A stretch of 64,000 nucleotides of DNA from Actinomycetota bacterium (GTDB lineage: Bacteria; Actinomycetota; Acidimicrobiia; Acidimicrobiales; MedAcidi-G1). Where the stretch lies: contig CACPKO010000003.1 of the NCBI GenBank assembly GCA_902634555.1, forward strand, positions 1 through 64,000, in the 5' to 3' direction. The translations under genes were made by a program, and so were the position numbers. Of this stretch, positions 1 to 64,000 are shown piece after piece. The number at the start of each line of letters is the position of its first letter. The stretch's first letter is position 1. The notes beneath the pieces are model-generated. The model was not told the DNA's origin. It searched no databases and worked only from the letters and a program-made list of their open reading frames with translations.

Positions 1-820
1 CTGCGATCAAATACGCCATTGCGCATTCACATGTTTCTGCAGCCGTAACCCAGTCTTGATCACTAACGCAGCGAACGCCGTAGCCTTCAATGACAAATTT
101 TTCCCGCTGCGCTTCTAAGTGACTCAGAGTATCTTTCTTATCAAGTGCTCCAGATAAAACTGGATAATACCAATCCATCGCCCAGCGTTCTTTTGGAGCA
201 AATGCGCCCTCCGGTTTAGTTCGGATCGAATGAGCAAGATGCGCTAAAGAAAGCTCCCAATCGGGACGGTCATGCCCGAGTTCTTCACCAATAGCGATTG
301 CGCATCTCAGACTATGGCAGATACTTGAAGAGCCCGTTAGTAACGCATACGACCAAGGCGTTCCATCCTCATGACGGGCCCACAATATAGGCCCGTTAGA
401 AGTTTGTAAACGAAGAACAAATTCGATGGCTTGATCAACTGAAGACCACATCCGTTCAAGAAATCCTCGGTCTCTCGTCATTAGCCAATGGTGCCAAACT
501 CCGGTAGCTATATAAGCAACAACGTTGGCATCAAATTTCGTATCTTCAATTCCGTCAGATAAATAGTATTGATGCCAGCCTCCAGCCCCAGTCCCACTTT
601 CATGTTGTGTATTTAACAGCCATTCATAAGCAGATTCTGCTTGGTCTAGATAGCCGGTACATGCGAGAGCCATTGCTGCCTCTACATGATTCCATGGATC
701 ACAGTGACCACCGGGAAACCAAGGAATCATTCCATTTGGAAGTTGCCATTCAGCGATCGTTGAAGCCGTCAGTTTTAAATCTTCAGCAGTAATTACTCCT
801 GGAACTTCAGGCAGTGGCAT
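1..820 (-). CDS. Partial CDS (3' end off window): alpha/alpha-toroid, prenyltransferase/glycosidase-like protein
   Basis: Own translation of the minus strand from ATG at 820: MPLPEVPGVITAEDLKLTASTIAEWQLPNGMIPWFPGGHCDPWNHVEAAMALACTGYLDQAESAYEWLLNTQHESGTGAGGWHQYY...; open to the window edge; start overlaps the methyltransferase stop. Absent from the ORF track because it is truncated. Confidence 0.8.
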   Translation of the reverse strand, partial: MPLPEVPGVITAEDLKLTASTIAEWQLPNGMIPWFPGGHCDPWNHVEAAMALACTGYLDQAESAYEWLLNTQHESGTGAGGWHQYYLSDGIEDTKFDANVVAYIATGVWHHWLMTRDRGFLERMWSSVDQAIEFVLRLQTSNGPILWARHEDGTPWSYALLTGSSSICHSLRCAIAIGEELGHDRPDWELSLAHLAHSIRTKPEGAFAPKERWAMDWYYPVLSGALDKKDTLSHLEAQREKFVIEGYGVRCVSDQDWVTAAETCECAMAYLIA

Positions 821-1556
821 GGCTATTCTCCGGATCAGGTTTTGCAGCGTAAACAATTTTACTTTTACCTAAAAGAGGATTCAAAAGCGATTCAGTCCAT
901 CGAGTCAACTTAGGAGCTTTTACAATATCCCAAGTCAGTAATCTGTGGTACGCCTTAACGAGTCGGTTTTCTTCAATTGCTTTGTTTGGGCCTATAGCGC
1001 ACCTCAACCACCAATACGGACTATGCAGAGCATGCGCTTTATGGCTACCAAGTGGAAACAGTCCAGCGGATGATATTTTCTCCTCTAACTCTGTACGCCC
1101 ATAAATACGAACATGGCCACCCACAGCATTAGGTGCGTGATAATCCTCTGAAAGCGCCCAACACACTCTTTCGGGGAATTTGGATGGAATCGTTATTGCT
1201 AAAGTGCCTCCAGGTCGGAGAACACGAGCTAACTCTCCTAGCACTTCCTGATCTTGTTCAATATGTTCCATAACTTCAGACGCAATAATTCGATCAAAGG
1301 ACTCATCAGCAAAGGGCAGTTGAGTAGCATTTCCGTTCGCAGTCTCTAACATGATTCCTTCATCTATTTCACCGTCTTCCCACATGACAGCAGCGACGCT
1401 TCGAACCTGAACTAACTCTTCATAGCCAAGATCACATGCCACCACGTTGGCTCCTCGACGCAAAGCCTCGTAAGCATGTCGTCCAAATCCGCAACCCAGA
1501 TCAAGAACTTTTTCGTTTGGTTGCAGGCATAAACGCTCATAGCGGACAGTAAGCAT
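807..1556 (-). CDS. Class I SAM-dependent methyltransferase
   Basis: VLDLGCGFGRHA motif I and DESFDRIIASEVMEHI / LARVLRPGGTLAITIP motifs. Confidence 0.9.
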   Translation of the reverse strand: MLTVRYERLCLQPNEKVLDLGCGFGRHAYEALRRGANVVACDLGYEELVQVRSVAAVMWEDGEIDEGIMLETANGNATQLPFADESFDRIIASEVMEHIEQDQEVLGELARVLRPGGTLAITIPSKFPERVCWALSEDYHAPNAVGGHVRIYGRTELEEKISSAGLFPLGSHKAHALHSPYWWLRCAIGPNKAIEENRLVKAYHRLLTWDIVKAPKLTRWTESLLNPLLGKSKIVYAAKPDPENSHATA

Positions 1557-1563
1557 GAATTAG

Positions 1564-2841
1564 TTACCTTTGCCCTAGAAGCTCGTGATACTGCTCAACG
1601 GTTCGAAGCGCAGTATGGCGCCAACTCCAGTGATCAATCACGCGTTGACGTCCCTGCATGCCGACACGTTTTCGAGCTTCGGGGTTATCAAGGGCATCGC
1701 GGATCATGACAGCAAGAGCTTCACTATCGCCAGGTGGGACTTGGAAACAGGTTTCATTATGGGTTCCTGTTACCTCCGGAAGAGCCCCTCCTGTCGTCGT
1801 AACTAAAGGAATCCCACAAGACATAGCCTCAATAGCAGGTAGAGAAAAACCTTCATATAGAGAAGGGACGATTGCTAACTCAGATTCGCTGTATAACTCA
1901 ACAATACGTTCGTCAGGTACTCCATGTACCCAAGAAACACAGTCCGTTAAACCCAACTCTTTAAAAACATCTGAACTAGCGCTATCTTCTTTTTGGCGAC
2001 CAATAATTACCAGTTCGATATGTCGTTCTGTGCGTAATTTCGCTATTGCTTCAAGAAGATACTTCAGTCCTTTCATCGCTACATCAGCACTAGCAGTAGT
2101 GATAATTTTTCCTGGAATTCTTTCCACATTCTCCATAGGTAAGAACAAATCAGGGTCAACGCCAACTGGCACGACATGCACACGTTCAGGATCAACTTTA
2201 TGGTCGGCCACTATGTCGGTTTTAGAAGATTCTGAAACAGTCATTACCCGTTCCATTCTTTTTGCCACTTGTGTCTGCATCTTTGTGAACGCATACCAAC
2301 GACGTTTTCCGATTCTTTCAATCAACCCTCGGGCATGCTCAATTTCGAGACGGCGATCTACAGTGATTGGGTGGTGGATAGTTGAGAGAACAGGAAGATT
2401 TAAACGATTTTGCATAAGAAGTAAACCCCAACCTAGGCACTGGTTGTCATGCACTAAATCAAAGTCGTTTCTCCGTTTAGCAAGATGACTCCAGGCACGC
2501 ATACTAAAAGCCATTGGCTCGGAAAAATTACCAGTATTGAAAGAAAAGGATTCTAAGAAATCCCATTTCGTCTTTAACTCCCAAATTCTTGCCTTCCTCA
2601 TTGGAAAATGGTCGTTGTAAAGATCAAGACTTTTCAAAGGGGTCAACGGAACGGTTTCGTCAAGAACCGGGTAAGGCTGTCCGGCAAATACTTCAACATG
2701 ATGACCTAAACCTGTAAGAGCTTTAGTTAGATGTCGAGTGTAGACACCTTGACCGCCACAATGAGGTTTACCGCGATAAGCCAAAAAAGCAATACGCAGT
2801 GGATCGTCAACACCCATTGAAGACTTTTCGTTATTACCCAT
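1564..2841 (-). CDS. Glycosyltransferase family 4 (GT4)
   Basis: GGQGVYTRHLTKAL N-terminus, VPVGVDPDLF, and VPSLYEGFSLPAIEAMSCGIPLVTTTGGALPEV E-x7-E region. Confidence 0.93.
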   Translation of the reverse strand: MGNNEKSSMGVDDPLRIAFLAYRGKPHCGGQGVYTRHLTKALTGLGHHVEVFAGQPYPVLDETVPLTPLKSLDLYNDHFPMRKARIWELKTKWDFLESFSFNTGNFSEPMAFSMRAWSHLAKRRNDFDLVHDNQCLGWGLLLMQNRLNLPVLSTIHHPITVDRRLEIEHARGLIERIGKRRWYAFTKMQTQVAKRMERVMTVSESSKTDIVADHKVDPERVHVVPVGVDPDLFLPMENVERIPGKIITTASADVAMKGLKYLLEAIAKLRTERHIELVIIGRQKEDSASSDVFKELGLTDCVSWVHGVPDERIVELYSESELAIVPSLYEGFSLPAIEAMSCGIPLVTTTGGALPEVTGTHNETCFQVPPGDSEALAVMIRDALDNPEARKRVGMQGRQRVIDHWSWRHTALRTVEQYHELLGQR

Positions 2842-2901
2842 TTATTAATTGTGGCGGCACTTTTTGATGATTACTCGCTGGTAACTTGTACCTTTTGTCA
2901 C

Positions 2902-3339
2902 ATGAGAGCTTTAATACAGCGAGTTGAACACGCAAAAGTGACGGTAGAAGAGGAAATTATTGGTTCTATCGGCTCAGGATTATGCGTATTCGTCGGGGTT
3001 ACCCACACAGATGGAGTGGAAGAATCAAGAAGAATTGCAAAGAAAATTACCAAATTAAGAATTTTTGATGACTCGGAAGGTGTGATGAATCTTTCGCTAC
3101 TTGATACAAAATCAGAGGTACTAGTTGTCAGCCAGTTCACACTTTATGGCAATACTTCTCGTGGTAATCGGCCATCATGGATTGCTGCCGCTCAACCAGA
3201 ACAGGCTGAACCACTTATTGAAGAAATCATCAAATCTTTATGCGAAGAAGGCTTCAAAGTTGCAACAGGAAAGTTCAGAGCCTACATGAAGGTTGAATTA
3301 GTCAACGACGGGCCATCCACAGTGATGATCGAGGTTTAA
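2902..3339 (+). CDS. dtd: D-aminoacyl-tRNA deacylase
   Basis: MRALIQRVEHAKVTVE...LLVVSQFTLYG-type motif (VLVVSQFTLYGNTSRGNRPSW) and NDGPSTVMIEV C-terminus. The track start at 2851 is replaced by the internal ATG at 2902 that begins the conserved MRALIQRV. Confidence 0.93.
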   Translation: MRALIQRVEHAKVTVEEEIIGSIGSGLCVFVGVTHTDGVEESRRIAKKITKLRIFDDSEGVMNLSLLDTKSEVLVVSQFTLYGNTSRGNRPSWIAAAQPEQAEPLIEEIIKSLCEEGFKVATGKFRAYMKVELVNDGPSTVMIEV

Positions 3340-4820
3340 GCCGGTTCTGGTTCTTCTTCAGGTTCTTTGTGCCCTATAAGAATTAAAAGAAATGACAAAA
3401 TAATCATTGGCCAAATCCCTACTTGAGTAGCCCATGTGAGCCCACTGCGTCTTTCAACAGTTGCGTGTAGGACAGTCTGCTCTGAGATCGATGTTCGCTG
3501 AATGACTTTGCCATTTGGATTGATCACTGCGCTGAAACCTGTAGGGGCTGCTTGTAGAACCCATCGACCGGTCTCAAGCGCTCGAAGACGACTAGAAGCC
3601 ACTTGTTGGGTTTGAACAACTGTCAACCAATAACTTGCTCCATTTGTCGGATTAATAAGAATCTCCCCACCATTTTTAATAGCATCCCTAACTCTGTGTT
3701 CAAAGAAAATTTCCCATGAGATAGATATACCAAGATTCCCAACAGGGGTTTTTAAAACAGCAGGGCCATTTCCCGCTCGAACATCACGTGCCGGAAGGAG
3801 ATCAGCGGCAAAAACTTCAATAAGAGAACGCAGAGGAACAAATTCGCCAAAAGGAACAATTCGTACTTTGTCGTAGCGATCAATGACCATACCGTTTGAG
3901 TCAATAGCCGTGGAATAATTCAAATTCGCTTTTGGGTCTGAATCGTCTTGGAGGAACCACCCAGGAATAAGAACAGCGTTAAGACGCTTCGCTTCCATAG
4001 AAAGAGTTTCAGCGGCTTGATCGGAATAGAGGCGATTCGGAAGAGGAGAATTTGTAGGTGGATCTGGATTGACTACATTCTCCGGCCATAGAACTAAATC
4101 AACACCTTTTTCAACTAGTTGATTTGCTTCTATTTGATTTGAAAACACCGTAGAGGCTCCGGAAGGAGTGGCACGTGTACGTTGGGGGCCGCCTCCCTGA
4201 ACAATTGCTACTTTCATCTCATCAACAAATTGCCCTTCTGGAGCCAGTGCAGCCAGCACCCCAGAGAGAACAAGCGCAAAAGAAGCAACTCCTATTGTGA
4301 GGGCAGACCATTTGTTTGCTCGACGCCCATCAAAAAGCGCACTTAATGCAACACCGATTGCTACGACTAAAGCAACGAGAAGAAGTGGCCCTGCAACTCG
4401 AACAACTGGAGTTAACGGCCCTGCTGCCTGACCTTGTGCCAAAGTAGCCAAAGGGATGCCGCCAAAAGGCCAAGACCATCGACCAAATTCCGCCAAGGTA
4501 ACCGCCCCAACTAGAGCTAACCGGCGACCATTATTAGCCGGCACAACTAAAGAAGCAACTCCCATAAATGACGCGTGCACAAGAGCATTTATTACCCAGC
4601 CCGCAGGAGTCAGATCAACCATCCAAATAGTGCCAATTAGTGCCCACACTAATCCCACTAAGAAACCTCGACGGAGTCGTCGAAGCGCCGCTTGTCCGCT
4701 TAATAACCGGTCCAATACCGCGATCCCAATAAAAGCAGCAGGCCACCAACCCCAAGGCGGAACTGACGCGACAATTAAAACTCCAGATAAAAAACACCAG
4801 AACATAGGCTTCAATCTCAT
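3336..4820 (-). CDS. lnt: Apolipoprotein N-acyltransferase
   Basis: Multi-TM N-terminus plus nitrilase-type domain (LWPENVV, DRYDKVRIVPFGEFVPLR, SWEIFFE). Start placed at ATG 4820 rather than 4883, which would overlap the upstream gene. Confidence 0.88.
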   Translation of the reverse strand: MRLKPMFWCFLSGVLIVASVPPWGWWPAAFIGIAVLDRLLSGQAALRRLRRGFLVGLVWALIGTIWMVDLTPAGWVINALVHASFMGVASLVVPANNGRRLALVGAVTLAEFGRWSWPFGGIPLATLAQGQAAGPLTPVVRVAGPLLLVALVVAIGVALSALFDGRRANKWSALTIGVASFALVLSGVLAALAPEGQFVDEMKVAIVQGGGPQRTRATPSGASTVFSNQIEANQLVEKGVDLVLWPENVVNPDPPTNSPLPNRLYSDQAAETLSMEAKRLNAVLIPGWFLQDDSDPKANLNYSTAIDSNGMVIDRYDKVRIVPFGEFVPLRSLIEVFAADLLPARDVRAGNGPAVLKTPVGNLGISISWEIFFEHRVRDAIKNGGEILINPTNGASYWLTVVQTQQVASSRLRALETGRWVLQAAPTGFSAVINPNGKVIQRTSISEQTVLHATVERRSGLTWATQVGIWPMIILSFLLILIGHKEPEEEPEPA

Positions 4821-4825
4821 CAGAT

Positions 4826-6199
4826 TTACCTGTAAAGAAATTCCGAAAGTTGTTGTGCTGCCTCTTTGCCAGAGCGTATACAAGCAGGAATACCAACTCC
4901 ATGACGAATAGCTCCAGCAAAGAATACTCCCGGCGCAGAATTACTCAATTCATCGTCAAGAGCATTCATCTGATCGGCGTGCCCTACCGGAAATTGCGGC
5001 AAAGAATTTGGCCACCTTGTCACTCTTACATCAACTGGTACGGACTCAATTCCTAAAGTGCTGTTTAAGTCAAGACGCAGTTCGCTGACGAGTTCATCAT
5101 CAGTCATGGTTACGTGTCGGTCGTCATCAATACGGCCAGTAGAAACACGAAGAATTTCTAATTCTGGATGGCGAAGATGAGCCCATTTGCTTCCCGAATA
5201 AGAACAAGCAGTCATAAAAAGCTGTGAAGATCGAGGTACTAAAAATCCGCTTTGTGAAGAGTCTGCTTCAAAGTCTGTTCTTGAATACCCAAAAGTCACA
5301 AGAGTTACTGAAGCAAATTCTATTGCATTAAATACTTGCGCTGGACCAGGAAGCGTTTTCTCTAAAATATTTGAAGAAGCATAAGCAGGTGTAGCGATAA
5401 CCACTCCATCTACACTTTCATGCCCTCTCTCTGTTTCAATTACCCACTTGTTACCCAAACGTGAAATATTCAAAACGGGGCTCACCATGTTAAAAGAGTT
5501 TCCGAGGGATTTAGTCAAGACATCAACAAGCCTGCTCATACCCTCAGGGTGAGCATGAAAAACTGGCGCAGTTGGATCGGCATTTTTTGCTAAATCTTTT
5601 AGTCGACTCAACATCCCATCAGGATGACGAGCAGCTTCAAGGAGTTGTGGTGCCATCACGGCACAACTCATCTCATCTGCACGACCAGCATTGATGCCAC
5701 CTATAAGTGGATCAACAAGGCGTTCTAGAACTTCTGACCCAACACAGGATCGAATTACTTGCCCAACACTCGCATCACTGTTAGGTAAATCAAGACTTGG
5801 GACCCCGTTGCTGTTAAGACGAGATAGCGCATCAGGCGTCAAAAGGCCGTCACCTATAGATTCTATTTCCAAGGGCACGCCGAGGACGTTAGGAGATGGT
5901 ATCTGCTGGAGTTTGCCATCGATCCAAAGCGAAGCTGTTCGAGCTGAAGGAGAAACTAATTCTGCTTCCAAGCCAAGATCACGACAGAGTTCAACTGCCC
6001 ATGGCACACGAACAAGAAAAGAATCAGCTCCCTCGTCAACTGAAACTCCAGCGAAAGGCGAAGTGGCTAACTTTCCGCCAGTTTCGCTCTCAGATTCAAA
6101 AATCAGTATCTGCGTTTCTGGAGAATTTTTTTGAAGATAATAAGCAGAGGAAAGCCCGGCTATACCTGCACCGATAATTGCAACCTTCTGATGAGTCAT
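4826..6199 (-). CDS. hemY: Protoporphyrinogen/coproporphyrinogen oxidase, FAD-dependent
   Basis: VAIIGAGIAGLSSAYYLQ dinucleotide fold, GGKLATSPFAGVSVDEGADSFL, next to hemE. Confidence 0.88.
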   Translation of the reverse strand: MTHQKVAIIGAGIAGLSSAYYLQKNSPETQILIFESESETGGKLATSPFAGVSVDEGADSFLVRVPWAVELCRDLGLEAELVSPSARTASLWIDGKLQQIPSPNVLGVPLEIESIGDGLLTPDALSRLNSNGVPSLDLPNSDASVGQVIRSCVGSEVLERLVDPLIGGINAGRADEMSCAVMAPQLLEAARHPDGMLSRLKDLAKNADPTAPVFHAHPEGMSRLVDVLTKSLGNSFNMVSPVLNISRLGNKWVIETERGHESVDGVVIATPAYASSNILEKTLPGPAQVFNAIEFASVTLVTFGYSRTDFEADSSQSGFLVPRSSQLFMTACSYSGSKWAHLRHPELEILRVSTGRIDDDRHVTMTDDELVSELRLDLNSTLGIESVPVDVRVTRWPNSLPQFPVGHADQMNALDDELSNSAPGVFFAGAIRHGVGIPACIRSGKEAAQQLSEFLYR

Positions 6200-7245
6200 T
6201 TCATTTCGGCCGAATTCAGCGGGTATGAATGAACCTGTTCAACAATTCTTTCAAGAACTTGTGGATTAGTTTCGGGTAAAACTCCATGACCCAGATTAAA
6301 AATATGTCCTGGATGGCCAGCATTTTTGTCAAGAATATTTCGGACTTCTGTTGCGATCACATTCTCTGAAGCGAAACAAATAGCAGGGTCAAGGTTTCCT
6401 TGAAGGGCTACTTCTAAGCCGAGCCGATCACGCGCCGCATCTAGTGGAGTTCTCCAATCCACGCCCATTACTGATGAACCTGCTGATGCCATTAAGTGAA
6501 GAATTTCTCCCGTACCTACACCGAAATGAATAGTTGGAACATGCTCATTTTGTACAGCAGAAAATATTTCCTTGCTGTATGGCAAAACAAAGCGTTCATA
6601 CGCAGAGGGGCTAAGGGCTCCAGCCCAACTATCAAATAATTGAATAGCAGAAACTCCAGCAGAGATTTGTGAACGCAGGGAAGAGATGACTATTTCAACG
6701 AGGCGACTCATCAAAGAGTCCCATAACTCTGGGTCGTTCATCATCAATGCCTTGGTTTTGGTGTAAGTCCTAGATGGTGCTCCTTCGATCAAGTAAGAAG
6801 CCAAAGTAAAAGGAGCTCCTGCAAATCCGATCAGAGGAACATTTAGTTCTCCTACTAGCAGTCGGATTGTTTCTAAGACATACGGGGTGTCGCTATCTGG
6901 GTCTAGAGGACGTAATCGTTTTAGATCTTCAGCTGAACGGAAAGGGTTTTCAACTACGGGACCGATCCCTGGTTGAATTTCTACTCCAAATCCAAGAGCA
7001 TGAAGAGGAACTACTATGTCTGAATACAAAATAGCGGCATCTGTGTTGTACCTATGAACAGGCTGCAAAGTGATTTCTGTTGATAGTTCAGCGTTCTTAA
7101 TAGCATCCAAAATGCTTCCCTCCCCACGAATTTTTCTGTATTCCGGAAGGGATCTTCCTGCTTGACGCATAAACCACACTGGTGTGTGGTGGTGCGGCTC
7201 AGAACGGCAAGCCGCCAAAAAGGGGGAGTCATGCAAAGAGTTCAT
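6196..7245 (-). CDS. hemE: Uroporphyrinogen decarboxylase
   Basis: PVWFMRQAGRSLPEYR, GFAGAPFTLASYLIEG, FNLGHGVLPETNP. Confidence 0.97.
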   Translation of the reverse strand: MNSLHDSPFLAACRSEPHHHTPVWFMRQAGRSLPEYRKIRGEGSILDAIKNAELSTEITLQPVHRYNTDAAILYSDIVVPLHALGFGVEIQPGIGPVVENPFRSAEDLKRLRPLDPDSDTPYVLETIRLLVGELNVPLIGFAGAPFTLASYLIEGAPSRTYTKTKALMMNDPELWDSLMSRLVEIVISSLRSQISAGVSAIQLFDSWAGALSPSAYERFVLPYSKEIFSAVQNEHVPTIHFGVGTGEILHLMASAGSSVMGVDWRTPLDAARDRLGLEVALQGNLDPAICFASENVIATEVRNILDKNAGHPGHIFNLGHGVLPETNPQVLERIVEQVHSYPLNSAEMK

Positions 7246-8210
7246 GATCGGAGCGACTTCTCTAGAGCTTTACGAGAATTCAAAGTGTGCGGATGAGAAA
7301 GATGAGCCAGGGTAGAGGTTTTAGCCATCTGGCAGATCTCTTCTGAGTTGTCGGTAGACATGTTGTCTTCTCCGCGAATGCCTAGATCTTCTGCTGTTGG
7401 TTGAAAGACTAAGACGGAAGAACCGAATGATCGAATCCTTTCCACCTCCCGTCGTAATGTACGGCTGTGCCACGCTCGACCGATTGGTCCACCCGGCCAT
7501 GAAGATTCGCTTGGAGTGGCGGTCATCGCAGAAGATATCACAACAACATCAAGCCCTAATGGGGCGGCCAAATCGGCATTGGTGGAAGAATGAATGCCTC
7601 CATCTACGTATCTTGCCCCTCCAAGATCTACAGGTCGAAAATATCCTGGGATAGCAGAAGAAGCTTGAACCGCAGTTCCAATGTCACATTGGATGTCGTC
7701 TCGACCAAAGACTGCCCTTTTGCCTGTCTGCAAATTGACACTACATATCCAAGTTGATAGTTCTGGCCAAGGTTCAGGGTGAGACTCGTTTATGCGCTTA
7801 GCAAGTGAAGAACCATCTGCTTGTCCTTCAGGAAGCATCCCCGCTAAAGATACAACAGGGCGAGGCCTCCCACGTCCAAGGACTCCTTGAAGTATTAGAT
7901 AGGGATTTGCTGGCTTAAATGATTCATGGGGTGGAGGATTTTTGGGAAGATTGAGTGGAGTGGTTACCCGGTTTCGAATAGCTTGCCCTTCTGAAGTCAA
8001 TTCTTGACCAGAGTAATAGGCTGCGTGGTCAGACGCAGATAGGCCAGCGCGAATACCTACTGCAGTGCTTGCACCTGCAGAAGTTCCGACGATCAGGTCT
8101 GCTGTTCTTGGATCCCAGCCAGTGGCTTCAAAAAGTCCTGCAAGAACCCCGGCATGGTAAGCCGCTCCTGACGTTCCCCCTGCGCTTAAAACAAGTCCAA
8201 CAGTAATCAT
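7242..8210 (-). CDS. Patatin-like phospholipase family protein
   Basis: LSAGGTSGAAYHAGVL oxyanion region, GTSAGAS nucleophile elbow, YVDGGIHS DGG motif. Confidence 0.9.
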   Translation of the reverse strand: MITVGLVLSAGGTSGAAYHAGVLAGLFEATGWDPRTADLIVGTSAGASTAVGIRAGLSASDHAAYYSGQELTSEGQAIRNRVTTPLNLPKNPPPHESFKPANPYLILQGVLGRGRPRPVVSLAGMLPEGQADGSSLAKRINESHPEPWPELSTWICSVNLQTGKRAVFGRDDIQCDIGTAVQASSAIPGYFRPVDLGGARYVDGGIHSSTNADLAAPLGLDVVVISSAMTATPSESSWPGGPIGRAWHSRTLRREVERIRSFGSSVLVFQPTAEDLGIRGEDNMSTDNSEEICQMAKTSTLAHLSHPHTLNSRKALEKSLRS

Positions 8211-8384
8211 GATTCCTATCGTCGCAGATTAAAGAAAGAATCCGACACTTTAGAGCAGATTGATGAAGATATTTCCTCCGCTAGAATAAATCTTTGGCCA
8301 AATATGGGGAAATTGCTTGTAATTAAGAGCAAATTCTCTCTAACAACCATGAATTGATTATGTCCATACTTTTGGAGGGTGTTT

Positions 8385-10445
8385 ATGCATCCTGAGATTG
8401 CAGCAGAGCAGGCCTATATAGACGAGGCGTACGCTTGCCTTGAATCTGCACGCCTTCGCGCTCTGGATCTCACCGGCATGGTTGAAGTAGGACGTGGGGG
8501 AACTAACCAAGCTCGCTTTGAGCGAGAAGCGATATGGGATTCAGTAGCAGGGCGATTAGAAGAATTAGACCTTGGTGAAGCAGCACTTGTCTTTGGGCGA
8601 ATCGACCAAGAAGAAGATCTTGGAAGTAATCGATATTACATAGGTCGGGTAGGTGTATGGAATGAAACTCAAGACCCAGTAGTTGTTGATTGGCGAGCCC
8701 CAGTTGCCGAGGCTTTTTATCGTGCCACTGGACCAGATCCAATGGGCCTTGAACGCCGCCGCCATTTTGTTAGCCGCCGCCGAGAACTGCTTGCGATTGA
8801 AGACGAATTATTCGGAGACATTGAACGATTTCGTGATGGAAGTCAGAAACTTCGCGGTGAAGGTGCTTTAATCGCAGCTTTAGAAACAGAGCGGACAGGT
8901 CGCCTCGGTGACATTGTTGGAACGATACAAGCAGAACAGGATGCGATCATTCGAGCTCCACTTGCGGGAGTGTTGGCTGTACAAGGAGGACCAGGAACAG
9001 GTAAAACAGTCGTTGCTCTTCATCGTGCGGCATATCTTCTTTACACACACCGGTTCCCTCTTGAAGGACAAGGAGTCTTAGTGGTAGGGCCAAACCGGCT
9101 CTTTCTCGCTTATATAGAGCAAGTCCTGCCCTCATTAGGAGAAGCCGGTGTCGAGATGGCTTCTCTTGCTGATCTTATTGATCGTACATGGGTGGATGAT
9201 CGCCGAGATTCAGAAGAAATAGCAAGATTGAAAGGCGATTTAAGGATGGTTCGTTTTATTGCTCGAGCGATACGAACCAGACAGCGGCCGTTAAGAGAAG
9301 ATTTAAGAATAGGTCATGGTCTCCAGTGGCTGCATTTAACTGTTGAAAAAAGTGTTGAAATAGTTACAGAAGCTCGTCGAAGGTTCCGGACCCACAATGG
9401 CGGGAGAAAATTCGTCGAAACTGAATTTTTTCAAGCATTGGCATTAAGCGGACGAGAATCTCTTGATCCTGAGGGCCTAGCTGAACGACTACGCGGAGAC
9501 CTTAAAGTTCGTGAAGCGCTTGAATGGATGTGGCCAGTATTGACCCCAGCACAACTACTAAATGATTGTTTAGGCTCACATGCATTGATACGTGCTGCGG
9601 ATCCAGAGTTAGCTGATTCAGAAGTAGATGCTCTTTATCGCCCCCGTTTAAAACGTGCAGAAGATGTTCGATGGACTGCGTCTGATGCCGCTCTACTAGA
9701 TGAAGCACGCGCGGCTCTAGGCGCACGACCAGGTCGGCGCGACGTAGAAGCTGTCCGAACCTATGGGCACATAGTTGTTGATGAAATCCAAGATTTATCA
9801 CCGATGGATTTGAGAATGCTTGAAAGAAGGTCATTGAATGGATCGATGACTGTAGTAGGAGACATCGCTCAGGCAACAGGAGCGTGGGCTCACAATGGTT
9901 GGGAAAGCATCCTTGAACATCTGCCTGATCGACGCCCAGTGAACCAATACGAACTCACTGTCGGATATCGCATTCCAGCCCCACTCATGGATGTAGCAAC
10001 AAAAGTTCTAGTTCAAGTAGCACCAGATCTCACTCCTCCACGTTCCGTGAGAAGCGAAGGTGACGCACCACGTTTTATTGCAACAAAACTTGCTGATCCA
10101 CAAATTGGTTTAGTTCAAGTGGTGAAAGAAGAATTACAAGCAGTTGGTACTGGAAACCTTGCGGTTATCGCAGCAATGTCCCAAGTAGAGGAAATCGAAG
10201 AACTACTTATAGCAAATCAAGTAGATTTTGGTCGTCCTACTCGCACCGGCTTAGATTCTTCAATAACAGTCGTTCCAGTAGGGTTAGTAAAAGGCTTAGA
10301 AGTAGACGCAGCAGTAGTGGTTGAACCAGAACGCATCGTAGGTGAACAGGAACAAGGGCTACGAGCACTTTATGTAGCTCTTACTCGTGCAACGAAAAGA
10401 GTGGCAGTTGTTCACTCTGAGGCGTTACCAGACGTGTTTCTTTAA
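8385..10445 (+). CDS. helD: HelD-like UvrD-family helicase / RNA polymerase recycling factor
   Basis: YYIGRVGVWNETQDPVVVDWRAPVAEAFYRAT, Walker A VQGGPGTGKTVVALHR, HIVVDEIQDLSPMDLRML. ATG at 8385 has GGAGG about 6 nt upstream. Confidence 0.85.
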   Translation: MHPEIAAEQAYIDEAYACLESARLRALDLTGMVEVGRGGTNQARFEREAIWDSVAGRLEELDLGEAALVFGRIDQEEDLGSNRYYIGRVGVWNETQDPVVVDWRAPVAEAFYRATGPDPMGLERRRHFVSRRRELLAIEDELFGDIERFRDGSQKLRGEGALIAALETERTGRLGDIVGTIQAEQDAIIRAPLAGVLAVQGGPGTGKTVVALHRAAYLLYTHRFPLEGQGVLVVGPNRLFLAYIEQVLPSLGEAGVEMASLADLIDRTWVDDRRDSEEIARLKGDLRMVRFIARAIRTRQRPLREDLRIGHGLQWLHLTVEKSVEIVTEARRRFRTHNGGRKFVETEFFQALALSGRESLDPEGLAERLRGDLKVREALEWMWPVLTPAQLLNDCLGSHALIRAADPELADSEVDALYRPRLKRAEDVRWTASDAALLDEARAALGARPGRRDVEAVRTYGHIVVDEIQDLSPMDLRMLERRSLNGSMTVVGDIAQATGAWAHNGWESILEHLPDRRPVNQYELTVGYRIPAPLMDVATKVLVQVAPDLTPPRSVRSEGDAPRFIATKLADPQIGLVQVVKEELQAVGTGNLAVIAAMSQVEEIEELLIANQVDFGRPTRTGLDSSITVVPVGLVKGLEVDAAVVVEPERIVGEQEQGLRALYVALTRATKRVAVVHSEALPDVFL

Positions 10446-10461
10446 AAGAACAAGAGTTCCT

Positions 10462-13200
10462 CTAATTATGGGAGATGGCGTCCAATACATTAAGTCTCGA
10501 AGCCCTATAAGCCGGAAGGATCGCGGCAATAATTCCAAAGACTGCTGAAATTGCGAGGTATTGAATGACGGATTTCATCGGTATTGAAAGTTCGCTGACA
10601 ATTGATGTGTCAATGGCAGCAGTTGCAGCAATGCCGAAGAGTATTCCGATGCCAACTCCAAGAATTCCTCCAAATAGGGCAATTATGACTGCTTCCCATC
10701 GGACCATTCTCCGCACTTGGCGTTTTGTCATCCCTATGGCCCGAAGTAAGCCGAGTTCACGGGTTTGCTCATAAACCGAAAGGGCAAGAGTGTTTGTAAT
10801 ACCAAGAACAGCAATCAGTAGCGAGAGGCCAAGGAAAACAGTGATAACGGATAGTATTTGGTCCAGTTGTGCTTCTGCTGATTCTCTAAATTCTCTTTGG
10901 TCTTCAACAGAGAGCTGCGGGTAATCTTGGGTAAAGTTAACGATCTCCGCTCTGGCTTCTAATGGGTCGGCTTGTGAGTTGTAGCGAACGCTCAAAAAAG
11001 AGTCTTGTGCTTGCGGTAAATATTTATCAAAAGTTAGATTATCTACGACCCAGTTACCAAGTAAAGCAGCGTTATTATAAATGCCAGCGATGGTTAAATT
11101 AGCTTCTCGATTCCCCCCAAAATTCACTATCACGCTATCTCCGATTGATAAATCGTTTGTTTCCGCTGGGTCAGCGTGAATTAAAAGAACCCCATCAGAA
11201 TTTTCAGGTATTGGTGAATCTATATTTCCTTCAAGAAGGTCAATGTCCATATGTCGAGAAAGAGTTGTTAGTTCAGTGCTTATTACATCTTTGAAATCAT
11301 CATCAACAGCCATGCCTGAGAAGGCAAATCGGTAGTTGATCACGGAGTCAATTAGTTCTGGTTTTTCTCCTGCAAGTAGGTTCAAATCATTAACAAGATC
11401 AGAAGAAAAACCAGTTGGTGGACCAAAGCCTCCGTCAGAACTTACAAATAGATCTGCGGAGATACTGGTCTCCAGTGTTTTACCCACAGTTGATTTGAGA
11501 GAATCGCTTACTACTGCAGCCATACTCACGAGAGCTAACCCGATTGTTAAAGCGGCAGCGGTAGCAGCGGTTCGGCGTGGCCGACGACTGGCGTTCTCTT
11601 TCGCAAGCCTTCCGGCAACCTTAAATATTTTTTGTATCGGGCTTCCGAGGAGATGGGCAATTGGACGAGTAGCAACAGGGCTAAGAAGGTAGACGCCCCC
11701 GAAGGTGGCTAAAGCGCCAGTAGACAGTATGAGCAGTTGAGGTGCAGTGCTTAAGGCATCGTTAAAGATGCTGACAAGCAACATGGCTACTCCTACGACA
11801 ACAATGGTGATTCCACCAATAAGACGCCTACGCAGGTTTGCCGCTGTGAGAGTTGGTTGATCCCTAAGTGCAGCTACTGGGGGAATAGATCGAACTCGAT
11901 TAGCGGGCCCAATTGAGGATAGAACCGTAGCTCCGACGCCAATGAGTGCAGCGACAATAATCGTTCTAGATCGGATAGGTAAGGCTCCAGACAAGTTGCC
12001 AAATCCGAGAGACTCAAGTAATTCTCGTCCCCCAATTGCTAATGCGTAACCGGCAGTTAGTCCTAATGCACTTGCAAATACCCCAATTAGAACTGCTTCT
12101 AAAATCACAGATTGAGCTACTTGACGTGAAGTTGCTCCTAAAGCTCTTAAGAGGGCAAGTTCCCTTACACGTTGCCCCAACACTATTGAGAAAGTGTTGT
12201 TGATAATGAAGGCACTAACTACGACAGCGATTATTGCGAAAGCCAGCAAAACGTTAGATAGAACATCAACAACAGCGGAGAAATCATCTTCGTTCTCTTT
12301 AGTGATGGTTGCTGCATCAACTACTTCAATCTCTATATCAGTGTAAGACGTCAGAGCAACTTGCAATTCCTCAGGAAATGAAGAAAAGAGACTAGTGAAT
12401 TCATCAGTAAAACCTTCTAGCAAAGACTGCAGAGAGGATTGGACTGTCGGAATATCGGCTCCTTCGTCAACCTCAATTAATATTTCATCAAAAGTTCCGA
12501 TCTCTCCAAAATCTCCAAGAGGTATGTTTCTGTTTAGGAATGTTTGCGCTGTCTCAGTTTCAAAAGCAGACATTGTCGCCCCGGTAGCTTTGTTCTCATC
12601 GGGAGAACGCCAGTTAACGGTGCCGACTAGTTCGAAGGTTCTGTTTCCAAGAGGTCCACTAATTTGGTAAGTATTTCCAACGGCAAAATCGTTATCAGAA
12701 GCAGTATCGGTATCAAGAACAAATTCTCCAATTACTGATTCATCTTCAATAGGGCCAGTCCATTTTGGAGGACGCCCTTCAGCAATAAAGAGTTGTGTTA
12801 ATTCCCCTGTGTCGTAATAGTTGACACCGAATTGAGGAGCACCGACTGTTGTTACTGCTTTTAATTGACCCTCATCATCTATGGTGATCGGCTGAACGTT
12901 GAATGCAAAGATAGAGGGAGCGACAGCTTTGACTCCTGGCACATCAGCGTTAACTATTTCAAGAACTTGCTCTGGTATCGGCACACGTATTGATCTGTCA
13001 GCACCCTGTGGAACTGCTGCTCTTACGACAAGATCTTGGTCACTTCCAATGTCAGCAGATAATTCGTCAAATGAATCACGTAGTCGATCGGTAAGAAAAA
13101 ACGAAGTTGAAAGAAAAGCAACACCGAGTACCACTGCAAAAGTGGTTAATGCATACCGCAACTTTCTGCGGCTGATGTTACGGAGGGTCAGGCGAAACAT
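10462..13200 (-). CDS. ABC transporter permease, FtsX/MacB-like, two permease domains
   Basis: [30 protein letters not shown]-terminus; two copies of the ELxLLRAxGxTxRQV motif (ELALLRALGATSRQV, ELGLLRAIGMTKRQV). Confidence 0.93.
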   Translation of the reverse strand: MFRLTLRNISRRKLRYALTTFAVVLGVAFLSTSFFLTDRLRDSFDELSADIGSDQDLVVRAAVPQGADRSIRVPIPEQVLEIVNADVPGVKAVAPSIFAFNVQPITIDDEGQLKAVTTVGAPQFGVNYYDTGELTQLFIAEGRPPKWTGPIEDESVIGEFVLDTDTASDNDFAVGNTYQISGPLGNRTFELVGTVNWRSPDENKATGATMSAFETETAQTFLNRNIPLGDFGEIGTFDEILIEVDEGADIPTVQSSLQSLLEGFTDEFTSLFSSFPEELQVALTSYTDIEIEVVDAATITKENEDDFSAVVDVLSNVLLAFAIIAVVVSAFIINNTFSIVLGQRVRELALLRALGATSRQVAQSVILEAVLIGVFASALGLTAGYALAIGGRELLESLGFGNLSGALPIRSRTIIVAALIGVGATVLSSIGPANRVRSIPPVAALRDQPTLTAANLRRRLIGGITIVVVGVAMLLVSIFNDALSTAPQLLILSTGALATFGGVYLLSPVATRPIAHLLGSPIQKIFKVAGRLAKENASRRPRRTAATAAALTIGLALVSMAAVVSDSLKSTVGKTLETSISADLFVSSDGGFGPPTGFSSDLVNDLNLLAGEKPELIDSVINYRFAFSGMAVDDDFKDVISTELTTLSRHMDIDLLEGNIDSPIPENSDGVLLIHADPAETNDLSIGDSVIVNFGGNREANLTIAGIYNNAALLGNWVVDNLTFDKYLPQAQDSFLSVRYNSQADPLEARAEIVNFTQDYPQLSVEDQREFRESAEAQLDQILSVITVFLGLSLLIAVLGITNTLALSVYEQTRELGLLRAIGMTKRQVRRMVRWEAVIIALFGGILGVGIGILFGIAATAAIDTSIVSELSIPMKSVIQYLAISAVFGIIAAILPAYRASRLNVLDAISHN

Positions 13201-13937
13201 TAGGCGTCAAGACGCTTAAGAGTGTCAAAAATCTCTTCAGAAGAAGGTGATCGAAGTTCATCTACAATTTTTCCATCAGCAAGGAAAAGAACGCGGTCAG
13301 CGCGACTAGCTGCTGCAGCATCGTGAGTTACCATTACTAAGGTTTGATTCAGGTCGTCCACTGCGGCTCGTAGAAAATCAAGCACTTCGTTGCCGGTGAT
13401 TGAGTCTAGGTTTCCTGTTGGTTCGTCGGCAAAAACAATAGATGGTTGTGAGACGAGAGCTCTAGCTACCGCCACTCGTTGTTGCTGCCCGCCAGATAGT
13501 TGATCTGGTCGGTGGTCAAGACGATTACCGAGTCCTACAGATTCAATTACACGATCCATCCAGGAAGAGTCTGCTTTTTGCCCTGCAAGATCAAGAGGAA
13601 GAGTCAGGTTTTCTCTAGCGTTAAGGGTGGGGAGCAGGTTAAATGATTGGAAGATAAATCCGATTTTGTCTCGGCGTAGCAAAGTAAGTTCTCGATCAGA
13701 GAGATCAGTTAGTGAGACATCGTTAAGAAAAGTTTGTCCGCTAGTAAGAGTGTCAAGCCCTGCTACGCAATGCATTAAGGTTGACTTTCCAGATCCCGAA
13801 GGTCCCATAATGGCAGTAAATTCTCCTTCTTGGAATTCAACATTTACTCCATCAAGAGCTTTTACTTCAGTGTCGCCTTCTCCGTAGATTTTGGTTCCAT
13901 TGAGGACGCGTGCGGCTGCATTTGAAGAAGTGTTCAT
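13200..13937 (-). CDS. ABC transporter ATP-binding protein, LolD/MacB type
   Basis: Walker [10 protein letters not shown], signature [15 protein letters not shown], Walker [13 protein letters not shown]; overlaps the permease. Confidence 0.95.
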
Positions 13938-13986
13938 ACAGATATGTTAGGAGCCTCAGAAGCAGATTAGTAAATTATTTAGGAAT

Positions 13987-14490
13987 ATGGAAAAAAAATT
14001 TCAAGTTCAAATTCGATCTATTGAGAAAAAAGATCTTAAGACTGTTTTAGAAATGAATAATTCTGCTGTGCCTGCGGTAAATGAGTTAAATGCGGAAGAT
14101 CTTGAGTGGTATAGCGAAGTTGCAAAAGCTTTTTTTGTAGCTGAACTTGAAGGGAAGTTGGTTGGTTTTCTTGTTGGACTTGATGGGCCGGGGCTACCGT
14201 ATGAAAGCGAAAACTATAAATGGTTTTCAGAACGGTATGAGAGTTTTCTGTATGTCGACCGAGTTGTGGTAGACCCTACAGTTTTTAGTCAAGGGTTAGG
14301 GCAGAATTTTTACCGTGAATTTGTTGAACAATCGGTTGGTTACCAGTTCTTGTGCGCTGAAGTAAATCTTCACCCCCGAAATGATCGCTCACTACGATTT
14401 CATGAGAAATTTGGGTTCACTCCGGTAGGTGAGCAAGACACAGATGGCGGGAAAAAAACAGTTCAGATGCTTGAGTACGAATTCTCTTGA
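13987..14490 (+). CDS. GNAT family N-acetyltransferase
   Basis: FLYVDRVVVDPTVFSQGLGQNFYREF and LHPRNDRSLRFHEKFGFTPVG. Confidence 0.88.
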   Translation: MEKKFQVQIRSIEKKDLKTVLEMNNSAVPAVNELNAEDLEWYSEVAKAFFVAELEGKLVGFLVGLDGPGLPYESENYKWFSERYESFLYVDRVVVDPTVFSQGLGQNFYREFVEQSVGYQFLCAEVNLHPRNDRSLRFHEKFGFTPVGEQDTDGGKKTVQMLEYEFS

Positions 14491-14493
14491 ATT

Positions 14494-14706
14494 TCAACCA
14501 GGAATGATTCGAGTACTAGCTGGCTGATGCCCAGGTGAACCACAGGACCAGCAGAGTTCCTCAAGGTGACCGCGCCAAGTAACTTCACAGAGAGTACATG
14601 TCAGACTTACCCATCCAAGAGGTTCAGTTGACGCTGAAATGCTCTGATCAAGGGGAGTAGATTGCTGAAAAAATGGTTGAAGGGCCATGCGCGGCACCCT
14701 AATCAA
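14494..14706 (-). CDS. Small zinc-ribbon protein
   Basis: Two CxxC knuckles: CTLCEVTWRGHLEELCWSCG; fits the gap between neighbours. Confidence 0.5.
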   Translation of the reverse strand: MIRVPRMALQPFFQQSTPLDQSISASTEPLGWVSLTCTLCEVTWRGHLEELCWSCGSPGHQPASTRIIPG

Positions 14707-14826
14707 GGTTTGAAGCGGAATGGGTGATACTCCTAAGGTTTCGCTTCTCGTATTGCCCTCTAGCCTTTGTTATGAACATGAAATACGGTTTTATAGGAAA
14801 TTAAGATTTATCGCCGAGGAGGCAAA

Positions 14827-15399
14827 GTGACAGAAGAAAATCAAGACATTCCAGCTGTAGATGGATCTAGTCCAAGGCGTACAGAATTTTCTGGACCACC
14901 TCCCATGGTGATAGATGTAGAAAAAAATTACACAGCTGAAATGGTGACTTCAATGGGAACCATGGTTATTCATTTGAATCCGGCATTAGCGCCTAAAACA
15001 GTCAATAATTTTGTTTTTCTTGCTCGCTGGCATTATTACGACGGCATCATATTTCATCGAGTTATAAATGGTTTTGTTGTTCAAGGGGGAGACCCTCAAG
15101 GCACCGGAATGGGTGGCCCTGGATACAAATTTGAAGATGAATTACCTGCACCAGGACGTTATGAACTTGGATCATTAGCGATGGCAAACGCAGGACCAAA
15201 TACTAACGGAAGCCAATTCTTCATTATCACTGGACCGAGTGGTCAAGGTTTACCCCCTCAATATGCATTATTTGGGCAAGTAGTTAAAGGCCTAGAGGTA
15301 GCGGATGCAATGCAACAAGTCCCTACAAATCATAATGATCGACCATTAGATGACATAGTTATTGAGTCAGTGATAGTTACAGAACAAACGGAGGCATAA
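14827..15399 (+). CDS. Peptidylprolyl isomerase, cyclophilin type
   Basis: FHRVINGFVVQGGDPQGTGMGGPGYKFEDE, NTNGSQFFI; GTG start with a GAGGAGG-like RBS. Confidence 0.95.
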   Translation: MTEENQDIPAVDGSSPRRTEFSGPPPMVIDVEKNYTAEMVTSMGTMVIHLNPALAPKTVNNFVFLARWHYYDGIIFHRVINGFVVQGGDPQGTGMGGPGYKFEDELPAPGRYELGSLAMANAGPNTNGSQFFIITGPSGQGLPPQYALFGQVVKGLEVADAMQQVPTNHNDRPLDDIVIESVIVTEQTEA

Positions 15400-15401
15400 A
15401 T

Positions 15402-16271
15402 ATGTCAGCATCAAATTTTGGTATTAAACAAGTAGGGATTGTTGGTGGCGGCCAAATGGGCGGCGGAGTTGCTGAGGTTATGGCTAAAGCAGGCCTTCAA
15501 ACCGTTGTACGAGAAATAAACGCAGAGTTAGCTGAAAAAAGTCAAGCCGGTATTGAAAAATCATTAAATCGGGCTTTAGAGCGCGGCAAATTAGATGAAG
15601 AAGCTCACGCAGCAGTTCTATCCAACCTTTCCTTTACCACCGAACTTGGAGATCTGGCATCTAGTGACCTTGTTGTTGAAGCAGTAGTTGAATCGTATGA
15701 ACTCAAAGCACAGATTTTTTCTGAACTTGATGAAATAGTGACCTCGACAGAAGCAGTTTTGGCAACTAACACATCTTCAATCCCAATTATTGATATCGCA
15801 ATGAATACAAAGCGACCAGAGCAGGTAGTTGGTCTACATTTCTTTAACCCAGCACCCGTAATGAAGTTGGTTGAAGTTATACCATCTGTGCGAACTGCGG
15901 AGTCAGTAATTGCAAACATCACTGGATTTACTACAGAAGTAATAGACAAAACTGTGGTGGCTGCTAAAGATCGTGCAGGCTTTGTTGTAAATATGCTTCT
16001 AGTCCCTTATTTATTGGCTGCGATGAAAATGTATGAAGCTGGACACGCAACAGCAGAAGATATAGATGCAGGAATGAAACTTGGAGCTGCTCACCCTATG
16101 GGGCCATTGGAACTAAGCGACATGATTGGGCTTGACACGATGCTTCTTGTCGGAGAGACATTATTTGAAGAGTATGGAGACGCTTTTTATCTGCCTCCTC
16201 CGTTGTTGAAGCGAATGGTGGGAGCAGGTCAACTTGGTAGAAAATCAGGTCAAGGTTTCTACTCGTATTAG
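15402..16271 (+). CDS. 3-hydroxyacyl/3-hydroxybutyryl-CoA dehydrogenase
   Basis: VGIVGGGQMGGGVAEVMAKAG, ATNTSSIPI, GLHFFNPAPVMKLVEV, AHPMGPLELSDMIGLD. Confidence 0.94.
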   Translation: MSASNFGIKQVGIVGGGQMGGGVAEVMAKAGLQTVVREINAELAEKSQAGIEKSLNRALERGKLDEEAHAAVLSNLSFTTELGDLASSDLVVEAVVESYELKAQIFSELDEIVTSTEAVLATNTSSIPIIDIAMNTKRPEQVVGLHFFNPAPVMKLVEVIPSVRTAESVIANITGFTTEVIDKTVVAAKDRAGFVVNMLLVPYLLAAMKMYEAGHATAEDIDAGMKLGAAHPMGPLELSDMIGLDTMLLVGETLFEEYGDAFYLPPPLLKRMVGAGQLGRKSGQGFYSY

Positions 16272-16277
16272 AGATAA

Positions 16278-17327
16278 GTGTCAGGGGCTATGACACCTAC
16301 TACGCAAACAAAATGTTCACCAATTGGTTTAGTGGTTAACCCGCGCTCTGGAACCGATGTAAGAAGAGCTATAGCAGCGGCGGGCAGCGTCACGGTAGCT
16401 GATAAAGCCAACATTGTCAGAAGAGTGGTTTTAGGAGCACGTGAAGTTGGAGCTACCCGATTTGTAGTACACGGCGATCCTCATCGAATAGTCAGTAGAG
16501 CAACGGAAACGATTCGTGGGTTGGAATTAGATTGGGTTAAAGAACCACTGACATTTTCTGAAACGGACACATCTAACGCTGTTCGCTACATGCGTCAGCA
16601 GGGATGTTCTGTCGTAGTTGTATTAGGTGGTGATGGAACAAATCGGGTAGCAGCACTTGAATGGCCAGACATCCCGGTGATACCGATCTCAACTGGAACC
16701 AACAATGCCTTCCCAGTTTTTGTTGAAGCGACTGTGGCTGGCGCTGCCGCAGGGCACCTCGCGTTAGGAGCGGTTTCTTTAAATGAAGTAGCGCAAAGAT
16801 CTAAGGTTGTTCGACTAGAAGTAAAAGATCAAAACGGGGTACAAGAAGAACCCGACCTAGCTTTAGTAGATGCAGTTGCTGCCCGAGACCGTTATGTGGG
16901 TTCACTTGAATTGTTTGATCCGGAAACTCTTTGCTTAGCGGTATTAACCCAAGCAGACCCCTCTTCTGTCGGATTTTCTGGTGTCGGAGGACTAATAGAA
17001 GAAGTCACTTCAGCAGACGATGACGCTTTTCTTATCCGTTTTGAACCCCCTACGGACAGTAATCGTATAATCCGAGGCCCTACAGCCCCCGGGCATTATG
17101 ACGATCTCGGGTTGTTAGAGGCAAAAAAAATAGAGATAGGCGAAGAGGTAAAAGTTGACGGTCCGGTTCTTCTGGCATTTGACGGTGAACGCAAACGGCG
17201 TCTAGTTGAAGGAGCACAGGCCATAATTCAAGTCAAGCGAGATGGCCCATGGTTGATAGATGTGGCGAAAGTAATGAAATGGGCTACACGTAATGGAACT
17301 TATTTATCAGCAAAGAACACGAACTAG
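16278..17327 (+). CDS. ATP-NAD kinase / AcoX-like protein
   Basis: GLVVNPRSGTDVRR, VVVLGGDGTNRV (GGDGT), ISTGTNNAFP. Confidence 0.8.
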   Translation: MSGAMTPTTQTKCSPIGLVVNPRSGTDVRRAIAAAGSVTVADKANIVRRVVLGAREVGATRFVVHGDPHRIVSRATETIRGLELDWVKEPLTFSETDTSNAVRYMRQQGCSVVVVLGGDGTNRVAALEWPDIPVIPISTGTNNAFPVFVEATVAGAAAGHLALGAVSLNEVAQRSKVVRLEVKDQNGVQEEPDLALVDAVAARDRYVGSLELFDPETLCLAVLTQADPSSVGFSGVGGLIEEVTSADDDAFLIRFEPPTDSNRIIRGPTAPGHYDDLGLLEAKKIEIGEEVKVDGPVLLAFDGERKRRLVEGAQAIIQVKRDGPWLIDVAKVMKWATRNGTYLSAKNTN

Positions 17328-18031
17328 TTCTCAGAAAAAGTTGCCAAAATGTCTGGAAGTTCACTGAAAGATTCAATTACCGGAAAATTGAAACTTGCTG
17401 CAACTGATTCATCTACTTGTTCATGGCCCCAAGTGGAATGGTGGGGGATATGAATAGCACGCCCTTGTATGGACAAGATTGGTAAGACATCTGAAGGTAC
17501 GGAATTCCCTACCATAACGAAATCTTTAACTTCGACAGTATTGCGTTCTAGAAGCTCAATATAGGTGTCTGGATCTTTCTCCTGCACCACTTCGATACCC
17601 ATGAAATAGTGACTAAGGCCACTTGCGTTGATCTTTTTATACTGATCGGCGGGATCGCCCTTAGTTATGAGTAGTAGTTGGTAATCGCCCGAAAGAATTT
17701 TCAAAGTTTCGGCGACTTCCGGAAGAATCTCTACGGGATGCTCAATGATCCACCAACCTGATTCAATAATTGAGGTTGTTAAATCGGCAGTTATTTCTCC
17801 GTTAGTAAGTTCCACCGCAGCCTGAATTGAAGAAAGAGTAAAACTCTTCACTCCGTACCCGTAAAGCTTTACATTATTCCTCTCAATATTCAGTAAAGTC
17901 TCGTCAACGACTCTTCCTTCAACCCACGGCGACAGTAAGTCTCGAAGTTTGGCTTGAGCCGTATCAAAGCGTGCTTGGTTTTCCCAGAGCGTGTCATCTG
18001 CATCTAAACCAAGTGTCAGTGGTGAGGCCAT
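17324..18031 (-). CDS. HAD-superfamily hydrolase
   Basis: GLDADDTLWEN motif I (DxDxT), LLITKGD motif II, VMVGNSVPSDVLP motif IV. Confidence 0.9.
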   Translation of the reverse strand: MASPLTLGLDADDTLWENQARFDTAQAKLRDLLSPWVEGRVVDETLLNIERNNVKLYGYGVKSFTLSSIQAAVELTNGEITADLTTSIIESGWWIIEHPVEILPEVAETLKILSGDYQLLLITKGDPADQYKKINASGLSHYFMGIEVVQEKDPDTYIELLERNTVEVKDFVMVGNSVPSDVLPILSIQGRAIHIPHHSTWGHEQVDESVAASFNFPVIESFSELPDILATFSEN

Positions 18032-18114
18032 GAATAGAGATACTAGGGGAGTTTCAGTTAAATAAGTTTGAGAATCCCCGATTTCACTTTCTCTTCGGAC
18101 TAGCGTTACAGGTT

Positions 18115-18639
18115 ATGCGCCAACTTTGTATGCGAACAGCCTGCAACGGCCCTGCTGTTGTACTAGTGATCATGAACCAGTCTGAACTTACATTCACCGT
18201 ACGAGAACCAGGGGAAATTGATGGTCCCGGAAGAGTCGCTCTTTGTGAGACTCACCTTGACCGCATGAAGGCTCCGATCGGATGGACAATCATTGATGAA
18301 AGAGTTGGAGGTGATGTTGTCGCCTTCGAAAGACCCTTGAATAAAGCAAGCGAACCAGAAGCCACGCCGCAGACAATAACTGAAGCGATTCATCCATTAC
18401 GGTCTCCTTCTGCTGAAACAGTAGAAGATGATTCATCTGTAAAAGAAATGAAGCCTTCAAAAACACCGCTCCTCGCAAGAGCTTTTCTGGGAGTTGACCG
18501 GCATCCGGCAGCAACCACTGGCTCCTCATCAATAGATGAAGATAACGACATCGATTGGGATCAACGAGATCTACAGGACGAGCATGACGAACAGATGTCA
18601 CTTGACGATATGGAGCCATACGAGCCAGACCCTGCATGA
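18115..18639 (+). CDS. DUF3499-like actinobacterial protein
   Basis: MRQLCMRTACNGPAVVLV...VALCETHLDRMKAPIGW resembles the Cys/His-containing N-terminus of DUF3499 proteins; acidic low-complexity tail. Confidence 0.6.
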   Translation: MRQLCMRTACNGPAVVLVIMNQSELTFTVREPGEIDGPGRVALCETHLDRMKAPIGWTIIDERVGGDVVAFERPLNKASEPEATPQTITEAIHPLRSPSAETVEDDSSVKEMKPSKTPLLARAFLGVDRHPAATTGSSSIDEDNDIDWDQRDLQDEHDEQMSLDDMEPYEPDPA

Positions 18640-18671
18640 TTCAAGCCAATTAGTGGGCTTGGAGGTAGGAA

Positions 18672-20228
18672 ATGAAATATTGGTTACTGGCTCTTCTCGG
18701 ATTTTTTATCGGGTCAGTAATTTTTCTTGCTGTTTTTCTTGATGGTGGCTCTGAAGAAGTAGCTAGCACTTCGACTTCCACAACAACGACTTCCACAACA
18801 ACGACTTCTACAACAACGACTTCTACAACAACGACTTCTACAACAACGACTTCTACAACGACGACTTCTACAACAACCATTCCATATGACGGGTGGGTGG
18901 ATCCGGAATCAGTTGGACAACCATGGGGAGACGCTGTAGAAGGAGTTCTTACTTTTAGAGGCTCACCTACTCGAAGTTGGTATGGGAAAGGTCCAGTTCC
19001 AGAAAACCCAATATCGGTTTGGAGTTTCCCAGAAAACAATCGAATGTGTTCAATGACCAGTGTTGGTGGAGTATCTGAACAGTGGTGCGGAATGGGTTGG
19101 ACTGGGCAGCCAACAATCTTCAAGTACGAAGAAGAAACCTGGTTGATATTCGGAGCTTATGACAGCAAAGTTCACTTTGTAAATGCTCAGACTGGAGAAC
19201 GCTTATTACCAGACTTTCCAACTGGAGACATTATTAAAGGGTCAGTAACAGTAGACCCTGATGGATTTCCACTTGTCTATGTTGGGTCAAGAGACAACTA
19301 TCTTCGGATTCTTAGTTTCGATGGAGAAGAACCCCGAGAATTATGGAAAGTTCACGCGTATGATTTTTCACCAACAAAATGGAACAATGACTGGGACTCC
19401 TCTCCATTGGTTATAGACGATTATTTATTCGCTGCTGGAGAAAATAGTAGATTCCATATCTTCCACTTAAATCGCACCTATGACTTAGAAGGTCGCGTAG
19501 TGGTTTCCCCAGAATTAGTAACTGATTTTGCAGGCTGGGATGAAGAACTGATATCAGATGTCGGATCCAATGTTTCTATTGAAACATCTCCGTTAATACT
19601 TGGAGACACACTGTATTTCGCTAATTCAGGTGGTTTGGTACAAGGGTGGGATATCGCTGGTTTATCTGAAGGAATTGAACCAACTCGGGTGTTTAGATTT
19701 TGGGCTGGAGATGATGTTGATGCCACAATCGTTCCCGACGATGAAGGTTATTTATATGTCGGCGTTGAATATGAACGAGCAACACAAAGGTCAAAGGAAA
19801 TAGGTCAAATTATTAAGTTAGACCCTTCTAACCCTGAAGATCCTTTGGTCTGGTCAGTGGAAGATCGCCCTTACCTTAACTCCGGAATATGGGCTACACC
19901 TGCTGTCTATAAAGACATAGTGATTTTTCCGACGGATCAAGGAAAGGTCCATGGCATTGACCGAATTACGGGTGATATTCGCTGGACTTTGGAACTTTCT
20001 GGGAAAGCATGGTCTTCACCAGCCATTGTGGACGGGGTCATGGTTTTAGGTGACTGTTCAGGCCAATTAAGAGCTTTTGACCTATCGGATACTTCTATTG
20101 CTCCTCCACAACTTTGGAGAGTGAGAACAGAGGGCTGTATTGAAGCTACAGCAGTGATTTGGGAAGGCACAGTTTATGCAGGTTCTCGTGACGGCTACTT
20201 GTATGCTTTCCGCGACTTTATACAGTGA
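18672..20228 (+). CDS. Membrane-anchored PQQ-like beta-propeller protein with Thr-rich linker
   Basis: N-terminal TM (WLLALLGFFIGSVIFLAVFL), STTTT repeat linker, repeated blades such as VYVGSRDNYLRIL, TDQGKVHGIDRITGDIRWTLELSGKAWSSPAIVDG, YAGSRDGYLYAF. Confidence 0.8.
   Translation: MKYWLLALLGFFIGSVIFLAVFLDGGSEEVASTSTSTTTTSTTTTSTTTTSTTTTSTTTTSTTTTSTTTIPYDGWVDPESVGQPWGDAVEGVLTFRGSPTRSWYGKGPVPENPISVWSFPENNRMCSMTSVGGVSEQWCGMGWTGQPTIFKYEEETWLIFGAYDSKVHFVNAQTGERLLPDFPTGDIIKGSVTVDPDGFPLVYVGSRDNYLRILSFDGEEPRELWKVHAYDFSPTKWNNDWDSSPLVIDDYLFAAGENSRFHIFHLNRTYDLEGRVVVSPELVTDFAGWDEELISDVGSNVSIETSPLILGDTLYFANSGGLVQGWDIAGLSEGIEPTRVFRFWAGDDVDATIVPDDEGYLYVGVEYERATQRSKEIGQIIKLDPSNPEDPLVWSVEDRPYLNSGIWATPAVYKDIVIFPTDQGKVHGIDRITGDIRWTLELSGKAWSSPAIVDGVMVLGDCSGQLRAFDLSDTSIAPPQLWRVRTEGCIEATAVIWEGTVYAGSRDGYLYAFRDFIQ
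18768..18877 (+). repeat. 15-bp tandem repeat (acttctacaacaacg) encoding the (T)TTTS linker
   Basis: Direct reading: caacaacgacttcta unit repeated about 6-7 times with c/t and a/g variants. Confidence 0.93.
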
Positions 20229-20258
20229 AATTAGTTCGGATAGATTTAGAGTAAACGA

Positions 20259-20280
20259 CGGAACAAAAGGTTCCGATTTT
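20259..20280 (+). terminator. Candidate weak intrinsic terminator/hairpin
   Basis: CGGAAC-aaaag-GTTCCG followed by attttaaaa, between the beta-propeller gene and the acyl-CoA dehydrogenase gene. Confidence 0.35.
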
Positions 20281-20297
20281 AAAAGAGGACGCATTAC

Positions 20298-21509
20298 ATG
20301 GCTGAGCACACCGAAGCAGAAATTCGAGACCTAACCCGTCAGTTATTAGACGAAGTAGACCATACGAAAGTAGATCAGTACACCTTCCGAGGGGAGCAAT
20401 TTGATCGCGGCCTAGCTTTCGTCCAATTCCCGGAAGGTCTAGGAGGGCTTGGACTCTCAAGTCGAAAAATGCAAACAGTTGTTGATTCAGAACTTCGTTC
20501 TGCAGGAGTCCCATACCATGATTTGATTATTAACCCCATCGGTATTGGTATGGGGGGACCAGTTGTCCTCACATACGCATCTGAAGAACAAAAGAAGCGG
20601 TTGTTACGGCCAATGTTCACTGGCGAAGAAATCTGGTGCCAAATGTTTTCAGAACCAGGGGCAGGTTCTGATGTAGCCGGCTTAGCATCTCGCGCGATCC
20701 GTGACGGAGACGAATGGATAGTTAATGGCCAAAAAGTATGGACAACGCTAGCTCACGTATCCCGATGGGGCATGCTGGTAGCGCGCACAGACCCAGATCA
20801 GCCCAAACATAAAGGCCTCACTTACTTCCTCCTGGATATGGAATCAGAAGGCGTAGAAGTAAGGCCTCTCTATCAGATCACCGGAGATGCGGAATTCAAT
20901 GAAATATTTCTTAACGATGTTCGAATCCCACATGAAAATGTTTTCGGAGACGTAGGTGGCGGCTGGGCTGCAGCTGTTACCACTTTAATGAATGAAAGAG
21001 TTGCCCTCGGCGGCGGAGTCCCAAAACAAGGATCAGGCGCTATCGGAGACTTGGTACAAATTTGGCAAGAGCGTAAAGACTCAATGGATGAGTTAAGTAG
21101 TTCAGTGATGAGAGATCGAATCACTGAACTATGGATACAAGCTGAAGCGTTAAGACTCACAAATTGGAGAGCTAGAGAAGGCAGCAAATCTGGCAACCCA
21201 GGACCTGAAGGTTCTGTTGGCAAATTGATGTCTGCAGAAATGAATCAAAAAATTTACGAACTGTGTATGGAAATAATTGGTCCAGAAGCTTTAACGTTTG
21301 AGGCCGGATATGAAAGAAACCGGGCAGAAGGCTCGTCTTTTGCCCGAGGGTCAAGCCTCAAATACAGTTTTTTAAGGTCAAGAGCAAACACTATTGAAGG
21401 TGGAACTTCTGAGGTTATGAGAAACATCCTTGGAGAACGAGTTCTTGGATTACCTGGCGACGTTCGAGTCGATAAAGACGTGAACTGGGTTGATGTCCCA
21501 AGAAACTAG
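20298..21509 (+). CDS. Acyl-CoA dehydrogenase family protein
   Basis: CQMFSEPGAGSDVAGLASRA, GQKVWTTLAHVSRWGML, IEGGTSEVMRNILGERVLGLP. Confidence 0.95.
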   Translation: MAEHTEAEIRDLTRQLLDEVDHTKVDQYTFRGEQFDRGLAFVQFPEGLGGLGLSSRKMQTVVDSELRSAGVPYHDLIINPIGIGMGGPVVLTYASEEQKKRLLRPMFTGEEIWCQMFSEPGAGSDVAGLASRAIRDGDEWIVNGQKVWTTLAHVSRWGMLVARTDPDQPKHKGLTYFLLDMESEGVEVRPLYQITGDAEFNEIFLNDVRIPHENVFGDVGGGWAAAVTTLMNERVALGGGVPKQGSGAIGDLVQIWQERKDSMDELSSSVMRDRITELWIQAEALRLTNWRAREGSKSGNPGPEGSVGKLMSAEMNQKIYELCMEIIGPEALTFEAGYERNRAEGSSFARGSSLKYSFLRSRANTIEGGTSEVMRNILGERVLGLPGDVRVDKDVNWVDVPRN

Positions 21510-21512
21510 TTT

Positions 21513-22883
21513 TTAGGACCGGTACCAGATTGTTCCAGATGGGCCGTCTTCAAGAACGACACCACGACTAGATAGTTCGTCGCGTATACGGTCAGCTTCA
21601 GCAAAGTCTTTGGATAACTTGGCTTCAGTTCGCGCAGCCACCAAAGAATCAATTTCTTCACCGTCAGAAGAACTATCTGAGATAGTAGAAAGCTCAACTC
21701 CAAGAACTAATAAAAGTTCGCGTACCGCAGCAACCAAAGCAGATGCACTTTCAATGTCTTCTGTGTCCAGAGCACGATTCGCTTCTCTAACGGCATCAAA
21801 TATTACTGCCAAGGCACTTGCAGTTCCTAAATCATCATCCATTGCTGTTTTAAACTTTTCAACAACACTTTCATCAGGGGTTGTTTGAAGCAGTTCAACT
21901 CCAGCAACTCTTCTTTCAAAGCTATCAAGTCGATCAAGAGCGGAGTTTGCTGCTGTCATGCCATCTTCGTTTATTTCCATAGTTCTCCGGTAGTGGGTTT
22001 GAAGAACTAGTAAGCGCAGAGCCCGAGGGTCCCAAGCGTCTAATAGTTCTGCAAGAGTTCGAAAATTTCCGAGAGATTTGGACATTTTCTCATCACCAAC
22101 AAGAACCATCCCATTGTGAACCCATGTTCGGGCAAAGAGCCGGTCGCATCCAACACATTCCGCACGTTCGTTTTCATGATGAGGGAACACAAGGTCGTCG
22201 CCGCCGCCATGGATATCAAAATCGTCACCCAATATGTCTAAAGACATTGCAACGCATTCAATGTGCCACCCTGGACGACCAGGACCCCATGGCGATTCCC
22301 AAGTTGGCTCCCCGGGTTTAGCTGCTTTCCAAAGAGCAAAATCAAGCGGATCTTGTTTCTCTGTATCAACTTCTACCCGAATCCCAGATCCTTCACGTAA
22401 CTGATCTAGCGATTGATGAGCTAAAGCCCCATAACCATTGAGTTTGTTGACCGAGAAATAAACACCAGAAGACGTTGAATAGGCCATACCCCTGTCAACA
22501 AGATCTTGAATAACAGTGATCATTTCAGAAATATATTCAGTGGCTCTTGGCCGATAATCTGGATGGACTATATTCAGACGATCCATCTCATCAACATATT
22601 TTTGTTCGTAAAGTTGGGCTAATTCAGATTCGGTAGTTCCTTCTTTTGCTGCACGGTCAATAATCTTGTCATCAATATCCGTGATGTTTGACACTGCTGT
22701 TACTTCATAGCCGGACCACCTCAGGTACCGAACTAGAACATCAAACGCTAAAGATGATCGAGCATGGCCAAGATGCGGAATATCGTAGACAGTAGGGCCA
22801 CACCAATAGATCGAAACTTTCCCTGAATCGCGAGGTGCGAATTCACTCTTGTTCCCGGTCAGACTATCTGTAAAGCAAAGCAC
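21513..22883 (-). CDS. cysS: Cysteine--tRNA ligase
   Basis: YWCGPTVYDIPHLGHARSSLAFDVLVRYL, GRPGWHIECVAMS, HHENERAEC, KMSKSLGNFRTL; C-terminal helical extension. Confidence 0.95.
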   Translation of the reverse strand: MLCFTDSLTGNKSEFAPRDSGKVSIYWCGPTVYDIPHLGHARSSLAFDVLVRYLRWSGYEVTAVSNITDIDDKIIDRAAKEGTTESELAQLYEQKYVDEMDRLNIVHPDYRPRATEYISEMITVIQDLVDRGMAYSTSSGVYFSVNKLNGYGALAHQSLDQLREGSGIRVEVDTEKQDPLDFALWKAAKPGEPTWESPWGPGRPGWHIECVAMSLDILGDDFDIHGGGDDLVFPHHENERAECVGCDRLFARTWVHNGMVLVGDEKMSKSLGNFRTLAELLDAWDPRALRLLVLQTHYRRTMEINEDGMTAANSALDRLDSFERRVAGVELLQTTPDESVVEKFKTAMDDDLGTASALAVIFDAVREANRALDTEDIESASALVAAVRELLLVLGVELSTISDSSSDGEEIDSLVAARTEAKLSKDFAEADRIRDELSSRGVVLEDGPSGTIWYRS

Positions 22884-22925
22884 TAGATCAGGATACAGCA
22901 GGCTTAGAGGGGGAGAAGTGAGCCA

Positions 22926-24119
22926 TCAAATAAGAACCCCAAGCAATGCGGCTGCTTCAATGAGGTTTGAAGCAGCATTGGGATCTTCTTCGGCTCCATC
23001 AAGCATTTTTCGAGCGAATAAATCAAGCGACTCTCTTGCTTCCCAAGTGTCTAAATCGTTATCAAGTGCGTTCCGAACAGATGTCAGAAGTAAAGAAGAG
23101 TCGGGGCCTTCAGGGCACTGAGAAGCTTTTATTAGGCGATCAAGACGTTCAACCCCGTCGTGGATATCGTTATCAAACCATTCGAAACCTTCACGATAGT
23201 GATGGCCTAACAGGGAGAGCCTGACTGCCCGCGGGTCATATTCACGACATAAATCTCTTACGAAAACAAGATTGCCAAGAGATTTAGACATCTTTGTTCC
23301 TTTGTAGGCAACCATGCCCACATGCATCCAATGCTTAGCCAAAGGTTTTCCAGTTATTGCTCTACTTTGAGCCTCTTCACATTCGTGATGAGGGAAAATT
23401 AGATCATCGCCACCTCCATGAAGATCAATGGTTTCACCCAGGTCGTTCATCGCCATTGCTGAGCATTCAATATGCCAGCCAGGACGACCCTCTCCAAAAG
23501 GAGAATCCCATGAAGGTTCATCTGTTGCTGAGGGCTGCCACAGCACGAAATCAAGAGGATTGCGCTGCCTCGGGTCATCAGGGCGACCACCACGCTCAGC
23601 GGCGTAACTTTTCATAGTGTCCTCGTCGTAACCAGAGACAGAACCAAAGGAATCAAAAGTAGAAACATCAAAGAAGGTAATGCCATCTACTAAGTAGGTG
23701 TGTCCCGCTGCCTCAAGCCGACTAACGAGATCAACTATCGCATCAATAGATTCTGTGGCTCTCGGTTCAGCGGCTGCTGGCCGCATATTCAAATCAGCCA
23801 TGTCTTTTTCGAATTGAGCCATTTCTTGAGCCGCAAGATCCTGATAGTGAACACCTAACTCTCTGGCTTTGGGAAGAATAGAGTCATCGACGTCTGTGAC
23901 ATTACGAACCATTCGTACCTCATGGCCAAGATCTTCAAGTCGTCTTATAACAATGTCAAAAGTTAAGTACGTGAAGGCATGACCAAGATGGGTGGCGTCA
24001 TAAGGGGTAATTCCACAGACATACATGCTCACTAAAGATTCTGGTTTAAATTCTTTTACAGACTGAGATGCCGTGTCGTACAGTTTCATAAATCCAACCG
24101 AGTTATCAACATTTGTCAT
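22926..24119 (-). CDS. mshC: Cysteine:1D-myo-inosityl-2-amino-2-deoxy-alpha-D-glucopyranoside ligase (mycothiol biosynthesis)
   Basis: MYVCGITPYDATHLGHAFTYLTFDIVIRR and KMSKSLGNLVFVRDL, MshC-type variants of the CysRS motifs; lacks the CysRS C-terminal extension. Confidence 0.88.
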   Translation of the reverse strand: MTNVDNSVGFMKLYDTASQSVKEFKPESLVSMYVCGITPYDATHLGHAFTYLTFDIVIRRLEDLGHEVRMVRNVTDVDDSILPKARELGVHYQDLAAQEMAQFEKDMADLNMRPAAAEPRATESIDAIVDLVSRLEAAGHTYLVDGITFFDVSTFDSFGSVSGYDEDTMKSYAAERGGRPDDPRQRNPLDFVLWQPSATDEPSWDSPFGEGRPGWHIECSAMAMNDLGETIDLHGGGDDLIFPHHECEEAQSRAITGKPLAKHWMHVGMVAYKGTKMSKSLGNLVFVRDLCREYDPRAVRLSLLGHHYREGFEWFDNDIHDGVERLDRLIKASQCPEGPDSSLLLTSVRNALDNDLDTWEARESLDLFARKMLDGAEEDPNAASNLIEAAALLGVLI

Positions 24120-24150
24120 CTAAGACAAGGTAGTAGGTGAAAATGCATTA

Positions 24151-24227
24151 TGGCGCCCTCGGCAGGAATTGAACCTGCGGCCTACCGCTTAGGAGGCGGT
24201 CGCTCTATCCGACTGAGCTACGAGGGC
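24151..24227 (-). tRNA. tRNA-Arg (anticodon CCT)
   Basis: Minus strand GCCCTCGTAGCTCAGTCGGATAGAGCGACCGCCTCCTAAGCGGTAGGCCGCAGGTTCAATTCCTGCCGAGGGCGCCA: 7-bp acceptor, anticodon loop CTCCTAA, TTCAATT T-loop, encoded CCA. Confidence 0.97.
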
Positions 24228-24403
24228 CAGAATACAAAGACTGCAAAGGTCGCTATTCGTGATTAAAGGCTACAGGTGGGTGTGGTAAAGGGAATCAAAG
24301 GTATTTTTGATCGATTGAAATTTGTATGTGATAAAGAACACACCTCGCTATAGACGTAAATGCTGGAAGATAAAATTAGTTACAAGAATGGAGGCTAAGA
24401 GAC

Positions 24404-27349
24404 TTGAACGGTAAAGAAGAAACATCACAAATAATTGATGTAAACGCCCCAGGTTCCCTTCCATTTGTTGATTTTGAGATTTCAGAATTCTCTGAATTAA
24501 TTCAAGCCACCGAAAGCCTTCACGAATCAGGACACTGGGCTGTTAGAACACCTGCCGGACCTTTGATCGTCGGATACGACCAAACTCGAGAAATATTACG
24601 TGATTCTTCTTGGATAACTGTTCTTTCTGGTTTAAATAACTTCCAAACAGAAGCGACAATGGACCTCGACCTTGAAGTTTTGGTTGAACGAGCACGAGAG
24701 CTATTACCTGGTTCTAACCAGCAGTTACAAATGAGGCCCAACGTTCTCTCTGTAGAAGGAGAAGATCACCGTCGTTTACGACGACTAGTGAACTCTTCAT
24801 TCACTCCCGCTAGCAGCGAATCGTTGCGACCATTCATGCATCAGCACGCAACGAATTTGCTTGAAGTTTTAAAGCAAAAAGGCGGGGGAGACCTGGTAGA
24901 AGAATTTTGCCGACCTTACCCAATACCAGTTATCTGTCGATTACTAGGCATAGATGACACAGACCAAGAACAGTTTGGAATGTGGGCCGACACGATTTTC
25001 TCAGCTTTAGATGCAGATGCGAGTGCTGTTTTAGGGCGACTAGAAGACATCTCAGTTGCACAACAGGAACTTGACCACTATGCAACAGAACTTGTAGCAG
25101 ATCGAAAAGGTTGTCCACACGCTGACCTTGTAAGTGACTTAGTTCAAGCAAGTTACGAAGAAGATCGTTTAAGCGCCGACGAGCTTGTCGCAATGATTGA
25201 AGCAATCCTTCTTGCTGGAACAGACACGACTCGGAATCAACTCGGATCTCTTCTTGCAGTACTTGCTACACAACCTGATCAGTATCAACAATTACGACAA
25301 GATCGTTCATTAGTTCCAGCCGCAGTAGAAGAATCACTTCGTTTTATCGGGGCGGTACGAACAACAGCGCGTGTTGCCACTGAAGATTCTGTAGTCGATG
25401 GACTATTTTTCAGAGCCGGCACAACGGTTTTCCTCGGGCTCCATGCTGCGGGATTAGGTCAGCCTGATAGCGGCTTTCAATTTGACCTCAATCGTGAGGA
25501 TCGTGCTCCCCATTTAGCCTTCGGTTTAGGAGCGCATCACTGTTTAGGGGCGGCCCTTGCTCGCGCTGAACTTCAAGAAGCATTAAATGCATTTTTAGAC
25601 ATGGTCCCGGCTTTCGAACTATCTTCTCCAGTTTCATGGAAGCCTCTTTCTATGGGTATCTGGGGTCCAGATAAACTTGAGTTCCGAATATTAGACAAGC
25701 CAAATCTTGAAAAACCATCAGAGCAATTTGCGTTTGAACCAAGCAGTCAAAAAAGATTTTCAAATAAAGGCACAGCAGCTCCAAACTATGAGAATGAATG
25801 GATCCAAGAAGCCGACGAAGTTCGTAAGAAAATCTCTTCCGGGATCCCACGTCTCGTTAATGCCCCTTCAATTCCACCTGTTACCCGTTTAATACATACG
25901 ACGATTCGATTCGGGTGGGCCCTTTTGAGTTGGAAAGTATTAGACCGCAAATTTTCTTCAGAGAAACGAACAGAGTCGCTTTATCATCGACTTCGTATTG
26001 CAGCAGAACGTCTCGGGCCTACTTACGTAAAATTAGCGCAACTAATTTCTGCCGCTGAAGGAGTGTTCCCCCAAGCTCTAGTTGATGAATGCTCGCGATG
26101 TCGCGACCAGGCTAAACCTGCTAAATGGTGGAGAATTAATCGCATTATTAAAAACGATCTAGGGAAAATTACTGAAGAGTTCCAAAAGTTCGAGAAAGAG
26201 CCGTTTGCGGCCGCATCTATTGCTCAGGTTCACAACGCAACTCTTAATGATGGATCAGATGTTGTAGTAAAAATTCAAAGACCAGCAATTCAAAAGAAAG
26301 TCGTCCGGGACCTACAAGTGCTCGCATGGGTCGCTCCTCGGCTAGTCGGACGAATCCCAATAGCAGCACTAGCCAATCCTCCAGCGTTAGTACAACTCTT
26401 TGCAGAAACAATCTCTGAGGAACTGAATTTCCGTTTAGAAGTGGCAAACCTGTTTGAAATCCGAAGAGCATTAGCCACAGGAAATAAGAGCCAATGGGTT
26501 GCTCCTAACCCAGTATTAGATATGACAACGAATCGAGTGATTGTCATGTCTCGGGTATCAGGGATTCCTTTAACACGACTTGATTCAGAACAACTCACAG
26601 AAACAGCAGCACGCACTCTCTTTAGAAACATGGTTGATGGCCTATTAGAAGGAGCTGCTCTTCATGGCATATTCCACGGCGACTTTCACGCAGGAAATCT
26701 TTTCATTCTCGAAGATGAAATAATCGGACTTGTTGACTACGGCATGGTTGGCAGACTGGACCATGACCGGAGACTTTCATTTCTGCGCTACATAACAGGC
26801 CTTATGTCGGGAGATGTACAAGCCCAAGTTCTTGCTGTACGAGACCTAGGAGCGTTCCCACCTGAAACCGATGTGAGCGACCTCATAGAAAAACTCCAGT
26901 TAGACCGAGTTGATTTTGATCCACTCCAACTCACAGAAGAACAATTCGTTTCAGAATTTCAACATCTCCTAAAAGAACTTCTCGCAAGTGGTGCTCGAAT
27001 ACCGAAAGAACTGATGCTTTTCGTCAAGAATTTCGCGTATCTCGCTTCTTTCGTTCAGAAAATAGATCCAGATATGGACCTGCTAGAAGAGTTTTCAACA
27101 ATAAGTTCAGGGTTCTTGACAAAGCATGGCTTCAGAGTTTCCGCTGAACTCGGACTTGGAACAAATGACCTCCAGGTTTCTCAGGCGTCATTTAGACGCG
27201 CTGCTGGAATAAAAGACGATGTTGAAGAACTTACCTGGCGTGATCTCACAAAACGTAGAGATGCGATGGCCAGCCGTCTAATACCCGCTGATTCAAGCAT
27301 CCGAAACCATGTACTCAATAGCGAAAAAATTTCAGAAAAAAGCGAATAA
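24404..27349 (+). CDS. Cytochrome P450 - UbiB/ABC1 atypical kinase fusion protein
   Basis: P450 half: LLAGTDTTRNQ I-helix, EESLR ExxR, FGLGAHHCLGAALARAEL heme-Cys loop. Kinase half: LGPTYVKLAQLISA (KxGQ-like), AAASIAQVHNATLNDGSDVVVKIQRP, FHGDFHAGNLF, LVDYGMVGRL. Single uninterrupted 981-aa ORF, TTG start with GGAGG upstream. Confidence 0.93.
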   Translation: MNGKEETSQIIDVNAPGSLPFVDFEISEFSELIQATESLHESGHWAVRTPAGPLIVGYDQTREILRDSSWITVLSGLNNFQTEATMDLDLEVLVERARELLPGSNQQLQMRPNVLSVEGEDHRRLRRLVNSSFTPASSESLRPFMHQHATNLLEVLKQKGGGDLVEEFCRPYPIPVICRLLGIDDTDQEQFGMWADTIFSALDADASAVLGRLEDISVAQQELDHYATELVADRKGCPHADLVSDLVQASYEEDRLSADELVAMIEAILLAGTDTTRNQLGSLLAVLATQPDQYQQLRQDRSLVPAAVEESLRFIGAVRTTARVATEDSVVDGLFFRAGTTVFLGLHAAGLGQPDSGFQFDLNREDRAPHLAFGLGAHHCLGAALARAELQEALNAFLDMVPAFELSSPVSWKPLSMGIWGPDKLEFRILDKPNLEKPSEQFAFEPSSQKRFSNKGTAAPNYENEWIQEADEVRKKISSGIPRLVNAPSIPPVTRLIHTTIRFGWALLSWKVLDRKFSSEKRTESLYHRLRIAAERLGPTYVKLAQLISAAEGVFPQALVDECSRCRDQAKPAKWWRINRIIKNDLGKITEEFQKFEKEPFAAASIAQVHNATLNDGSDVVVKIQRPAIQKKVVRDLQVLAWVAPRLVGRIPIAALANPPALVQLFAETISEELNFRLEVANLFEIRRALATGNKSQWVAPNPVLDMTTNRVIVMSRVSGIPLTRLDSEQLTETAARTLFRNMVDGLLEGAALHGIFHGDFHAGNLFILEDEIIGLVDYGMVGRLDHDRRLSFLRYITGLMSGDVQAQVLAVRDLGAFPPETDVSDLIEKLQLDRVDFDPLQLTEEQFVSEFQHLLKELLASGARIPKELMLFVKNFAYLASFVQKIDPDMDLLEEFSTISSGFLTKHGFRVSAELGLGTNDLQVSQASFRRAAGIKDDVEELTWRDLTKRRDAMASRLIPADSSIRNHVLNSEKISEKSE

Positions 27350-27411
27350 CAAAACTCGGCGAATTTGATGAATTGCATTTAGTCGTTGACAAGTGCTTAA
27401 GTAATTTATGC

Positions 27412-27900
27412 ATGGCAAATAAAGAATTACCTGAATCAGTCCAACGTGTTGTGGAAACAGGAGCGGCTCTTGGTGTAAGAGTTGAACCAAAAACTTTCCC
27501 TGAAAGCACTAGAACAGCACAAGAAGCTGCTGATGCTATTGGCGTGGATGTTGGACAAATTGTCAAAAGTCTCATCTTCCAAGTAGGGCAAGAACTTGTT
27601 CTTGCCTATGTGAGTGGGAAGAATCAACTCGATGAAGCAAGCCTTGCCGCTGCCGCCGGCGGAGGGAGATGTAAGCGAGTAGATGCTCAAACAGTACGGG
27701 AAGCCACTGGATTCTCCATCGGTGGAGTCCCCCCGTTTGGGTTGCGAGAAAAACTACGAGTCTTTATCGACGAAACACTCCTTTTCTATAGCGAAGTTTG
27801 GGCAGCCGCAGGAACCCCTCATGCTGTTTTTGCAATAGATCCTAAAGATCTAGTCGTTGCATCTCGTGGGAAAGTTTCTGAAATCGCATCAAAAAACTAA
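27412..27900 (+). CDS. YbaK/EbsC-family (aminoacyl-tRNA deacylase-like) protein
   Basis: TAQEAADAIGVDVGQIVKSLIF, GFSIGGVPPFGL, DETLLFYSEVWAAAGTPHAVF. Start moved to the internal ATG (MANKELPE). Confidence 0.9.
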   Translation: MANKELPESVQRVVETGAALGVRVEPKTFPESTRTAQEAADAIGVDVGQIVKSLIFQVGQELVLAYVSGKNQLDEASLAAAAGGGRCKRVDAQTVREATGFSIGGVPPFGLREKLRVFIDETLLFYSEVWAAAGTPHAVFAIDPKDLVVASRGKVSEIASKN

Positions 27901-27916
27901 TGCTGCAACGGATGGC

Positions 27917-28177
27917 TTATCTGCCGAGACGAGATAAAGCTTCGAGTTCACTTAGTCCTTCAATCTGAAACCTTTTCGTACGGGATGTTAGGCCAGTCAA
28001 GACTGATACCCCCGCCCGTTTTAAACCAAGTGCCTTAGCCAATTCTTTGCGTGCAGCCTCAGTAGCACGACCGTTTACGGGAGCCTCGTTTACTCTGATT
28101 TTTATGACTCCGTGATCGTAACGGACATCATTTTGGCTGGCCCTGGGAGAAACTAGTGCTTCAAGAATGCAGGACAT
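27917..28177 (-). CDS. DUF167 / YggU family protein
   Basis: VSPRASQNDV, IKIRVNEAPVNGRATEAARKELAKALG. Confidence 0.88.
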   Translation of the reverse strand: MSCILEALVSPRASQNDVRYDHGVIKIRVNEAPVNGRATEAARKELAKALGLKRAGVSVLTGLTSRTKRFQIEGLSELEALSRLGR

Positions 28178-28187
28178 TGACTTTACG

Positions 28188-29168
28188 TCACTGATTAAAC
28201 AAGGGAGCTAATGTTTCACCGGCCAGCGCAACCATCTCTGAATCATGTCCATTGGGAATCATATTTAAGGTCAATCCATCTAAACCGAGATCAAGCAGTC
28301 CTTGGATCTGCTCTTTTACTTGATCGGGACCACCAAAAATCATCCTCGAAGTAAGCATGGCTTTAAAGTCATCATCAGCAGTATCCCAATCAATGCCTTT
28401 AGATTGCCAATATTCTTTTCTGACTGCTTCGGCTGCTTCTTCGGTGGGAGCAATACCCAAAAACCCAAGCCAAGAAACACAAATCTCGTTTCTATCACGG
28501 CCCAGCCGGCCACAATGCTCTTCTAGAACTTCTAGTTTTCTAGGTATTTCATCACGATTACAAATCAGATTGGACTCGTCCGCATATTGCGCCACCATTC
28601 GAAGAGTTTTTTTCTCACCTCCACCACCAATCATTACGGGGATTTTATGAAGGGGTTGAGGCTCGTTTATTGCATCAACAACTGAGTAGTGTTTGCCAGA
28701 AAAACTTGGGCGCTCTCCCTCCAGCATTGGAAGAATGATCTGTAAAGCTTCCTCGAGTTTTTCAAACCGATCGGTGAAAGTTCCAAACTCAAAGCCAAGA
28801 GCGTTGTGCTCCATCTCAAACCATCCAGCACCGATACCGAGTAGGGCCCGACCACCTGAAATTACATCAAGGGTGGTGATTGTTTTCGCTAAAAACGTGG
28901 GGTTCCTATAAGTGTTGCCAGTGACTAGTGAACCGAGATGAATCTTTGAAGTTCTTGCTGCAAGTGCTGCTAGTAGCGAGTAGCACTCAAGCATGTAGTC
29001 ATCAGGATTTCCAATTCCCGGCAACTGGTAGAAGTGGTCCATCACGAAGACGGTGTCAAAGCCACTCGCTTCGGCAGCAAGGGTTTGGGCAACTACATCT
29101 TCAAAGAGTGTTTCTCTGGAGCCATTTGGATAATTAAAATTTGGAATTTGATAGCCGAGTTTAGTCAT
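28188..29168 (-). CDS. LLM-class (F420-dependent-type) oxidoreductase
   Basis: GFDTVFVMDHFYQLP, TLDVISGGRALLGIGAGWFEMEHNALG, PVMIGGGGEKKTLRMVAQYAD. Confidence 0.9.
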   Translation of the reverse strand: MTKLGYQIPNFNYPNGSRETLFEDVVAQTLAAEASGFDTVFVMDHFYQLPGIGNPDDYMLECYSLLAALAARTSKIHLGSLVTGNTYRNPTFLAKTITTLDVISGGRALLGIGAGWFEMEHNALGFEFGTFTDRFEKLEEALQIILPMLEGERPSFSGKHYSVVDAINEPQPLHKIPVMIGGGGEKKTLRMVAQYADESNLICNRDEIPRKLEVLEEHCGRLGRDRNEICVSWLGFLGIAPTEEAAEAVRKEYWQSKGIDWDTADDDFKAMLTSRMIFGGPDQVKEQIQGLLDLGLDGLTLNMIPNGHDSEMVALAGETLAPLFNQ

Positions 29169-29220
29169 TAAACCAGCCTAGTCGTTAGTAGCATTTTTCA
29201 GAAATCGGTGCTTTCAAAAA

Positions 29221-29240
29221 TTGATTAAAACTTTAATCAA
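29221..29240. promoter_or_regulatory. Perfect inverted repeat, candidate operator
   Basis: TTGATTAAA-AC-TTTAATCAA (9-bp arms, 2-nt spacer) in the divergent gap upstream of paaA. Confidence 0.6.
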
Positions 29241-29257
29241 ATCTAAACTCTTTAGAT
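29241..29257. promoter_or_regulatory. Second perfect inverted repeat, candidate operator/-10 overlap
   Basis: ATCTAAA-CTC-TTTAGAT (7-bp arms, 3-nt spacer), directly abutting the first repeat and ending 1 nt before the paaA ATG at 29259. Confidence 0.55.
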
Positions 29258-29258
29258 T

Positions 29259-30173
29259 ATGAAACGCTCGTGGGCTTCTTTAGAAGAATTTGAACAGTTC
29301 TTGGATAATGGCGGAATTGTTGAACCGGTTGATGATATGCCCAGAGAATATCGTCAAGCTGTTTTTGATTTCATAGAGATGCACGCAAACAGTGAACTTA
29401 TGGGTGGTTTAACAGAACGAGATTGGATACCCAAAGCACCGGGGTTACGACACAAAATGTCGGTCATAGCCAAAACACAAGATGAAATAGGGCACGCTCA
29501 CCTCTTATATATGGTTGCCGCAGACTTAAAAATAAAAACACGTGAAGAAATGATGCAAGATCTATTCGCTGGAAAAAGCAAATTCCATAATGTGTTTCAT
29601 TACCGAGCTAAAACCTGGGGAGATCAAGTAGCAATTGCTTTTCTTGTAGATGCGGCTGCTCTTGTCAGCCAACAGGCAGTCTTTAAGAACTGTTCATATG
29701 GCCCTTACAAAAGAATCCTCAGACGGATCATTGCAGAAGAAGGTTTTCATCTTCGTTTTGGTGAAGAGTCTGTGCTGCGTATCGCTGAAGGAACAGAGGT
29801 TCAAAGAAGCATGTTTCAAGAGTCAATCAATGACTGGTGGTGGCCCGCCCTTCAACTATTTGGGCCAGATTCAAAACCCAATGATTTATTACTGAGGTGG
29901 CATATAAAGTCTGAACGAAATGAAATATTACGAGATAGATGGATACAAAAATTTGTTCCACTTCTTCAAGGGTATGGATTTACTATCCCGGATTCAGGAT
30001 TAAGAAGAAATGAAGAGAAAGATCGATGGGAAATAGGCCCCATTGACTGGGAGCCATTAAAACAAACGATGGTTATGGGGGGGCCAGATTCTGCTCGACG
30101 TATTTCTGAAGCATCAGATAGTTGGGATAAAACAGGTTGGGTGCGCGAGGCCTTAGAGAAGGTCTCAGTATGA
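29259..30173 (+). CDS. paaA: 1,2-phenylacetyl-CoA epoxidase subunit PaaA
   Basis: KTQDEIGHAHLLYMVAADL, RRIIAEEGFHLRFGEE di-iron ligand motifs; operon context. Confidence 0.93.
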   Translation: MKRSWASLEEFEQFLDNGGIVEPVDDMPREYRQAVFDFIEMHANSELMGGLTERDWIPKAPGLRHKMSVIAKTQDEIGHAHLLYMVAADLKIKTREEMMQDLFAGKSKFHNVFHYRAKTWGDQVAIAFLVDAAALVSQQAVFKNCSYGPYKRILRRIIAEEGFHLRFGEESVLRIAEGTEVQRSMFQESINDWWWPALQLFGPDSKPNDLLLRWHIKSERNEILRDRWIQKFVPLLQGYGFTIPDSGLRRNEEKDRWEIGPIDWEPLKQTMVMGGPDSARRISEASDSWDKTGWVREALEKVSV

Positions 30174-30640
30174 GTATAGAAATTGCGGTTTCAGTTCAAG
30201 ATATTCATGCAGCTGTAGAGACGGTAAATGATCCTGAATATCCAGGAATCTCAATAGTTGATTTAGGGCTCCTTGAGAATGTAAAAGTAAATGAAATAGG
30301 CGAAGTAGTTATTGAACTCATTCCAACTTTTTCTGGCTGCCCGGCATTACAAATGATCGCTCAAGACGTTCGTGAAGTTACAGAAAAATTATCGGGAGTG
30401 AAGAAAGTCGATGTGGTTTGGTTAAATAGCCCTGTATGGAATGTCAATCGAGTTACCGCAAAAGCAGAAAAAGATTTGGCAGAAAAATTCATTGTTGCCG
30501 TGCAAATACAGGATCGAAAAGTCGAATGTCCAAGATGTCAATCTGAAACAACTATAAAGTCACATTTTGGCCCCAGTAGATGTAGATCTGTACATGTGTG
30601 CTCGGGGTGTAATGAAATCGTTGAAACACTCCGGGATTGA
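30170..30640 (+). CDS. paaD: PaaD, 1,2-phenylacetyl-CoA epoxidase accessory protein
   Basis: VNDPEYPGISIVDLGLL, PTFSGCPALQMIA (MIP18/DUF59 fold), C-terminal CPRCQSE...SVHVCSGC; ATGA overlap with paaA. Confidence 0.9.
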   Translation: MSIEIAVSVQDIHAAVETVNDPEYPGISIVDLGLLENVKVNEIGEVVIELIPTFSGCPALQMIAQDVREVTEKLSGVKKVDVVWLNSPVWNVNRVTAKAEKDLAEKFIVAVQIQDRKVECPRCQSETTIKSHFGPSRCRSVHVCSGCNEIVETLRD

Positions 30641-30642
30641 AT

Positions 30643-30924
30643 ATGCGTATTTACGAAGTTTTCCTTAAGGCAGATGGAAAAGAAGAGTTTCGTCATGCTG
30701 GAAGTATTGAAGCGCCTACGGACGAACTCGCTTTAGTTCTGGCTCGAGAGAATTATGCAAGACGAGCGGAAGGCACTCATATGTGGGTAGTTGATCGCGA
30801 GAACATTTGTGTTAGCGAAGATGGTTTCATTGACGCGAATTTAAATAAGCCTCACCGTCACAATGATGGAGAAAGAGTAGCAAAGTGGAGAAAATCACAA
30901 CGAAATAAGAAGAGTGATGATTAA
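30643..30924 (+). CDS. paaB: 1,2-phenylacetyl-CoA epoxidase subunit PaaB
   Basis: MRIYEVFLKADGKEEFRHAGSIEAPTDELALVLARENYARRAEGTHMWVV. Confidence 0.92.
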   Translation: MRIYEVFLKADGKEEFRHAGSIEAPTDELALVLARENYARRAEGTHMWVVDRENICVSEDGFIDANLNKPHRHNDGERVAKWRKSQRNKKSDD

Positions 30925-31666
30925 GTCAGTTTTGCCCTCTGAGATAAAAGAGTATTTATTAGCTTTTGCTGACGATGAACATTTAATGGGACAACAACAT
31001 ACGGAATGGATAGGTATTGCCCCGTTTTTAGAAGAAGATATGGCGTTTGCCAGTATCGGTCAAGACGAGTTAGGGCATGCATCAATGTTGTATGCCCTAA
31101 TATTGGAGGACTCTTCTGAAATTGATGCCTTTATATTTAATCGCAAACCCGAAGAATGGCGTTCTTGTCAACTAGTTGAATCAAACCATCGAAATTGGGA
31201 AGAAGCCTTGATACGGCATTGGTGTTACGACATGGCTGAAGATTTGCGCTGGGAGCTTTTTAGAGAGTCTTCGCTTCCCGAACTGGTTTTAATTTCAGAG
31301 CGGGCGCTTAAAGAAGAGAAGTATCATCGACAGCACGCAGATGCATTAGTTGAAAACCTACTTACAGTTCCTGCTAGTCAATCTCGGTTGACGAAAGCCT
31401 TAGAAGAAATAGTCCCTGAAGTTGTGGAATTATTCTCTTCAATCCCGGGTGAAACAGAAGCAATATCTTCTGGATTAGTTTCAGGAAAGTATTGTGACGT
31501 GTTCTCAACTTGGCGGTCACGAGTTGAAAACCGGTTTGGAACTTTAGATTCAAAGTTGTTTACGACTAGTGATCATCAGAGTCGAACAAAAAGGCATTCA
31601 GATTTTGGTCCGTTGTATGGAAGGATACGTGAGGTCTTCTTACTGGACCCTAAAGCGGTTTGGTGA
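30917..31666 (+). CDS. paaC: 1,2-phenylacetyl-CoA epoxidase subunit PaaC
   Basis: LAFADDEHLMGQQHTEWIGIAPFLEEDMAFASIGQDELGHA; last gene of the overlapping paa operon. Confidence 0.92.
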   Translation: MIKSVLPSEIKEYLLAFADDEHLMGQQHTEWIGIAPFLEEDMAFASIGQDELGHASMLYALILEDSSEIDAFIFNRKPEEWRSCQLVESNHRNWEEALIRHWCYDMAEDLRWELFRESSLPELVLISERALKEEKYHRQHADALVENLLTVPASQSRLTKALEEIVPEVVELFSSIPGETEAISSGLVSGKYCDVFSTWRSRVENRFGTLDSKLFTTSDHQSRTKRHSDFGPLYGRIREVFLLDPKAVW

Positions 31667-31676
31667 ATCCAAACTT

Positions 31677-32108
31677 TCAGCACTGTGCATTCGTAAATGA
31701 ATTCAGAGCAGCCGCTCCACTTAAAAGGGGTCGGAGTTGAGTATTGAGGCTTCGTTGAGCAGCAACAGGGACTTTAGAAGCATCTATCCACCCAAGTTGT
31801 TCTACCTGCAAAGATTGGACCTCCAAAATATGTAAGTAATCCCAAACCGCACCTTCAATCTGACGGGGTGCCAAGCTGACAAGATTACGGGCTAATCCAA
31901 GGTGCTGATTCCAGGAGCGGCCGTTCAACTCAGGATTACCAGTGTTGTGGTCAATAAGTTCAACATTGCGATACAAAGTACAAAAAACGGCCAGCCCTTC
32001 TGCCGTAGTTGTTACGTCTGGAGGGAGGCTAATTGAACTAGAACTACAGGACCCAATGGCCAGCAAAAGTAAAGTAGCTAGTCCTATTCGTAGCTTCTTC
32101 GCGAACAA
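31677..32108 (-). CDS. Putative lipoprotein, function unknown
   Basis: Signal plus lipobox-like LLLAIGSCSSSS; no recognised domain. Confidence 0.65.
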   Translation of the reverse strand: MFAKKLRIGLATLLLLAIGSCSSSSISLPPDVTTTAEGLAVFCTLYRNVELIDHNTGNPELNGRSWNQHLGLARNLVSLAPRQIEGAVWDYLHILEVQSLQVEQLGWIDASKVPVAAQRSLNTQLRPLLSGAAALNSFTNAQC

Positions 32109-32112
32109 TTTT

Positions 32113-33423
32113 TTAACCCAACACAGTTCCGGTGCCGGCTACTGGTTTTCTGTTACGTGAGAAAGTTCCAAGATCAAGTGTTTCGTTGACCTTAGAACAG
32201 TGAACTTGAACAGGATCTGTGTCATGGTCGTGTCCTGATTCGCAGGCATATATTAACTCTTTCATGAGATGACCTATAAGAGGGGCATTTTTGAATTGAT
32301 TGCCACTAGTTCCACAGGCGATATAAAAACCCCCCAAGTCTGTTTTGTCATAAATAGGAGTCCAATCTGGAGTTACGTCATAAAGGCTGGCTAGCCCTGT
32401 TGGACGATTTGGTACAGAAACTTCTGGAACACGTTTCGCCAGTCGCCAAACAAGTGACTCCCAACTCTCAATTGATGGAGTAGGTGAGTCACTATCTGGG
32501 TCATCGATCCAAACAGCAGGGTCACAGTCTGCTTCTACTCCTCCTACGATCAGTGTGCCGCCAGGCTGAGGACGGCTATAGAAACCTAAATCAAGGTCAC
32601 CAACCATCACTGGGTTATCAATGAAGTTAAATTCTTCAGAAGCGGGTAAGGCATGAACTTCTTGACGCATCGCTCTCGTTGACATCTCCATGTTTTCACT
32701 GACACCGGCTAAATCATTTATATATGAACTCCAAGGTCCGGCGGCATTGATAACAATTGGAGATGCAATAATTTCCCCGTTACTTAGCTGCACTCCCAAG
32801 ACTCTGTTCTGAGATTTTTCGATGTCGACCACGGAAGTACGAAGAGAGACTTTTGCACCAAAATGGCGTGCCGCATCCATGAGATTTTGTGCGGCTAGTT
32901 GAGGGTCATCAATAAAACCTCCGCTCGGTACAAAGAAACCACCAAGTTTTCCTTTTGCGTTTTCAAAAAAGTGTTCATCATCTGGAAGGCTAGGAGGCCA
33001 AAAACGTCCATTATCAAACATCGGATATTTTTCAGACAAGTCATTTTCGCCCAGTTCTTCAAAAGGTATTCCTAATTCATTGAAGTGTTCTAAGTAAGAA
33101 GACCGATCAAAATCTGGTGGTTCTAAGAGAAGCATGCTGAGAGGATGAAATTGAGCTAATGGTCCATCTACGTAACCAAGGTGTTCTTCCCAAGCGTTCC
33201 ATCTGTGAAATGATTCCCAAGCAGCAACTACTCCAGAACGGGTTGAATAGTTGAACCGAATGAGAGCAGAGCTGGCACTTGTGGAGCCACCGCCAACTGA
33301 CTCGCCCTTATCAACAACAAGAACCGTTCGCCCTGAGCGTTGGAGCTCTAAAGCAATTGAAGCCCCCACTACACCTGCTCCGATAATTACTACATCTGTT
33401 TTAGAATTAGATTGCGTATTCAT
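32113..33423 (-). CDS. FAD-dependent oxidoreductase (DAO/sarcosine oxidase beta-like)
   Basis: DVVIIGAGVVGASIALELQRSG, VINAAGPWSSYIN, GFYIACGTSGNQFKNAPLIG. Confidence 0.9.
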   Translation of the reverse strand: MNTQSNSKTDVVIIGAGVVGASIALELQRSGRTVLVVDKGESVGGGSTSASSALIRFNYSTRSGVVAAWESFHRWNAWEEHLGYVDGPLAQFHPLSMLLLEPPDFDRSSYLEHFNELGIPFEELGENDLSEKYPMFDNGRFWPPSLPDDEHFFENAKGKLGGFFVPSGGFIDDPQLAAQNLMDAARHFGAKVSLRTSVVDIEKSQNRVLGVQLSNGEIIASPIVINAAGPWSSYINDLAGVSENMEMSTRAMRQEVHALPASEEFNFIDNPVMVGDLDLGFYSRPQPGGTLIVGGVEADCDPAVWIDDPDSDSPTPSIESWESLVWRLAKRVPEVSVPNRPTGLASLYDVTPDWTPIYDKTDLGGFYIACGTSGNQFKNAPLIGHLMKELIYACESGHDHDTDPVQVHCSKVNETLDLGTFSRNRKPVAGTGTVLG

Positions 33424-33449
33424 TAGTTAAGAGATTAGAAGACATTTCA

Positions 33450-34352
33450 TTATCTTGTTGCACCCGAAGTGTCTCTTATCCTGTCTTTTACTGGACGAGG
33501 CTCTTCACAGCGATCTAAGGCAGCTCCCCACGCAGGAGAGAAACCAAGAGCAAAGCGTAAAACTCTGATTAGAAGGTGTCCGCCAATGCGGGAACCCGGA
33601 ATGCTCCTGACTCCTACGGCTTTTCTTAGTTCCCTTGGAACAGTTGCGACAGCAGCGTAAAAGAGAATCTTGTAAGCGACTAAGACGAAGAAAGGAAGAG
33701 GCGGTCGAGCTAAAAATTTACGAGCTTCGCTTCCAGCAGGAGAACTATCAACCGAAGGGTGAATGGTCAGCCATGAAGATAATGATTTAGCTGTAGAAGG
33801 TAGTGGCTCTGCTCCAAGTAGAGAGCCAAGACGGGTTTGTTCCAGAACGTAAGCATCGGCTTCTTCTTCTGTCATTGGTCGAGATCCATAGACTCGGTAG
33901 GAAGTGAGGAAAGAGTCAATAAGGGCGTTGTGTACCCAAGCGGCAAGATCTGATTTGTCCGCAGAGTATTCTTTTCCACGATGAGAAATCCCCGACACAG
34001 GGCGATGAGCAAATCGAACGGCTCTAATAGCTTGATTGACTTCGGCCATAGAACCATACGCTGTTGCCGTTACATAAGATGCTGTTCGCGAAAGTCTTCC
34101 TAACGGATCTTGTTCATAACTTGAGTGGTCGCTAACTCCTGCAGCTACTTCAGGATGCGCAGCCTGTACAACTAAAGCTCTAATTCCACCAATAAAGGAC
34201 GCGACATCACTCATCACTAACCAAGTAATAGATTCAGGGCCAAAAAGGCCGGGATCTCTTGGATAGGCAAAAGTGTTCTCTAACGGATCTGGGGCATGGC
34301 TAAAAAGCTCAACAGCATTTTCAGTGATTCGGTCGCGCCAGTTAGTACTCAT
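33450..34352 (-). CDS. Oxygenase MpaB family protein (DUF2236)
   Basis: IGGIRALVVQAAHPEVAAGVSDHSSYEQDPLGRLSRTASYVTATAYG...AVRFAHRPVSG pattern typical of MpaB-like/DUF2236 proteins. Confidence 0.87.
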   Translation of the reverse strand: MSTNWRDRITENAVELFSHAPDPLENTFAYPRDPGLFGPESITWLVMSDVASFIGGIRALVVQAAHPEVAAGVSDHSSYEQDPLGRLSRTASYVTATAYGSMAEVNQAIRAVRFAHRPVSGISHRGKEYSADKSDLAAWVHNALIDSFLTSYRVYGSRPMTEEEADAYVLEQTRLGSLLGAEPLPSTAKSLSSWLTIHPSVDSSPAGSEARKFLARPPLPFFVLVAYKILFYAAVATVPRELRKAVGVRSIPGSRIGGHLLIRVLRFALGFSPAWGAALDRCEEPRPVKDRIRDTSGATR

Positions 34353-34370
34353 AATTATGCGAAATGTTTA

Positions 34371-35315
34371 TTACTCAGACTCAGTCGTTGAGGTTGCGGA
34401 TGGTTCTGTCGTAGATGAAGGTGTTTCTGTAGTTGTCGCTGGTGGTTCTGTCGTCGTTGTGGGAGGTTCTATGCCGTCGTTGCCTTCAGGAAGTACAAGA
34501 AATTCAATACGGCGATTCCTTTTCTTTCCTTCTTGGGTGATGTTGTCTGCGACAGGATCGTATTCTCCGTAACCGAGTGTTAGAAGTCTTTCAGGATCAA
34601 TACCACGAGCTACTAATTGCGACCGGACTGCTTCTGCTCTAAGAGTAGAAAGATTCAAATTTGCTACTTCATCGCCATCGCTATCGGTATGTCCAACTAT
34701 CTGCACACGAACCGTCACGTTAGTTGATAAGAAACTTGCGATTTGATCAAGGGTGGTAGCGGAATCTTCAGTGATCCGATCTCCACCACTTTCAAATTCA
34801 ATTGGGGCTCTCGCTGCTGCTTCGCTTAAACGCGCTTGTAGTAAAAGATCACTGAGTGCGGCTGGCAGTTCAGGAACAGTTTCCGTCTCTATTTCAATGA
34901 TGGCGGAAGCGGGAACAACTAACCGATTATCAACATTTACAACTCCTGATTGAGCTTGCGCCACTCTGCCAGCGGCTTCTTTTAGATCGCTACTGGGTAC
35001 CTGTCCTTCAAGAATTACATTCCAGTCAATAACTCTTACTTCAACGGTAGGAAGGCCGGCTTGAACCATGGCGCTCTGAACTTCAGATAGAAGACTTTGT
35101 TGCCCTTCTTCTGAATCTGGTCTGTTGCTTGCACCAATCGCGGCAATAATAAAAAAGATGACAATGACAGCAATAATTACAATGCCTCGCCTCTCTTGAA
35201 TGAGTTCTCTCAATCCACTTGATCTTCGATTAGGAGCAGAACGTCGCGGACCACCGAATGCTGGCCCAAAACTCCTATTTCCACTGTTGCGTGGATCTCT
35301 CATCCAATTAGTCAT
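34371..35315 (-). CDS. BON-like + OmpA-family C-terminal domain protein, single N-terminal TM, Thr-rich tail
   Basis: TM GIVIIAVIVIFFIIAAIG; BON-like segment VRVIDWNVILEGQVPSSDLKEAAGRVAQAQSGVVNVDNRL; OmpA core VQIVGHTDSDGDEVANLNLSTLRAEAVRSQLVARGID...NRRIEFLV. Confidence 0.85.
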   Translation of the reverse strand: MTNWMRDPRNSGNRSFGPAFGGPRRSAPNRRSSGLRELIQERRGIVIIAVIVIFFIIAAIGASNRPDSEEGQQSLLSEVQSAMVQAGLPTVEVRVIDWNVILEGQVPSSDLKEAAGRVAQAQSGVVNVDNRLVVPASAIIEIETETVPELPAALSDLLLQARLSEAAARAPIEFESGGDRITEDSATTLDQIASFLSTNVTVRVQIVGHTDSDGDEVANLNLSTLRAEAVRSQLVARGIDPERLLTLGYGEYDPVADNITQEGKKRNRRIEFLVLPEGNDGIEPPTTTTEPPATTTETPSSTTEPSATSTTESE

Positions 35316-35405
35316 TTAAATTCAATCTTCTTATAACGCAAACGTTACATAGCTATAAGCCTAGGTCGCACATGTTGTTACGTCAGATCTCTCTAGACTT
35401 TCATT

Positions 35406-36170
35406 ATGTCTAGTGAACAGCTTTCTGCAATCTTGTTAGCTTCCGACTGTGAAGAATCAATATTACAAGCTCTTGAATCAGGGGAAATGGATTTATTAGT
35501 TCCGGAACTCATGTTGCTGAGTATGGAACAAGATCCGATCCATAAACATAAAGATGTTCTCGCCCACACCATCGCAGTTGTATCTAAGACTGAGCCAGAA
35601 ATAACTGTTCGGTTAGGGGCGCTCTTCCATGACATAGGAAAACCTAAAACTCGCTCATTTGGACATGGGGGAGTTACTTTCCGACACCATGAAGTCGTGG
35701 GTTCACGAATGGCAAGAAAAAGGCTTGGGAAACTCGGATATTCAGAACAAGTCATAGACGATGTCGTAGAACTTGTACGTCTTTCTGGGCGATTTAAAGG
35801 ATATGCCGATGGATGGTCTGACTCTGCAGTACGTAGATATGCAAGAGACGCTGGCCCGCTATTAGGAAAATTAAACCATTTGATCCGATGCGATTGCACA
35901 ACACGAAATGCAAATAAGGCCCGAGGAGTTCAAGAAGCCATGGATGATCTTGAATGTCGAATCGCTGCTTTGGCAGAGGAAGATCGTCAAGCTGCTGAAC
36001 GCCCAGGACTTAACGGAGTGGAAGTAATGGAGTATCTTGATATTGGACCTGGGCCCGAGGTAGCTGAAGCACTCGCATATTTATTGGAGATAAAACGAAA
36101 CGAAGGAGATCTAGATATGAAAGAACTCCGAATTCGGCTTGATGCATGGTGGAAGTTACGAAATAAATAA
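35406..36170 (+). CDS. HD-domain protein homologous to the C-terminal part of CCA tRNA nucleotidyltransferase (nucleotidyltransferase head absent)
   Basis: DPIHKHKDVLAHTIAVV, LGALFHDIGKPKTRSFGHGGVTFRHHEVVGSRMARKRL, DSAVRRYARDAGPLLGKLNHLIRCDCTTRNANKA. Confidence 0.87.
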   Translation: MSSEQLSAILLASDCEESILQALESGEMDLLVPELMLLSMEQDPIHKHKDVLAHTIAVVSKTEPEITVRLGALFHDIGKPKTRSFGHGGVTFRHHEVVGSRMARKRLGKLGYSEQVIDDVVELVRLSGRFKGYADGWSDSAVRRYARDAGPLLGKLNHLIRCDCTTRNANKARGVQEAMDDLECRIAALAEEDRQAAERPGLNGVEVMEYLDIGPGPEVAEALAYLLEIKRNEGDLDMKELRIRLDAWWKLRNK

Positions 36171-36215
36171 TCTGGCGGACGTTGATTAGCTTAGAAAAAG
36201 AAAATAAGAGGAATT

Positions 36216-38759
36216 ATGAACACTGACCACGAGCTTCTTCTAGAAAAAATGACCCTAGAAGAAAAAGTTTCTCTAATGACAGGTAGAGGTATTTGGGATG
36301 CGAATCCAGTGGATCGTCTTGAAATACCTGCTTTGAAAGTAACAGATGGTCCGAACGGAGCACGCGGCGCAGGACTATTAGGAACGGGAATCCCTGCGCT
36401 TTGCATCCCCTGTGGTTCAGCATTGGGGGCGACATGGAATCCTTCTCTTATCGAGAAATTAGGTCAAGCGTTGGCTATGGAAACACGCGCTCGTGCTTGC
36501 CACGTTCTACTAGCCCCTACTGTGAATATTCATCGAACTCCTCTGGGGGGAAGGAATTTTGAATGCTATTCAGAAGACCCATATTTAACTGGCCGCATCG
36601 CAGTGAGTTTCATTAAGGGAGTCCAAAGCGAAAAAGTAGGGACAACAATCAAACATTTTGTGGCTAATGATTCTGAGTTTGAAAGACATAGCATCGACTC
36701 ACAAGTCCCTGAGCGGGCGTTAAGAGAGATATATCTGCGTCCTTTCGAAATGGCAGTCAAAGAAGCTGAACCTTGGGGAATTATGGGTTCCTACAACCGA
36801 GTTAACGGAACTTACGCCTGTGAAAACCCCAGATTATTAACAGAGATTCTTCGTGAAGAATGGGGTTTCACTGGAATAGTGGTTACAGATTGGTATGCCG
36901 CAAAGAGCACGACAGAGATGGCACAAGCAGGTTTAGATCTAGAGATGCCTGGGCCTGGGCGCTTCTATGGATCTCGTTTAGTTGAGGCGGTACAAAAAGG
37001 AGAAGTGTCAGAAGACGTCATCAATGAGGCAGTTAAGCGCCTTCTCCTTCTTCTTGAACGAACTAATGCATTTAGTGAGCCACTAAATCAAGATGAACAA
37101 ATGCTAGATGTAGAGGAACACAGGGAACTAGCAAGAACAGCATCTACTGAAGCGATGGTTCTTCTAAAAAACGACAATATTCTCCCATTCAAAATAGAAA
37201 ACATTTCTTCTTTAGCAGTGATTGGACCGAATGCTGCTGGGGCGATGCTTATGGGCGGGGGATCAGCATCTCTAGTGCCACAGTATGAAGTCACGCCCCT
37301 TGAAGCATTGGAAGCACGTTTAGCTGATCAGTGTGAAATCCATTATGAAATTGGTGCGATTACGGATAGGTCATCTCGCCCTGTTCCTAAGCGATTACTA
37401 ACCAATACTGACGGAAGTACAGGATTTAAGGTTGAATATTTCAACGGAGTGGCTTGGGAAGGGGAACCTTTTGCTGTACATACAGGGAAAAGTGGCCGGT
37501 TACTTACCCCGGAAGACCAATCGGGGGCCGATGAACTTGGATCCTTTTCTTTCCGGGCTACTGGTCAGCTTCATGCGGAAGTAGATGGGGAACATACGTT
37601 GACTCTTATTCAAGCCGGAAGGTCTCGAGTTTCAATAGACGGAGAAATAGTTCTTGATGGAATCACTGAACCTCCTCCCCAAGGAGAAGCCTTTTTTGGA
37701 ATGGGAAGTATAGAAATTGAAACTCCGATCTCTCTATCTGCTGGTGAATCAGTAGAGGTTATTGTTGAGTTCTCAAGTGAGAAAAGCGTATTTTTGCATG
37801 GAGTTCAACTTGGTCTTCAGTTCCCTGTGACTGGAGACTTAATTGAACAGGCAGTAAGTACTGCTGCTAAGTGTGATGCAGCGATCATCATCGTCGGAAC
37901 TAACGATGATTGGGAAACAGAAGGTCGTGATCGAGAATTCATGGAACTCCCAGGGGAGCAACCTGAACTAATTCGTCAAGTGTGTGCAGCAAATCCAAAT
38001 ACTGTTGTAGTCGTTAATTCTGGTTCAGCGGTGACCACTGACTGGGCTGAAGTAGCGCCGGCGATTCTCCAGACATGGTTCGGCGGGCAAGAAATGAGCC
38101 ATGCCTTAGTGGATGTTCTTTCTGGAGAGGAAGAACCAGGAGGACGACTTCCAAATTCTTGGCCGCATCGACTAGAAGATACTCCCGCATTTCTTAATTA
38201 CCCAGGCGAGGCTGGGGTCGTAAATTATGGAGAAGGAATATTTGTAGGTTACCGCTGGTACCAAGCTAGAGATATAGAAGTTGCGTACCCCTTTGGGCAC
38301 GGTTTGGGATACACCACTTTTGAGTGGGGAGAAGTAAATGTAAGCGGCGCTAAGACCATTAAAGCATTAGAAGATGGAGAGAAAATTTTTATTTCGCTTC
38401 CCATCACTAACGTGGGTAATCGCTTAGGTAGCGAAACAGTGCAGTGCTATGTGTCTCCAATTGGTCCTGTGTCGCTAAGACCTCCTCAAGAATTGAAAGG
38501 ATTCATCAAGGTAAAACTTCAACCAGGGGAAACAGCTGAAGCTCTTATTGAGTTGGATTACCGATCTTTCGCTGCATTTGATCCAGGCGACCCTGGTTAT
38601 GAATCTCGAAATCACCGTATTCCAGTTGCTGCAGGTGGGCACCACATCGGTCATCGTCCGGAATCAGGGTGGTTCATTGATCCAGGAAAATTTGAACTAA
38701 AGATAGGAACTTCCTCTGAAGAAATTTTGAAAGTTCTTCCTATAGACCTGTCTTTATAA
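36216..38759 (+). CDS. Glycoside hydrolase family 3 (beta-glucosidase-like) with PA14-like insert and fibronectin III-like C-terminus
   Basis: DGPNGARG, KHFVANDSEFERH, TGIVVTDWYAA nucleophile region, PA14-like FKVEYFNGVAWEGEP...GEHTLTLIQAGRSRVSIDGEIVLDG, PFGHGLGYTTFEW. Confidence 0.93.
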   Translation: MNTDHELLLEKMTLEEKVSLMTGRGIWDANPVDRLEIPALKVTDGPNGARGAGLLGTGIPALCIPCGSALGATWNPSLIEKLGQALAMETRARACHVLLAPTVNIHRTPLGGRNFECYSEDPYLTGRIAVSFIKGVQSEKVGTTIKHFVANDSEFERHSIDSQVPERALREIYLRPFEMAVKEAEPWGIMGSYNRVNGTYACENPRLLTEILREEWGFTGIVVTDWYAAKSTTEMAQAGLDLEMPGPGRFYGSRLVEAVQKGEVSEDVINEAVKRLLLLLERTNAFSEPLNQDEQMLDVEEHRELARTASTEAMVLLKNDNILPFKIENISSLAVIGPNAAGAMLMGGGSASLVPQYEVTPLEALEARLADQCEIHYEIGAITDRSSRPVPKRLLTNTDGSTGFKVEYFNGVAWEGEPFAVHTGKSGRLLTPEDQSGADELGSFSFRATGQLHAEVDGEHTLTLIQAGRSRVSIDGEIVLDGITEPPPQGEAFFGMGSIEIETPISLSAGESVEVIVEFSSEKSVFLHGVQLGLQFPVTGDLIEQAVSTAAKCDAAIIIVGTNDDWETEGRDREFMELPGEQPELIRQVCAANPNTVVVVNSGSAVTTDWAEVAPAILQTWFGGQEMSHALVDVLSGEEEPGGRLPNSWPHRLEDTPAFLNYPGEAGVVNYGEGIFVGYRWYQARDIEVAYPFGHGLGYTTFEWGEVNVSGAKTIKALEDGEKIFISLPITNVGNRLGSETVQCYVSPIGPVSLRPPQELKGFIKVKLQPGETAEALIELDYRSFAAFDPGDPGYESRNHRIPVAAGGHHIGHRPESGWFIDPGKFELKIGTSSEEILKVLPIDLSL

Positions 38760-38782
38760 ACGTACTAATCTCAAAGAAAAAC

Positions 38783-38896
38783 ACCGGGGAGCTCGGACCA
38801 CGATGCCGGGCTGAGAGGGTAGCTGTCGTCATACATTTTGATGGAGGTTCTACCGACCCGCCTGAACCTGAACTGGATAATGCCAGCGGAGGGAGA
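38783..38896 (+). ncRNA. TPP riboswitch (THI element)
   Basis: GCCGGGCTGAGAGGGTAGC...GACCCGCCTGAACCTGAACTGGATAATGCCAGCGGAGGGA, the classic THI-box consensus, ending just before the thiB ATG. Confidence 0.95.
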
Positions 38897-38900
38897 AAAA

Positions 38901-39926
38901 ATGAAAAAAAAATCACTCTTTATCATTCTTTTATTAGCCGTAGTAATGATTTCAGCATGCGGAGAAGAAGAAGAGAGAACAGTCACTCTCTTAACTCACG
39001 ATTCTTTCTGGATATCAGAAGGGGTGTTTCAAGACTTCACTAAGCAGACAGGGGTAACAGTAGAACTGCAGATGGCAGGAGACACCGGCCAACTTTTAGC
39101 TTCAGCGATTCTGACTGCTAGTAACCCAGCAGCCGACGTCATATTCGGTATCGACAACACATTTCTTCAACGAGCTCTAGACGCAGAAATATTTTCTGCA
39201 TATGAATCCCCGGCACTAGTCCATATTCCGGAAGAAATTCAACTTGACTCGCAGCACAGAGTAACTCCCATAGATTTTGGAGATGTTTGTATTAATTACT
39301 GGATAGACAGTTTTGACGCAAACCTTCCAGTTCCGGAAAATCTAGATGATCTGATTAATCCAAAATATTATGGACAACTAGTGGTACAAAATCCTGAGAC
39401 TTCCTCTCCGGGACTGGCATTCTTATTGGCCACGATTGCAGAATACGGAGAGGATTGGGAAGCTTGGTGGGAAGCTCTAAAAAATAATGGGGTAACGGTT
39501 ACTTCGGGGTGGGAAGATGCCTATGAAGGAGAGTTTGTTGCTGGTGGTGGAGATCGTCCACTCGTAGTTTCTTATGCTTCAAGCCCGCCCGCTGAAGTGA
39601 TTTATTCTGAAATTCCTATTAATAGTCCTCCCACTGGCGTGCTAACTGACACTTGCTTTCGTCAAATTGAATTTGCGGGGATCGTAAATGGAGCAAATAA
39701 TCAAGAAAGTGCTGAAGCGTTAGTTGATTTTATGCTTTCAGAAAGATTCCAAGAAGATATACCGAATTCCATGTTGATGTTTCCGGCTTCGGTTAATGCA
39801 GAGTTGCCTCAAATATTTAGTGAATTTGCTGAAGTTGTTGAAACTCCTTACATGCTTGATCCAGAATTTATAGAAGAGAATCGAAACGATTGGACTGAAC
39901 GGTGGACTGAGATAGTGCTTCGATGA
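38901..39926 (+). CDS. thiB: Thiamine ABC transporter substrate-binding lipoprotein
   Basis: Lipobox VVMISACGEEE, VTLLTHDSFWISEGVFQDFTKQTGV, VSYASSPPAEVIY. True start at 38901; the track start at 38838 lies inside the riboswitch. Confidence 0.9.
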   Translation: MKKKSLFIILLLAVVMISACGEEEERTVTLLTHDSFWISEGVFQDFTKQTGVTVELQMAGDTGQLLASAILTASNPAADVIFGIDNTFLQRALDAEIFSAYESPALVHIPEEIQLDSQHRVTPIDFGDVCINYWIDSFDANLPVPENLDDLINPKYYGQLVVQNPETSSPGLAFLLATIAEYGEDWEAWWEALKNNGVTVTSGWEDAYEGEFVAGGGDRPLVVSYASSPPAEVIYSEIPINSPPTGVLTDTCFRQIEFAGIVNGANNQESAEALVDFMLSERFQEDIPNSMLMFPASVNAELPQIFSEFAEVVETPYMLDPEFIEENRNDWTERWTEIVLR

Positions 39927-41542
39927 CTCTTGTGAAAAAGCTTAGGTGGGTGGCTTTAGCCGCTATACCTGTTCTATTCATCGGGGCTTTCTTTTACTGG
40001 CCACTAATCAAAATTTTCAGCCACGCCTTAGGTGGCGAAGAAATAGAAGATTTTAAATCCCTACTTTTTAGCGGCTCGTTTCACCAGATTGCTTGGTTTA
40101 CCGTGTGGCAAGCCTTCCTCTCAACTGTATTGACGATGGTCTTAGCGCTTCCAACTGCATATTTGATGGCAAGGTATTCATTCCGAGGACGAAGAATATT
40201 TCAGATTGTCACGACTGTTCCTTTTGTGTTGCCGACGGTGGTAGTAGCTGGAGCGTTTACCGCCTTATTTGAAAGATTTGGGTTAGACGAAGGGGCTTTT
40301 CGACTTCGTCATACAGTTTGGGCGCTACTGGCTGCTCATGTCTTCTTTAACTTGGCTATAGCTATAAGGACAGTGAGCTCATTTTGGTCAGGCCTAGACC
40401 CAAGAATCGAAGAACAAGCGAAACTTTTAGGGGCCACCCCATGGCATATCTTTAGAAAAATCACATTCCCTAGACTTATTCCTGTTCTGGCAGCTGCATC
40501 TTCAATTGTGTTTTTATTCTGCTTAACTTCCTTCGGAGTAGTTCTTCTTCTAGCTGGGCCGACACGAGCCACAATAGAGACAGAAATTTGGAGACAAGCG
40601 ATTTGGAGAGGGGACATAGCAACTGCTTCTTCTCTAGCAGTTATTCAATTGGTTGCTGTTCTAGCCATGGTCCTTCTAATGAATTATCTACAAAGACGCC
40701 AAGCCGTTGTTGAAAACAGAATGGACTTTGTCTACGAAAAAGCACCAAGAAAACTTTTCGCAGGAAACATTTTCCTCTTGTTCGTGATGATAGGCCTACC
40801 AATCATCATTCTTTTCGAGAGCTCTCTAACGGTAGGAGACGGATATTCATTTCAGAATTTCGCATCACTAGCCGATCGTGTCACATTGGTCCCAGTGTCT
40901 GCGATAACGGCTTTGAAAAACTCATTACTTTTTGCTTTTGTTGCGACTATCTTCGCTTCGCTTCTTGGTTGCATAGCTTCATTTGTTGTCGTCCATGGGC
41001 GCCGGTGGGTTTCTAATTTGTTTGATATAGGCATGATGTTTCCCCTAGGAATATCAGCAGTTGTCCTAGGATTCGGAATGCTTATTTCCTTGGATGCTCC
41101 GCCTTTAGACCTTCGATCTTCTTGGATTTTGGTGCCAATAGCTCATTCACTCTTAGGAATCCCGTTTGTGATGCGTGCAGTGATTCCCACTTTACGGCGC
41201 ATTGACCCTTCCTTACGGGAGTCCGCAACTTTGTTGGGGGCTTCGCCACGACAAGTAAGTAGACATATTGATTTTCCCATAGCGCTCAGAGCACTCAGCG
41301 TGGGAGCAGCATTTGCGTTTGCAATTTCTATTGGAGAGTTTGGGGCCACTTCTTTTCTTCCTCGAAACCCAGACCGACTTACCGCCCCTTTAGTCCTCTT
41401 TCGTTTACTCGGAGCTCCCGGAGAAACTTTACGTGGTCAAGCCATGGCTTTAGCAGTGGTGTTAATGACAATTACAGCTTTGGCGGTCATACTCGTTGAA
41501 GGTTCATTTTTTAAAAAGGAAACAATTAGGAGCGATTTCTAA
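39923..41542 (+). CDS. thiP: Thiamine ABC transporter permease (two fused membrane domains)
   Basis: Two EAA loops: EEQAKLLGATPWHIFRKITFPRLIP and RESATLLGASPRQVSRHIDFPIALRA; between thiB and thiQ. Confidence 0.9.
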   Translation: MTLVKKLRWVALAAIPVLFIGAFFYWPLIKIFSHALGGEEIEDFKSLLFSGSFHQIAWFTVWQAFLSTVLTMVLALPTAYLMARYSFRGRRIFQIVTTVPFVLPTVVVAGAFTALFERFGLDEGAFRLRHTVWALLAAHVFFNLAIAIRTVSSFWSGLDPRIEEQAKLLGATPWHIFRKITFPRLIPVLAAASSIVFLFCLTSFGVVLLLAGPTRATIETEIWRQAIWRGDIATASSLAVIQLVAVLAMVLLMNYLQRRQAVVENRMDFVYEKAPRKLFAGNIFLLFVMIGLPIIILFESSLTVGDGYSFQNFASLADRVTLVPVSAITALKNSLLFAFVATIFASLLGCIASFVVVHGRRWVSNLFDIGMMFPLGISAVVLGFGMLISLDAPPLDLRSSWILVPIAHSLLGIPFVMRAVIPTLRRIDPSLRESATLLGASPRQVSRHIDFPIALRALSVGAAFAFAISIGEFGATSFLPRNPDRLTAPLVLFRLLGAPGETLRGQAMALAVVLMTITALAVILVEGSFFKKETIRSDF

Positions 41543-42522
41543 TGTTGAAAGTTGAGAACATAAAAGTTTCTTTTGATGGAATACAAGTTCTAGATGAATG
41601 CGCCCTAGAGGTTGGAGAAAGAGAGATCGTAGTACTGCTTGGCCCCTCTGGATGCGGGAAAAGTACGTTATTAAGGACAGTAGCTGGCTTAGAGAATCTA
41701 GAAACTGGGAAAATTGTGTGGAACGAAGAAGATATGACAATGGTCCCTCCACATAAGCGAGGTTTTGGGTTGATGTTCCAAAACCATGCCCTTTTCCCAC
41801 ACCGGAATGTTGAAGAGAATATTGACTTTGGTTTACAAATTCTTCAATTAAATAAAACTGAACGTCAACAAAGAGTCAAAGATTTGTTGAAAATGGTTGG
41901 TTTAGAAAAATTTGAAAAAAGAGAAATTGGTGGTTTGTCTGGAGGAGAAGCTCAAAGAGTTGCTCTTGCTAGATCACTCGCACCTAAACCACGACTTCTC
42001 ATGCTGGATGAACCCATGGCTTCACTTGATCGTGCACTTCGTGATCGATTATTAATTGACATATCAGATCTTTTGAGGGATTTGAATCAAGCAGCAATTT
42101 ACGTAACTCATGATCATGACGAAGCTTTTTCTATAGCTGACCGGATCGCAATTATGCATGAAGGAAAAATTGAGAGAATAGGTACCCCAAATGAAGTTTG
42201 GTTAGACCCTGGCTCTGAAACTGCAGCCCAGTGTATTGGTCATGAAAATTTCGTGAATCTCGACAGTTCTGGCAACTGTGCATTAGGAAAACTTGGGTCT
42301 GGACCCGGCACAGTTCTGATTCGCGAAGATGGAATTTCTGTAGTTTCAGAAAACACAGAAATAGTAGGTGAGGTCAAGTCAGCCACATTTCATGCTGGCT
42401 TAACCTTTATCAAGGTCCAAATTGGAGATCTCCAACTTTCAACTTCTACAGCAACGCCAGTAAAAATATCAGACCAGATAAATCTAGAGATTCTAAAAAC
42501 TGCAGTAGTCCCGTTACGTTAA
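41542..42522 (+). CDS. thiQ: Thiamine ABC transporter ATP-binding protein
   Basis: LLGPSGCGKSTLLR, LSGGEAQRVALARSL, LLMLDEPMASLDRALR; operon context. Confidence 0.9.
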   Translation: MLKVENIKVSFDGIQVLDECALEVGEREIVVLLGPSGCGKSTLLRTVAGLENLETGKIVWNEEDMTMVPPHKRGFGLMFQNHALFPHRNVEENIDFGLQILQLNKTERQQRVKDLLKMVGLEKFEKREIGGLSGGEAQRVALARSLAPKPRLLMLDEPMASLDRALRDRLLIDISDLLRDLNQAAIYVTHDHDEAFSIADRIAIMHEGKIERIGTPNEVWLDPGSETAAQCIGHENFVNLDSSGNCALGKLGSGPGTVLIREDGISVVSENTEIVGEVKSATFHAGLTFIKVQIGDLQLSTSTATPVKISDQINLEILKTAVVPLR

Positions 42523-44084
42523 AGAAATAGTTGCTTAAGCTTTTCCCTATCTACTTTCCCCATCGCATTCCGCGGCAACGAAGTGACTGTTTTTATCTCT
42601 TCAGGAACTTTATAGTGCGCCAATTGCTTATTTAATTGTGTAGATAGTTCAGAGACATCAAAGCCGCCCTGCACGATAATGGCGGCACAAACACGTTCTC
42701 CCAGCCGTTCATCAGGTACACCAATAACAGCAGCTTCAGTAATAGATGAAAAGGAGAGAAGTACCCTTTCAACTTCTGCAGGATAGATATTTGCTCCGCC
42801 ACGAACGACTAGATCACTAAGTCTTCCTACGATAGTTAGGTGATCATCTTCATCTTTTGAACCAATGTCTCCTGTATGAAGCATGTTTCCCCTTAACGCT
42901 TCCATGGTTTCTTCAGGCTTTCCCCAGTATCCAAGCATTGGTGACCACACTTCTCGCCACGGACCTTCTTTACGTGGGGAAATACAAATTTCCCCTACTT
43001 CGCCGATTGGAGCCTCTTTCCCATTTTCGTCAAAGATCCTTATTTCCACAGGATCAAGTGCATGTCCCGCTCCGTTTGAAACGCTCTTTCGCTCATGCCT
43101 TAGACGTGTTACCCCAGAAGGCGCTTCTGAAAGTCCATAACCAACAGTGCATGGGAAACCGAACTTCTTCTGCCAGTCATCTCTCAGCTCTTGCGGGGTG
43201 TGGCTAGCTCCGATAACCACACGATCAAGAGAGGAAAGATCTTCAGATTTGACGGTTACTGAATGCACGAGGTCGTATGCCTGCGTAGGAACGAGAAGAA
43301 GATTGTTCACCTCAGCGCTACGAATTTGTTCTGCCATCCCTGCAGCAGAAGATGGATTCAAAATAACTGATGTTGTTCCACGCATAAGAGAAAAAAGAGG
43401 ACCAATAACCAAGATGTTTAAAACCGTTAAAGACAATGCAGTTCCAGTTCTTTCATTCTCAGTTGGCGGATAGAGAGATCTGCTTGAAACTCCAGGCCAG
43501 AGAAGATTGTGCTGGCTGTGAACTGCTCCTTTAGGGCGTCCACTTGTTCCGCTCGTGTATGCGATGGCTGCGGGAGAGTGCGGATTTACTTCTCTTTTTG
43601 GCTCTTCATCAGCCGAATTAAAGAGATCAATCCAATCTGCTTCATTTGGCTTGATGACAATAGTCTTACAACCCTTTGACACATAGTTCTGCTCAGTAAT
43701 GAACAGAGACGCATCACAATCTTGGAGAATCCACTCGGTTTCATCTTGACTGAGATTCGAATTAGCCCCAACCCAGATAGCTCCCAGTCGTTGTGTGGCT
43801 AAGAAAATTTCAACCGGAATCGTACTATTTGAGAGCTGTACGACTACACGACAGCCAGTAGAACATCCTTGACTTAAGAGCCATCCCGCAACTAAAGAAA
43901 CACGGGACTCAAGTTCAAACCACTTAATTGTCACTTCTTGATGCTGCAAAGCAATTTTCTCTGGGTGTTCAGAAACACCGCAATCAAGAATGTCTGCTGT
44001 GCTCCAAGGGCCCTCTGGAGCAGATAACGGGTCTTCTCGAATTAATAAACCGCGAGTATCAACTCGAAGAGTTTCTTTTGTCAT
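42519..44084 (-). CDS. AMP-dependent acyl-CoA synthetase/ligase
   Basis: AIAYTSGTSGRPKGAVHSQ, LHTGDIGSKDEDDHLTIVGRLSDLVVRGGANIYPAEVE, PRNAMGKVDREKL. Confidence 0.93.
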   Translation of the reverse strand: MTKETLRVDTRGLLIREDPLSAPEGPWSTADILDCGVSEHPEKIALQHQEVTIKWFELESRVSLVAGWLLSQGCSTGCRVVVQLSNSTIPVEIFLATQRLGAIWVGANSNLSQDETEWILQDCDASLFITEQNYVSKGCKTIVIKPNEADWIDLFNSADEEPKREVNPHSPAAIAYTSGTSGRPKGAVHSQHNLLWPGVSSRSLYPPTENERTGTALSLTVLNILVIGPLFSLMRGTTSVILNPSSAAGMAEQIRSAEVNNLLLVPTQAYDLVHSVTVKSEDLSSLDRVVIGASHTPQELRDDWQKKFGFPCTVGYGLSEAPSGVTRLRHERKSVSNGAGHALDPVEIRIFDENGKEAPIGEVGEICISPRKEGPWREVWSPMLGYWGKPEETMEALRGNMLHTGDIGSKDEDDHLTIVGRLSDLVVRGGANIYPAEVERVLLSFSSITEAAVIGVPDERLGERVCAAIIVQGGFDVSELSTQLNKQLAHYKVPEEIKTVTSLPRNAMGKVDREKLKQLFL

Positions 44085-45583
44085 CGGAGTTGATGCCAGA
44101 GCATTCTTTCTTCAGCTTCTGGATCAAACAAAAGAGAACATTCATCGTCAAAGTTCATTACGGTTCTAGTTTCAGAGTCGTAAATTGGCCATTCTCCAAG
44201 TCTTTCAGTTGAAGGATTACCAACTTTTATGAAAGTAGCCCACGCATCGTGCATGATACGGGCAAGAGAGTCAGGTCGTGGCCCATCCCCAATAAAGAGA
44301 GTTACTCCAGGTCTATCTAAGACATTGAAGGTAAAAGGTATTTCTAGCGCGTGTGCTGCTCCCAACTGCCCGCCAAATGCTGTGGAATCCCAAGAAAATT
44401 TGTACATAAAGGTCTTGGAATCAAAAACTTCACGAGATTCTGCAACTCTCACTGCTGGTATTCGAAAAACCCAATCGGACGAAATAGCGCACCCAAGCCA
44501 ACCTGGTTCAACTTCGCCGAGACGTTTCTTGTAAACACTTTTGAAGTTCTCTGAATCTTTGGTGATTCGCTGTATATATCTCTCAGTAGTTTCATCATCA
44601 AAACTTGTTATTCCCCAAAGAGACATTTCATCCTCATTAGTGCCGATCAAAAGAGGGATATGGGAGCCAGCGCTTTCGCTGATTAGTTCAGAAGGAGGAA
44701 GTGGAAGAACTTCACCTCCCCAAGAAGGGTAAAAAGCATCAACACCGAAGTCTCTATTCTCATCATTGTCAATTACGCGGTGTTGCGCTTCAAGAATTTT
44801 AGAAACAGGAAGTGATCGAAGCTCATCTAAGCTTGGGTTATCAAGTTCAGCAAGAAAATTGTCAGCTATTGCTGAAGAATCTTCCGGGCTATGTATATGG
44901 TGTGCGGCCCCACTTTGGGCAATCGCTTGATGAAATAAACCATCAGTGACAGGAGAAGCTAATAGATTACAGACGCTAAACGCCCCAGCTGACTCGCCTC
45001 CTATAGTTACTTTTTCCGGGTCTCCTCCAAATACGGAAATATTTTCTTGAACCCATTCCAGCGCCGCTATTTGATCCATAGTTCCATGTAACCCTGAAGA
45101 AGTAAGAGTAGTTTCTTGAGGAAAACTTGAAGCGAGATTACAGAAACCCAAAGCTCCTAAGCGATAGTTGATTGAGACAGTGACGATGTCGTGGTTGGCT
45201 GCGAAAGAAGTTCCGTCATACCACGGGATAGCTCCCTGACCGGAAAGGTAGCCGCCACCATGGATCCATACGTAAACCGGGCGCTTTTTATTGTCAGCAT
45301 TTGGGGTTGTCACATTAAGCATTAAACAATCTTCGTCCCAAGGAACAGGAATACGATTCGTAAGTCCTTCCCCAGGAAGTTGCGGGGCGGCTTTCCCTGG
45401 TCGTTGAGCATCACGTATTCCATCCCATGGAATAGGTGACTGTGGAGGAGCAAACCTTAACTCTCCGGTCGGAGGCGCTGCATAGGGGATATCAAAAAAA
45501 GATTGAACTCCATGTCTATTACGCCCTTTAAGTAAACCTGAATGGATCTCTACTATTGGATCTTCTTGAGAGGTAAGTGACAT
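44081..45583 (-). CDS. Carboxylesterase type B family protein
   Basis: EDCLMLNVTTP, VYVWIHGGGYLSGQG, VTIGGESAGAFSVCNLLASP nucleophile elbow. Confidence 0.94.
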   Translation of the reverse strand: MSLTSQEDPIVEIHSGLLKGRNRHGVQSFFDIPYAAPPTGELRFAPPQSPIPWDGIRDAQRPGKAAPQLPGEGLTNRIPVPWDEDCLMLNVTTPNADNKKRPVYVWIHGGGYLSGQGAIPWYDGTSFAANHDIVTVSINYRLGALGFCNLASSFPQETTLTSSGLHGTMDQIAALEWVQENISVFGGDPEKVTIGGESAGAFSVCNLLASPVTDGLFHQAIAQSGAAHHIHSPEDSSAIADNFLAELDNPSLDELRSLPVSKILEAQHRVIDNDENRDFGVDAFYPSWGGEVLPLPPSELISESAGSHIPLLIGTNEDEMSLWGITSFDDETTERYIQRITKDSENFKSVYKKRLGEVEPGWLGCAISSDWVFRIPAVRVAESREVFDSKTFMYKFSWDSTAFGGQLGAAHALEIPFTFNVLDRPGVTLFIGDGPRPDSLARIMHDAWATFIKVGNPSTERLGEWPIYDSETRTVMNFDDECSLLFDPEAEERMLWHQLR

Positions 45584-46761
45584 CAGACTTTAAGGACCAA
45601 GGCTTCGCCTTGGCCTCCTCCGCCACATAGAGCTGCAGCACCGAGTCCGCCGCCTTGCCGTTTCAATTCAAGAGCAAGTGTTAAAGCAACTCGTGTACCC
45701 GACATTCCAATCGGATGTCCCAAAGCAATAGCGCCCCCGTTCACGTTCACGATGTCGTCTGGCACTCCGAGATCTTTAGTTGAAGCAAGTGCGACTGCAG
45801 CGAAAGCCTCGTTAATCTCAAAAAGTTCAAGATCAGAAAGGCTTAGATCAGTATTTTGTAAAGACTTTTTGATGGCGTTAGAAGGCTGGAAAAGCAAACT
45901 TGTATCAGGTCCTGCTACTTGTCCATGTGAAACGATTTCAGCCAAAGGCTCAACTCCTAAAGAGTTTGCATGATCCAAAGTAGTGACGATTACCGCCGCA
46001 GCTCCATCAGATATTTGTGAAGCGTTACCTGCAGTGATATTGCCGTTAGCTTCAAAAGCAGGAGCGAGCCGTCCAAGAGAATCCACATCAATATCTGAGC
46101 GAATACCTTCATCTTCTGCAACTACGAAGTCATCGCCATTCCGTGAAGGAATCACAACTGGGGTGATCTCATCTACAAATAAGCCATCTTTTTGTGCTTT
46201 AGCGGCACGCTCATGTGATTGAGCAGAGAATGTATCTTGTGCTTCTCTACTTAAATTGAGTTCTTGTGCGTAACGCTCAGTTGCTTCGCCCATTGCACAA
46301 TGCTCAATAGTGCAAGTTAAACCATCAAACATCATCGAATCGACGATGGTTCCATCTCCAATGCGATACCCCGAACGTGACTTCATCAATAAATGAGGAG
46401 CTTTACTCATAGATTCCATACCTCCGGCTACCACTACTTTTGCTTCTCCAAGACGAATCATTTGGGCAGCCAAGTGAATGGCGTGCATTCCTGAAAGACA
46501 GGCCCGGTTGAGCAGAGTAGAAGGCGCAGTTAACGGAATTCCAGCATCTACAGCTGCACGTCTTGCGGGCACTTGACCAATTCCAGCACTAATAACATTT
46601 CCCAAGTAGGTAAAGTCCACTTGTTCGCCACTTAGCCCAGCCCTATCTAATGCAGCCTCAATAGCGATCGAACCAAGGCTTGTTGCAGTCTGGTTTGAAA
46701 GAGCGCCTTGTAAGCGTCCAATTGGTGTTCGAGCACCATTAAGGATCACAATCGGGGACAC
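45583..46761 (-). CDS. Thiolase (acetyl-CoA C-acetyltransferase-like)
   Basis: LLNRACLSGMHAIHLAA active Cys, NVNGGAIALGHPIGMSGTRVALTL, AALCGGGGQGEALVL. Confidence 0.95.
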   Translation of the reverse strand: MSPIVILNGARTPIGRLQGALSNQTATSLGSIAIEAALDRAGLSGEQVDFTYLGNVISAGIGQVPARRAAVDAGIPLTAPSTLLNRACLSGMHAIHLAAQMIRLGEAKVVVAGGMESMSKAPHLLMKSRSGYRIGDGTIVDSMMFDGLTCTIEHCAMGEATERYAQELNLSREAQDTFSAQSHERAAKAQKDGLFVDEITPVVIPSRNGDDFVVAEDEGIRSDIDVDSLGRLAPAFEANGNITAGNASQISDGAAAVIVTTLDHANSLGVEPLAEIVSHGQVAGPDTSLLFQPSNAIKKSLQNTDLSLSDLELFEINEAFAAVALASTKDLGVPDDIVNVNGGAIALGHPIGMSGTRVALTLALELKRQGGGLGAAALCGGGGQGEALVLKV

Positions 46762-46867
46762 AGAAACTCCTGAAATTAAAACATCTATGGTCTAGTAAGT
46801 ACTTTGATTACTCTAACTGCCGTTCAGGCTTCTTGTTTATAGAAGAGCGTTACTGACTGTTATCTAT

Positions 46868-47344
46868 TTAGCCTTGGTAGAGGGTAAGCGAGTCATAGAG
46901 GACTGAAGGGACTTCTACTCCTTGAACATGGATAGCAACTTGCGAAGCTACAAGAGTTCCTTTTTTATGCTCACGAGCCTCTTTCAAGCGGCTTCTTGCT
47001 TGAAGCACTGATCCAGAGGGTACAGGGGCTAGAAATCGCAGACCATCAGCTCCGTAGTTCACAGCATTCCGGAATCCAGTTATACGGACTCTGTCATTCC
47101 AACTTATAGAAGCCACCAAACTCAAGGTAAAGAACCCATGGGCAATAGGACCACCAAATGGGCTTTCTGTCTTTGCTCTTTCAACATCAACGTGTATCCA
47201 CTGATGATCACCCGTTAATTCTGCAAAAGCATTGATTTTTTCTTGAGTCATTTCAAACTCTGGACCCCAGCCGCTCCACTCTTCAGTAGCCGCAGCTAGT
47301 AGGCCTTCAATGTCATCAAAAGCTATTTCCATCATGTCGCTCAC
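46868..47344 (-). CDS. MaoC-like (R)-specific enoyl-CoA hydratase/dehydratase
   Basis: FAELTGDHQWIHVDVERAKTESPFGGPIAHGFFTLSL hydratase 2 motif. Confidence 0.93.
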   Translation of the reverse strand: MSDMMEIAFDDIEGLLAAATEEWSGWGPEFEMTQEKINAFAELTGDHQWIHVDVERAKTESPFGGPIAHGFFTLSLVASISWNDRVRITGFRNAVNYGADGLRFLAPVPSGSVLQARSRLKEAREHKKGTLVASQVAIHVQGVEVPSVLYDSLTLYQG

Positions 47345-47385
47345 ACTCCAGTTATATTCTTATTCCTCTACCGTGCACGCAAAAC

Positions 47386-47419
47386 TATCCGCCCGTCAAG
47401 GCGGGCGAGCATATCCGCC
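47386..47419. promoter_or_regulatory. GC-rich hairpin flanked by direct repeat TATCCGCC in a divergent intergenic region
   Basis: TATCCGCC at 47386-47393 and 47412-47419; CGCCCG-tcaagg-CGGGCG at 47390-47407. Confidence 0.4.
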
Positions 47420-47443
47420 TCTAGAGTTTGAGGAAGAGAATTA

Positions 47444-49207
47444 GTGAAGGGAAAAATAAGCGTGAAAGAATCACCAGTTGACGAGCACTATCAAGCAGCT
47501 TGGGATGAGTTGACTGTGCCTGGCGCCCCTTTTGCTTGGTCAGTTAATGAAGTAAGAGGTGTACCTACACGGGTTTACGATGCTGCTCCACCAAATATGG
47601 CTTTAGTATGGGCTGCTTCTCTTGCTTACGCCGAAAATGATTATCTCATTTATGGCGATGAACGTATGACCTACGGAGAGGCACATGAAGCAGTAGATGC
47701 ATTGGCCGCATATCTCGTATCTGTAGGAGTGGGACATGGAGATCGAGTCGCCTTATCTATGAGGAATTACCCAGAATGGGCATTGGCTTACTGGGCTACG
47801 TTAAAGATTGGTGCTGCTGTCGTGGGCATGAATGCTTGGTGGACCGCATCAGAAATGGAATTTGGGCTTTCAGATAGCACTCCGAAAGTTCTGATAGCTG
47901 ATCAAGAGCGTCTTGAGAGAGTGCACTCAGAGCTAGAAGGATTAAGAGAAAATAATCGACTTCACATCATCGGTGTACGAGTAGAAGGAGATCTTCCTGA
48001 CGATGCAATTCATTGGGAAAACGCGATACAGAAAGCAGTTGAACTTCCTCCACTTCCTGAAATTGACATTAGCCCCGAAGATGATGTTTGTATTTTTTAC
48101 ACCTCTGGGACGACTGGTCGACCAAAGGGAGCGGTTTTAACTCATCGCGGGGCAGTCTCCAATCTTCTGAATCTTGGATTCTGGAATGCAGTAACCCTCA
48201 CAGCCGGGGCCAAAGCAGTGGCGGCAGGAGAAAACCCCTCCGGGTCGGATAAACAACCCGGAGAATCTAAACCAGGTTCTGTTCTCGCCGTTCCTCTGTT
48301 TCATGTGACTGGCTGTAATTGTTGCTTGCACCCAGTTACCGCTCAGGGGGGCCAGTTGATTCTCATGTATCGATGGGATGCCGGAGTAGCTCTTGAACTT
48401 ATAGAGAAAGAAAGGCCATCAACGTTTACTGGTGTTCCTACTATGGCCAGAGAATTGATCAACCATCCAGATTTTGAAAAAAGAGACACCTCGAGCCTTA
48501 GCCATTTAGGAGGTGGGGGAGCTGCTGTGCAACCTGACCTCGTGCATAAGATTGAAAAAAAGATTGAGGGTCGCCCTTCAACTGGATATGGACTCACTGA
48601 AGTTAATGGTGTAATAGCGATGAACTCAGCTCATTTCTTTACTGCCAAACCTGAATCTACTGGACCTGTTGTTCCAATTCTTGAGTCACGAATAGTAGGT
48701 GAAGACGGAAAGGATCAGGGAGTAGGCCAGTTAGGAGAGTTATGGGTTAGGGGAGGAAATGTATTTCGCGGCTATCTAAACCGGCCCGAAGCAAATGAAG
48801 AAATCCTTACTGACGGTTGGTTCCATACTGGTGATATCGGATATCTCGACGAAGACGGGTTCCTTTTCCTTGTTGATAGAGCGAAGGACATGGTTTTACG
48901 AGGTGGAGAGAACGTTTATTCAGCTGAAGTAGAAGCAGCCATTTACGAGCATCCCTCTGTAGCCGAAGCAGCAGTATTTGCAGTGCCTGATGAACGACTT
49001 GGCGAAGCCGTTGGAGTAGCAATAGTTCGCTTGCCTGGCACTGAATTAACTGCCAAAGAGCTTCAAGACCATGTACGCACATTAATAGCATCGTTCAAAG
49101 TTCCAGAACACATTTGGTTTAGAGAAGAAGCATTGCCTCGCAACGCAAATGGAAAATTTCTTAAGCGCGAATTGCGTGAAACCTTGATAGGAACACCAAC
49201 AGGGTAA
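47444..49207 (+). CDS. AMP-binding acyl-CoA synthetase
   Basis: CIFYTSGTTGRPKGAVLTH, FHTGDIGYLDEDGFLFLVDRAKDMVLRGGENVYSAEVE, PRNANGKFLKREL. Confidence 0.95.
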   Translation: MKGKISVKESPVDEHYQAAWDELTVPGAPFAWSVNEVRGVPTRVYDAAPPNMALVWAASLAYAENDYLIYGDERMTYGEAHEAVDALAAYLVSVGVGHGDRVALSMRNYPEWALAYWATLKIGAAVVGMNAWWTASEMEFGLSDSTPKVLIADQERLERVHSELEGLRENNRLHIIGVRVEGDLPDDAIHWENAIQKAVELPPLPEIDISPEDDVCIFYTSGTTGRPKGAVLTHRGAVSNLLNLGFWNAVTLTAGAKAVAAGENPSGSDKQPGESKPGSVLAVPLFHVTGCNCCLHPVTAQGGQLILMYRWDAGVALELIEKERPSTFTGVPTMARELINHPDFEKRDTSSLSHLGGGGAAVQPDLVHKIEKKIEGRPSTGYGLTEVNGVIAMNSAHFFTAKPESTGPVVPILESRIVGEDGKDQGVGQLGELWVRGGNVFRGYLNRPEANEEILTDGWFHTGDIGYLDEDGFLFLVDRAKDMVLRGGENVYSAEVEAAIYEHPSVAEAAVFAVPDERLGEAVGVAIVRLPGTELTAKELQDHVRTLIASFKVPEHIWFREEALPRNANGKFLKRELRETLIGTPTG

Positions 49208-49211
49208 ACAG

Positions 49212-49844
49212 ATGAATGCACAATATTGGGCACAAACAGAACGACAAAAGTTGTGCGACCTGTTAGAAGCAGTAGGTCCTGAAGCATCAACGTTATGTGA
49301 AGGATGGTCTACCGCTCATTTGGCCGCTCATCTAGTTCTAAGAGAACGGAAACCGTTAGCGGCCCTTGGAATAATATTTGGGGGTGCGTTCGCTCGTCAT
49401 ACAGAAAGAACCACAAAGCGACTAGCTGCAAAGCCTTTCGAAGGTTTAATTAGAAAACTGAGAAAAGGTCCACCATTACTCCTAAAAAGAATTGATGGGC
49501 AAATGAATGTTCTTGAATACACCGTTCATCATGAAGACGTTCGACGAGCTGCAGGAGAATGGGAAGAGCGAAAAGGTCTTGACGAGCTTCAAGAAATTAT
49601 TTGGAAAATCCAAAAGAGATCCGCACATTTGATGGCACGAAAACTTGAAGATATTGATCTGACTTTGAGTAGGCCATCAGGCGAAACAGCCCGTGTCAGT
49701 GAATCTGGTCGACAAGTCACTCTGACCGGAGAACCTATAGAACTTGCAATGTTCATGACTGGGCGACGTGACAAAGCTCTGGTAGAAATTTCAGGAGATG
49801 ACTCCGCAGTCACTGAGATGAGATCAGGGAAATTAGGTTACTGA
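49212..49844 (+). CDS. TIGR03085-like / mycothiol-dependent maleylpyruvate isomerase (DinB-like) family protein
   Basis: CEGWSTAHLAAHLVLRERKP and NVLEYTVHHEDVRRAAGEW pattern of the MDMPI/TIGR03085 group. Confidence 0.8.
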   Translation: MNAQYWAQTERQKLCDLLEAVGPEASTLCEGWSTAHLAAHLVLRERKPLAALGIIFGGAFARHTERTTKRLAAKPFEGLIRKLRKGPPLLLKRIDGQMNVLEYTVHHEDVRRAAGEWEERKGLDELQEIIWKIQKRSAHLMARKLEDIDLTLSRPSGETARVSESGRQVTLTGEPIELAMFMTGRRDKALVEISGDDSAVTEMRSGKLGY

Positions 49845-49848
49845 AGTT

Positions 49849-50919
49849 CTATAAACTTGAAGAGACTTGTTCCATGGCTTCTGGACGTCCATTAATTATT
49901 CCATCGGCGCCCAGAGATACAAGCTCGAGATAATATTCATAATTTTCTTGCGAGGTATCGCTCATCCAAACCCACACATCAACACCTGCGGTTTTTGCAG
50001 CTTCAAAAAAGCTGGGAAGCAGAACTTCAATTTCACCATAAAACGGAGGAACTTGAACCACTGCATGATCTCCGAGGGGTTCTCCGTTGAGAACCCAAGC
50101 AACCATTTCATCTGTCCCGGGGCTAGTGGCTATATCAGGCCCAGCGGCTTGTTTGAATTCTGTTATAACATCCGATGAAAAAGAAGCCACAATGACAGAA
50201 TCATGACGATCAAGCGCATCAATATCTGAGATCAAAGCAGTGATAGCTTCTGAAGCAAGAGCACCTTCATCTTTTATCTCAATATCCAGCGGCATTTCTG
50301 GAAAGGCTGAAGCGATGTCAAAAAAAGTTTCGATACGAAAATCTTCTGAGGTGAAACCATCTGGAGGAGAGGTGTCGCCAGTACGTACACCTCGCAATGG
50401 ATAGTTTCCGTCACCGAGATCACGACAAGGCCAGCAAGTAGGGGACCACCACCATGCGTTATCCAAGAGCTGCAATTCAGCAACAGTCATTTCAGAGACC
50501 GTCCCGGAGACTCCAGTGTTTCCATCAACAGTTTCATCATGATGCACTACTAAAACCCCATCAGCAGTGATACGAACATCCATCTCTAATATGTCAGCGC
50601 CCTCTATTACTGCTTGCTGAAAGGCATACATCGTTGAGTGCGGATAATCCTGGTCTCCTCCTGCATGCGCAATATTCAACGGATATGGGGCATCAAGTAA
50701 ATCTGAGATAGAGGGTGGTTCTGGGGCAAGCGTTGTGGTCGTTGTGGTCGTTGTGGTCGTTGTGGTCGTTGTGGTCGTTGTGGTGGTTGTGGTGGTTGTG
50801 GTGGTTGTGGTGGTGGTTGCTTGGCTGGAAGGAGCGGATGTGGATTCCTGGTCGTTACCGCAAGAACTAAGAATTGCCAGAAAAATAATTTGAGTAAGGA
50901 ATAATCTTTTCATTGGCAC
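49849..50919 (-). CDS. Glycerophosphodiester phosphodiesterase, lipoprotein with poly-Thr linker
   Basis: Lipobox IFLAILSSCGND, T-run of about 30 residues, IAHAGGDQDYPHSTMYAFQQAVIEGADILEMDVRITADGVLVVHHDETVDGNTG GDPD motif. Confidence 0.93.
   Translation of the reverse strand: MPMKRLFLTQIIFLAILSSCGNDQESTSAPSSQATTTTTTTTTTTTTTTTTTTTTTTTTTTTTLAPEPPSISDLLDAPYPLNIAHAGGDQDYPHSTMYAFQQAVIEGADILEMDVRITADGVLVVHHDETVDGNTGVSGTVSEMTVAELQLLDNAWWWSPTCWPCRDLGDGNYPLRGVRTGDTSPPDGFTSEDFRIETFFDIASAFPEMPLDIEIKDEGALASEAITALISDIDALDRHDSVIVASFSSDVITEFKQAAGPDIATSPGTDEMVAWVLNGEPLGDHAVVQVPPFYGEIEVLLPSFFEAAKTAGVDVWVWMSDTSQENYEYYLELVSLGADGIINGRPEAMEQVSSSL
50732..50820 (-). repeat. 9-bp tandem repeat (gttgtggtc / gttgtggtg) encoding poly-Thr
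   Basis: Direct reading: about 9 near-identical 9-mers. Confidence 0.93.
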
Positions 50920-50935
50920 TATTAAGAAGTCTTGG

Positions 50936-52237
50936 TTAGCCCACTACTACAGTTGCAGTCATATCAGGATGAAGAAAGCAAAAGAAAGTAAATGATCCTG
51001 CTTCACTGGTATCTAGCTGGTAGTTGTCTCCAGGACTAAGTAATCCAGAGTCAAAAGCATTTAGATCTGGAGCGTCAGGAGTACCAGCACTGACTGTGTG
51101 AGGTACTGAATCGCTATTGTTGAAAAAGACGCTTTGTCCGACCTCTACTTCGATGATCGGGTCAAAAGCAAAGTTTGTAATCAAAGATTGTTGCGCTCCT
51201 GTAGGAAAGTCTGAACCTTTAATAAGTCGATCTTCAGCGATGCTTTCCTTGTTGCCGAGTGGAGCAATAGATGGATTCCACATTGAAAAGACACCCAGTT
51301 GACTGTCATGTTCAGGCACAACCCATGCATGAAGCATCCAGCCGATGGCGTCATTCCAATTCCCCCCAGAATTTATACATTCTTGTTTCGTTACGAATGA
51401 ATCAGCCCCAGTGTTTTTTCCGCGACAGATGTTGAAATGGGCGTGCCAGTTATCCAAATCAGATGCAAATGCTTCTGGATGGCTCACGCCGAACGCAGAA
51501 GGAGGAAGGATGAAAGCTGTGCCCGTGAGTCTTAGTGGAGGACCTTCCCAAACTCCATTTCTGCAGCGACCTAACGCACCTTGGTGAAGTGAACCATCTG
51601 CAGGAGCGTAAATGAGAATTTCAGGCTTAGCAGGATCAAAAACTCCATCACTAACAAATTGAGGGTTATAAAAATGTGAACCCATGTTTGGAGTTTGAAT
51701 CTGATCTGAAACAAAACCACTGCTGCACGCAGTATTCACGTCTGTATGACGCAACGCAAAAGCTGACAAAGTGTTTAGTTGTGTTACAAGATCCGCTAAC
51801 TCTCCTTCTGACATGTTTAATTCTTGAGGGATTGTTTCTCCACTGTCATGGAGTTCGACTAAATCAAGATAAGAGCAAGGAAGGGATGGTTCGTCACAAC
51901 GGGTTTGTGTACCGATTGGTCCTTCTATAAGGGTGGGAACAACTCCACTAGAAGTTTCACGAAACACGTAACGGGTATAGCCAGGGGCCCCACCAGCTTT
52001 AGGATTTAAATCCGAAGGAATGAGATAAGCAGAATCAACTTGGCTAAATGCAGCAGCCTGAGCAATGTATTCCTCAAGTTGCTGAGCGTTCTTGACGGCA
52101 TCCGGATTAATAGTGGTAGTTGTTGCGGGTGCTTGGGTTGTGAGGCTCTCAGGGTCTCCACTTGTTGACGTAGTACAAGCAGCGGCGAAAGAGGAGAGTG
52201 CAAGAGCGCAAATCAGTAAAAAACTTTTCTTAGACAT
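50936..52237 (-). CDS. Lipoprotein with C-terminal cupredoxin (type 1 copper) domain
   Basis: Lipobox SSFAAACTTS; C-terminal FFNNSDSVPHTVSAG...GSFTFFCFLHPDMTATVVV with the H / C-x2-H-x2-M copper ligand pattern. Confidence 0.83.
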   Translation of the reverse strand: MSKKSFLLICALALSSFAAACTTSTSGDPESLTTQAPATTTTINPDAVKNAQQLEEYIAQAAAFSQVDSAYLIPSDLNPKAGGAPGYTRYVFRETSSGVVPTLIEGPIGTQTRCDEPSLPCSYLDLVELHDSGETIPQELNMSEGELADLVTQLNTLSAFALRHTDVNTACSSGFVSDQIQTPNMGSHFYNPQFVSDGVFDPAKPEILIYAPADGSLHQGALGRCRNGVWEGPPLRLTGTAFILPPSAFGVSHPEAFASDLDNWHAHFNICRGKNTGADSFVTKQECINSGGNWNDAIGWMLHAWVVPEHDSQLGVFSMWNPSIAPLGNKESIAEDRLIKGSDFPTGAQQSLITNFAFDPIIEVEVGQSVFFNNSDSVPHTVSAGTPDAPDLNAFDSGLLSPGDNYQLDTSEAGSFTFFCFLHPDMTATVVVG

Positions 52238-52303
52238 ACTTGTAGTTTAGAGCAAATTTCCAACTGTCGGGATATTGAAAGAATTTAGGTTTAACCTTTA
52301 AAT

Positions 52304-53083
52304 ATGAGAAAAAAGATACTTATCAGTGCCCTGCTTGTTGTTGTTGTCGCAATAGTTGCAATTTGGTTCTTCTTATTCCGAGACGATGCACCGCCGCCTC
52401 CTGATGCTCAATCTGCTGCTGCAGTTGCTGAAGCAGCTCAAACCACTACAACTATTCCATCTACTACAAGTGAAGATTCAACAACAACCACTCAAGTTGT
52501 AACTACAACTACTGAAGTAGAGGCAGGCATTGAAGGATTCTGGGTCGTGGATACCGCAATCGGGTCGTTTGAAGACTTCTCAAGCACCTATGTCGGATTT
52601 CGTATAGAGGAAGAACTAGCCCAAGGGATAGGCAAAACTACTGCAGTTGGGAGAACTCCCGTAGTAAGCGGAACTCTAGAATTTTCTAGTTCCGAACTTT
52701 TAAGCGCGGAAATCATTGCAGACCTTTCTCAAATAACTACAGACCGTAGTTGGCGAGATGACAATGTATATGACGCTTTGGACGCGGGCAATCATCCAAA
52801 TGCCGTATTCTCCTTGGTGGGTCCTATAACACTTGATGACCCAGAAACAGAAGGAATAGAACATCCAATTTCGGCAACAGGAGAGTTAACAATCAAGGGC
52901 GTAACACAAGAAGTTTCTGTTGAACTTACTGCACAAAGAATTGGTCAAATTATTACTGTTACCGGCCAGTTCCCGATGGTCTTCAGCGATTTTGGAGTAG
53001 AAGTCCCCACCGCACCTATAGTCCTATCTGTTGAAGACAACGGTCTAATCGAAGTCCAACTATTTCTAACCCCAGCATCTTAA
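52304..53083 (+). CDS. YceI-family protein with N-terminal TM and Thr-rich linker
   Basis: TM ILISALLVVVVAIVAIWFFLF; WVVDTAIGSFEDFSSTYVGFRI; DRSWRDDNVYDALDAGNHPNAVFSL; GELTIKGVTQEVSVEL. Confidence 0.9.
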   Translation: MRKKILISALLVVVVAIVAIWFFLFRDDAPPPPDAQSAAAVAEAAQTTTTIPSTTSEDSTTTTQVVTTTTEVEAGIEGFWVVDTAIGSFEDFSSTYVGFRIEEELAQGIGKTTAVGRTPVVSGTLEFSSSELLSAEIIADLSQITTDRSWRDDNVYDALDAGNHPNAVFSLVGPITLDDPETEGIEHPISATGELTIKGVTQEVSVELTAQRIGQIITVTGQFPMVFSDFGVEVPTAPIVLSVEDNGLIEVQLFLTPAS

Positions 53084-53089
53084 GTAATC

Positions 53090-53755
53090 ATGGCCACGGA
53101 ATACCAAGAACGAGCTACACGAGTCAGCGAGGCGTGGACCGCTCTACCTTTTTATGCTCTAATCCGAACAGCGATTTTAGGAATCATGTGGCCGTACTTT
53201 CGAGTTAAGACCACTGGGCGGAAAAATATTCCAAAAGATGGACCTACTATTCTCGCTCCAGTTCACCGATCAAATCTGGATGGACTCTTTATGGCACCTC
53301 TAATGCGTCGCCGAATGCGTGCTTTGGCTAAAGAGAGTTTATTTAAATCCCGCCCCTTGGCATGGGTTTTAGCGTCTTTAGGAGGATTTCCGGTTCGACG
53401 TGGAGCGGCTGATCGCGAATCAATACGTATAGCTCGAAATCTTTTATCAGAAGGAAACCTTGTTCTTGTTTTCCCTGAAGGCACTCGACATGAAGGATCT
53501 CAAATCGCAGAGTTATTTGATGGAACCGCCTATTTAGCAGCAAAGACTGGGTCAATAGTCGTTCCAGTAGGCATAAGTGGAACAGAAGAGGCACTGCCTT
53601 CAGGGGCTAAGTTTCCTCGACCTAAAAAAGTTCAAGTGGTTGTAGGCGAAGCGATCCAGCCACCAGGATTAAAAGCAAAAAGAAGCGAACTTGCCGCATG
53701 GACCAATCAATTATCAATAGCTCTTCAGAAAGCGCAGAATCAGGCCCTTGAATAA
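53090..53755 (+). CDS. 1-acyl-sn-glycerol-3-phosphate acyltransferase
   Basis: APVHRSNLDGLFM (HX4D-type), FPEGTRHEGSQIAELFDGTAYLA. Confidence 0.92.
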   Translation: MATEYQERATRVSEAWTALPFYALIRTAILGIMWPYFRVKTTGRKNIPKDGPTILAPVHRSNLDGLFMAPLMRRRMRALAKESLFKSRPLAWVLASLGGFPVRRGAADRESIRIARNLLSEGNLVLVFPEGTRHEGSQIAELFDGTAYLAAKTGSIVVPVGISGTEEALPSGAKFPRPKKVQVVVGEAIQPPGLKAKRSELAAWTNQLSIALQKAQNQALE

Positions 53756-54456
53756 GAGAAGAATTCTCTAATCCAAGAAGCAATAATGTGACGATCTGAT
53801 GGGGAGTCAAGAGAGTTGTTAGCGGCTTTTAAAGAAGAATCATCAAAGAGATGACTCCACTCACAATAAAGATCTCGAGTAAATTCGTTTGAAAATTCGG
53901 GATGAGGTTGCATAGAGAAAATATGGTCACCCTTGGTGAACATCGCTATTTCACAACTCTCATTACCCCCCACTAGCTTGCCGCCTTCAGGTAGTTTTGT
54001 GACCTCGTCTTCGTGGCAGAAAGAGACAAGAGGAGCCGTTTCACTCGGAGTCATCCATGACTCCAAACAAAGAATGTCCGTTGATTGAGCGCCTATTCCC
54101 CAAACCTCTCGACGTCTCACTTCTCCGCCTAAAGCATGAGCTAATGCTTGGTGTCCAAAACAAACTCCTACTGTCGGAACTTTATTGATGTCTAGTTCAC
54201 GAAGAAAATCAAAAAGACTAAACATCCAAGGCTCTAGTGAGGTAATCGAAGAACGAGAACCTCCTACTAGCCAACCCTCTTGTTCAAAAGGGTCTTCTGG
54301 TAATTGACCTTTCATTACGTCATATACAGAAATTTCCACTGGCTCTTCTTCAGTGTCAAGAAGGTCAAAGAAAAACTTTTGATATCCGCCGTAGTTTCTA
54401 TAGAGCGAACCATCAATTTCATCATTTAATAAAAGACCTAAAGATTTAGAACCCAT
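53740..54456 (-). CDS. Class I glutamine amidotransferase-like protein
   Basis: GVCFGHQALAHALGGEV (catalytic Cys) and MQPHPEF (His/Glu). Confidence 0.9.
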   Translation of the reverse strand: MGSKSLGLLLNDEIDGSLYRNYGGYQKFFFDLLDTEEEPVEISVYDVMKGQLPEDPFEQEGWLVGGSRSSITSLEPWMFSLFDFLRELDINKVPTVGVCFGHQALAHALGGEVRRREVWGIGAQSTDILCLESWMTPSETAPLVSFCHEDEVTKLPEGGKLVGGNESCEIAMFTKGDHIFSMQPHPEFSNEFTRDLYCEWSHLFDDSSLKAANNSLDSPSDRHIIASWIREFFSYSRA

Positions 54457-54459
54457 GAA

Positions 54460-54476
54460 ATAACTTTAGAAGTTAT
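54460..54476. promoter_or_regulatory. Perfect inverted repeat in the divergent promoter region
   Basis: ATAACTT-TAG-AAGTTAT, 7-3-7 architecture, 3 nt from the start codon of the amidotransferase gene. Confidence 0.45.
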
Positions 54477-54530
54477 AAAACCTTTACGGCGGGTTCGGGC
54501 TTTGACCATAAGTCGTGAGAGGCTAAGCCG

Positions 54531-55397
54531 ATGCAGCAAAAAGCAATAATGGGCAGAGTAGCTGCATTACTTTCTGTTTTTTTACTTGCATCTGGTCCAA
54601 GCATCGTCAAAATCTCAGATCTCCCAGAAATGACTTTTATTTTCTGGAGACTATTAGCAGCAGCCTTCGGTTATTGGATAGCTATGCGACTAACTGGCGG
54701 AAAGCTCGGAAAAAATGAGCTTCAAAGTTCCCTAAAAGGCGGAATAGTTTTCGGCGTTAATTTAGTTTTTTTTGTTATGGCTATGCGAAGAACGAGCGCA
54801 GCGAACGCGGTAATGATCGGAGCACTCCAACCTGTAGTGCTTCTCGGCGTAGCTGGCCCACTTTTCGGAGAGAAACCACCAAAAGCGGTTTATTCCTGGT
54901 CGCTAATAGCAATGGGGGGCGTCGCTTTCTTTACTTATGCGTCTGACACTACCGGTGTGGCGACACGTCAAGGAGATCTATTAGCCCTGATAGGGATGCT
55001 CTTATTTAGTGCGTATTACGTCATATCTAAGCAAACTCGTGAAGAACTTGACTCAATGGTTTACCAACTAGGACTCACTATTGCAGCGGCTATAACCATT
55101 ATCCCGTTCGCATTTGCTTTCGGACATGGAATAAGCCCACCAACGGGAGGCGAGTGGTGGCCAGTGATTCTCATGGCTCTGCTTCCTGGCGCAGGGCACT
55201 GGCTCACTAACTACGCTCATGCACACGTTCCACTAGTAACGATGAGTCTCGTGAATCTTCTATTCACTGTTGTAGCTCCAATTTATGCTTGGATACTGGT
55301 TGAAGAGAAACTTGGAGGAGCGCAAGCACTTGGTATGGCAGTCGTTTTGATTGCTCTTTCCCAGGTTGTGACCAAACCTATTGAATCGTCTAAATAA
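54531..55397 (+). CDS. EamA/DMT-family transporter
   Basis: About 10 hydrophobic segments; two EamA repeats (FWRLLAAAFGYW, AMRRTSAANAVMIGALQPVVLLGVAGPLFGEKP, NLLFTVVAPIYAWILVEEKL). Confidence 0.9.
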   Translation: MQQKAIMGRVAALLSVFLLASGPSIVKISDLPEMTFIFWRLLAAAFGYWIAMRLTGGKLGKNELQSSLKGGIVFGVNLVFFVMAMRRTSAANAVMIGALQPVVLLGVAGPLFGEKPPKAVYSWSLIAMGGVAFFTYASDTTGVATRQGDLLALIGMLLFSAYYVISKQTREELDSMVYQLGLTIAAAITIIPFAFAFGHGISPPTGGEWWPVILMALLPGAGHWLTNYAHAHVPLVTMSLVNLLFTVVAPIYAWILVEEKLGGAQALGMAVVLIALSQVVTKPIESSK

Positions 55398-55461
55398 TGC
55401 TTAACAAAAATCAAAATAGACGAACGGTTAGCTTCCAATTTGAATCAGAGAGACTCAATTA

Positions 55462-56361
55462 ATGCAACGCGGGATCGCTTTTGGTTTAAGCGCCTATATC
55501 TGGTGGGGGTTCACTCCGGTTTACTGGAAGCAACTTAATCACATCCCTTCTTTAGATGTAACTTGCTTTCGAATGATATGGACGTTCGTCCTTTTATCGG
55601 CAGTTCACCTAGCCAGACACTCGTGGCAAGAGATTAAAGATCTTTTGAAAGACCGAAGGCAAAGGTACTTACAAATCACCGCAGCGGGCCTTTTATCTAC
55701 GAACTGGCTTGTATTCGTTTGGGCTATAGGAAATGGTCAAGTAGTAGAGGCGAGCCTCGGTTATTTCATGAATCCACTAATTAATGTCTTATTGGGGTAT
55801 TTATTCCTTGGAGAAAAATTCCGATCATCTCAAAAAATGTCAATTGGTTTAGCGCTAGCAGGTGTTCTTGTTTTAACAATTGCAGTTGGCTCAATCCCGA
55901 TCGTAGCTTTGTATCTTGCTACGAGTTTTGGGTTCTATGGATTAGTGAAATCAAAAGTCGACCGTCCTGCACTGAACACTCTGACTGTTGAGGTTATGTT
56001 CATGTCCGTCCCAGCTCTTATTTACCTCATCCTTAGAGGAATTGATGGTTATGGAGCAATGGGTTTGACGGTGCATGCAGATAATTTATGGTTGATTTCA
56101 ACTGGCATTGCAACATCCGTACCTCTCTTGTTTTTCGCAGTTGCAGTTCAAAGAGTTCCTCTCGGAGTGCTGGGAATGATGCAGTATGTAGCACCCACAA
56201 CACAATTGATCCTTGGGGTGGCTGTCTACGATGAAGTAATTGCCCGAGGAGAACTCGTGGGTTACTCCATCATTTGGGCAGCAGTCGCGTTATTCGCGGT
56301 AGACGGCCTGGTTGCTTTGCGTAATAACAGTGCGAAGAACCTTTCAAACGTTGACAAGTGA
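55462..56361 (+). CDS. rarD: EamA-family transporter RarD
   Basis: MQRGIAFGLSAYIWWGFTPVYWKQL; ASLGYFMNPLINVLLGYLFLGEKF; GMMQYVAPTTQLILGVAVYDE. Confidence 0.93.
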   Translation: MQRGIAFGLSAYIWWGFTPVYWKQLNHIPSLDVTCFRMIWTFVLLSAVHLARHSWQEIKDLLKDRRQRYLQITAAGLLSTNWLVFVWAIGNGQVVEASLGYFMNPLINVLLGYLFLGEKFRSSQKMSIGLALAGVLVLTIAVGSIPIVALYLATSFGFYGLVKSKVDRPALNTLTVEVMFMSVPALIYLILRGIDGYGAMGLTVHADNLWLISTGIATSVPLLFFAVAVQRVPLGVLGMMQYVAPTTQLILGVAVYDEVIARGELVGYSIIWAAVALFAVDGLVALRNNSAKNLSNVDK

Positions 56362-56766
56362 GAGAACCTCACTAGCAAAAGCAGGCGCTTCTAACTCAAG
56401 TTTATGACGGTTGAGAGAACGAGCTGCAATAACCGTAGCGCCATGTTCTTCAAGTAAAGAAGTCATCTTTTCCGCAGCATTTCCTGGGTTTAAAGCATGA
56501 GTCATGAAAGCTACAACTTTCTTATTCCAAAGTTTTGGAACCTTTTTTATTTTCCCAGAATCTCCTGGACGGTGGCCTAGAAGTATCAGCCCATCTACCC
56601 AAGTCCCTACAAAAATCAAATCAGCGTCGGCTAACTCTTTGTAATCAATATTGCTGATTGGCCGAACTGTTACTTCAGCTCCTGAAGACTGAACAGCGCC
56701 TCCAATTAGTTCGGCCGCTTTTTTAGTGTTCCCAGTACGACTCTGGTGGAGTACAACAATCTTCAT
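56344..56766 (-). CDS. Flavodoxin-domain protein
   Basis: MKIVVLHQSRTGNTKKAAELIGG phosphate-loop; LIFVGTWVDGLIL. Start moved to the internal ATG at 56766. Confidence 0.85.
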   Translation of the reverse strand: MKIVVLHQSRTGNTKKAAELIGGAVQSSGAEVTVRPISNIDYKELADADLIFVGTWVDGLILLGHRPGDSGKIKKVPKLWNKKVVAFMTHALNPGNAAEKMTSLLEEHGATVIAARSLNRHKLELEAPAFASEVLSLVNV

Positions 56767-56797
56767 GTCTACAGTCTGCCCGCAGCAAAGAGGGTTT

Positions 56798-57400
56798 TCA
56801 CGCTTTAGGTTCAAGTACAGAAAGGTATTTCATAATTTCTGCACTCGTTAAACCCATTTCACTCATACCTGCCGCTAATACAGCACGATAAGACGGACTT
56901 GGAGGTCCAGGTGGAGGTGGATTGCTTGAACCGAGAGTGAGCGCTGGAATCCCGATAATTGGATCTAGAGAAATTAATAGATCAATTGATCCATTATTGG
57001 TTTTAAAAGCTTCGCCAGGTTCCGGAAACCTATCCGGAAAAGATACTTCTCTTGTTTCTTTGCGATTCTCTTGAGCAACAATATCTGCGAGTTGCCCACG
57101 GGTTACCCGCCAAGCACGTCCAACGGCTGTGATCTTTTCTTCTGAAAGTGTTTTATGTGGACACCAAGCCACTCCTCCGTCCCACCGTTGGCTGTATCCC
57201 CCAAATCGAATCGGGAGAGAGATTTCCACTCTTCGATCATCTCGTGGAAAAGTTGGATCATTTGCGCCTCTGTGTTCTCCCCACAGAGACTCTTCTGTAG
57301 ATCCTTCTAGGTACGCCAACATCCGTGCAGTGAGGAGATTGGAACCGTAAGCGACATACCAGACTTCTTCATCAGGGTTAGAAATTATTTGGTCGTTCAC
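56798..57400 (-). CDS. Gamma-glutamylcyclotransferase-fold (YGSNL) protein
   Basis: EVWYVAYGSNLLTARMLAYL motif. Confidence 0.65.
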   Translation of the reverse strand: MNDQIISNPDEEVWYVAYGSNLLTARMLAYLEGSTEESLWGEHRGANDPTFPRDDRRVEISLPIRFGGYSQRWDGGVAWCPHKTLSEEKITAVGRAWRVTRGQLADIVAQENRKETREVSFPDRFPEPGEAFKTNNGSIDLLISLDPIIGIPALTLGSSNPPPPGPPSPSYRAVLAAGMSEMGLTSAEIMKYLSVLEPKA

Positions 57401-58221
57401 TGTGTAAAAAGTTTGTCCAAAGCCCGAGCTGCTGGGTCATTTTCTGGCGGGTCTTCAGCGGGAATATAACCTAACCAAGTAAGACTGACGTAATCTTTCA
57501 TGACAGCACCACCATCAGTGTCTTCGGGCAAGGGTGAAGGGTCGCCCCAGTTCATATCTACTTTGTAACTGCCTGAGTGGCCTGGTTTAGCTTTAAGTTC
57601 TGCTTTTGACAACGAGCGCATCGGTTCAAATCCAATTTTAGTGTTACGCCATCCCGCCATTTCAGTCAATGGCAAGTTTGGAACATTAACGTTGAGAACA
57701 GAAGCTTCTTGTGGGGGATTTTCTATAACTGCAGAAGTAACAATTCTCGCAATTTCTGCAGCTGAGCTCCATATTTGTTTATCAAGAACTTCGCTAGCGG
57801 CTTGACCTTCAACACCCCAATCAGTGACAGCTTGACTAATCGCAATTCCGGTTATACCTCCATTGCGTGCTGTAAGAGCAGCTCCAATAGTTCCTGAATG
57901 ATAAACAGACCTGCCGACGTTAATTCCCGGGTTTATTCCGGACACCACTAAGTCAAAGGGCTCTCCGAATAAGCCAAGTCGCGCATAGATGATACAAAGA
58001 CCTGGAGGTCCACTTACAGACCACGAAGTTTCAATTCCGTCTATATGAGCATCATGAACTTCTGGACGAATGAGGTGCACAGAACCCAGAGCTGCACCAG
58101 CACCTGAGTACTCTCTATCAGGAGCAACTACGGTCACATCGCCAAGCCCTGTTAAAGAACGAGCTAACTCATGGAGTCCTAAAGAGTCAATGCCATCATC
58201 GTTAGTTACCAAAATACGCAT
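57397..58221 (-). CDS. surE: 5'/3'-nucleotidase SurE
   Basis: MRILVTNDDGIDSLGLHELARSL, VVAPDREYSGAGAALG, VVSGINPGINVGRSVYHSGTIGAALTA. Confidence 0.96.
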   Translation of the reverse strand: MRILVTNDDGIDSLGLHELARSLTGLGDVTVVAPDREYSGAGAALGSVHLIRPEVHDAHIDGIETSWSVSGPPGLCIIYARLGLFGEPFDLVVSGINPGINVGRSVYHSGTIGAALTARNGGITGIAISQAVTDWGVEGQAASEVLDKQIWSSAAEIARIVTSAVIENPPQEASVLNVNVPNLPLTEMAGWRNTKIGFEPMRSLSKAELKAKPGHSGSYKVDMNWGDPSPLPEDTDGGAVMKDYVSLTWLGYIPAEDPPENDPAARALDKLFTQ

Positions 58222-58275
58222 AGGGACGACAGTAGCCCGAAGAAAGGAGTAACTGGTATATGGATCAGTAATTCA

Positions 58276-60174
58276 TTAATCGGTTATATGAAGCGAACTA
58301 CTTAACTTCTCCCATAGAGCCATCAGACGGGCCGCTTCATCTTTCGCTTCATTATGTGCTGTTACTGCTTTATCAACATTTTCCGGATCTTGATAAAGAT
58401 CAGAACTAGCGAGTGCTTCTTGAGTGGCTAAGACTTCAGCTTCTGCCAACTCCCATTCCTGCTCAACTTTCTGGAGGCGACGTTTCAATTTTGCAGAATC
58501 GTCGCTTGGCTTCTTCTTTTTTGCAGAGGGTCCAACTTTTTGTGAAGGATTTTCAACGGATTTTGAAGAACTCTCTTGACCAGGAAATAGAACATGATCT
58601 GGGACCCCGTCATGCCAAGAAGTCACACCATCACGCACCTCTACTAAGGAGTCAGCGACCGAGCGAATCAAGTGCCTATCGTGAGTTATCAAAATGACAG
58701 TTCCCGGATAAACATTTAAGGCATCTTCCAAGACATCACAACTAGGCAAATCAAGATGATTAGTCGGCTCATCAAGAATTAGGAGATTAACTGGCATAGC
58801 CAAAGTCTTAGCCAAAGCCAATCGAGTCTGCTCTCCTCCAGAAAGGTCGCCTACCTTCCTGTCTGCTGCCTCTTCACGGAATCCAAAAGAAGCTAAGTAT
58901 GTTCTAAGATTACGGCCATCGGTTTCAACGCCTGGCACTGTCCGTAACTCTTCAAGCACCGATCGTTTTTCATCTAGAATTTCTGTTTGCAACTGATTAA
59001 AACTTGACAAGTCAACGTTAGTGCCAAGCTTCAAATCACCTTTCAGGGGCGCTAGTTGACCTGTTAGTAGTTTCACCAAGGTAGTTTTCCCGGCACCGTT
59101 TGGTCCGACTAAAGCAACTGTGCTGCCGCGTTCAACAGAAAAGGAAACTTCCTGCAGGATGATGTCCTCGTCGTAACCAGCGGTAACTTCATTAAGTTCA
59201 GCAACTAAACGCGATGAACGACGAGGAGCAGGAAACCCAAATCGGATTTTTTGATCTCCAACGTCTTCTACAACGATTTTTTCCATTTTCTCTAATGCTT
59301 TAATCCTGCTTTGCACCTGTCGCGCCTTGGTTGCTTTATAGCGAAATCGTTCAATAAATTGCTCTGTTTTCTCTATTTGACGGGTTTGTTGTGCTGCTGC
59401 CGCACGTTGCGAGGCAAGCAATTCTTCTCGAGCTACAACGAAATCTGCGAAGCCTCCTACATATTCAGAAACATGAGTGCCAGAGAGTTCCAATATCCGA
59501 TTCGCTACGCCATCAATAAAATCTCGATCATGGCTGACAAACAAAAGTCCTTTGTGCCAGGTTTTTAAATGTTCTTCAAGCCAGCTAACTGAGTCAATAT
59601 CTAAGTGATTTGTTGGCTCGTCCATAATTAAAAGGTCAGGAGAGGAGAGTAGTAGTCTGGCGAGAGCAATTCTCATTCTCCAACCGCCAGACATTTCACC
59701 CATTGGTCGTTCATGGTCCTCAGGACTGAAGCCAAGACCAGAAAGAATTCGGTGAGCATCAGACTCTGTTGAATAGCCGCCGATTTGTTCAAAACGTGAT
59801 TGGGCTTCGCCTAAAGCACTTAAATGTCGAGCCTGTTCATCACCTGAACTAGATGCAACCAGATTTCCTAACTTCTCAATTTCGCTACTTAGGTGAGTGA
59901 CCTGTTCAGCTCCAAGCATCACTTGTTGAAAAACCGATCTTCCTGTTTCAGGAGGAAGCTCTTGAGGGAGATATCCAACTCGGAGCTCTTTTGGGCGGTG
60001 AACTTTCCCTTGGTCTGGAGATTGAATTCCTACCAAAATTTCCAACAAGGTAGTTTTCCCAGTTCCATTTCCTCCAACTAGAGCAACTTTCCTACCAGGA
60101 CCGAGTTGAAGCGAAACATTTGAAAAAAGCGTGCGAGGGCCGAAAGACCTAGATAGTTCTGAAGCGGTCAGCAT
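58276..60174 (-). CDS. ABC-F family ATP-binding protein (Uup-like with C-terminal coiled coil)
   Basis: Two Walker A ([18 protein letters not shown]), two signature motifs ([30 protein letters not shown]), [24 protein letters not shown]. Confidence 0.95.
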
Positions 60175-60183
60175 GAAACAAAT

Positions 60184-61119
60184 TCAGATAGTTGGAGGGT
60201 CCCAGCGAACCACTGCAGCAGCAGAAGTCATCCCCGCCCCAAAACCAACTAAAAGTATCAGATCACCAGAATCGACCCTTTCAGCATTGAGGGCGTCAAC
60301 GAGAGCTAGTGGAATAGAAGCTGCTGATGTGTTACCGGTGTAATTTAAGACTAATGCGGCTTTCTCAATTGAAATATTTAAACGTTTTAAAGCCGCTTCA
60401 ATTATGCGAACGTTCGCTTGATGTGGAACAACTAACTTAATTTGGTCAGATGTTACGCCCGCTTTCTCCATAGCATTTATAGCTGCAGCTTCCATAGCAA
60501 GAACAGCTTTACGAAAAACTGCTTGCCCATCCATCACTATGTTGTCACCGTGTTCACAATAAAGAAGGTCTGCCGCGTCCCCGTTGGACATCAAATCCCA
60601 ACCAAGCAAAGAAGGCTCTTCCGCAGAATCCTCAACTATAACTGCGCCTGCTCCGTCACCAAAGAGAATACAAGTTCCACGATCCTCCCAATTGGTAATA
60701 GAACTAAGAGAGTCGCTGCCAATAACAAGAATTCGTTTCATGCCGCCTTGGATGAATTGCATAGCAGTTACGAGACCATAGACGAAACCAGAACACGCAG
60801 CATTGAGATCAAAGGCTCCACAACTCAAACCAAGATCATCCTGAATCACAGAAGCACTAGCAGGAATCTGTTGATCTGGAGAAGTAGTAGCTAATAAAAG
60901 AAGATCAATTTGATCAGGAGAGACATCAGCCATCTTCATAGCATCACGAGCAGCAGCAGCAGACATTTCAGTTACTTTGCCATCAATGTGTCTTGTTTTT
61001 ATTCCTGTGCGAGCAGTAATCCATTCATCGGAGGTATCTACCATCTGAGCAAGATCGTCGTTGGTTAGCACTCGATCAGGCAAATTAGTTGCCCATCCAG
61101 TTATTCGTCCATATGGCAT
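60184..61119 (-). CDS. fabH: Beta-ketoacyl-ACP synthase III
   Basis: FDLNAACSGFVYGL active Cys, VPHQANVRIIEAAL, NYTGNTSAASIPLAL. Confidence 0.95.
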   Translation of the reverse strand: MPYGRITGWATNLPDRVLTNDDLAQMVDTSDEWITARTGIKTRHIDGKVTEMSAAAARDAMKMADVSPDQIDLLLLATTSPDQQIPASASVIQDDLGLSCGAFDLNAACSGFVYGLVTAMQFIQGGMKRILVIGSDSLSSITNWEDRGTCILFGDGAGAVIVEDSAEEPSLLGWDLMSNGDAADLLYCEHGDNIVMDGQAVFRKAVLAMEAAAINAMEKAGVTSDQIKLVVPHQANVRIIEAALKRLNISIEKAALVLNYTGNTSAASIPLALVDALNAERVDSGDLILLVGFGAGMTSAAAVVRWDPPTI

Positions 61120-61201
61120 ATCGTGCGCTCTTTACTTAAAATAAATTTTCTTACTCCCACCACGCTACCTCAGACAAGAGGCAGGTAGGGTCTGCTGAGC
61201 C

Positions 61202-61939
61202 ATGAATGATCACGAACTCGCCGGCCTGTTAGCCCAAGAAACAGGCTCTCTTCTCTTAGAAATAAGGGAAAAAGCTTTTGCATCTGGCAGGCCTGGTAAA
61301 GAAGTTCAAATGCTTGGAGATCGTTTATCACATGAATATTTGGTTCAGAAACTTGCTGAATTTCGACCAGATGATGCTGTTTTGTCTGAAGAGGGAACCG
61401 ATGATCTTGAAAGGCTTGATGCTGAACGCACATGGATAGTAGATCCGCTTGACGGCACTCGAGATTATGCATATCCCGACAGTAGGGAATGGGCAGTACA
61501 TGTTGCTTTAGTAGTTGAGGGGCAACCCGTTGCGGCCGCGGTAGCTCTTCCAGCAGATAATCATCTTTTTGGGACAAAACAGACTCCGTTTCATCTCCCT
61601 CCAACCCGGCAAGAACCAATTGTTATCACTAGCCGTAGTCAATGGGGAGAAGCTGAAGAAGTAGCACGGGCTATCGGTGGAACAGCACAAGCATGTGGAT
61701 CTGCGGGATTCAAAGCCATGGCAGTGGTATCAGGAGCAGTGGACGTTTATGTGCACCCCAGTGGACTTTATGAATGGGATACCTGTGCTCCGGCAGCAGT
61801 AGCAGAGGCAGCCGGGTTCGACGTTAGTGGGATTGATGGCGAACGTCTCCATTTCAATAAACCGCGCCCTGTTGTCGCAGGACTTTTGATCTCTCGTCCC
61901 GAATACACAGAAGTAGTAAAAGAAACTCTTCAATGGTGA
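61202..61939 (+). CDS. 3'(2'),5'-bisphosphate nucleotidase / inositol monophosphatase family (CysQ-like)
   Basis: LSEEGTDD, TWIVDPLDGTRDYAYPDSREWAVHVALV, YEWDTCAPAAVAEAAG. Confidence 0.9.
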   Translation: MNDHELAGLLAQETGSLLLEIREKAFASGRPGKEVQMLGDRLSHEYLVQKLAEFRPDDAVLSEEGTDDLERLDAERTWIVDPLDGTRDYAYPDSREWAVHVALVVEGQPVAAAVALPADNHLFGTKQTPFHLPPTRQEPIVITSRSQWGEAEEVARAIGGTAQACGSAGFKAMAVVSGAVDVYVHPSGLYEWDTCAPAAVAEAAGFDVSGIDGERLHFNKPRPVVAGLLISRPEYTEVVKETLQW

Positions 61940-61965
61940 TTCGCAAAAGGTGTATTTACAAGAAA

Positions 61966-62130
61966 CTTTAAGGTATTATTTCCTTACCTTATGAAAGGCG
62001 AAGCTGGTGAGAATCCAGCGCTGTCCCGCAACTGTGTACTCAAATTTTGAGTGAGCCAGGTCGACCTTCATAGGGCTTCGGCAAAAATTCTCGAGGAAGA
62101 GCGGCTGATGACAGTTTCCTGTCACCCCGT
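61966..62130 (+). ncRNA. Cobalamin riboswitch
   Basis: GAAGCTGGTGAGAATCCAGCGCTGTCCCGCAACTGTG...GAGTGAGCCAGGTCGACCT matches the B12-box/cobalamin riboswitch core; upstream of a BtuF-like gene. Boundaries approximate. Confidence 0.9.
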
Positions 62131-62156
62131 TTTGACGAGGCATAGATAGGAGAAAA

Positions 62157-63125
62157 ATGTTTAGCTCACGGTTGGCGGCAAAGCGCACCGTAGTTGTAGT
62201 AGCAGCGCTACTTACAACGGTTCTGGGATCTGCTTGTAGTTCTCAACAAAACTCTGACGTGGTAGCGATTTCTGCAAATTTGGAAACCTCAACTACGACA
62301 GAAACAGTTATTGAGGTTACAACCACAACAGCGGCTCTGGCAGTAGATGAAGCCCCGGGGTCAGATTATCCTCAAGCGATTATTTCGTTATCGGCAACTG
62401 CGACAGAGATGCTCTTTGCGATAGGCGCAGGAGATCAGGTAATAGCGGTTGATGAGTACTCGACTTACCCCGCAGAAGCACCAGTAACAGATTTGTCAGG
62501 TTTTACCCCGAATGTTGAAGCAATAGCAGAATATGAACCTGATTTAGTAGTGATTTCCTACGACCCAGGTGACCTTGTTGTAGGTTTAGACCTTCTAGGC
62601 ATAGAGGTACTCGTACAGGGAACAGCTTCGTCTCTTGAAGGAACGTATTTCCAAATATCTGAATTAGGAGAAAAAACCGGGCACTCTGAAGCCGCAGAAG
62701 AATTGAATGAGTCTATTGCTTCAGACCTGGCTTCTTTAGCGGAAGATCCAGTAGGAACAGGCCTTACTTATTTCCATGAGGTTGACAACACTCTTTATAC
62801 GGCAACCTCTTCAACCTTCATTGGTCAACTCTATTCACTTTTAGGGTTAGAAAATATTGCAGATCCTGCAGACGACCAAGGATTCGGGTATCCGCAACTG
62901 TCTCCCGAATACATAATTAGCGCTAACCCAGATCTAATTTTCCTCGCTGATGCAGTCTGGGGAGAATCGGCAGAGACTTTAGCCGAACGACCGGGATGGG
63001 CAGAGTTGACTGCGATACAAAATAATTGGGTTGTTGATTTGGATGAGACTTCTGGACGGTGGGGTCCTCGAGTTGTTGACTTCTTAACTCAAATACACTC
63101 CGCAATAACCGACTTAACGAATTAA
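62157..63125 (+). CDS. btuF: ABC transporter substrate-binding protein (BtuF-like, cobalamin/corrinoid)
   Basis: Lipobox LLTTVLGSACSSQ; PQAIISLSATATEMLFAIGAGDQVIAVDEYSTYP; riboswitch context. Confidence 0.85.
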   Translation: MFSSRLAAKRTVVVVAALLTTVLGSACSSQQNSDVVAISANLETSTTTETVIEVTTTTAALAVDEAPGSDYPQAIISLSATATEMLFAIGAGDQVIAVDEYSTYPAEAPVTDLSGFTPNVEAIAEYEPDLVVISYDPGDLVVGLDLLGIEVLVQGTASSLEGTYFQISELGEKTGHSEAAEELNESIASDLASLAEDPVGTGLTYFHEVDNTLYTATSSTFIGQLYSLLGLENIADPADDQGFGYPQLSPEYIISANPDLIFLADAVWGESAETLAERPGWAELTAIQNNWVVDLDETSGRWGPRVVDFLTQIHSAITDLTN

Positions 63126-63137
63126 GTTAGTTCAAAT

Positions 63138-64000
63138 ATGAGATCTTCAAGTCAAGCCGATGATTTGGAACACTATGAAGGTCCAGCGAAACTCAAAATC
63201 TGGTGGCTAGTCGTAGCAGTTCTTACTGCAGGAATAGTTGTAGTCCTAGGTCTAATATTAGGCCCTGCTTCTCTTGGAGTAAGAGAAGTATTAGTAGAGG
63301 TACTAGACCGGCTGCCCTTTATTGATACTGATTCGGGATTATCGGCACGTGAGCAAGCAATTGTGTGGGAAATCCGTCTTCCACGTGTGGTTTTAGGTTT
63401 ACTCGTAGGGTCAATGCTGGCTACCGCTGGCGCTTCATATCAGGGAGTATTTCGTAATCCGCTAGCTGACCCTTATCTACTAGGGGTTGCAGCCGGAGCA
63501 GGATTCGGAGCAACTGTTGCAATCGTTTCAGGACTTGGTGACGGTATAGGAACCTTTGATGCTGTTCCGATGCTGGCTTTCGCAGGAGCCCTTATAGCTG
63601 TGACTCTTACTTATTTAGTTGGGTTTTCGGCAGGACGTATTGATCCAGTAACAAGTTTGGTACTAGCAGGTGTTGCAGTGGCGAGTTTTTTTACTGCGGT
63701 GCAAACCTTTGTACAACAACGTGATTCAGAAACAATCAGGCAAGTTTATTTCTTCGTACTTGGACAACTTCGGACAGCTGGATGGGACGAAGTGTTACTT
63801 GTTTCCCCGTATGTGGGAGCCTGCCTACTTATTTTGTTGTTATTAAGGAGACGGCTAGATGTTCTCGGGGTTGGTGATGAAGAGGCCGGATCATTGGGTG
63901 TGGATGTTCGTTTGGTTCGATTGGTTGCAGTGCTAGCAGCATCATTAGGAACTGCTGCTGTTGTTGCAGTAAGTGGACTCATTGGATTTGTCGGCATCAT
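63138..64000 (+). CDS. btuC: Partial CDS (3' end off window): FecCD-family ABC permease (BtuC-like)
   Basis: Own translation: MRSSSQADDLEHYEGPAKLKIWWLVVAVLTAGIVVVLGLILGP...VWEIRLPRVVLGLLVGSMLATAGASYQGVFRNPLADPYLLGVAAGAGFGA; open to the window edge. Absent from the ORF track because it is truncated. Confidence 0.92.
   Translation, partial: MRSSSQADDLEHYEGPAKLKIWWLVVAVLTAGIVVVLGLILGPASLGVREVLVEVLDRLPFIDTDSGLSAREQAIVWEIRLPRVVLGLLVGSMLATAGASYQGVFRNPLADPYLLGVAAGAGFGATVAIVSGLGDGIGTFDAVPMLAFAGALIAVTLTYLVGFSAGRIDPVTSLVLAGVAVASFFTAVQTFVQQRDSETIRQVYFFVLGQLRTAGWDEVLLVSPYVGACLLILLLLRRRLDVLGVGDEEAGSLGVDVRLVRLVAVLAASLGTAAVVAVSGLIGFVGI

Follow-up and report, generated by a model that had tools for sequence, protein, structure and literature searches.

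A conserved cytochrome P450-UbiB fusion protein of marine Acidimicrobiales, encoded in light-response-type gene clusters in many lineages

Introduction

Is a cytochrome P450 joined to a UbiB/ABC1 atypical kinase a real protein, and what could its two halves do together? This question is raised by a locus in the window, by which we mean the whole stretch of 64,000 nucleotides that was analysed. What UbiB/COQ8 proteins do at the molecular level, as an ATPase that handles lipids, as a kinase or as a scaffold, has long been in question. Where nature has fused one to a monooxygenase, the partner of the UbiB part is given, and the job of that part can be tested within one polypeptide.

The fusion gene and its two domains

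The features of the locus are collected in Table 1. The gene is a single open frame of 981 codons with 0 internal stops in the ORF translation, and the Shine-Dalgarno sequence GGAGG is found at 24390-24394, 9 nt ahead of the TTG start. In Pfam, the p450 family PF00067 matches residues 106-398 of the protein (E 1.4e-24) and the ABC1 family PF03109 residues 566-807 (E 1.3e-53), both above the curated cut-offs. The preliminary description, which had reported a P450 and a UbiB kinase in one 981-aa frame, was thus correct, and the motifs are as it gave them. The hallmark residues of both halves are nearly all invariant across 29 fusions.

Table 1. Coordinates of the fusion gene, its domains and motifs, and the gene that follows it (positions in the window)
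Feature	Position	Strand	Remarks
P450-UbiB fusion gene	24404..27349	+	981 aa; coordinates take in the stop codon
Cytochrome P450 domain, residues ~15-430, CYP107-like	24446..25693	+	Pfam and structure matches
I-helix AGTDTT, residues 271-276	25214..25231	+	invariant in 29 fusions
ExxR (ESLR), residues 310-313	25331..25342	+	E310 and R313 invariant (EESLR in the sequence)
Haem-binding loop FGLGAHHCLG, residues 373-382, ligand C380	25520..25549	+	C380 invariant
Variable linker, residues ~431-464	25694..25795	+	poorly conserved; dN/dS 0.29-0.44
UbiB/ABC1 atypical-kinase domain with N-terminal extension, residues ~465-960	25796..27283	+	orthologous over that length to the stand-alone UbiB of the order
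KxGQ-motif position, here KLAQ, residues 543-546	26030..26041	+	invariant in the fusions
Catalytic-type lysine K623 (VKIQRP)	26270..26272	+	invariant
HGDFHAGN (758-765) to DYG (778-780), catalytic and metal-binding motifs	26675..26743	+	
YbaK/aminoacyl-tRNA editing family protein (PF04073), next gene downstream	27373..27900	+	fusion neighbour in the window's genus only

The first half belongs to the P450 family by its PF00067 score over the cut-off, the haem cysteine, the ExxR motif and the acid-alcohol pair of the I-helix. These features support a complete cytochrome P450 that is predicted to bind haem. By sequence, the solved structures nearest to it are those of CYP107-type and related P450s; the identity in the matches to CYP107-type enzymes is about 30%, and the label CYP107-like has no formal nomenclature assignment behind it. 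P450 families are commonly set at about 40% identity to a named member. The CYP107-type enzymes OleP, EryF/CYP107A1 and P450BioI share the fold and the motifs at this level of identity, but none of the joining to UbiB that distinguishes the present protein. Other natural P450 fusions are known (CYP102, CYP116B and FdxE-CYP143), in which the P450 is likewise covalently linked to a helper domain, mainly for electron delivery. In contrast to these, the helper here is an ATP-binding UbiB domain and the fusion contains no reductase.

The second half belongs to the UbiB/ABC1 family by its PF03109 score over the cut-off and the family motifs; AAASIAQVH occupies residues 602-610. The NCBIfam model for UbiB, TIGR01982, matches residues 507-896 with 257 bits, under its equivalog cut-off of 487.55. 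The closest solved structures by sequence are MABP-1 (the best), another ABC1 protein and COQ8, and MABP-1 is only distantly similar (85.7 bits with NF050082, whose cut-off is 800). COQ8A/B, MABP-1 and plant ABC1K1, all of PF03109, are alike in having a KxGQ-type motif, an alanine-rich AxASIAQVH loop, the catalytic lysine, HGDxHxGN and D(F/Y)G, and ABC1K1 is also linked to light stress (PMC11613423). The UbiB part of the fusion differs from them in its place behind a P450, in having KLAQ for KxGQ, in scoring below the UbiB equivalog level and in the absence of an evident transmembrane helix; no evident transmembrane segment was seen anywhere in the fusion protein.

The canonical KxGQ is absent from the fusion, and the Gly-to-Ala substitution pointed out in the preliminary description is real. 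It is invariant in the fusions, but it is not specific to them, as about half of the stand-alone orthologues also have KLAQ and the others KLGQ. A fusion-specific change is thereby ruled out. Since the substitution is a clade trait, it gives no reason to assume that the fusion is in a special state; and because Ala and Gly vary within the orthologous clade, membership in UbiB/ABC1 is not in doubt.

An AlphaFold2 model of the fusion, built from 29 sequences, has a mean pLDDT of 72.7 and a pTM of 0.71. The fold search with this model gave P450 structures only, among the matches listed, because the P450 half dominates the ranking. At about 35 residues (431-464), the variable linker is shorter than the earlier estimate of about 70-100, because the sequence from about residue 465 onward is the conserved N-terminal extension of UbiB.

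Homologues and origin of the fusion

When 85,462 genomes were scanned for exact peptides of the window protein, a search that reaches near relatives only, 35 loci were found in other assemblies. At 29 of them the gene is a full-length single ORF with 53-98% identity; four others end at contig ends (L030, L031, L036 and L037) and two contain runs of N (L033 and L034). All loci but one are labelled Acidimicrobiales, Actinomycetota or 'Candidatus Microthrix'. The exception, labelled Gemmatimonadetes, is probably a mislabelled bin, since its sequence groups inside the fusion clade. The fusion, or a contig-end piece of it, was found in 30 of 397 genomes sampled from the order, belonging to three families; outside the order none was detected among 398 genomes sampled from the phylum, where no genome but that of the window gave a full-length match. 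One genome (G700) has two full-length copies, on contigs G700:C27 and G700:C6.

As the draft genome that contains the window is fragmented, an assembly or frameshift artefact joining two genes had to be considered. The chance of this is negligible and the artefact is refuted by the homologues: dozens of separate assemblies repeat the one-ORF architecture at 53-98% identity, and the domain boundary is conserved under purifying selection. No real two-ORF orthologue was found either, the apparent splits in L033 and L034 being the N runs. In comparisons of the window with L005, L006 and L008, dN/dS is 0.02-0.05 in both domains and 0.29-0.44 in the linker; against L007 the dS of the domains is saturated. 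Both domains are under strong purifying selection. The fusion is thus confirmed as a real, conserved two-domain protein of marine Acidimicrobiales. The preliminary description was aware of no characterised P450-UbiB fusion, and no description of one, functional or other, was found in the open literature searched.

A variable, fast-evolving linker between two separately folding domains would also be expected of a loose fusion, in which the domains act independently and are joined for co-expression only, or in which the UbiB part is a peripheral membrane tether. This is improbable: three families retain the architecture, no real split was found among them, and none of the fusions has lost the UbiB active site.

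In the tree, the UbiB parts of 31 fusions fall into a single clade with support 100/100, sister to the stand-alone UbiB of the order, which is orthologous to residues ~465-960 and about 42-46% identical. A single clade is likewise seen for the P450 parts, in a tree that was quickly made and has long outgroup branches. A single fusion event is the simplest reading. The stand-alone UbiB genes of other Acidimicrobiales families differ from the fusion in having no P450 part, no light-cluster markers nearby and, in the loci checked, an adjoining nucS: the downstream neighbour is NucS in both cases checked with Pfam, and members of that 219-aa family come after several of the other genes. A housekeeping UbiB role for the fusion is unlikely, because 34 of the 48 genomes of the window's family are without it and have only weak PF03109 matches in frames of ~650 aa. 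The one exception among the 34 is a 144-base contig-end piece in G042, which could be an undetected carrier or another UbiB.

Gene neighbourhood

In many lineages the setting of the fusion is a cluster of the light-response type. A CarH-like regulator with HTH and B12-binding domains lies directly 3' of the fusion in 17 of the 35 loci, though not in the window's genus, and its start overlaps the stop of the fusion by 4 nt (ATGA or GTGA) in 8 of 15 loci inspected. A photolyase gene is found near the fusion in 13 loci. Outside the window's genus, two related gene orders can be distinguished. The first (L009-L018, L020, L026, L030, L032, L033, L037, L038 and G043, several cut by contig ends) runs from an FAD oxidoreductase (PF01593) through the fusion, the HTH_17 and B12-binding regulator, an SDR with DUF2867, a DUF1295 protein and a PlsC-type acyltransferase to a photolyase and a sigma factor. 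The second (L027-L029 and L039) has FxsA, the fusion, sometimes DCC1, photolyase, a PNPOx-like protein, the FAD oxidoreductase, DUF1295 and SDR/DUF2867. The FAD oxidoreductase is phytoene-desaturase-like. In a third group (L019, L021, L023-L025, L031 and L035) there is only a gene with a cNMP-binding domain ahead of the fusion; no light-cluster genes were seen near the fusion in these seven loci, nor in the f60/g65 genomes L071 and L072.

The regulator scores 66 bits with NF052513, below the CarH equivalog cut-off of 400, and its Pfam match is HTH_17 and not a MerR model. In 13 sequences of it W-x9-EH and ExH are kept, which we take to be the adenosyl-contact and axial-His sites of CarH, and the final G of ExHxxG is absent.

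The clusters resemble the light-inducible LitR/CarH clusters of Pseudomonas, Thermus and Streptomyces, where a B12-domain regulator also accompanies photolyase, SDR and FAD oxidoreductase genes; that of Pseudomonas contains a photolyase, an SDR, an FAD oxidoreductase and a furan-fatty-acid synthase (PMC9758184). They differ in that no P450-UbiB gene is described there and that the furan-fatty-acid synthase UfaM is not among the genes seen here. This context points to a role of the fusion in coping with sunlight. A similar cluster without the fusion is present at L113 (G018:C68:46000-62000), with photolyase-like, PNPOx, DUF1295, SDR/DUF2867 and CarH-like genes, the photolyase being missed by PF00875.

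Distribution and habitat

The fusion is carried by 14 of the 48 genomes of the window's family, including G008, where it is cut by a contig end. Photolyase (PF00875) was detected in 10 genomes of the family, all of them carriers. With the photolyase-like gene of G018 included, the count is 10 of 14 carriers and 1 of 34 non-carriers (Fisher p 1.5e-6; genus-stratified 2.5e-5). The association is not due to physical linkage alone, since photolyase and fusion are on different contigs in G001, G004 and G023. The genera MedAcidi-G2B and MedAcidi-G1 are reported to be epipelagic (PMC10205998), and G004 and G013, respectively, should belong to them. By this inferred genus assignment, the two photic-reported genera account for 11 carriers among 17 genomes and the remaining genera for 3 among 31. 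Shared habitat could explain the pattern of fusion and photolyase without a direct functional link. Rhodopsin occurs in 3 of the 48 genomes, all carriers, which is too few for a habitat marker.

This distribution also bears on a role in catabolism or detoxification, in which the P450 would act on dissolved hydrophobic compounds (sterol-, polyketide- or macrolide-like) and the UbiB part would bind them in the way that MABP-1 binds macrolides. The enzymes closest to the P450 are of the CYP107 type, from pathways for macrolides and other natural products, and the best PDB match of the UbiB half, MABP-1, is an ATPase conferring macrolide resistance (PMC6208485). In addition, P450 families of the window's bacterial family are tied to the breakdown of recalcitrant compounds (PMC10205998), and at L060:6940-9688 (-) an unfused P450 lies directly upstream of a UbiB of a different clade, beside thiolase-like and flavin-monooxygenase-like genes. 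Of 21 loci with other UbiB genes, 3 (L060, L088 and L099) have an adjoining P450, a suggestive count in which L060 had been chosen for that adjacency. However, the fusion is rare outside the photic-reported genera (3 of 31), whereas it is in deep genera that P450s are enriched; the genes that cluster with the fusion are photolyase and the CarH-like regulator and not catabolic ones; and the similarity to MABP-1 is distant. A catabolic role is therefore quite unlikely.

Proposed function

The explanation that we favour, with a probability of roughly 0.4, is that the fusion is an enzyme of light or photo-oxidative stress, in which the P450 would oxidise a membrane lipid or prenyl-quinone that is presented by the UbiB ATPase. 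The P450 half would insert oxygen into a hydrophobic molecule derived from the membrane, for which a fatty-acyl lipid and a prenyl-quinone are the likeliest candidates. The UbiB half, an ATPase or atypical kinase, would hand this substrate to the attached P450, as proposed for COQ8. The fusion would form part of a response to sunlight or photo-oxidative stress, in keeping with the many lineages that encode it together with the CarH-like B12 regulator, photolyase, the phytoene-desaturase-like FAD oxidoreductase, the DUF2867 SDR and the DUF1295 protein. Light induction, the membrane substrate and the ATP-dependent hand-over between the halves are inferred. It is plausible, as in the preliminary description, that a UbiB ATPase is coupled to a monooxygenase acting on a hydrophobic substrate, and the overall reading shifts from a P450-UbiB acting on lipid to a light-associated P450-UbiB. 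Counted in favour of this explanation are the one-ORF architecture in three families, the intact motifs, the purifying selection, the single origin, the cluster, the co-occurrence with photolyase, the excess of carriers in the photic-reported genera and the analogy of COQ8B and COQ6 described below; counted against it are G018, where the cluster occurs but the fusion does not, the fusion loci without cluster genes, the failure to detect photolyase, CarH-like or DUF2867 genes in the window's incomplete genome, the absence of an evident transmembrane segment, and shared habitat as a possible cause of the co-occurrence with photolyase. The fusion adds an unrecognised component to the light and photo-oxidative-stress gene sets of marine Actinobacteriota.

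As to the substrate, phytoene/squalene synthase (PF00494) was found in 0 of 10 genomes, 8 of them carriers, and the positive controls matched. Home-made carotenoids are therefore unlikely substrates, and the terpenoid-like substrate suggested earlier is weakened. UbiA-family prenyltransferases are present in all 11 genomes searched and hence do not discriminate between them; with these enzymes in every genome, a quinone is a possible substrate. In Rhodobacter, the phytoene-desaturase-like FAD enzyme UfaD desaturates phospholipid acyl chains before O2 is inserted by UfaO (PMC7380195). By analogy, it may be suggested that the FAD enzyme of the cluster and the P450 act in sequence on acyl chains.

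The part played by the UbiB half can be considered in the light of its relatives. Plant ABC1K1 requires its active-site Asp under high light (PMC11613423). COQ8B with ATP raises the activity of the hydroxylase COQ6 only when COQ3 is present, and COQ8B phosphorylates COQ3 (PMC7615680). This result fits substrate hand-over and also a regulatory or scaffold fusion, in which UbiB, as a kinase or an organiser driven by ATP, would control the P450 or gather partners without handling substrate. The lack of stimulation of COQ6 alone favours the latter, and COQ8B acts by streamlining the COQ metabolon and does not stimulate single enzymes, save for a marginal effect on COQ7:COQ9 (PMC7615680). The clustering of the fusion with several other redox enzymes, and the retention of KLAQ with all catalytic residues, are also consistent with a scaffold; the occurrence of the fusion without the other cluster genes argues against it, and we regard this alternative as rather unlikely. 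The most specific form of the light-stress reading, a self-contained enzyme under the control of a B12 light sensor whose UbiB part would draw a membrane lipid or quinone into the attached P450 at the expense of ATP and have it oxidised there, is likewise doubtful. If it were true, the fusion would offer direct access to the function of UbiB proteins.

The locus in the window

In the window's genus the neighbours of the fusion are mshC-like, tRNA-Arg and ybaK-like genes. Except for an MPAB homologue 6 kb away, no light-cluster genes were found near the fusion in the window, and photolyase, CarH-like and DUF2867 genes were not detected in the window's genome, which is 73% complete. The light-response context is lost from the fusion locus in this genus. 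The MPAB homologue (MPAB_Lcp-type, PF09995; 33453-34367 (-)) is about 51% identical to a protein near the fusion in L010 and its relatives.

Upstream, cysS-type and mshC-like genes adjoin at 21513-24119, the mshC-like product scoring 442 bits, just below the equivalog cut-off of 485, and a tRNA-Arg gene (anticodon CCT) at 24151-24227 (-) lies between the mshC-like gene and the fusion. Downstream, about 2.9 kb separate the ybaK-like and luciferase-like genes in L005-L007 (L005:11493-14410), an insert absent from the window (27900-28188) and from L008; it codes for a photolyase-related DPRP, a small membrane protein and DUF2071. Farther downstream in the window, the phenylacetyl-CoA epoxidase genes paaA and paaC are located at 29259-31666.
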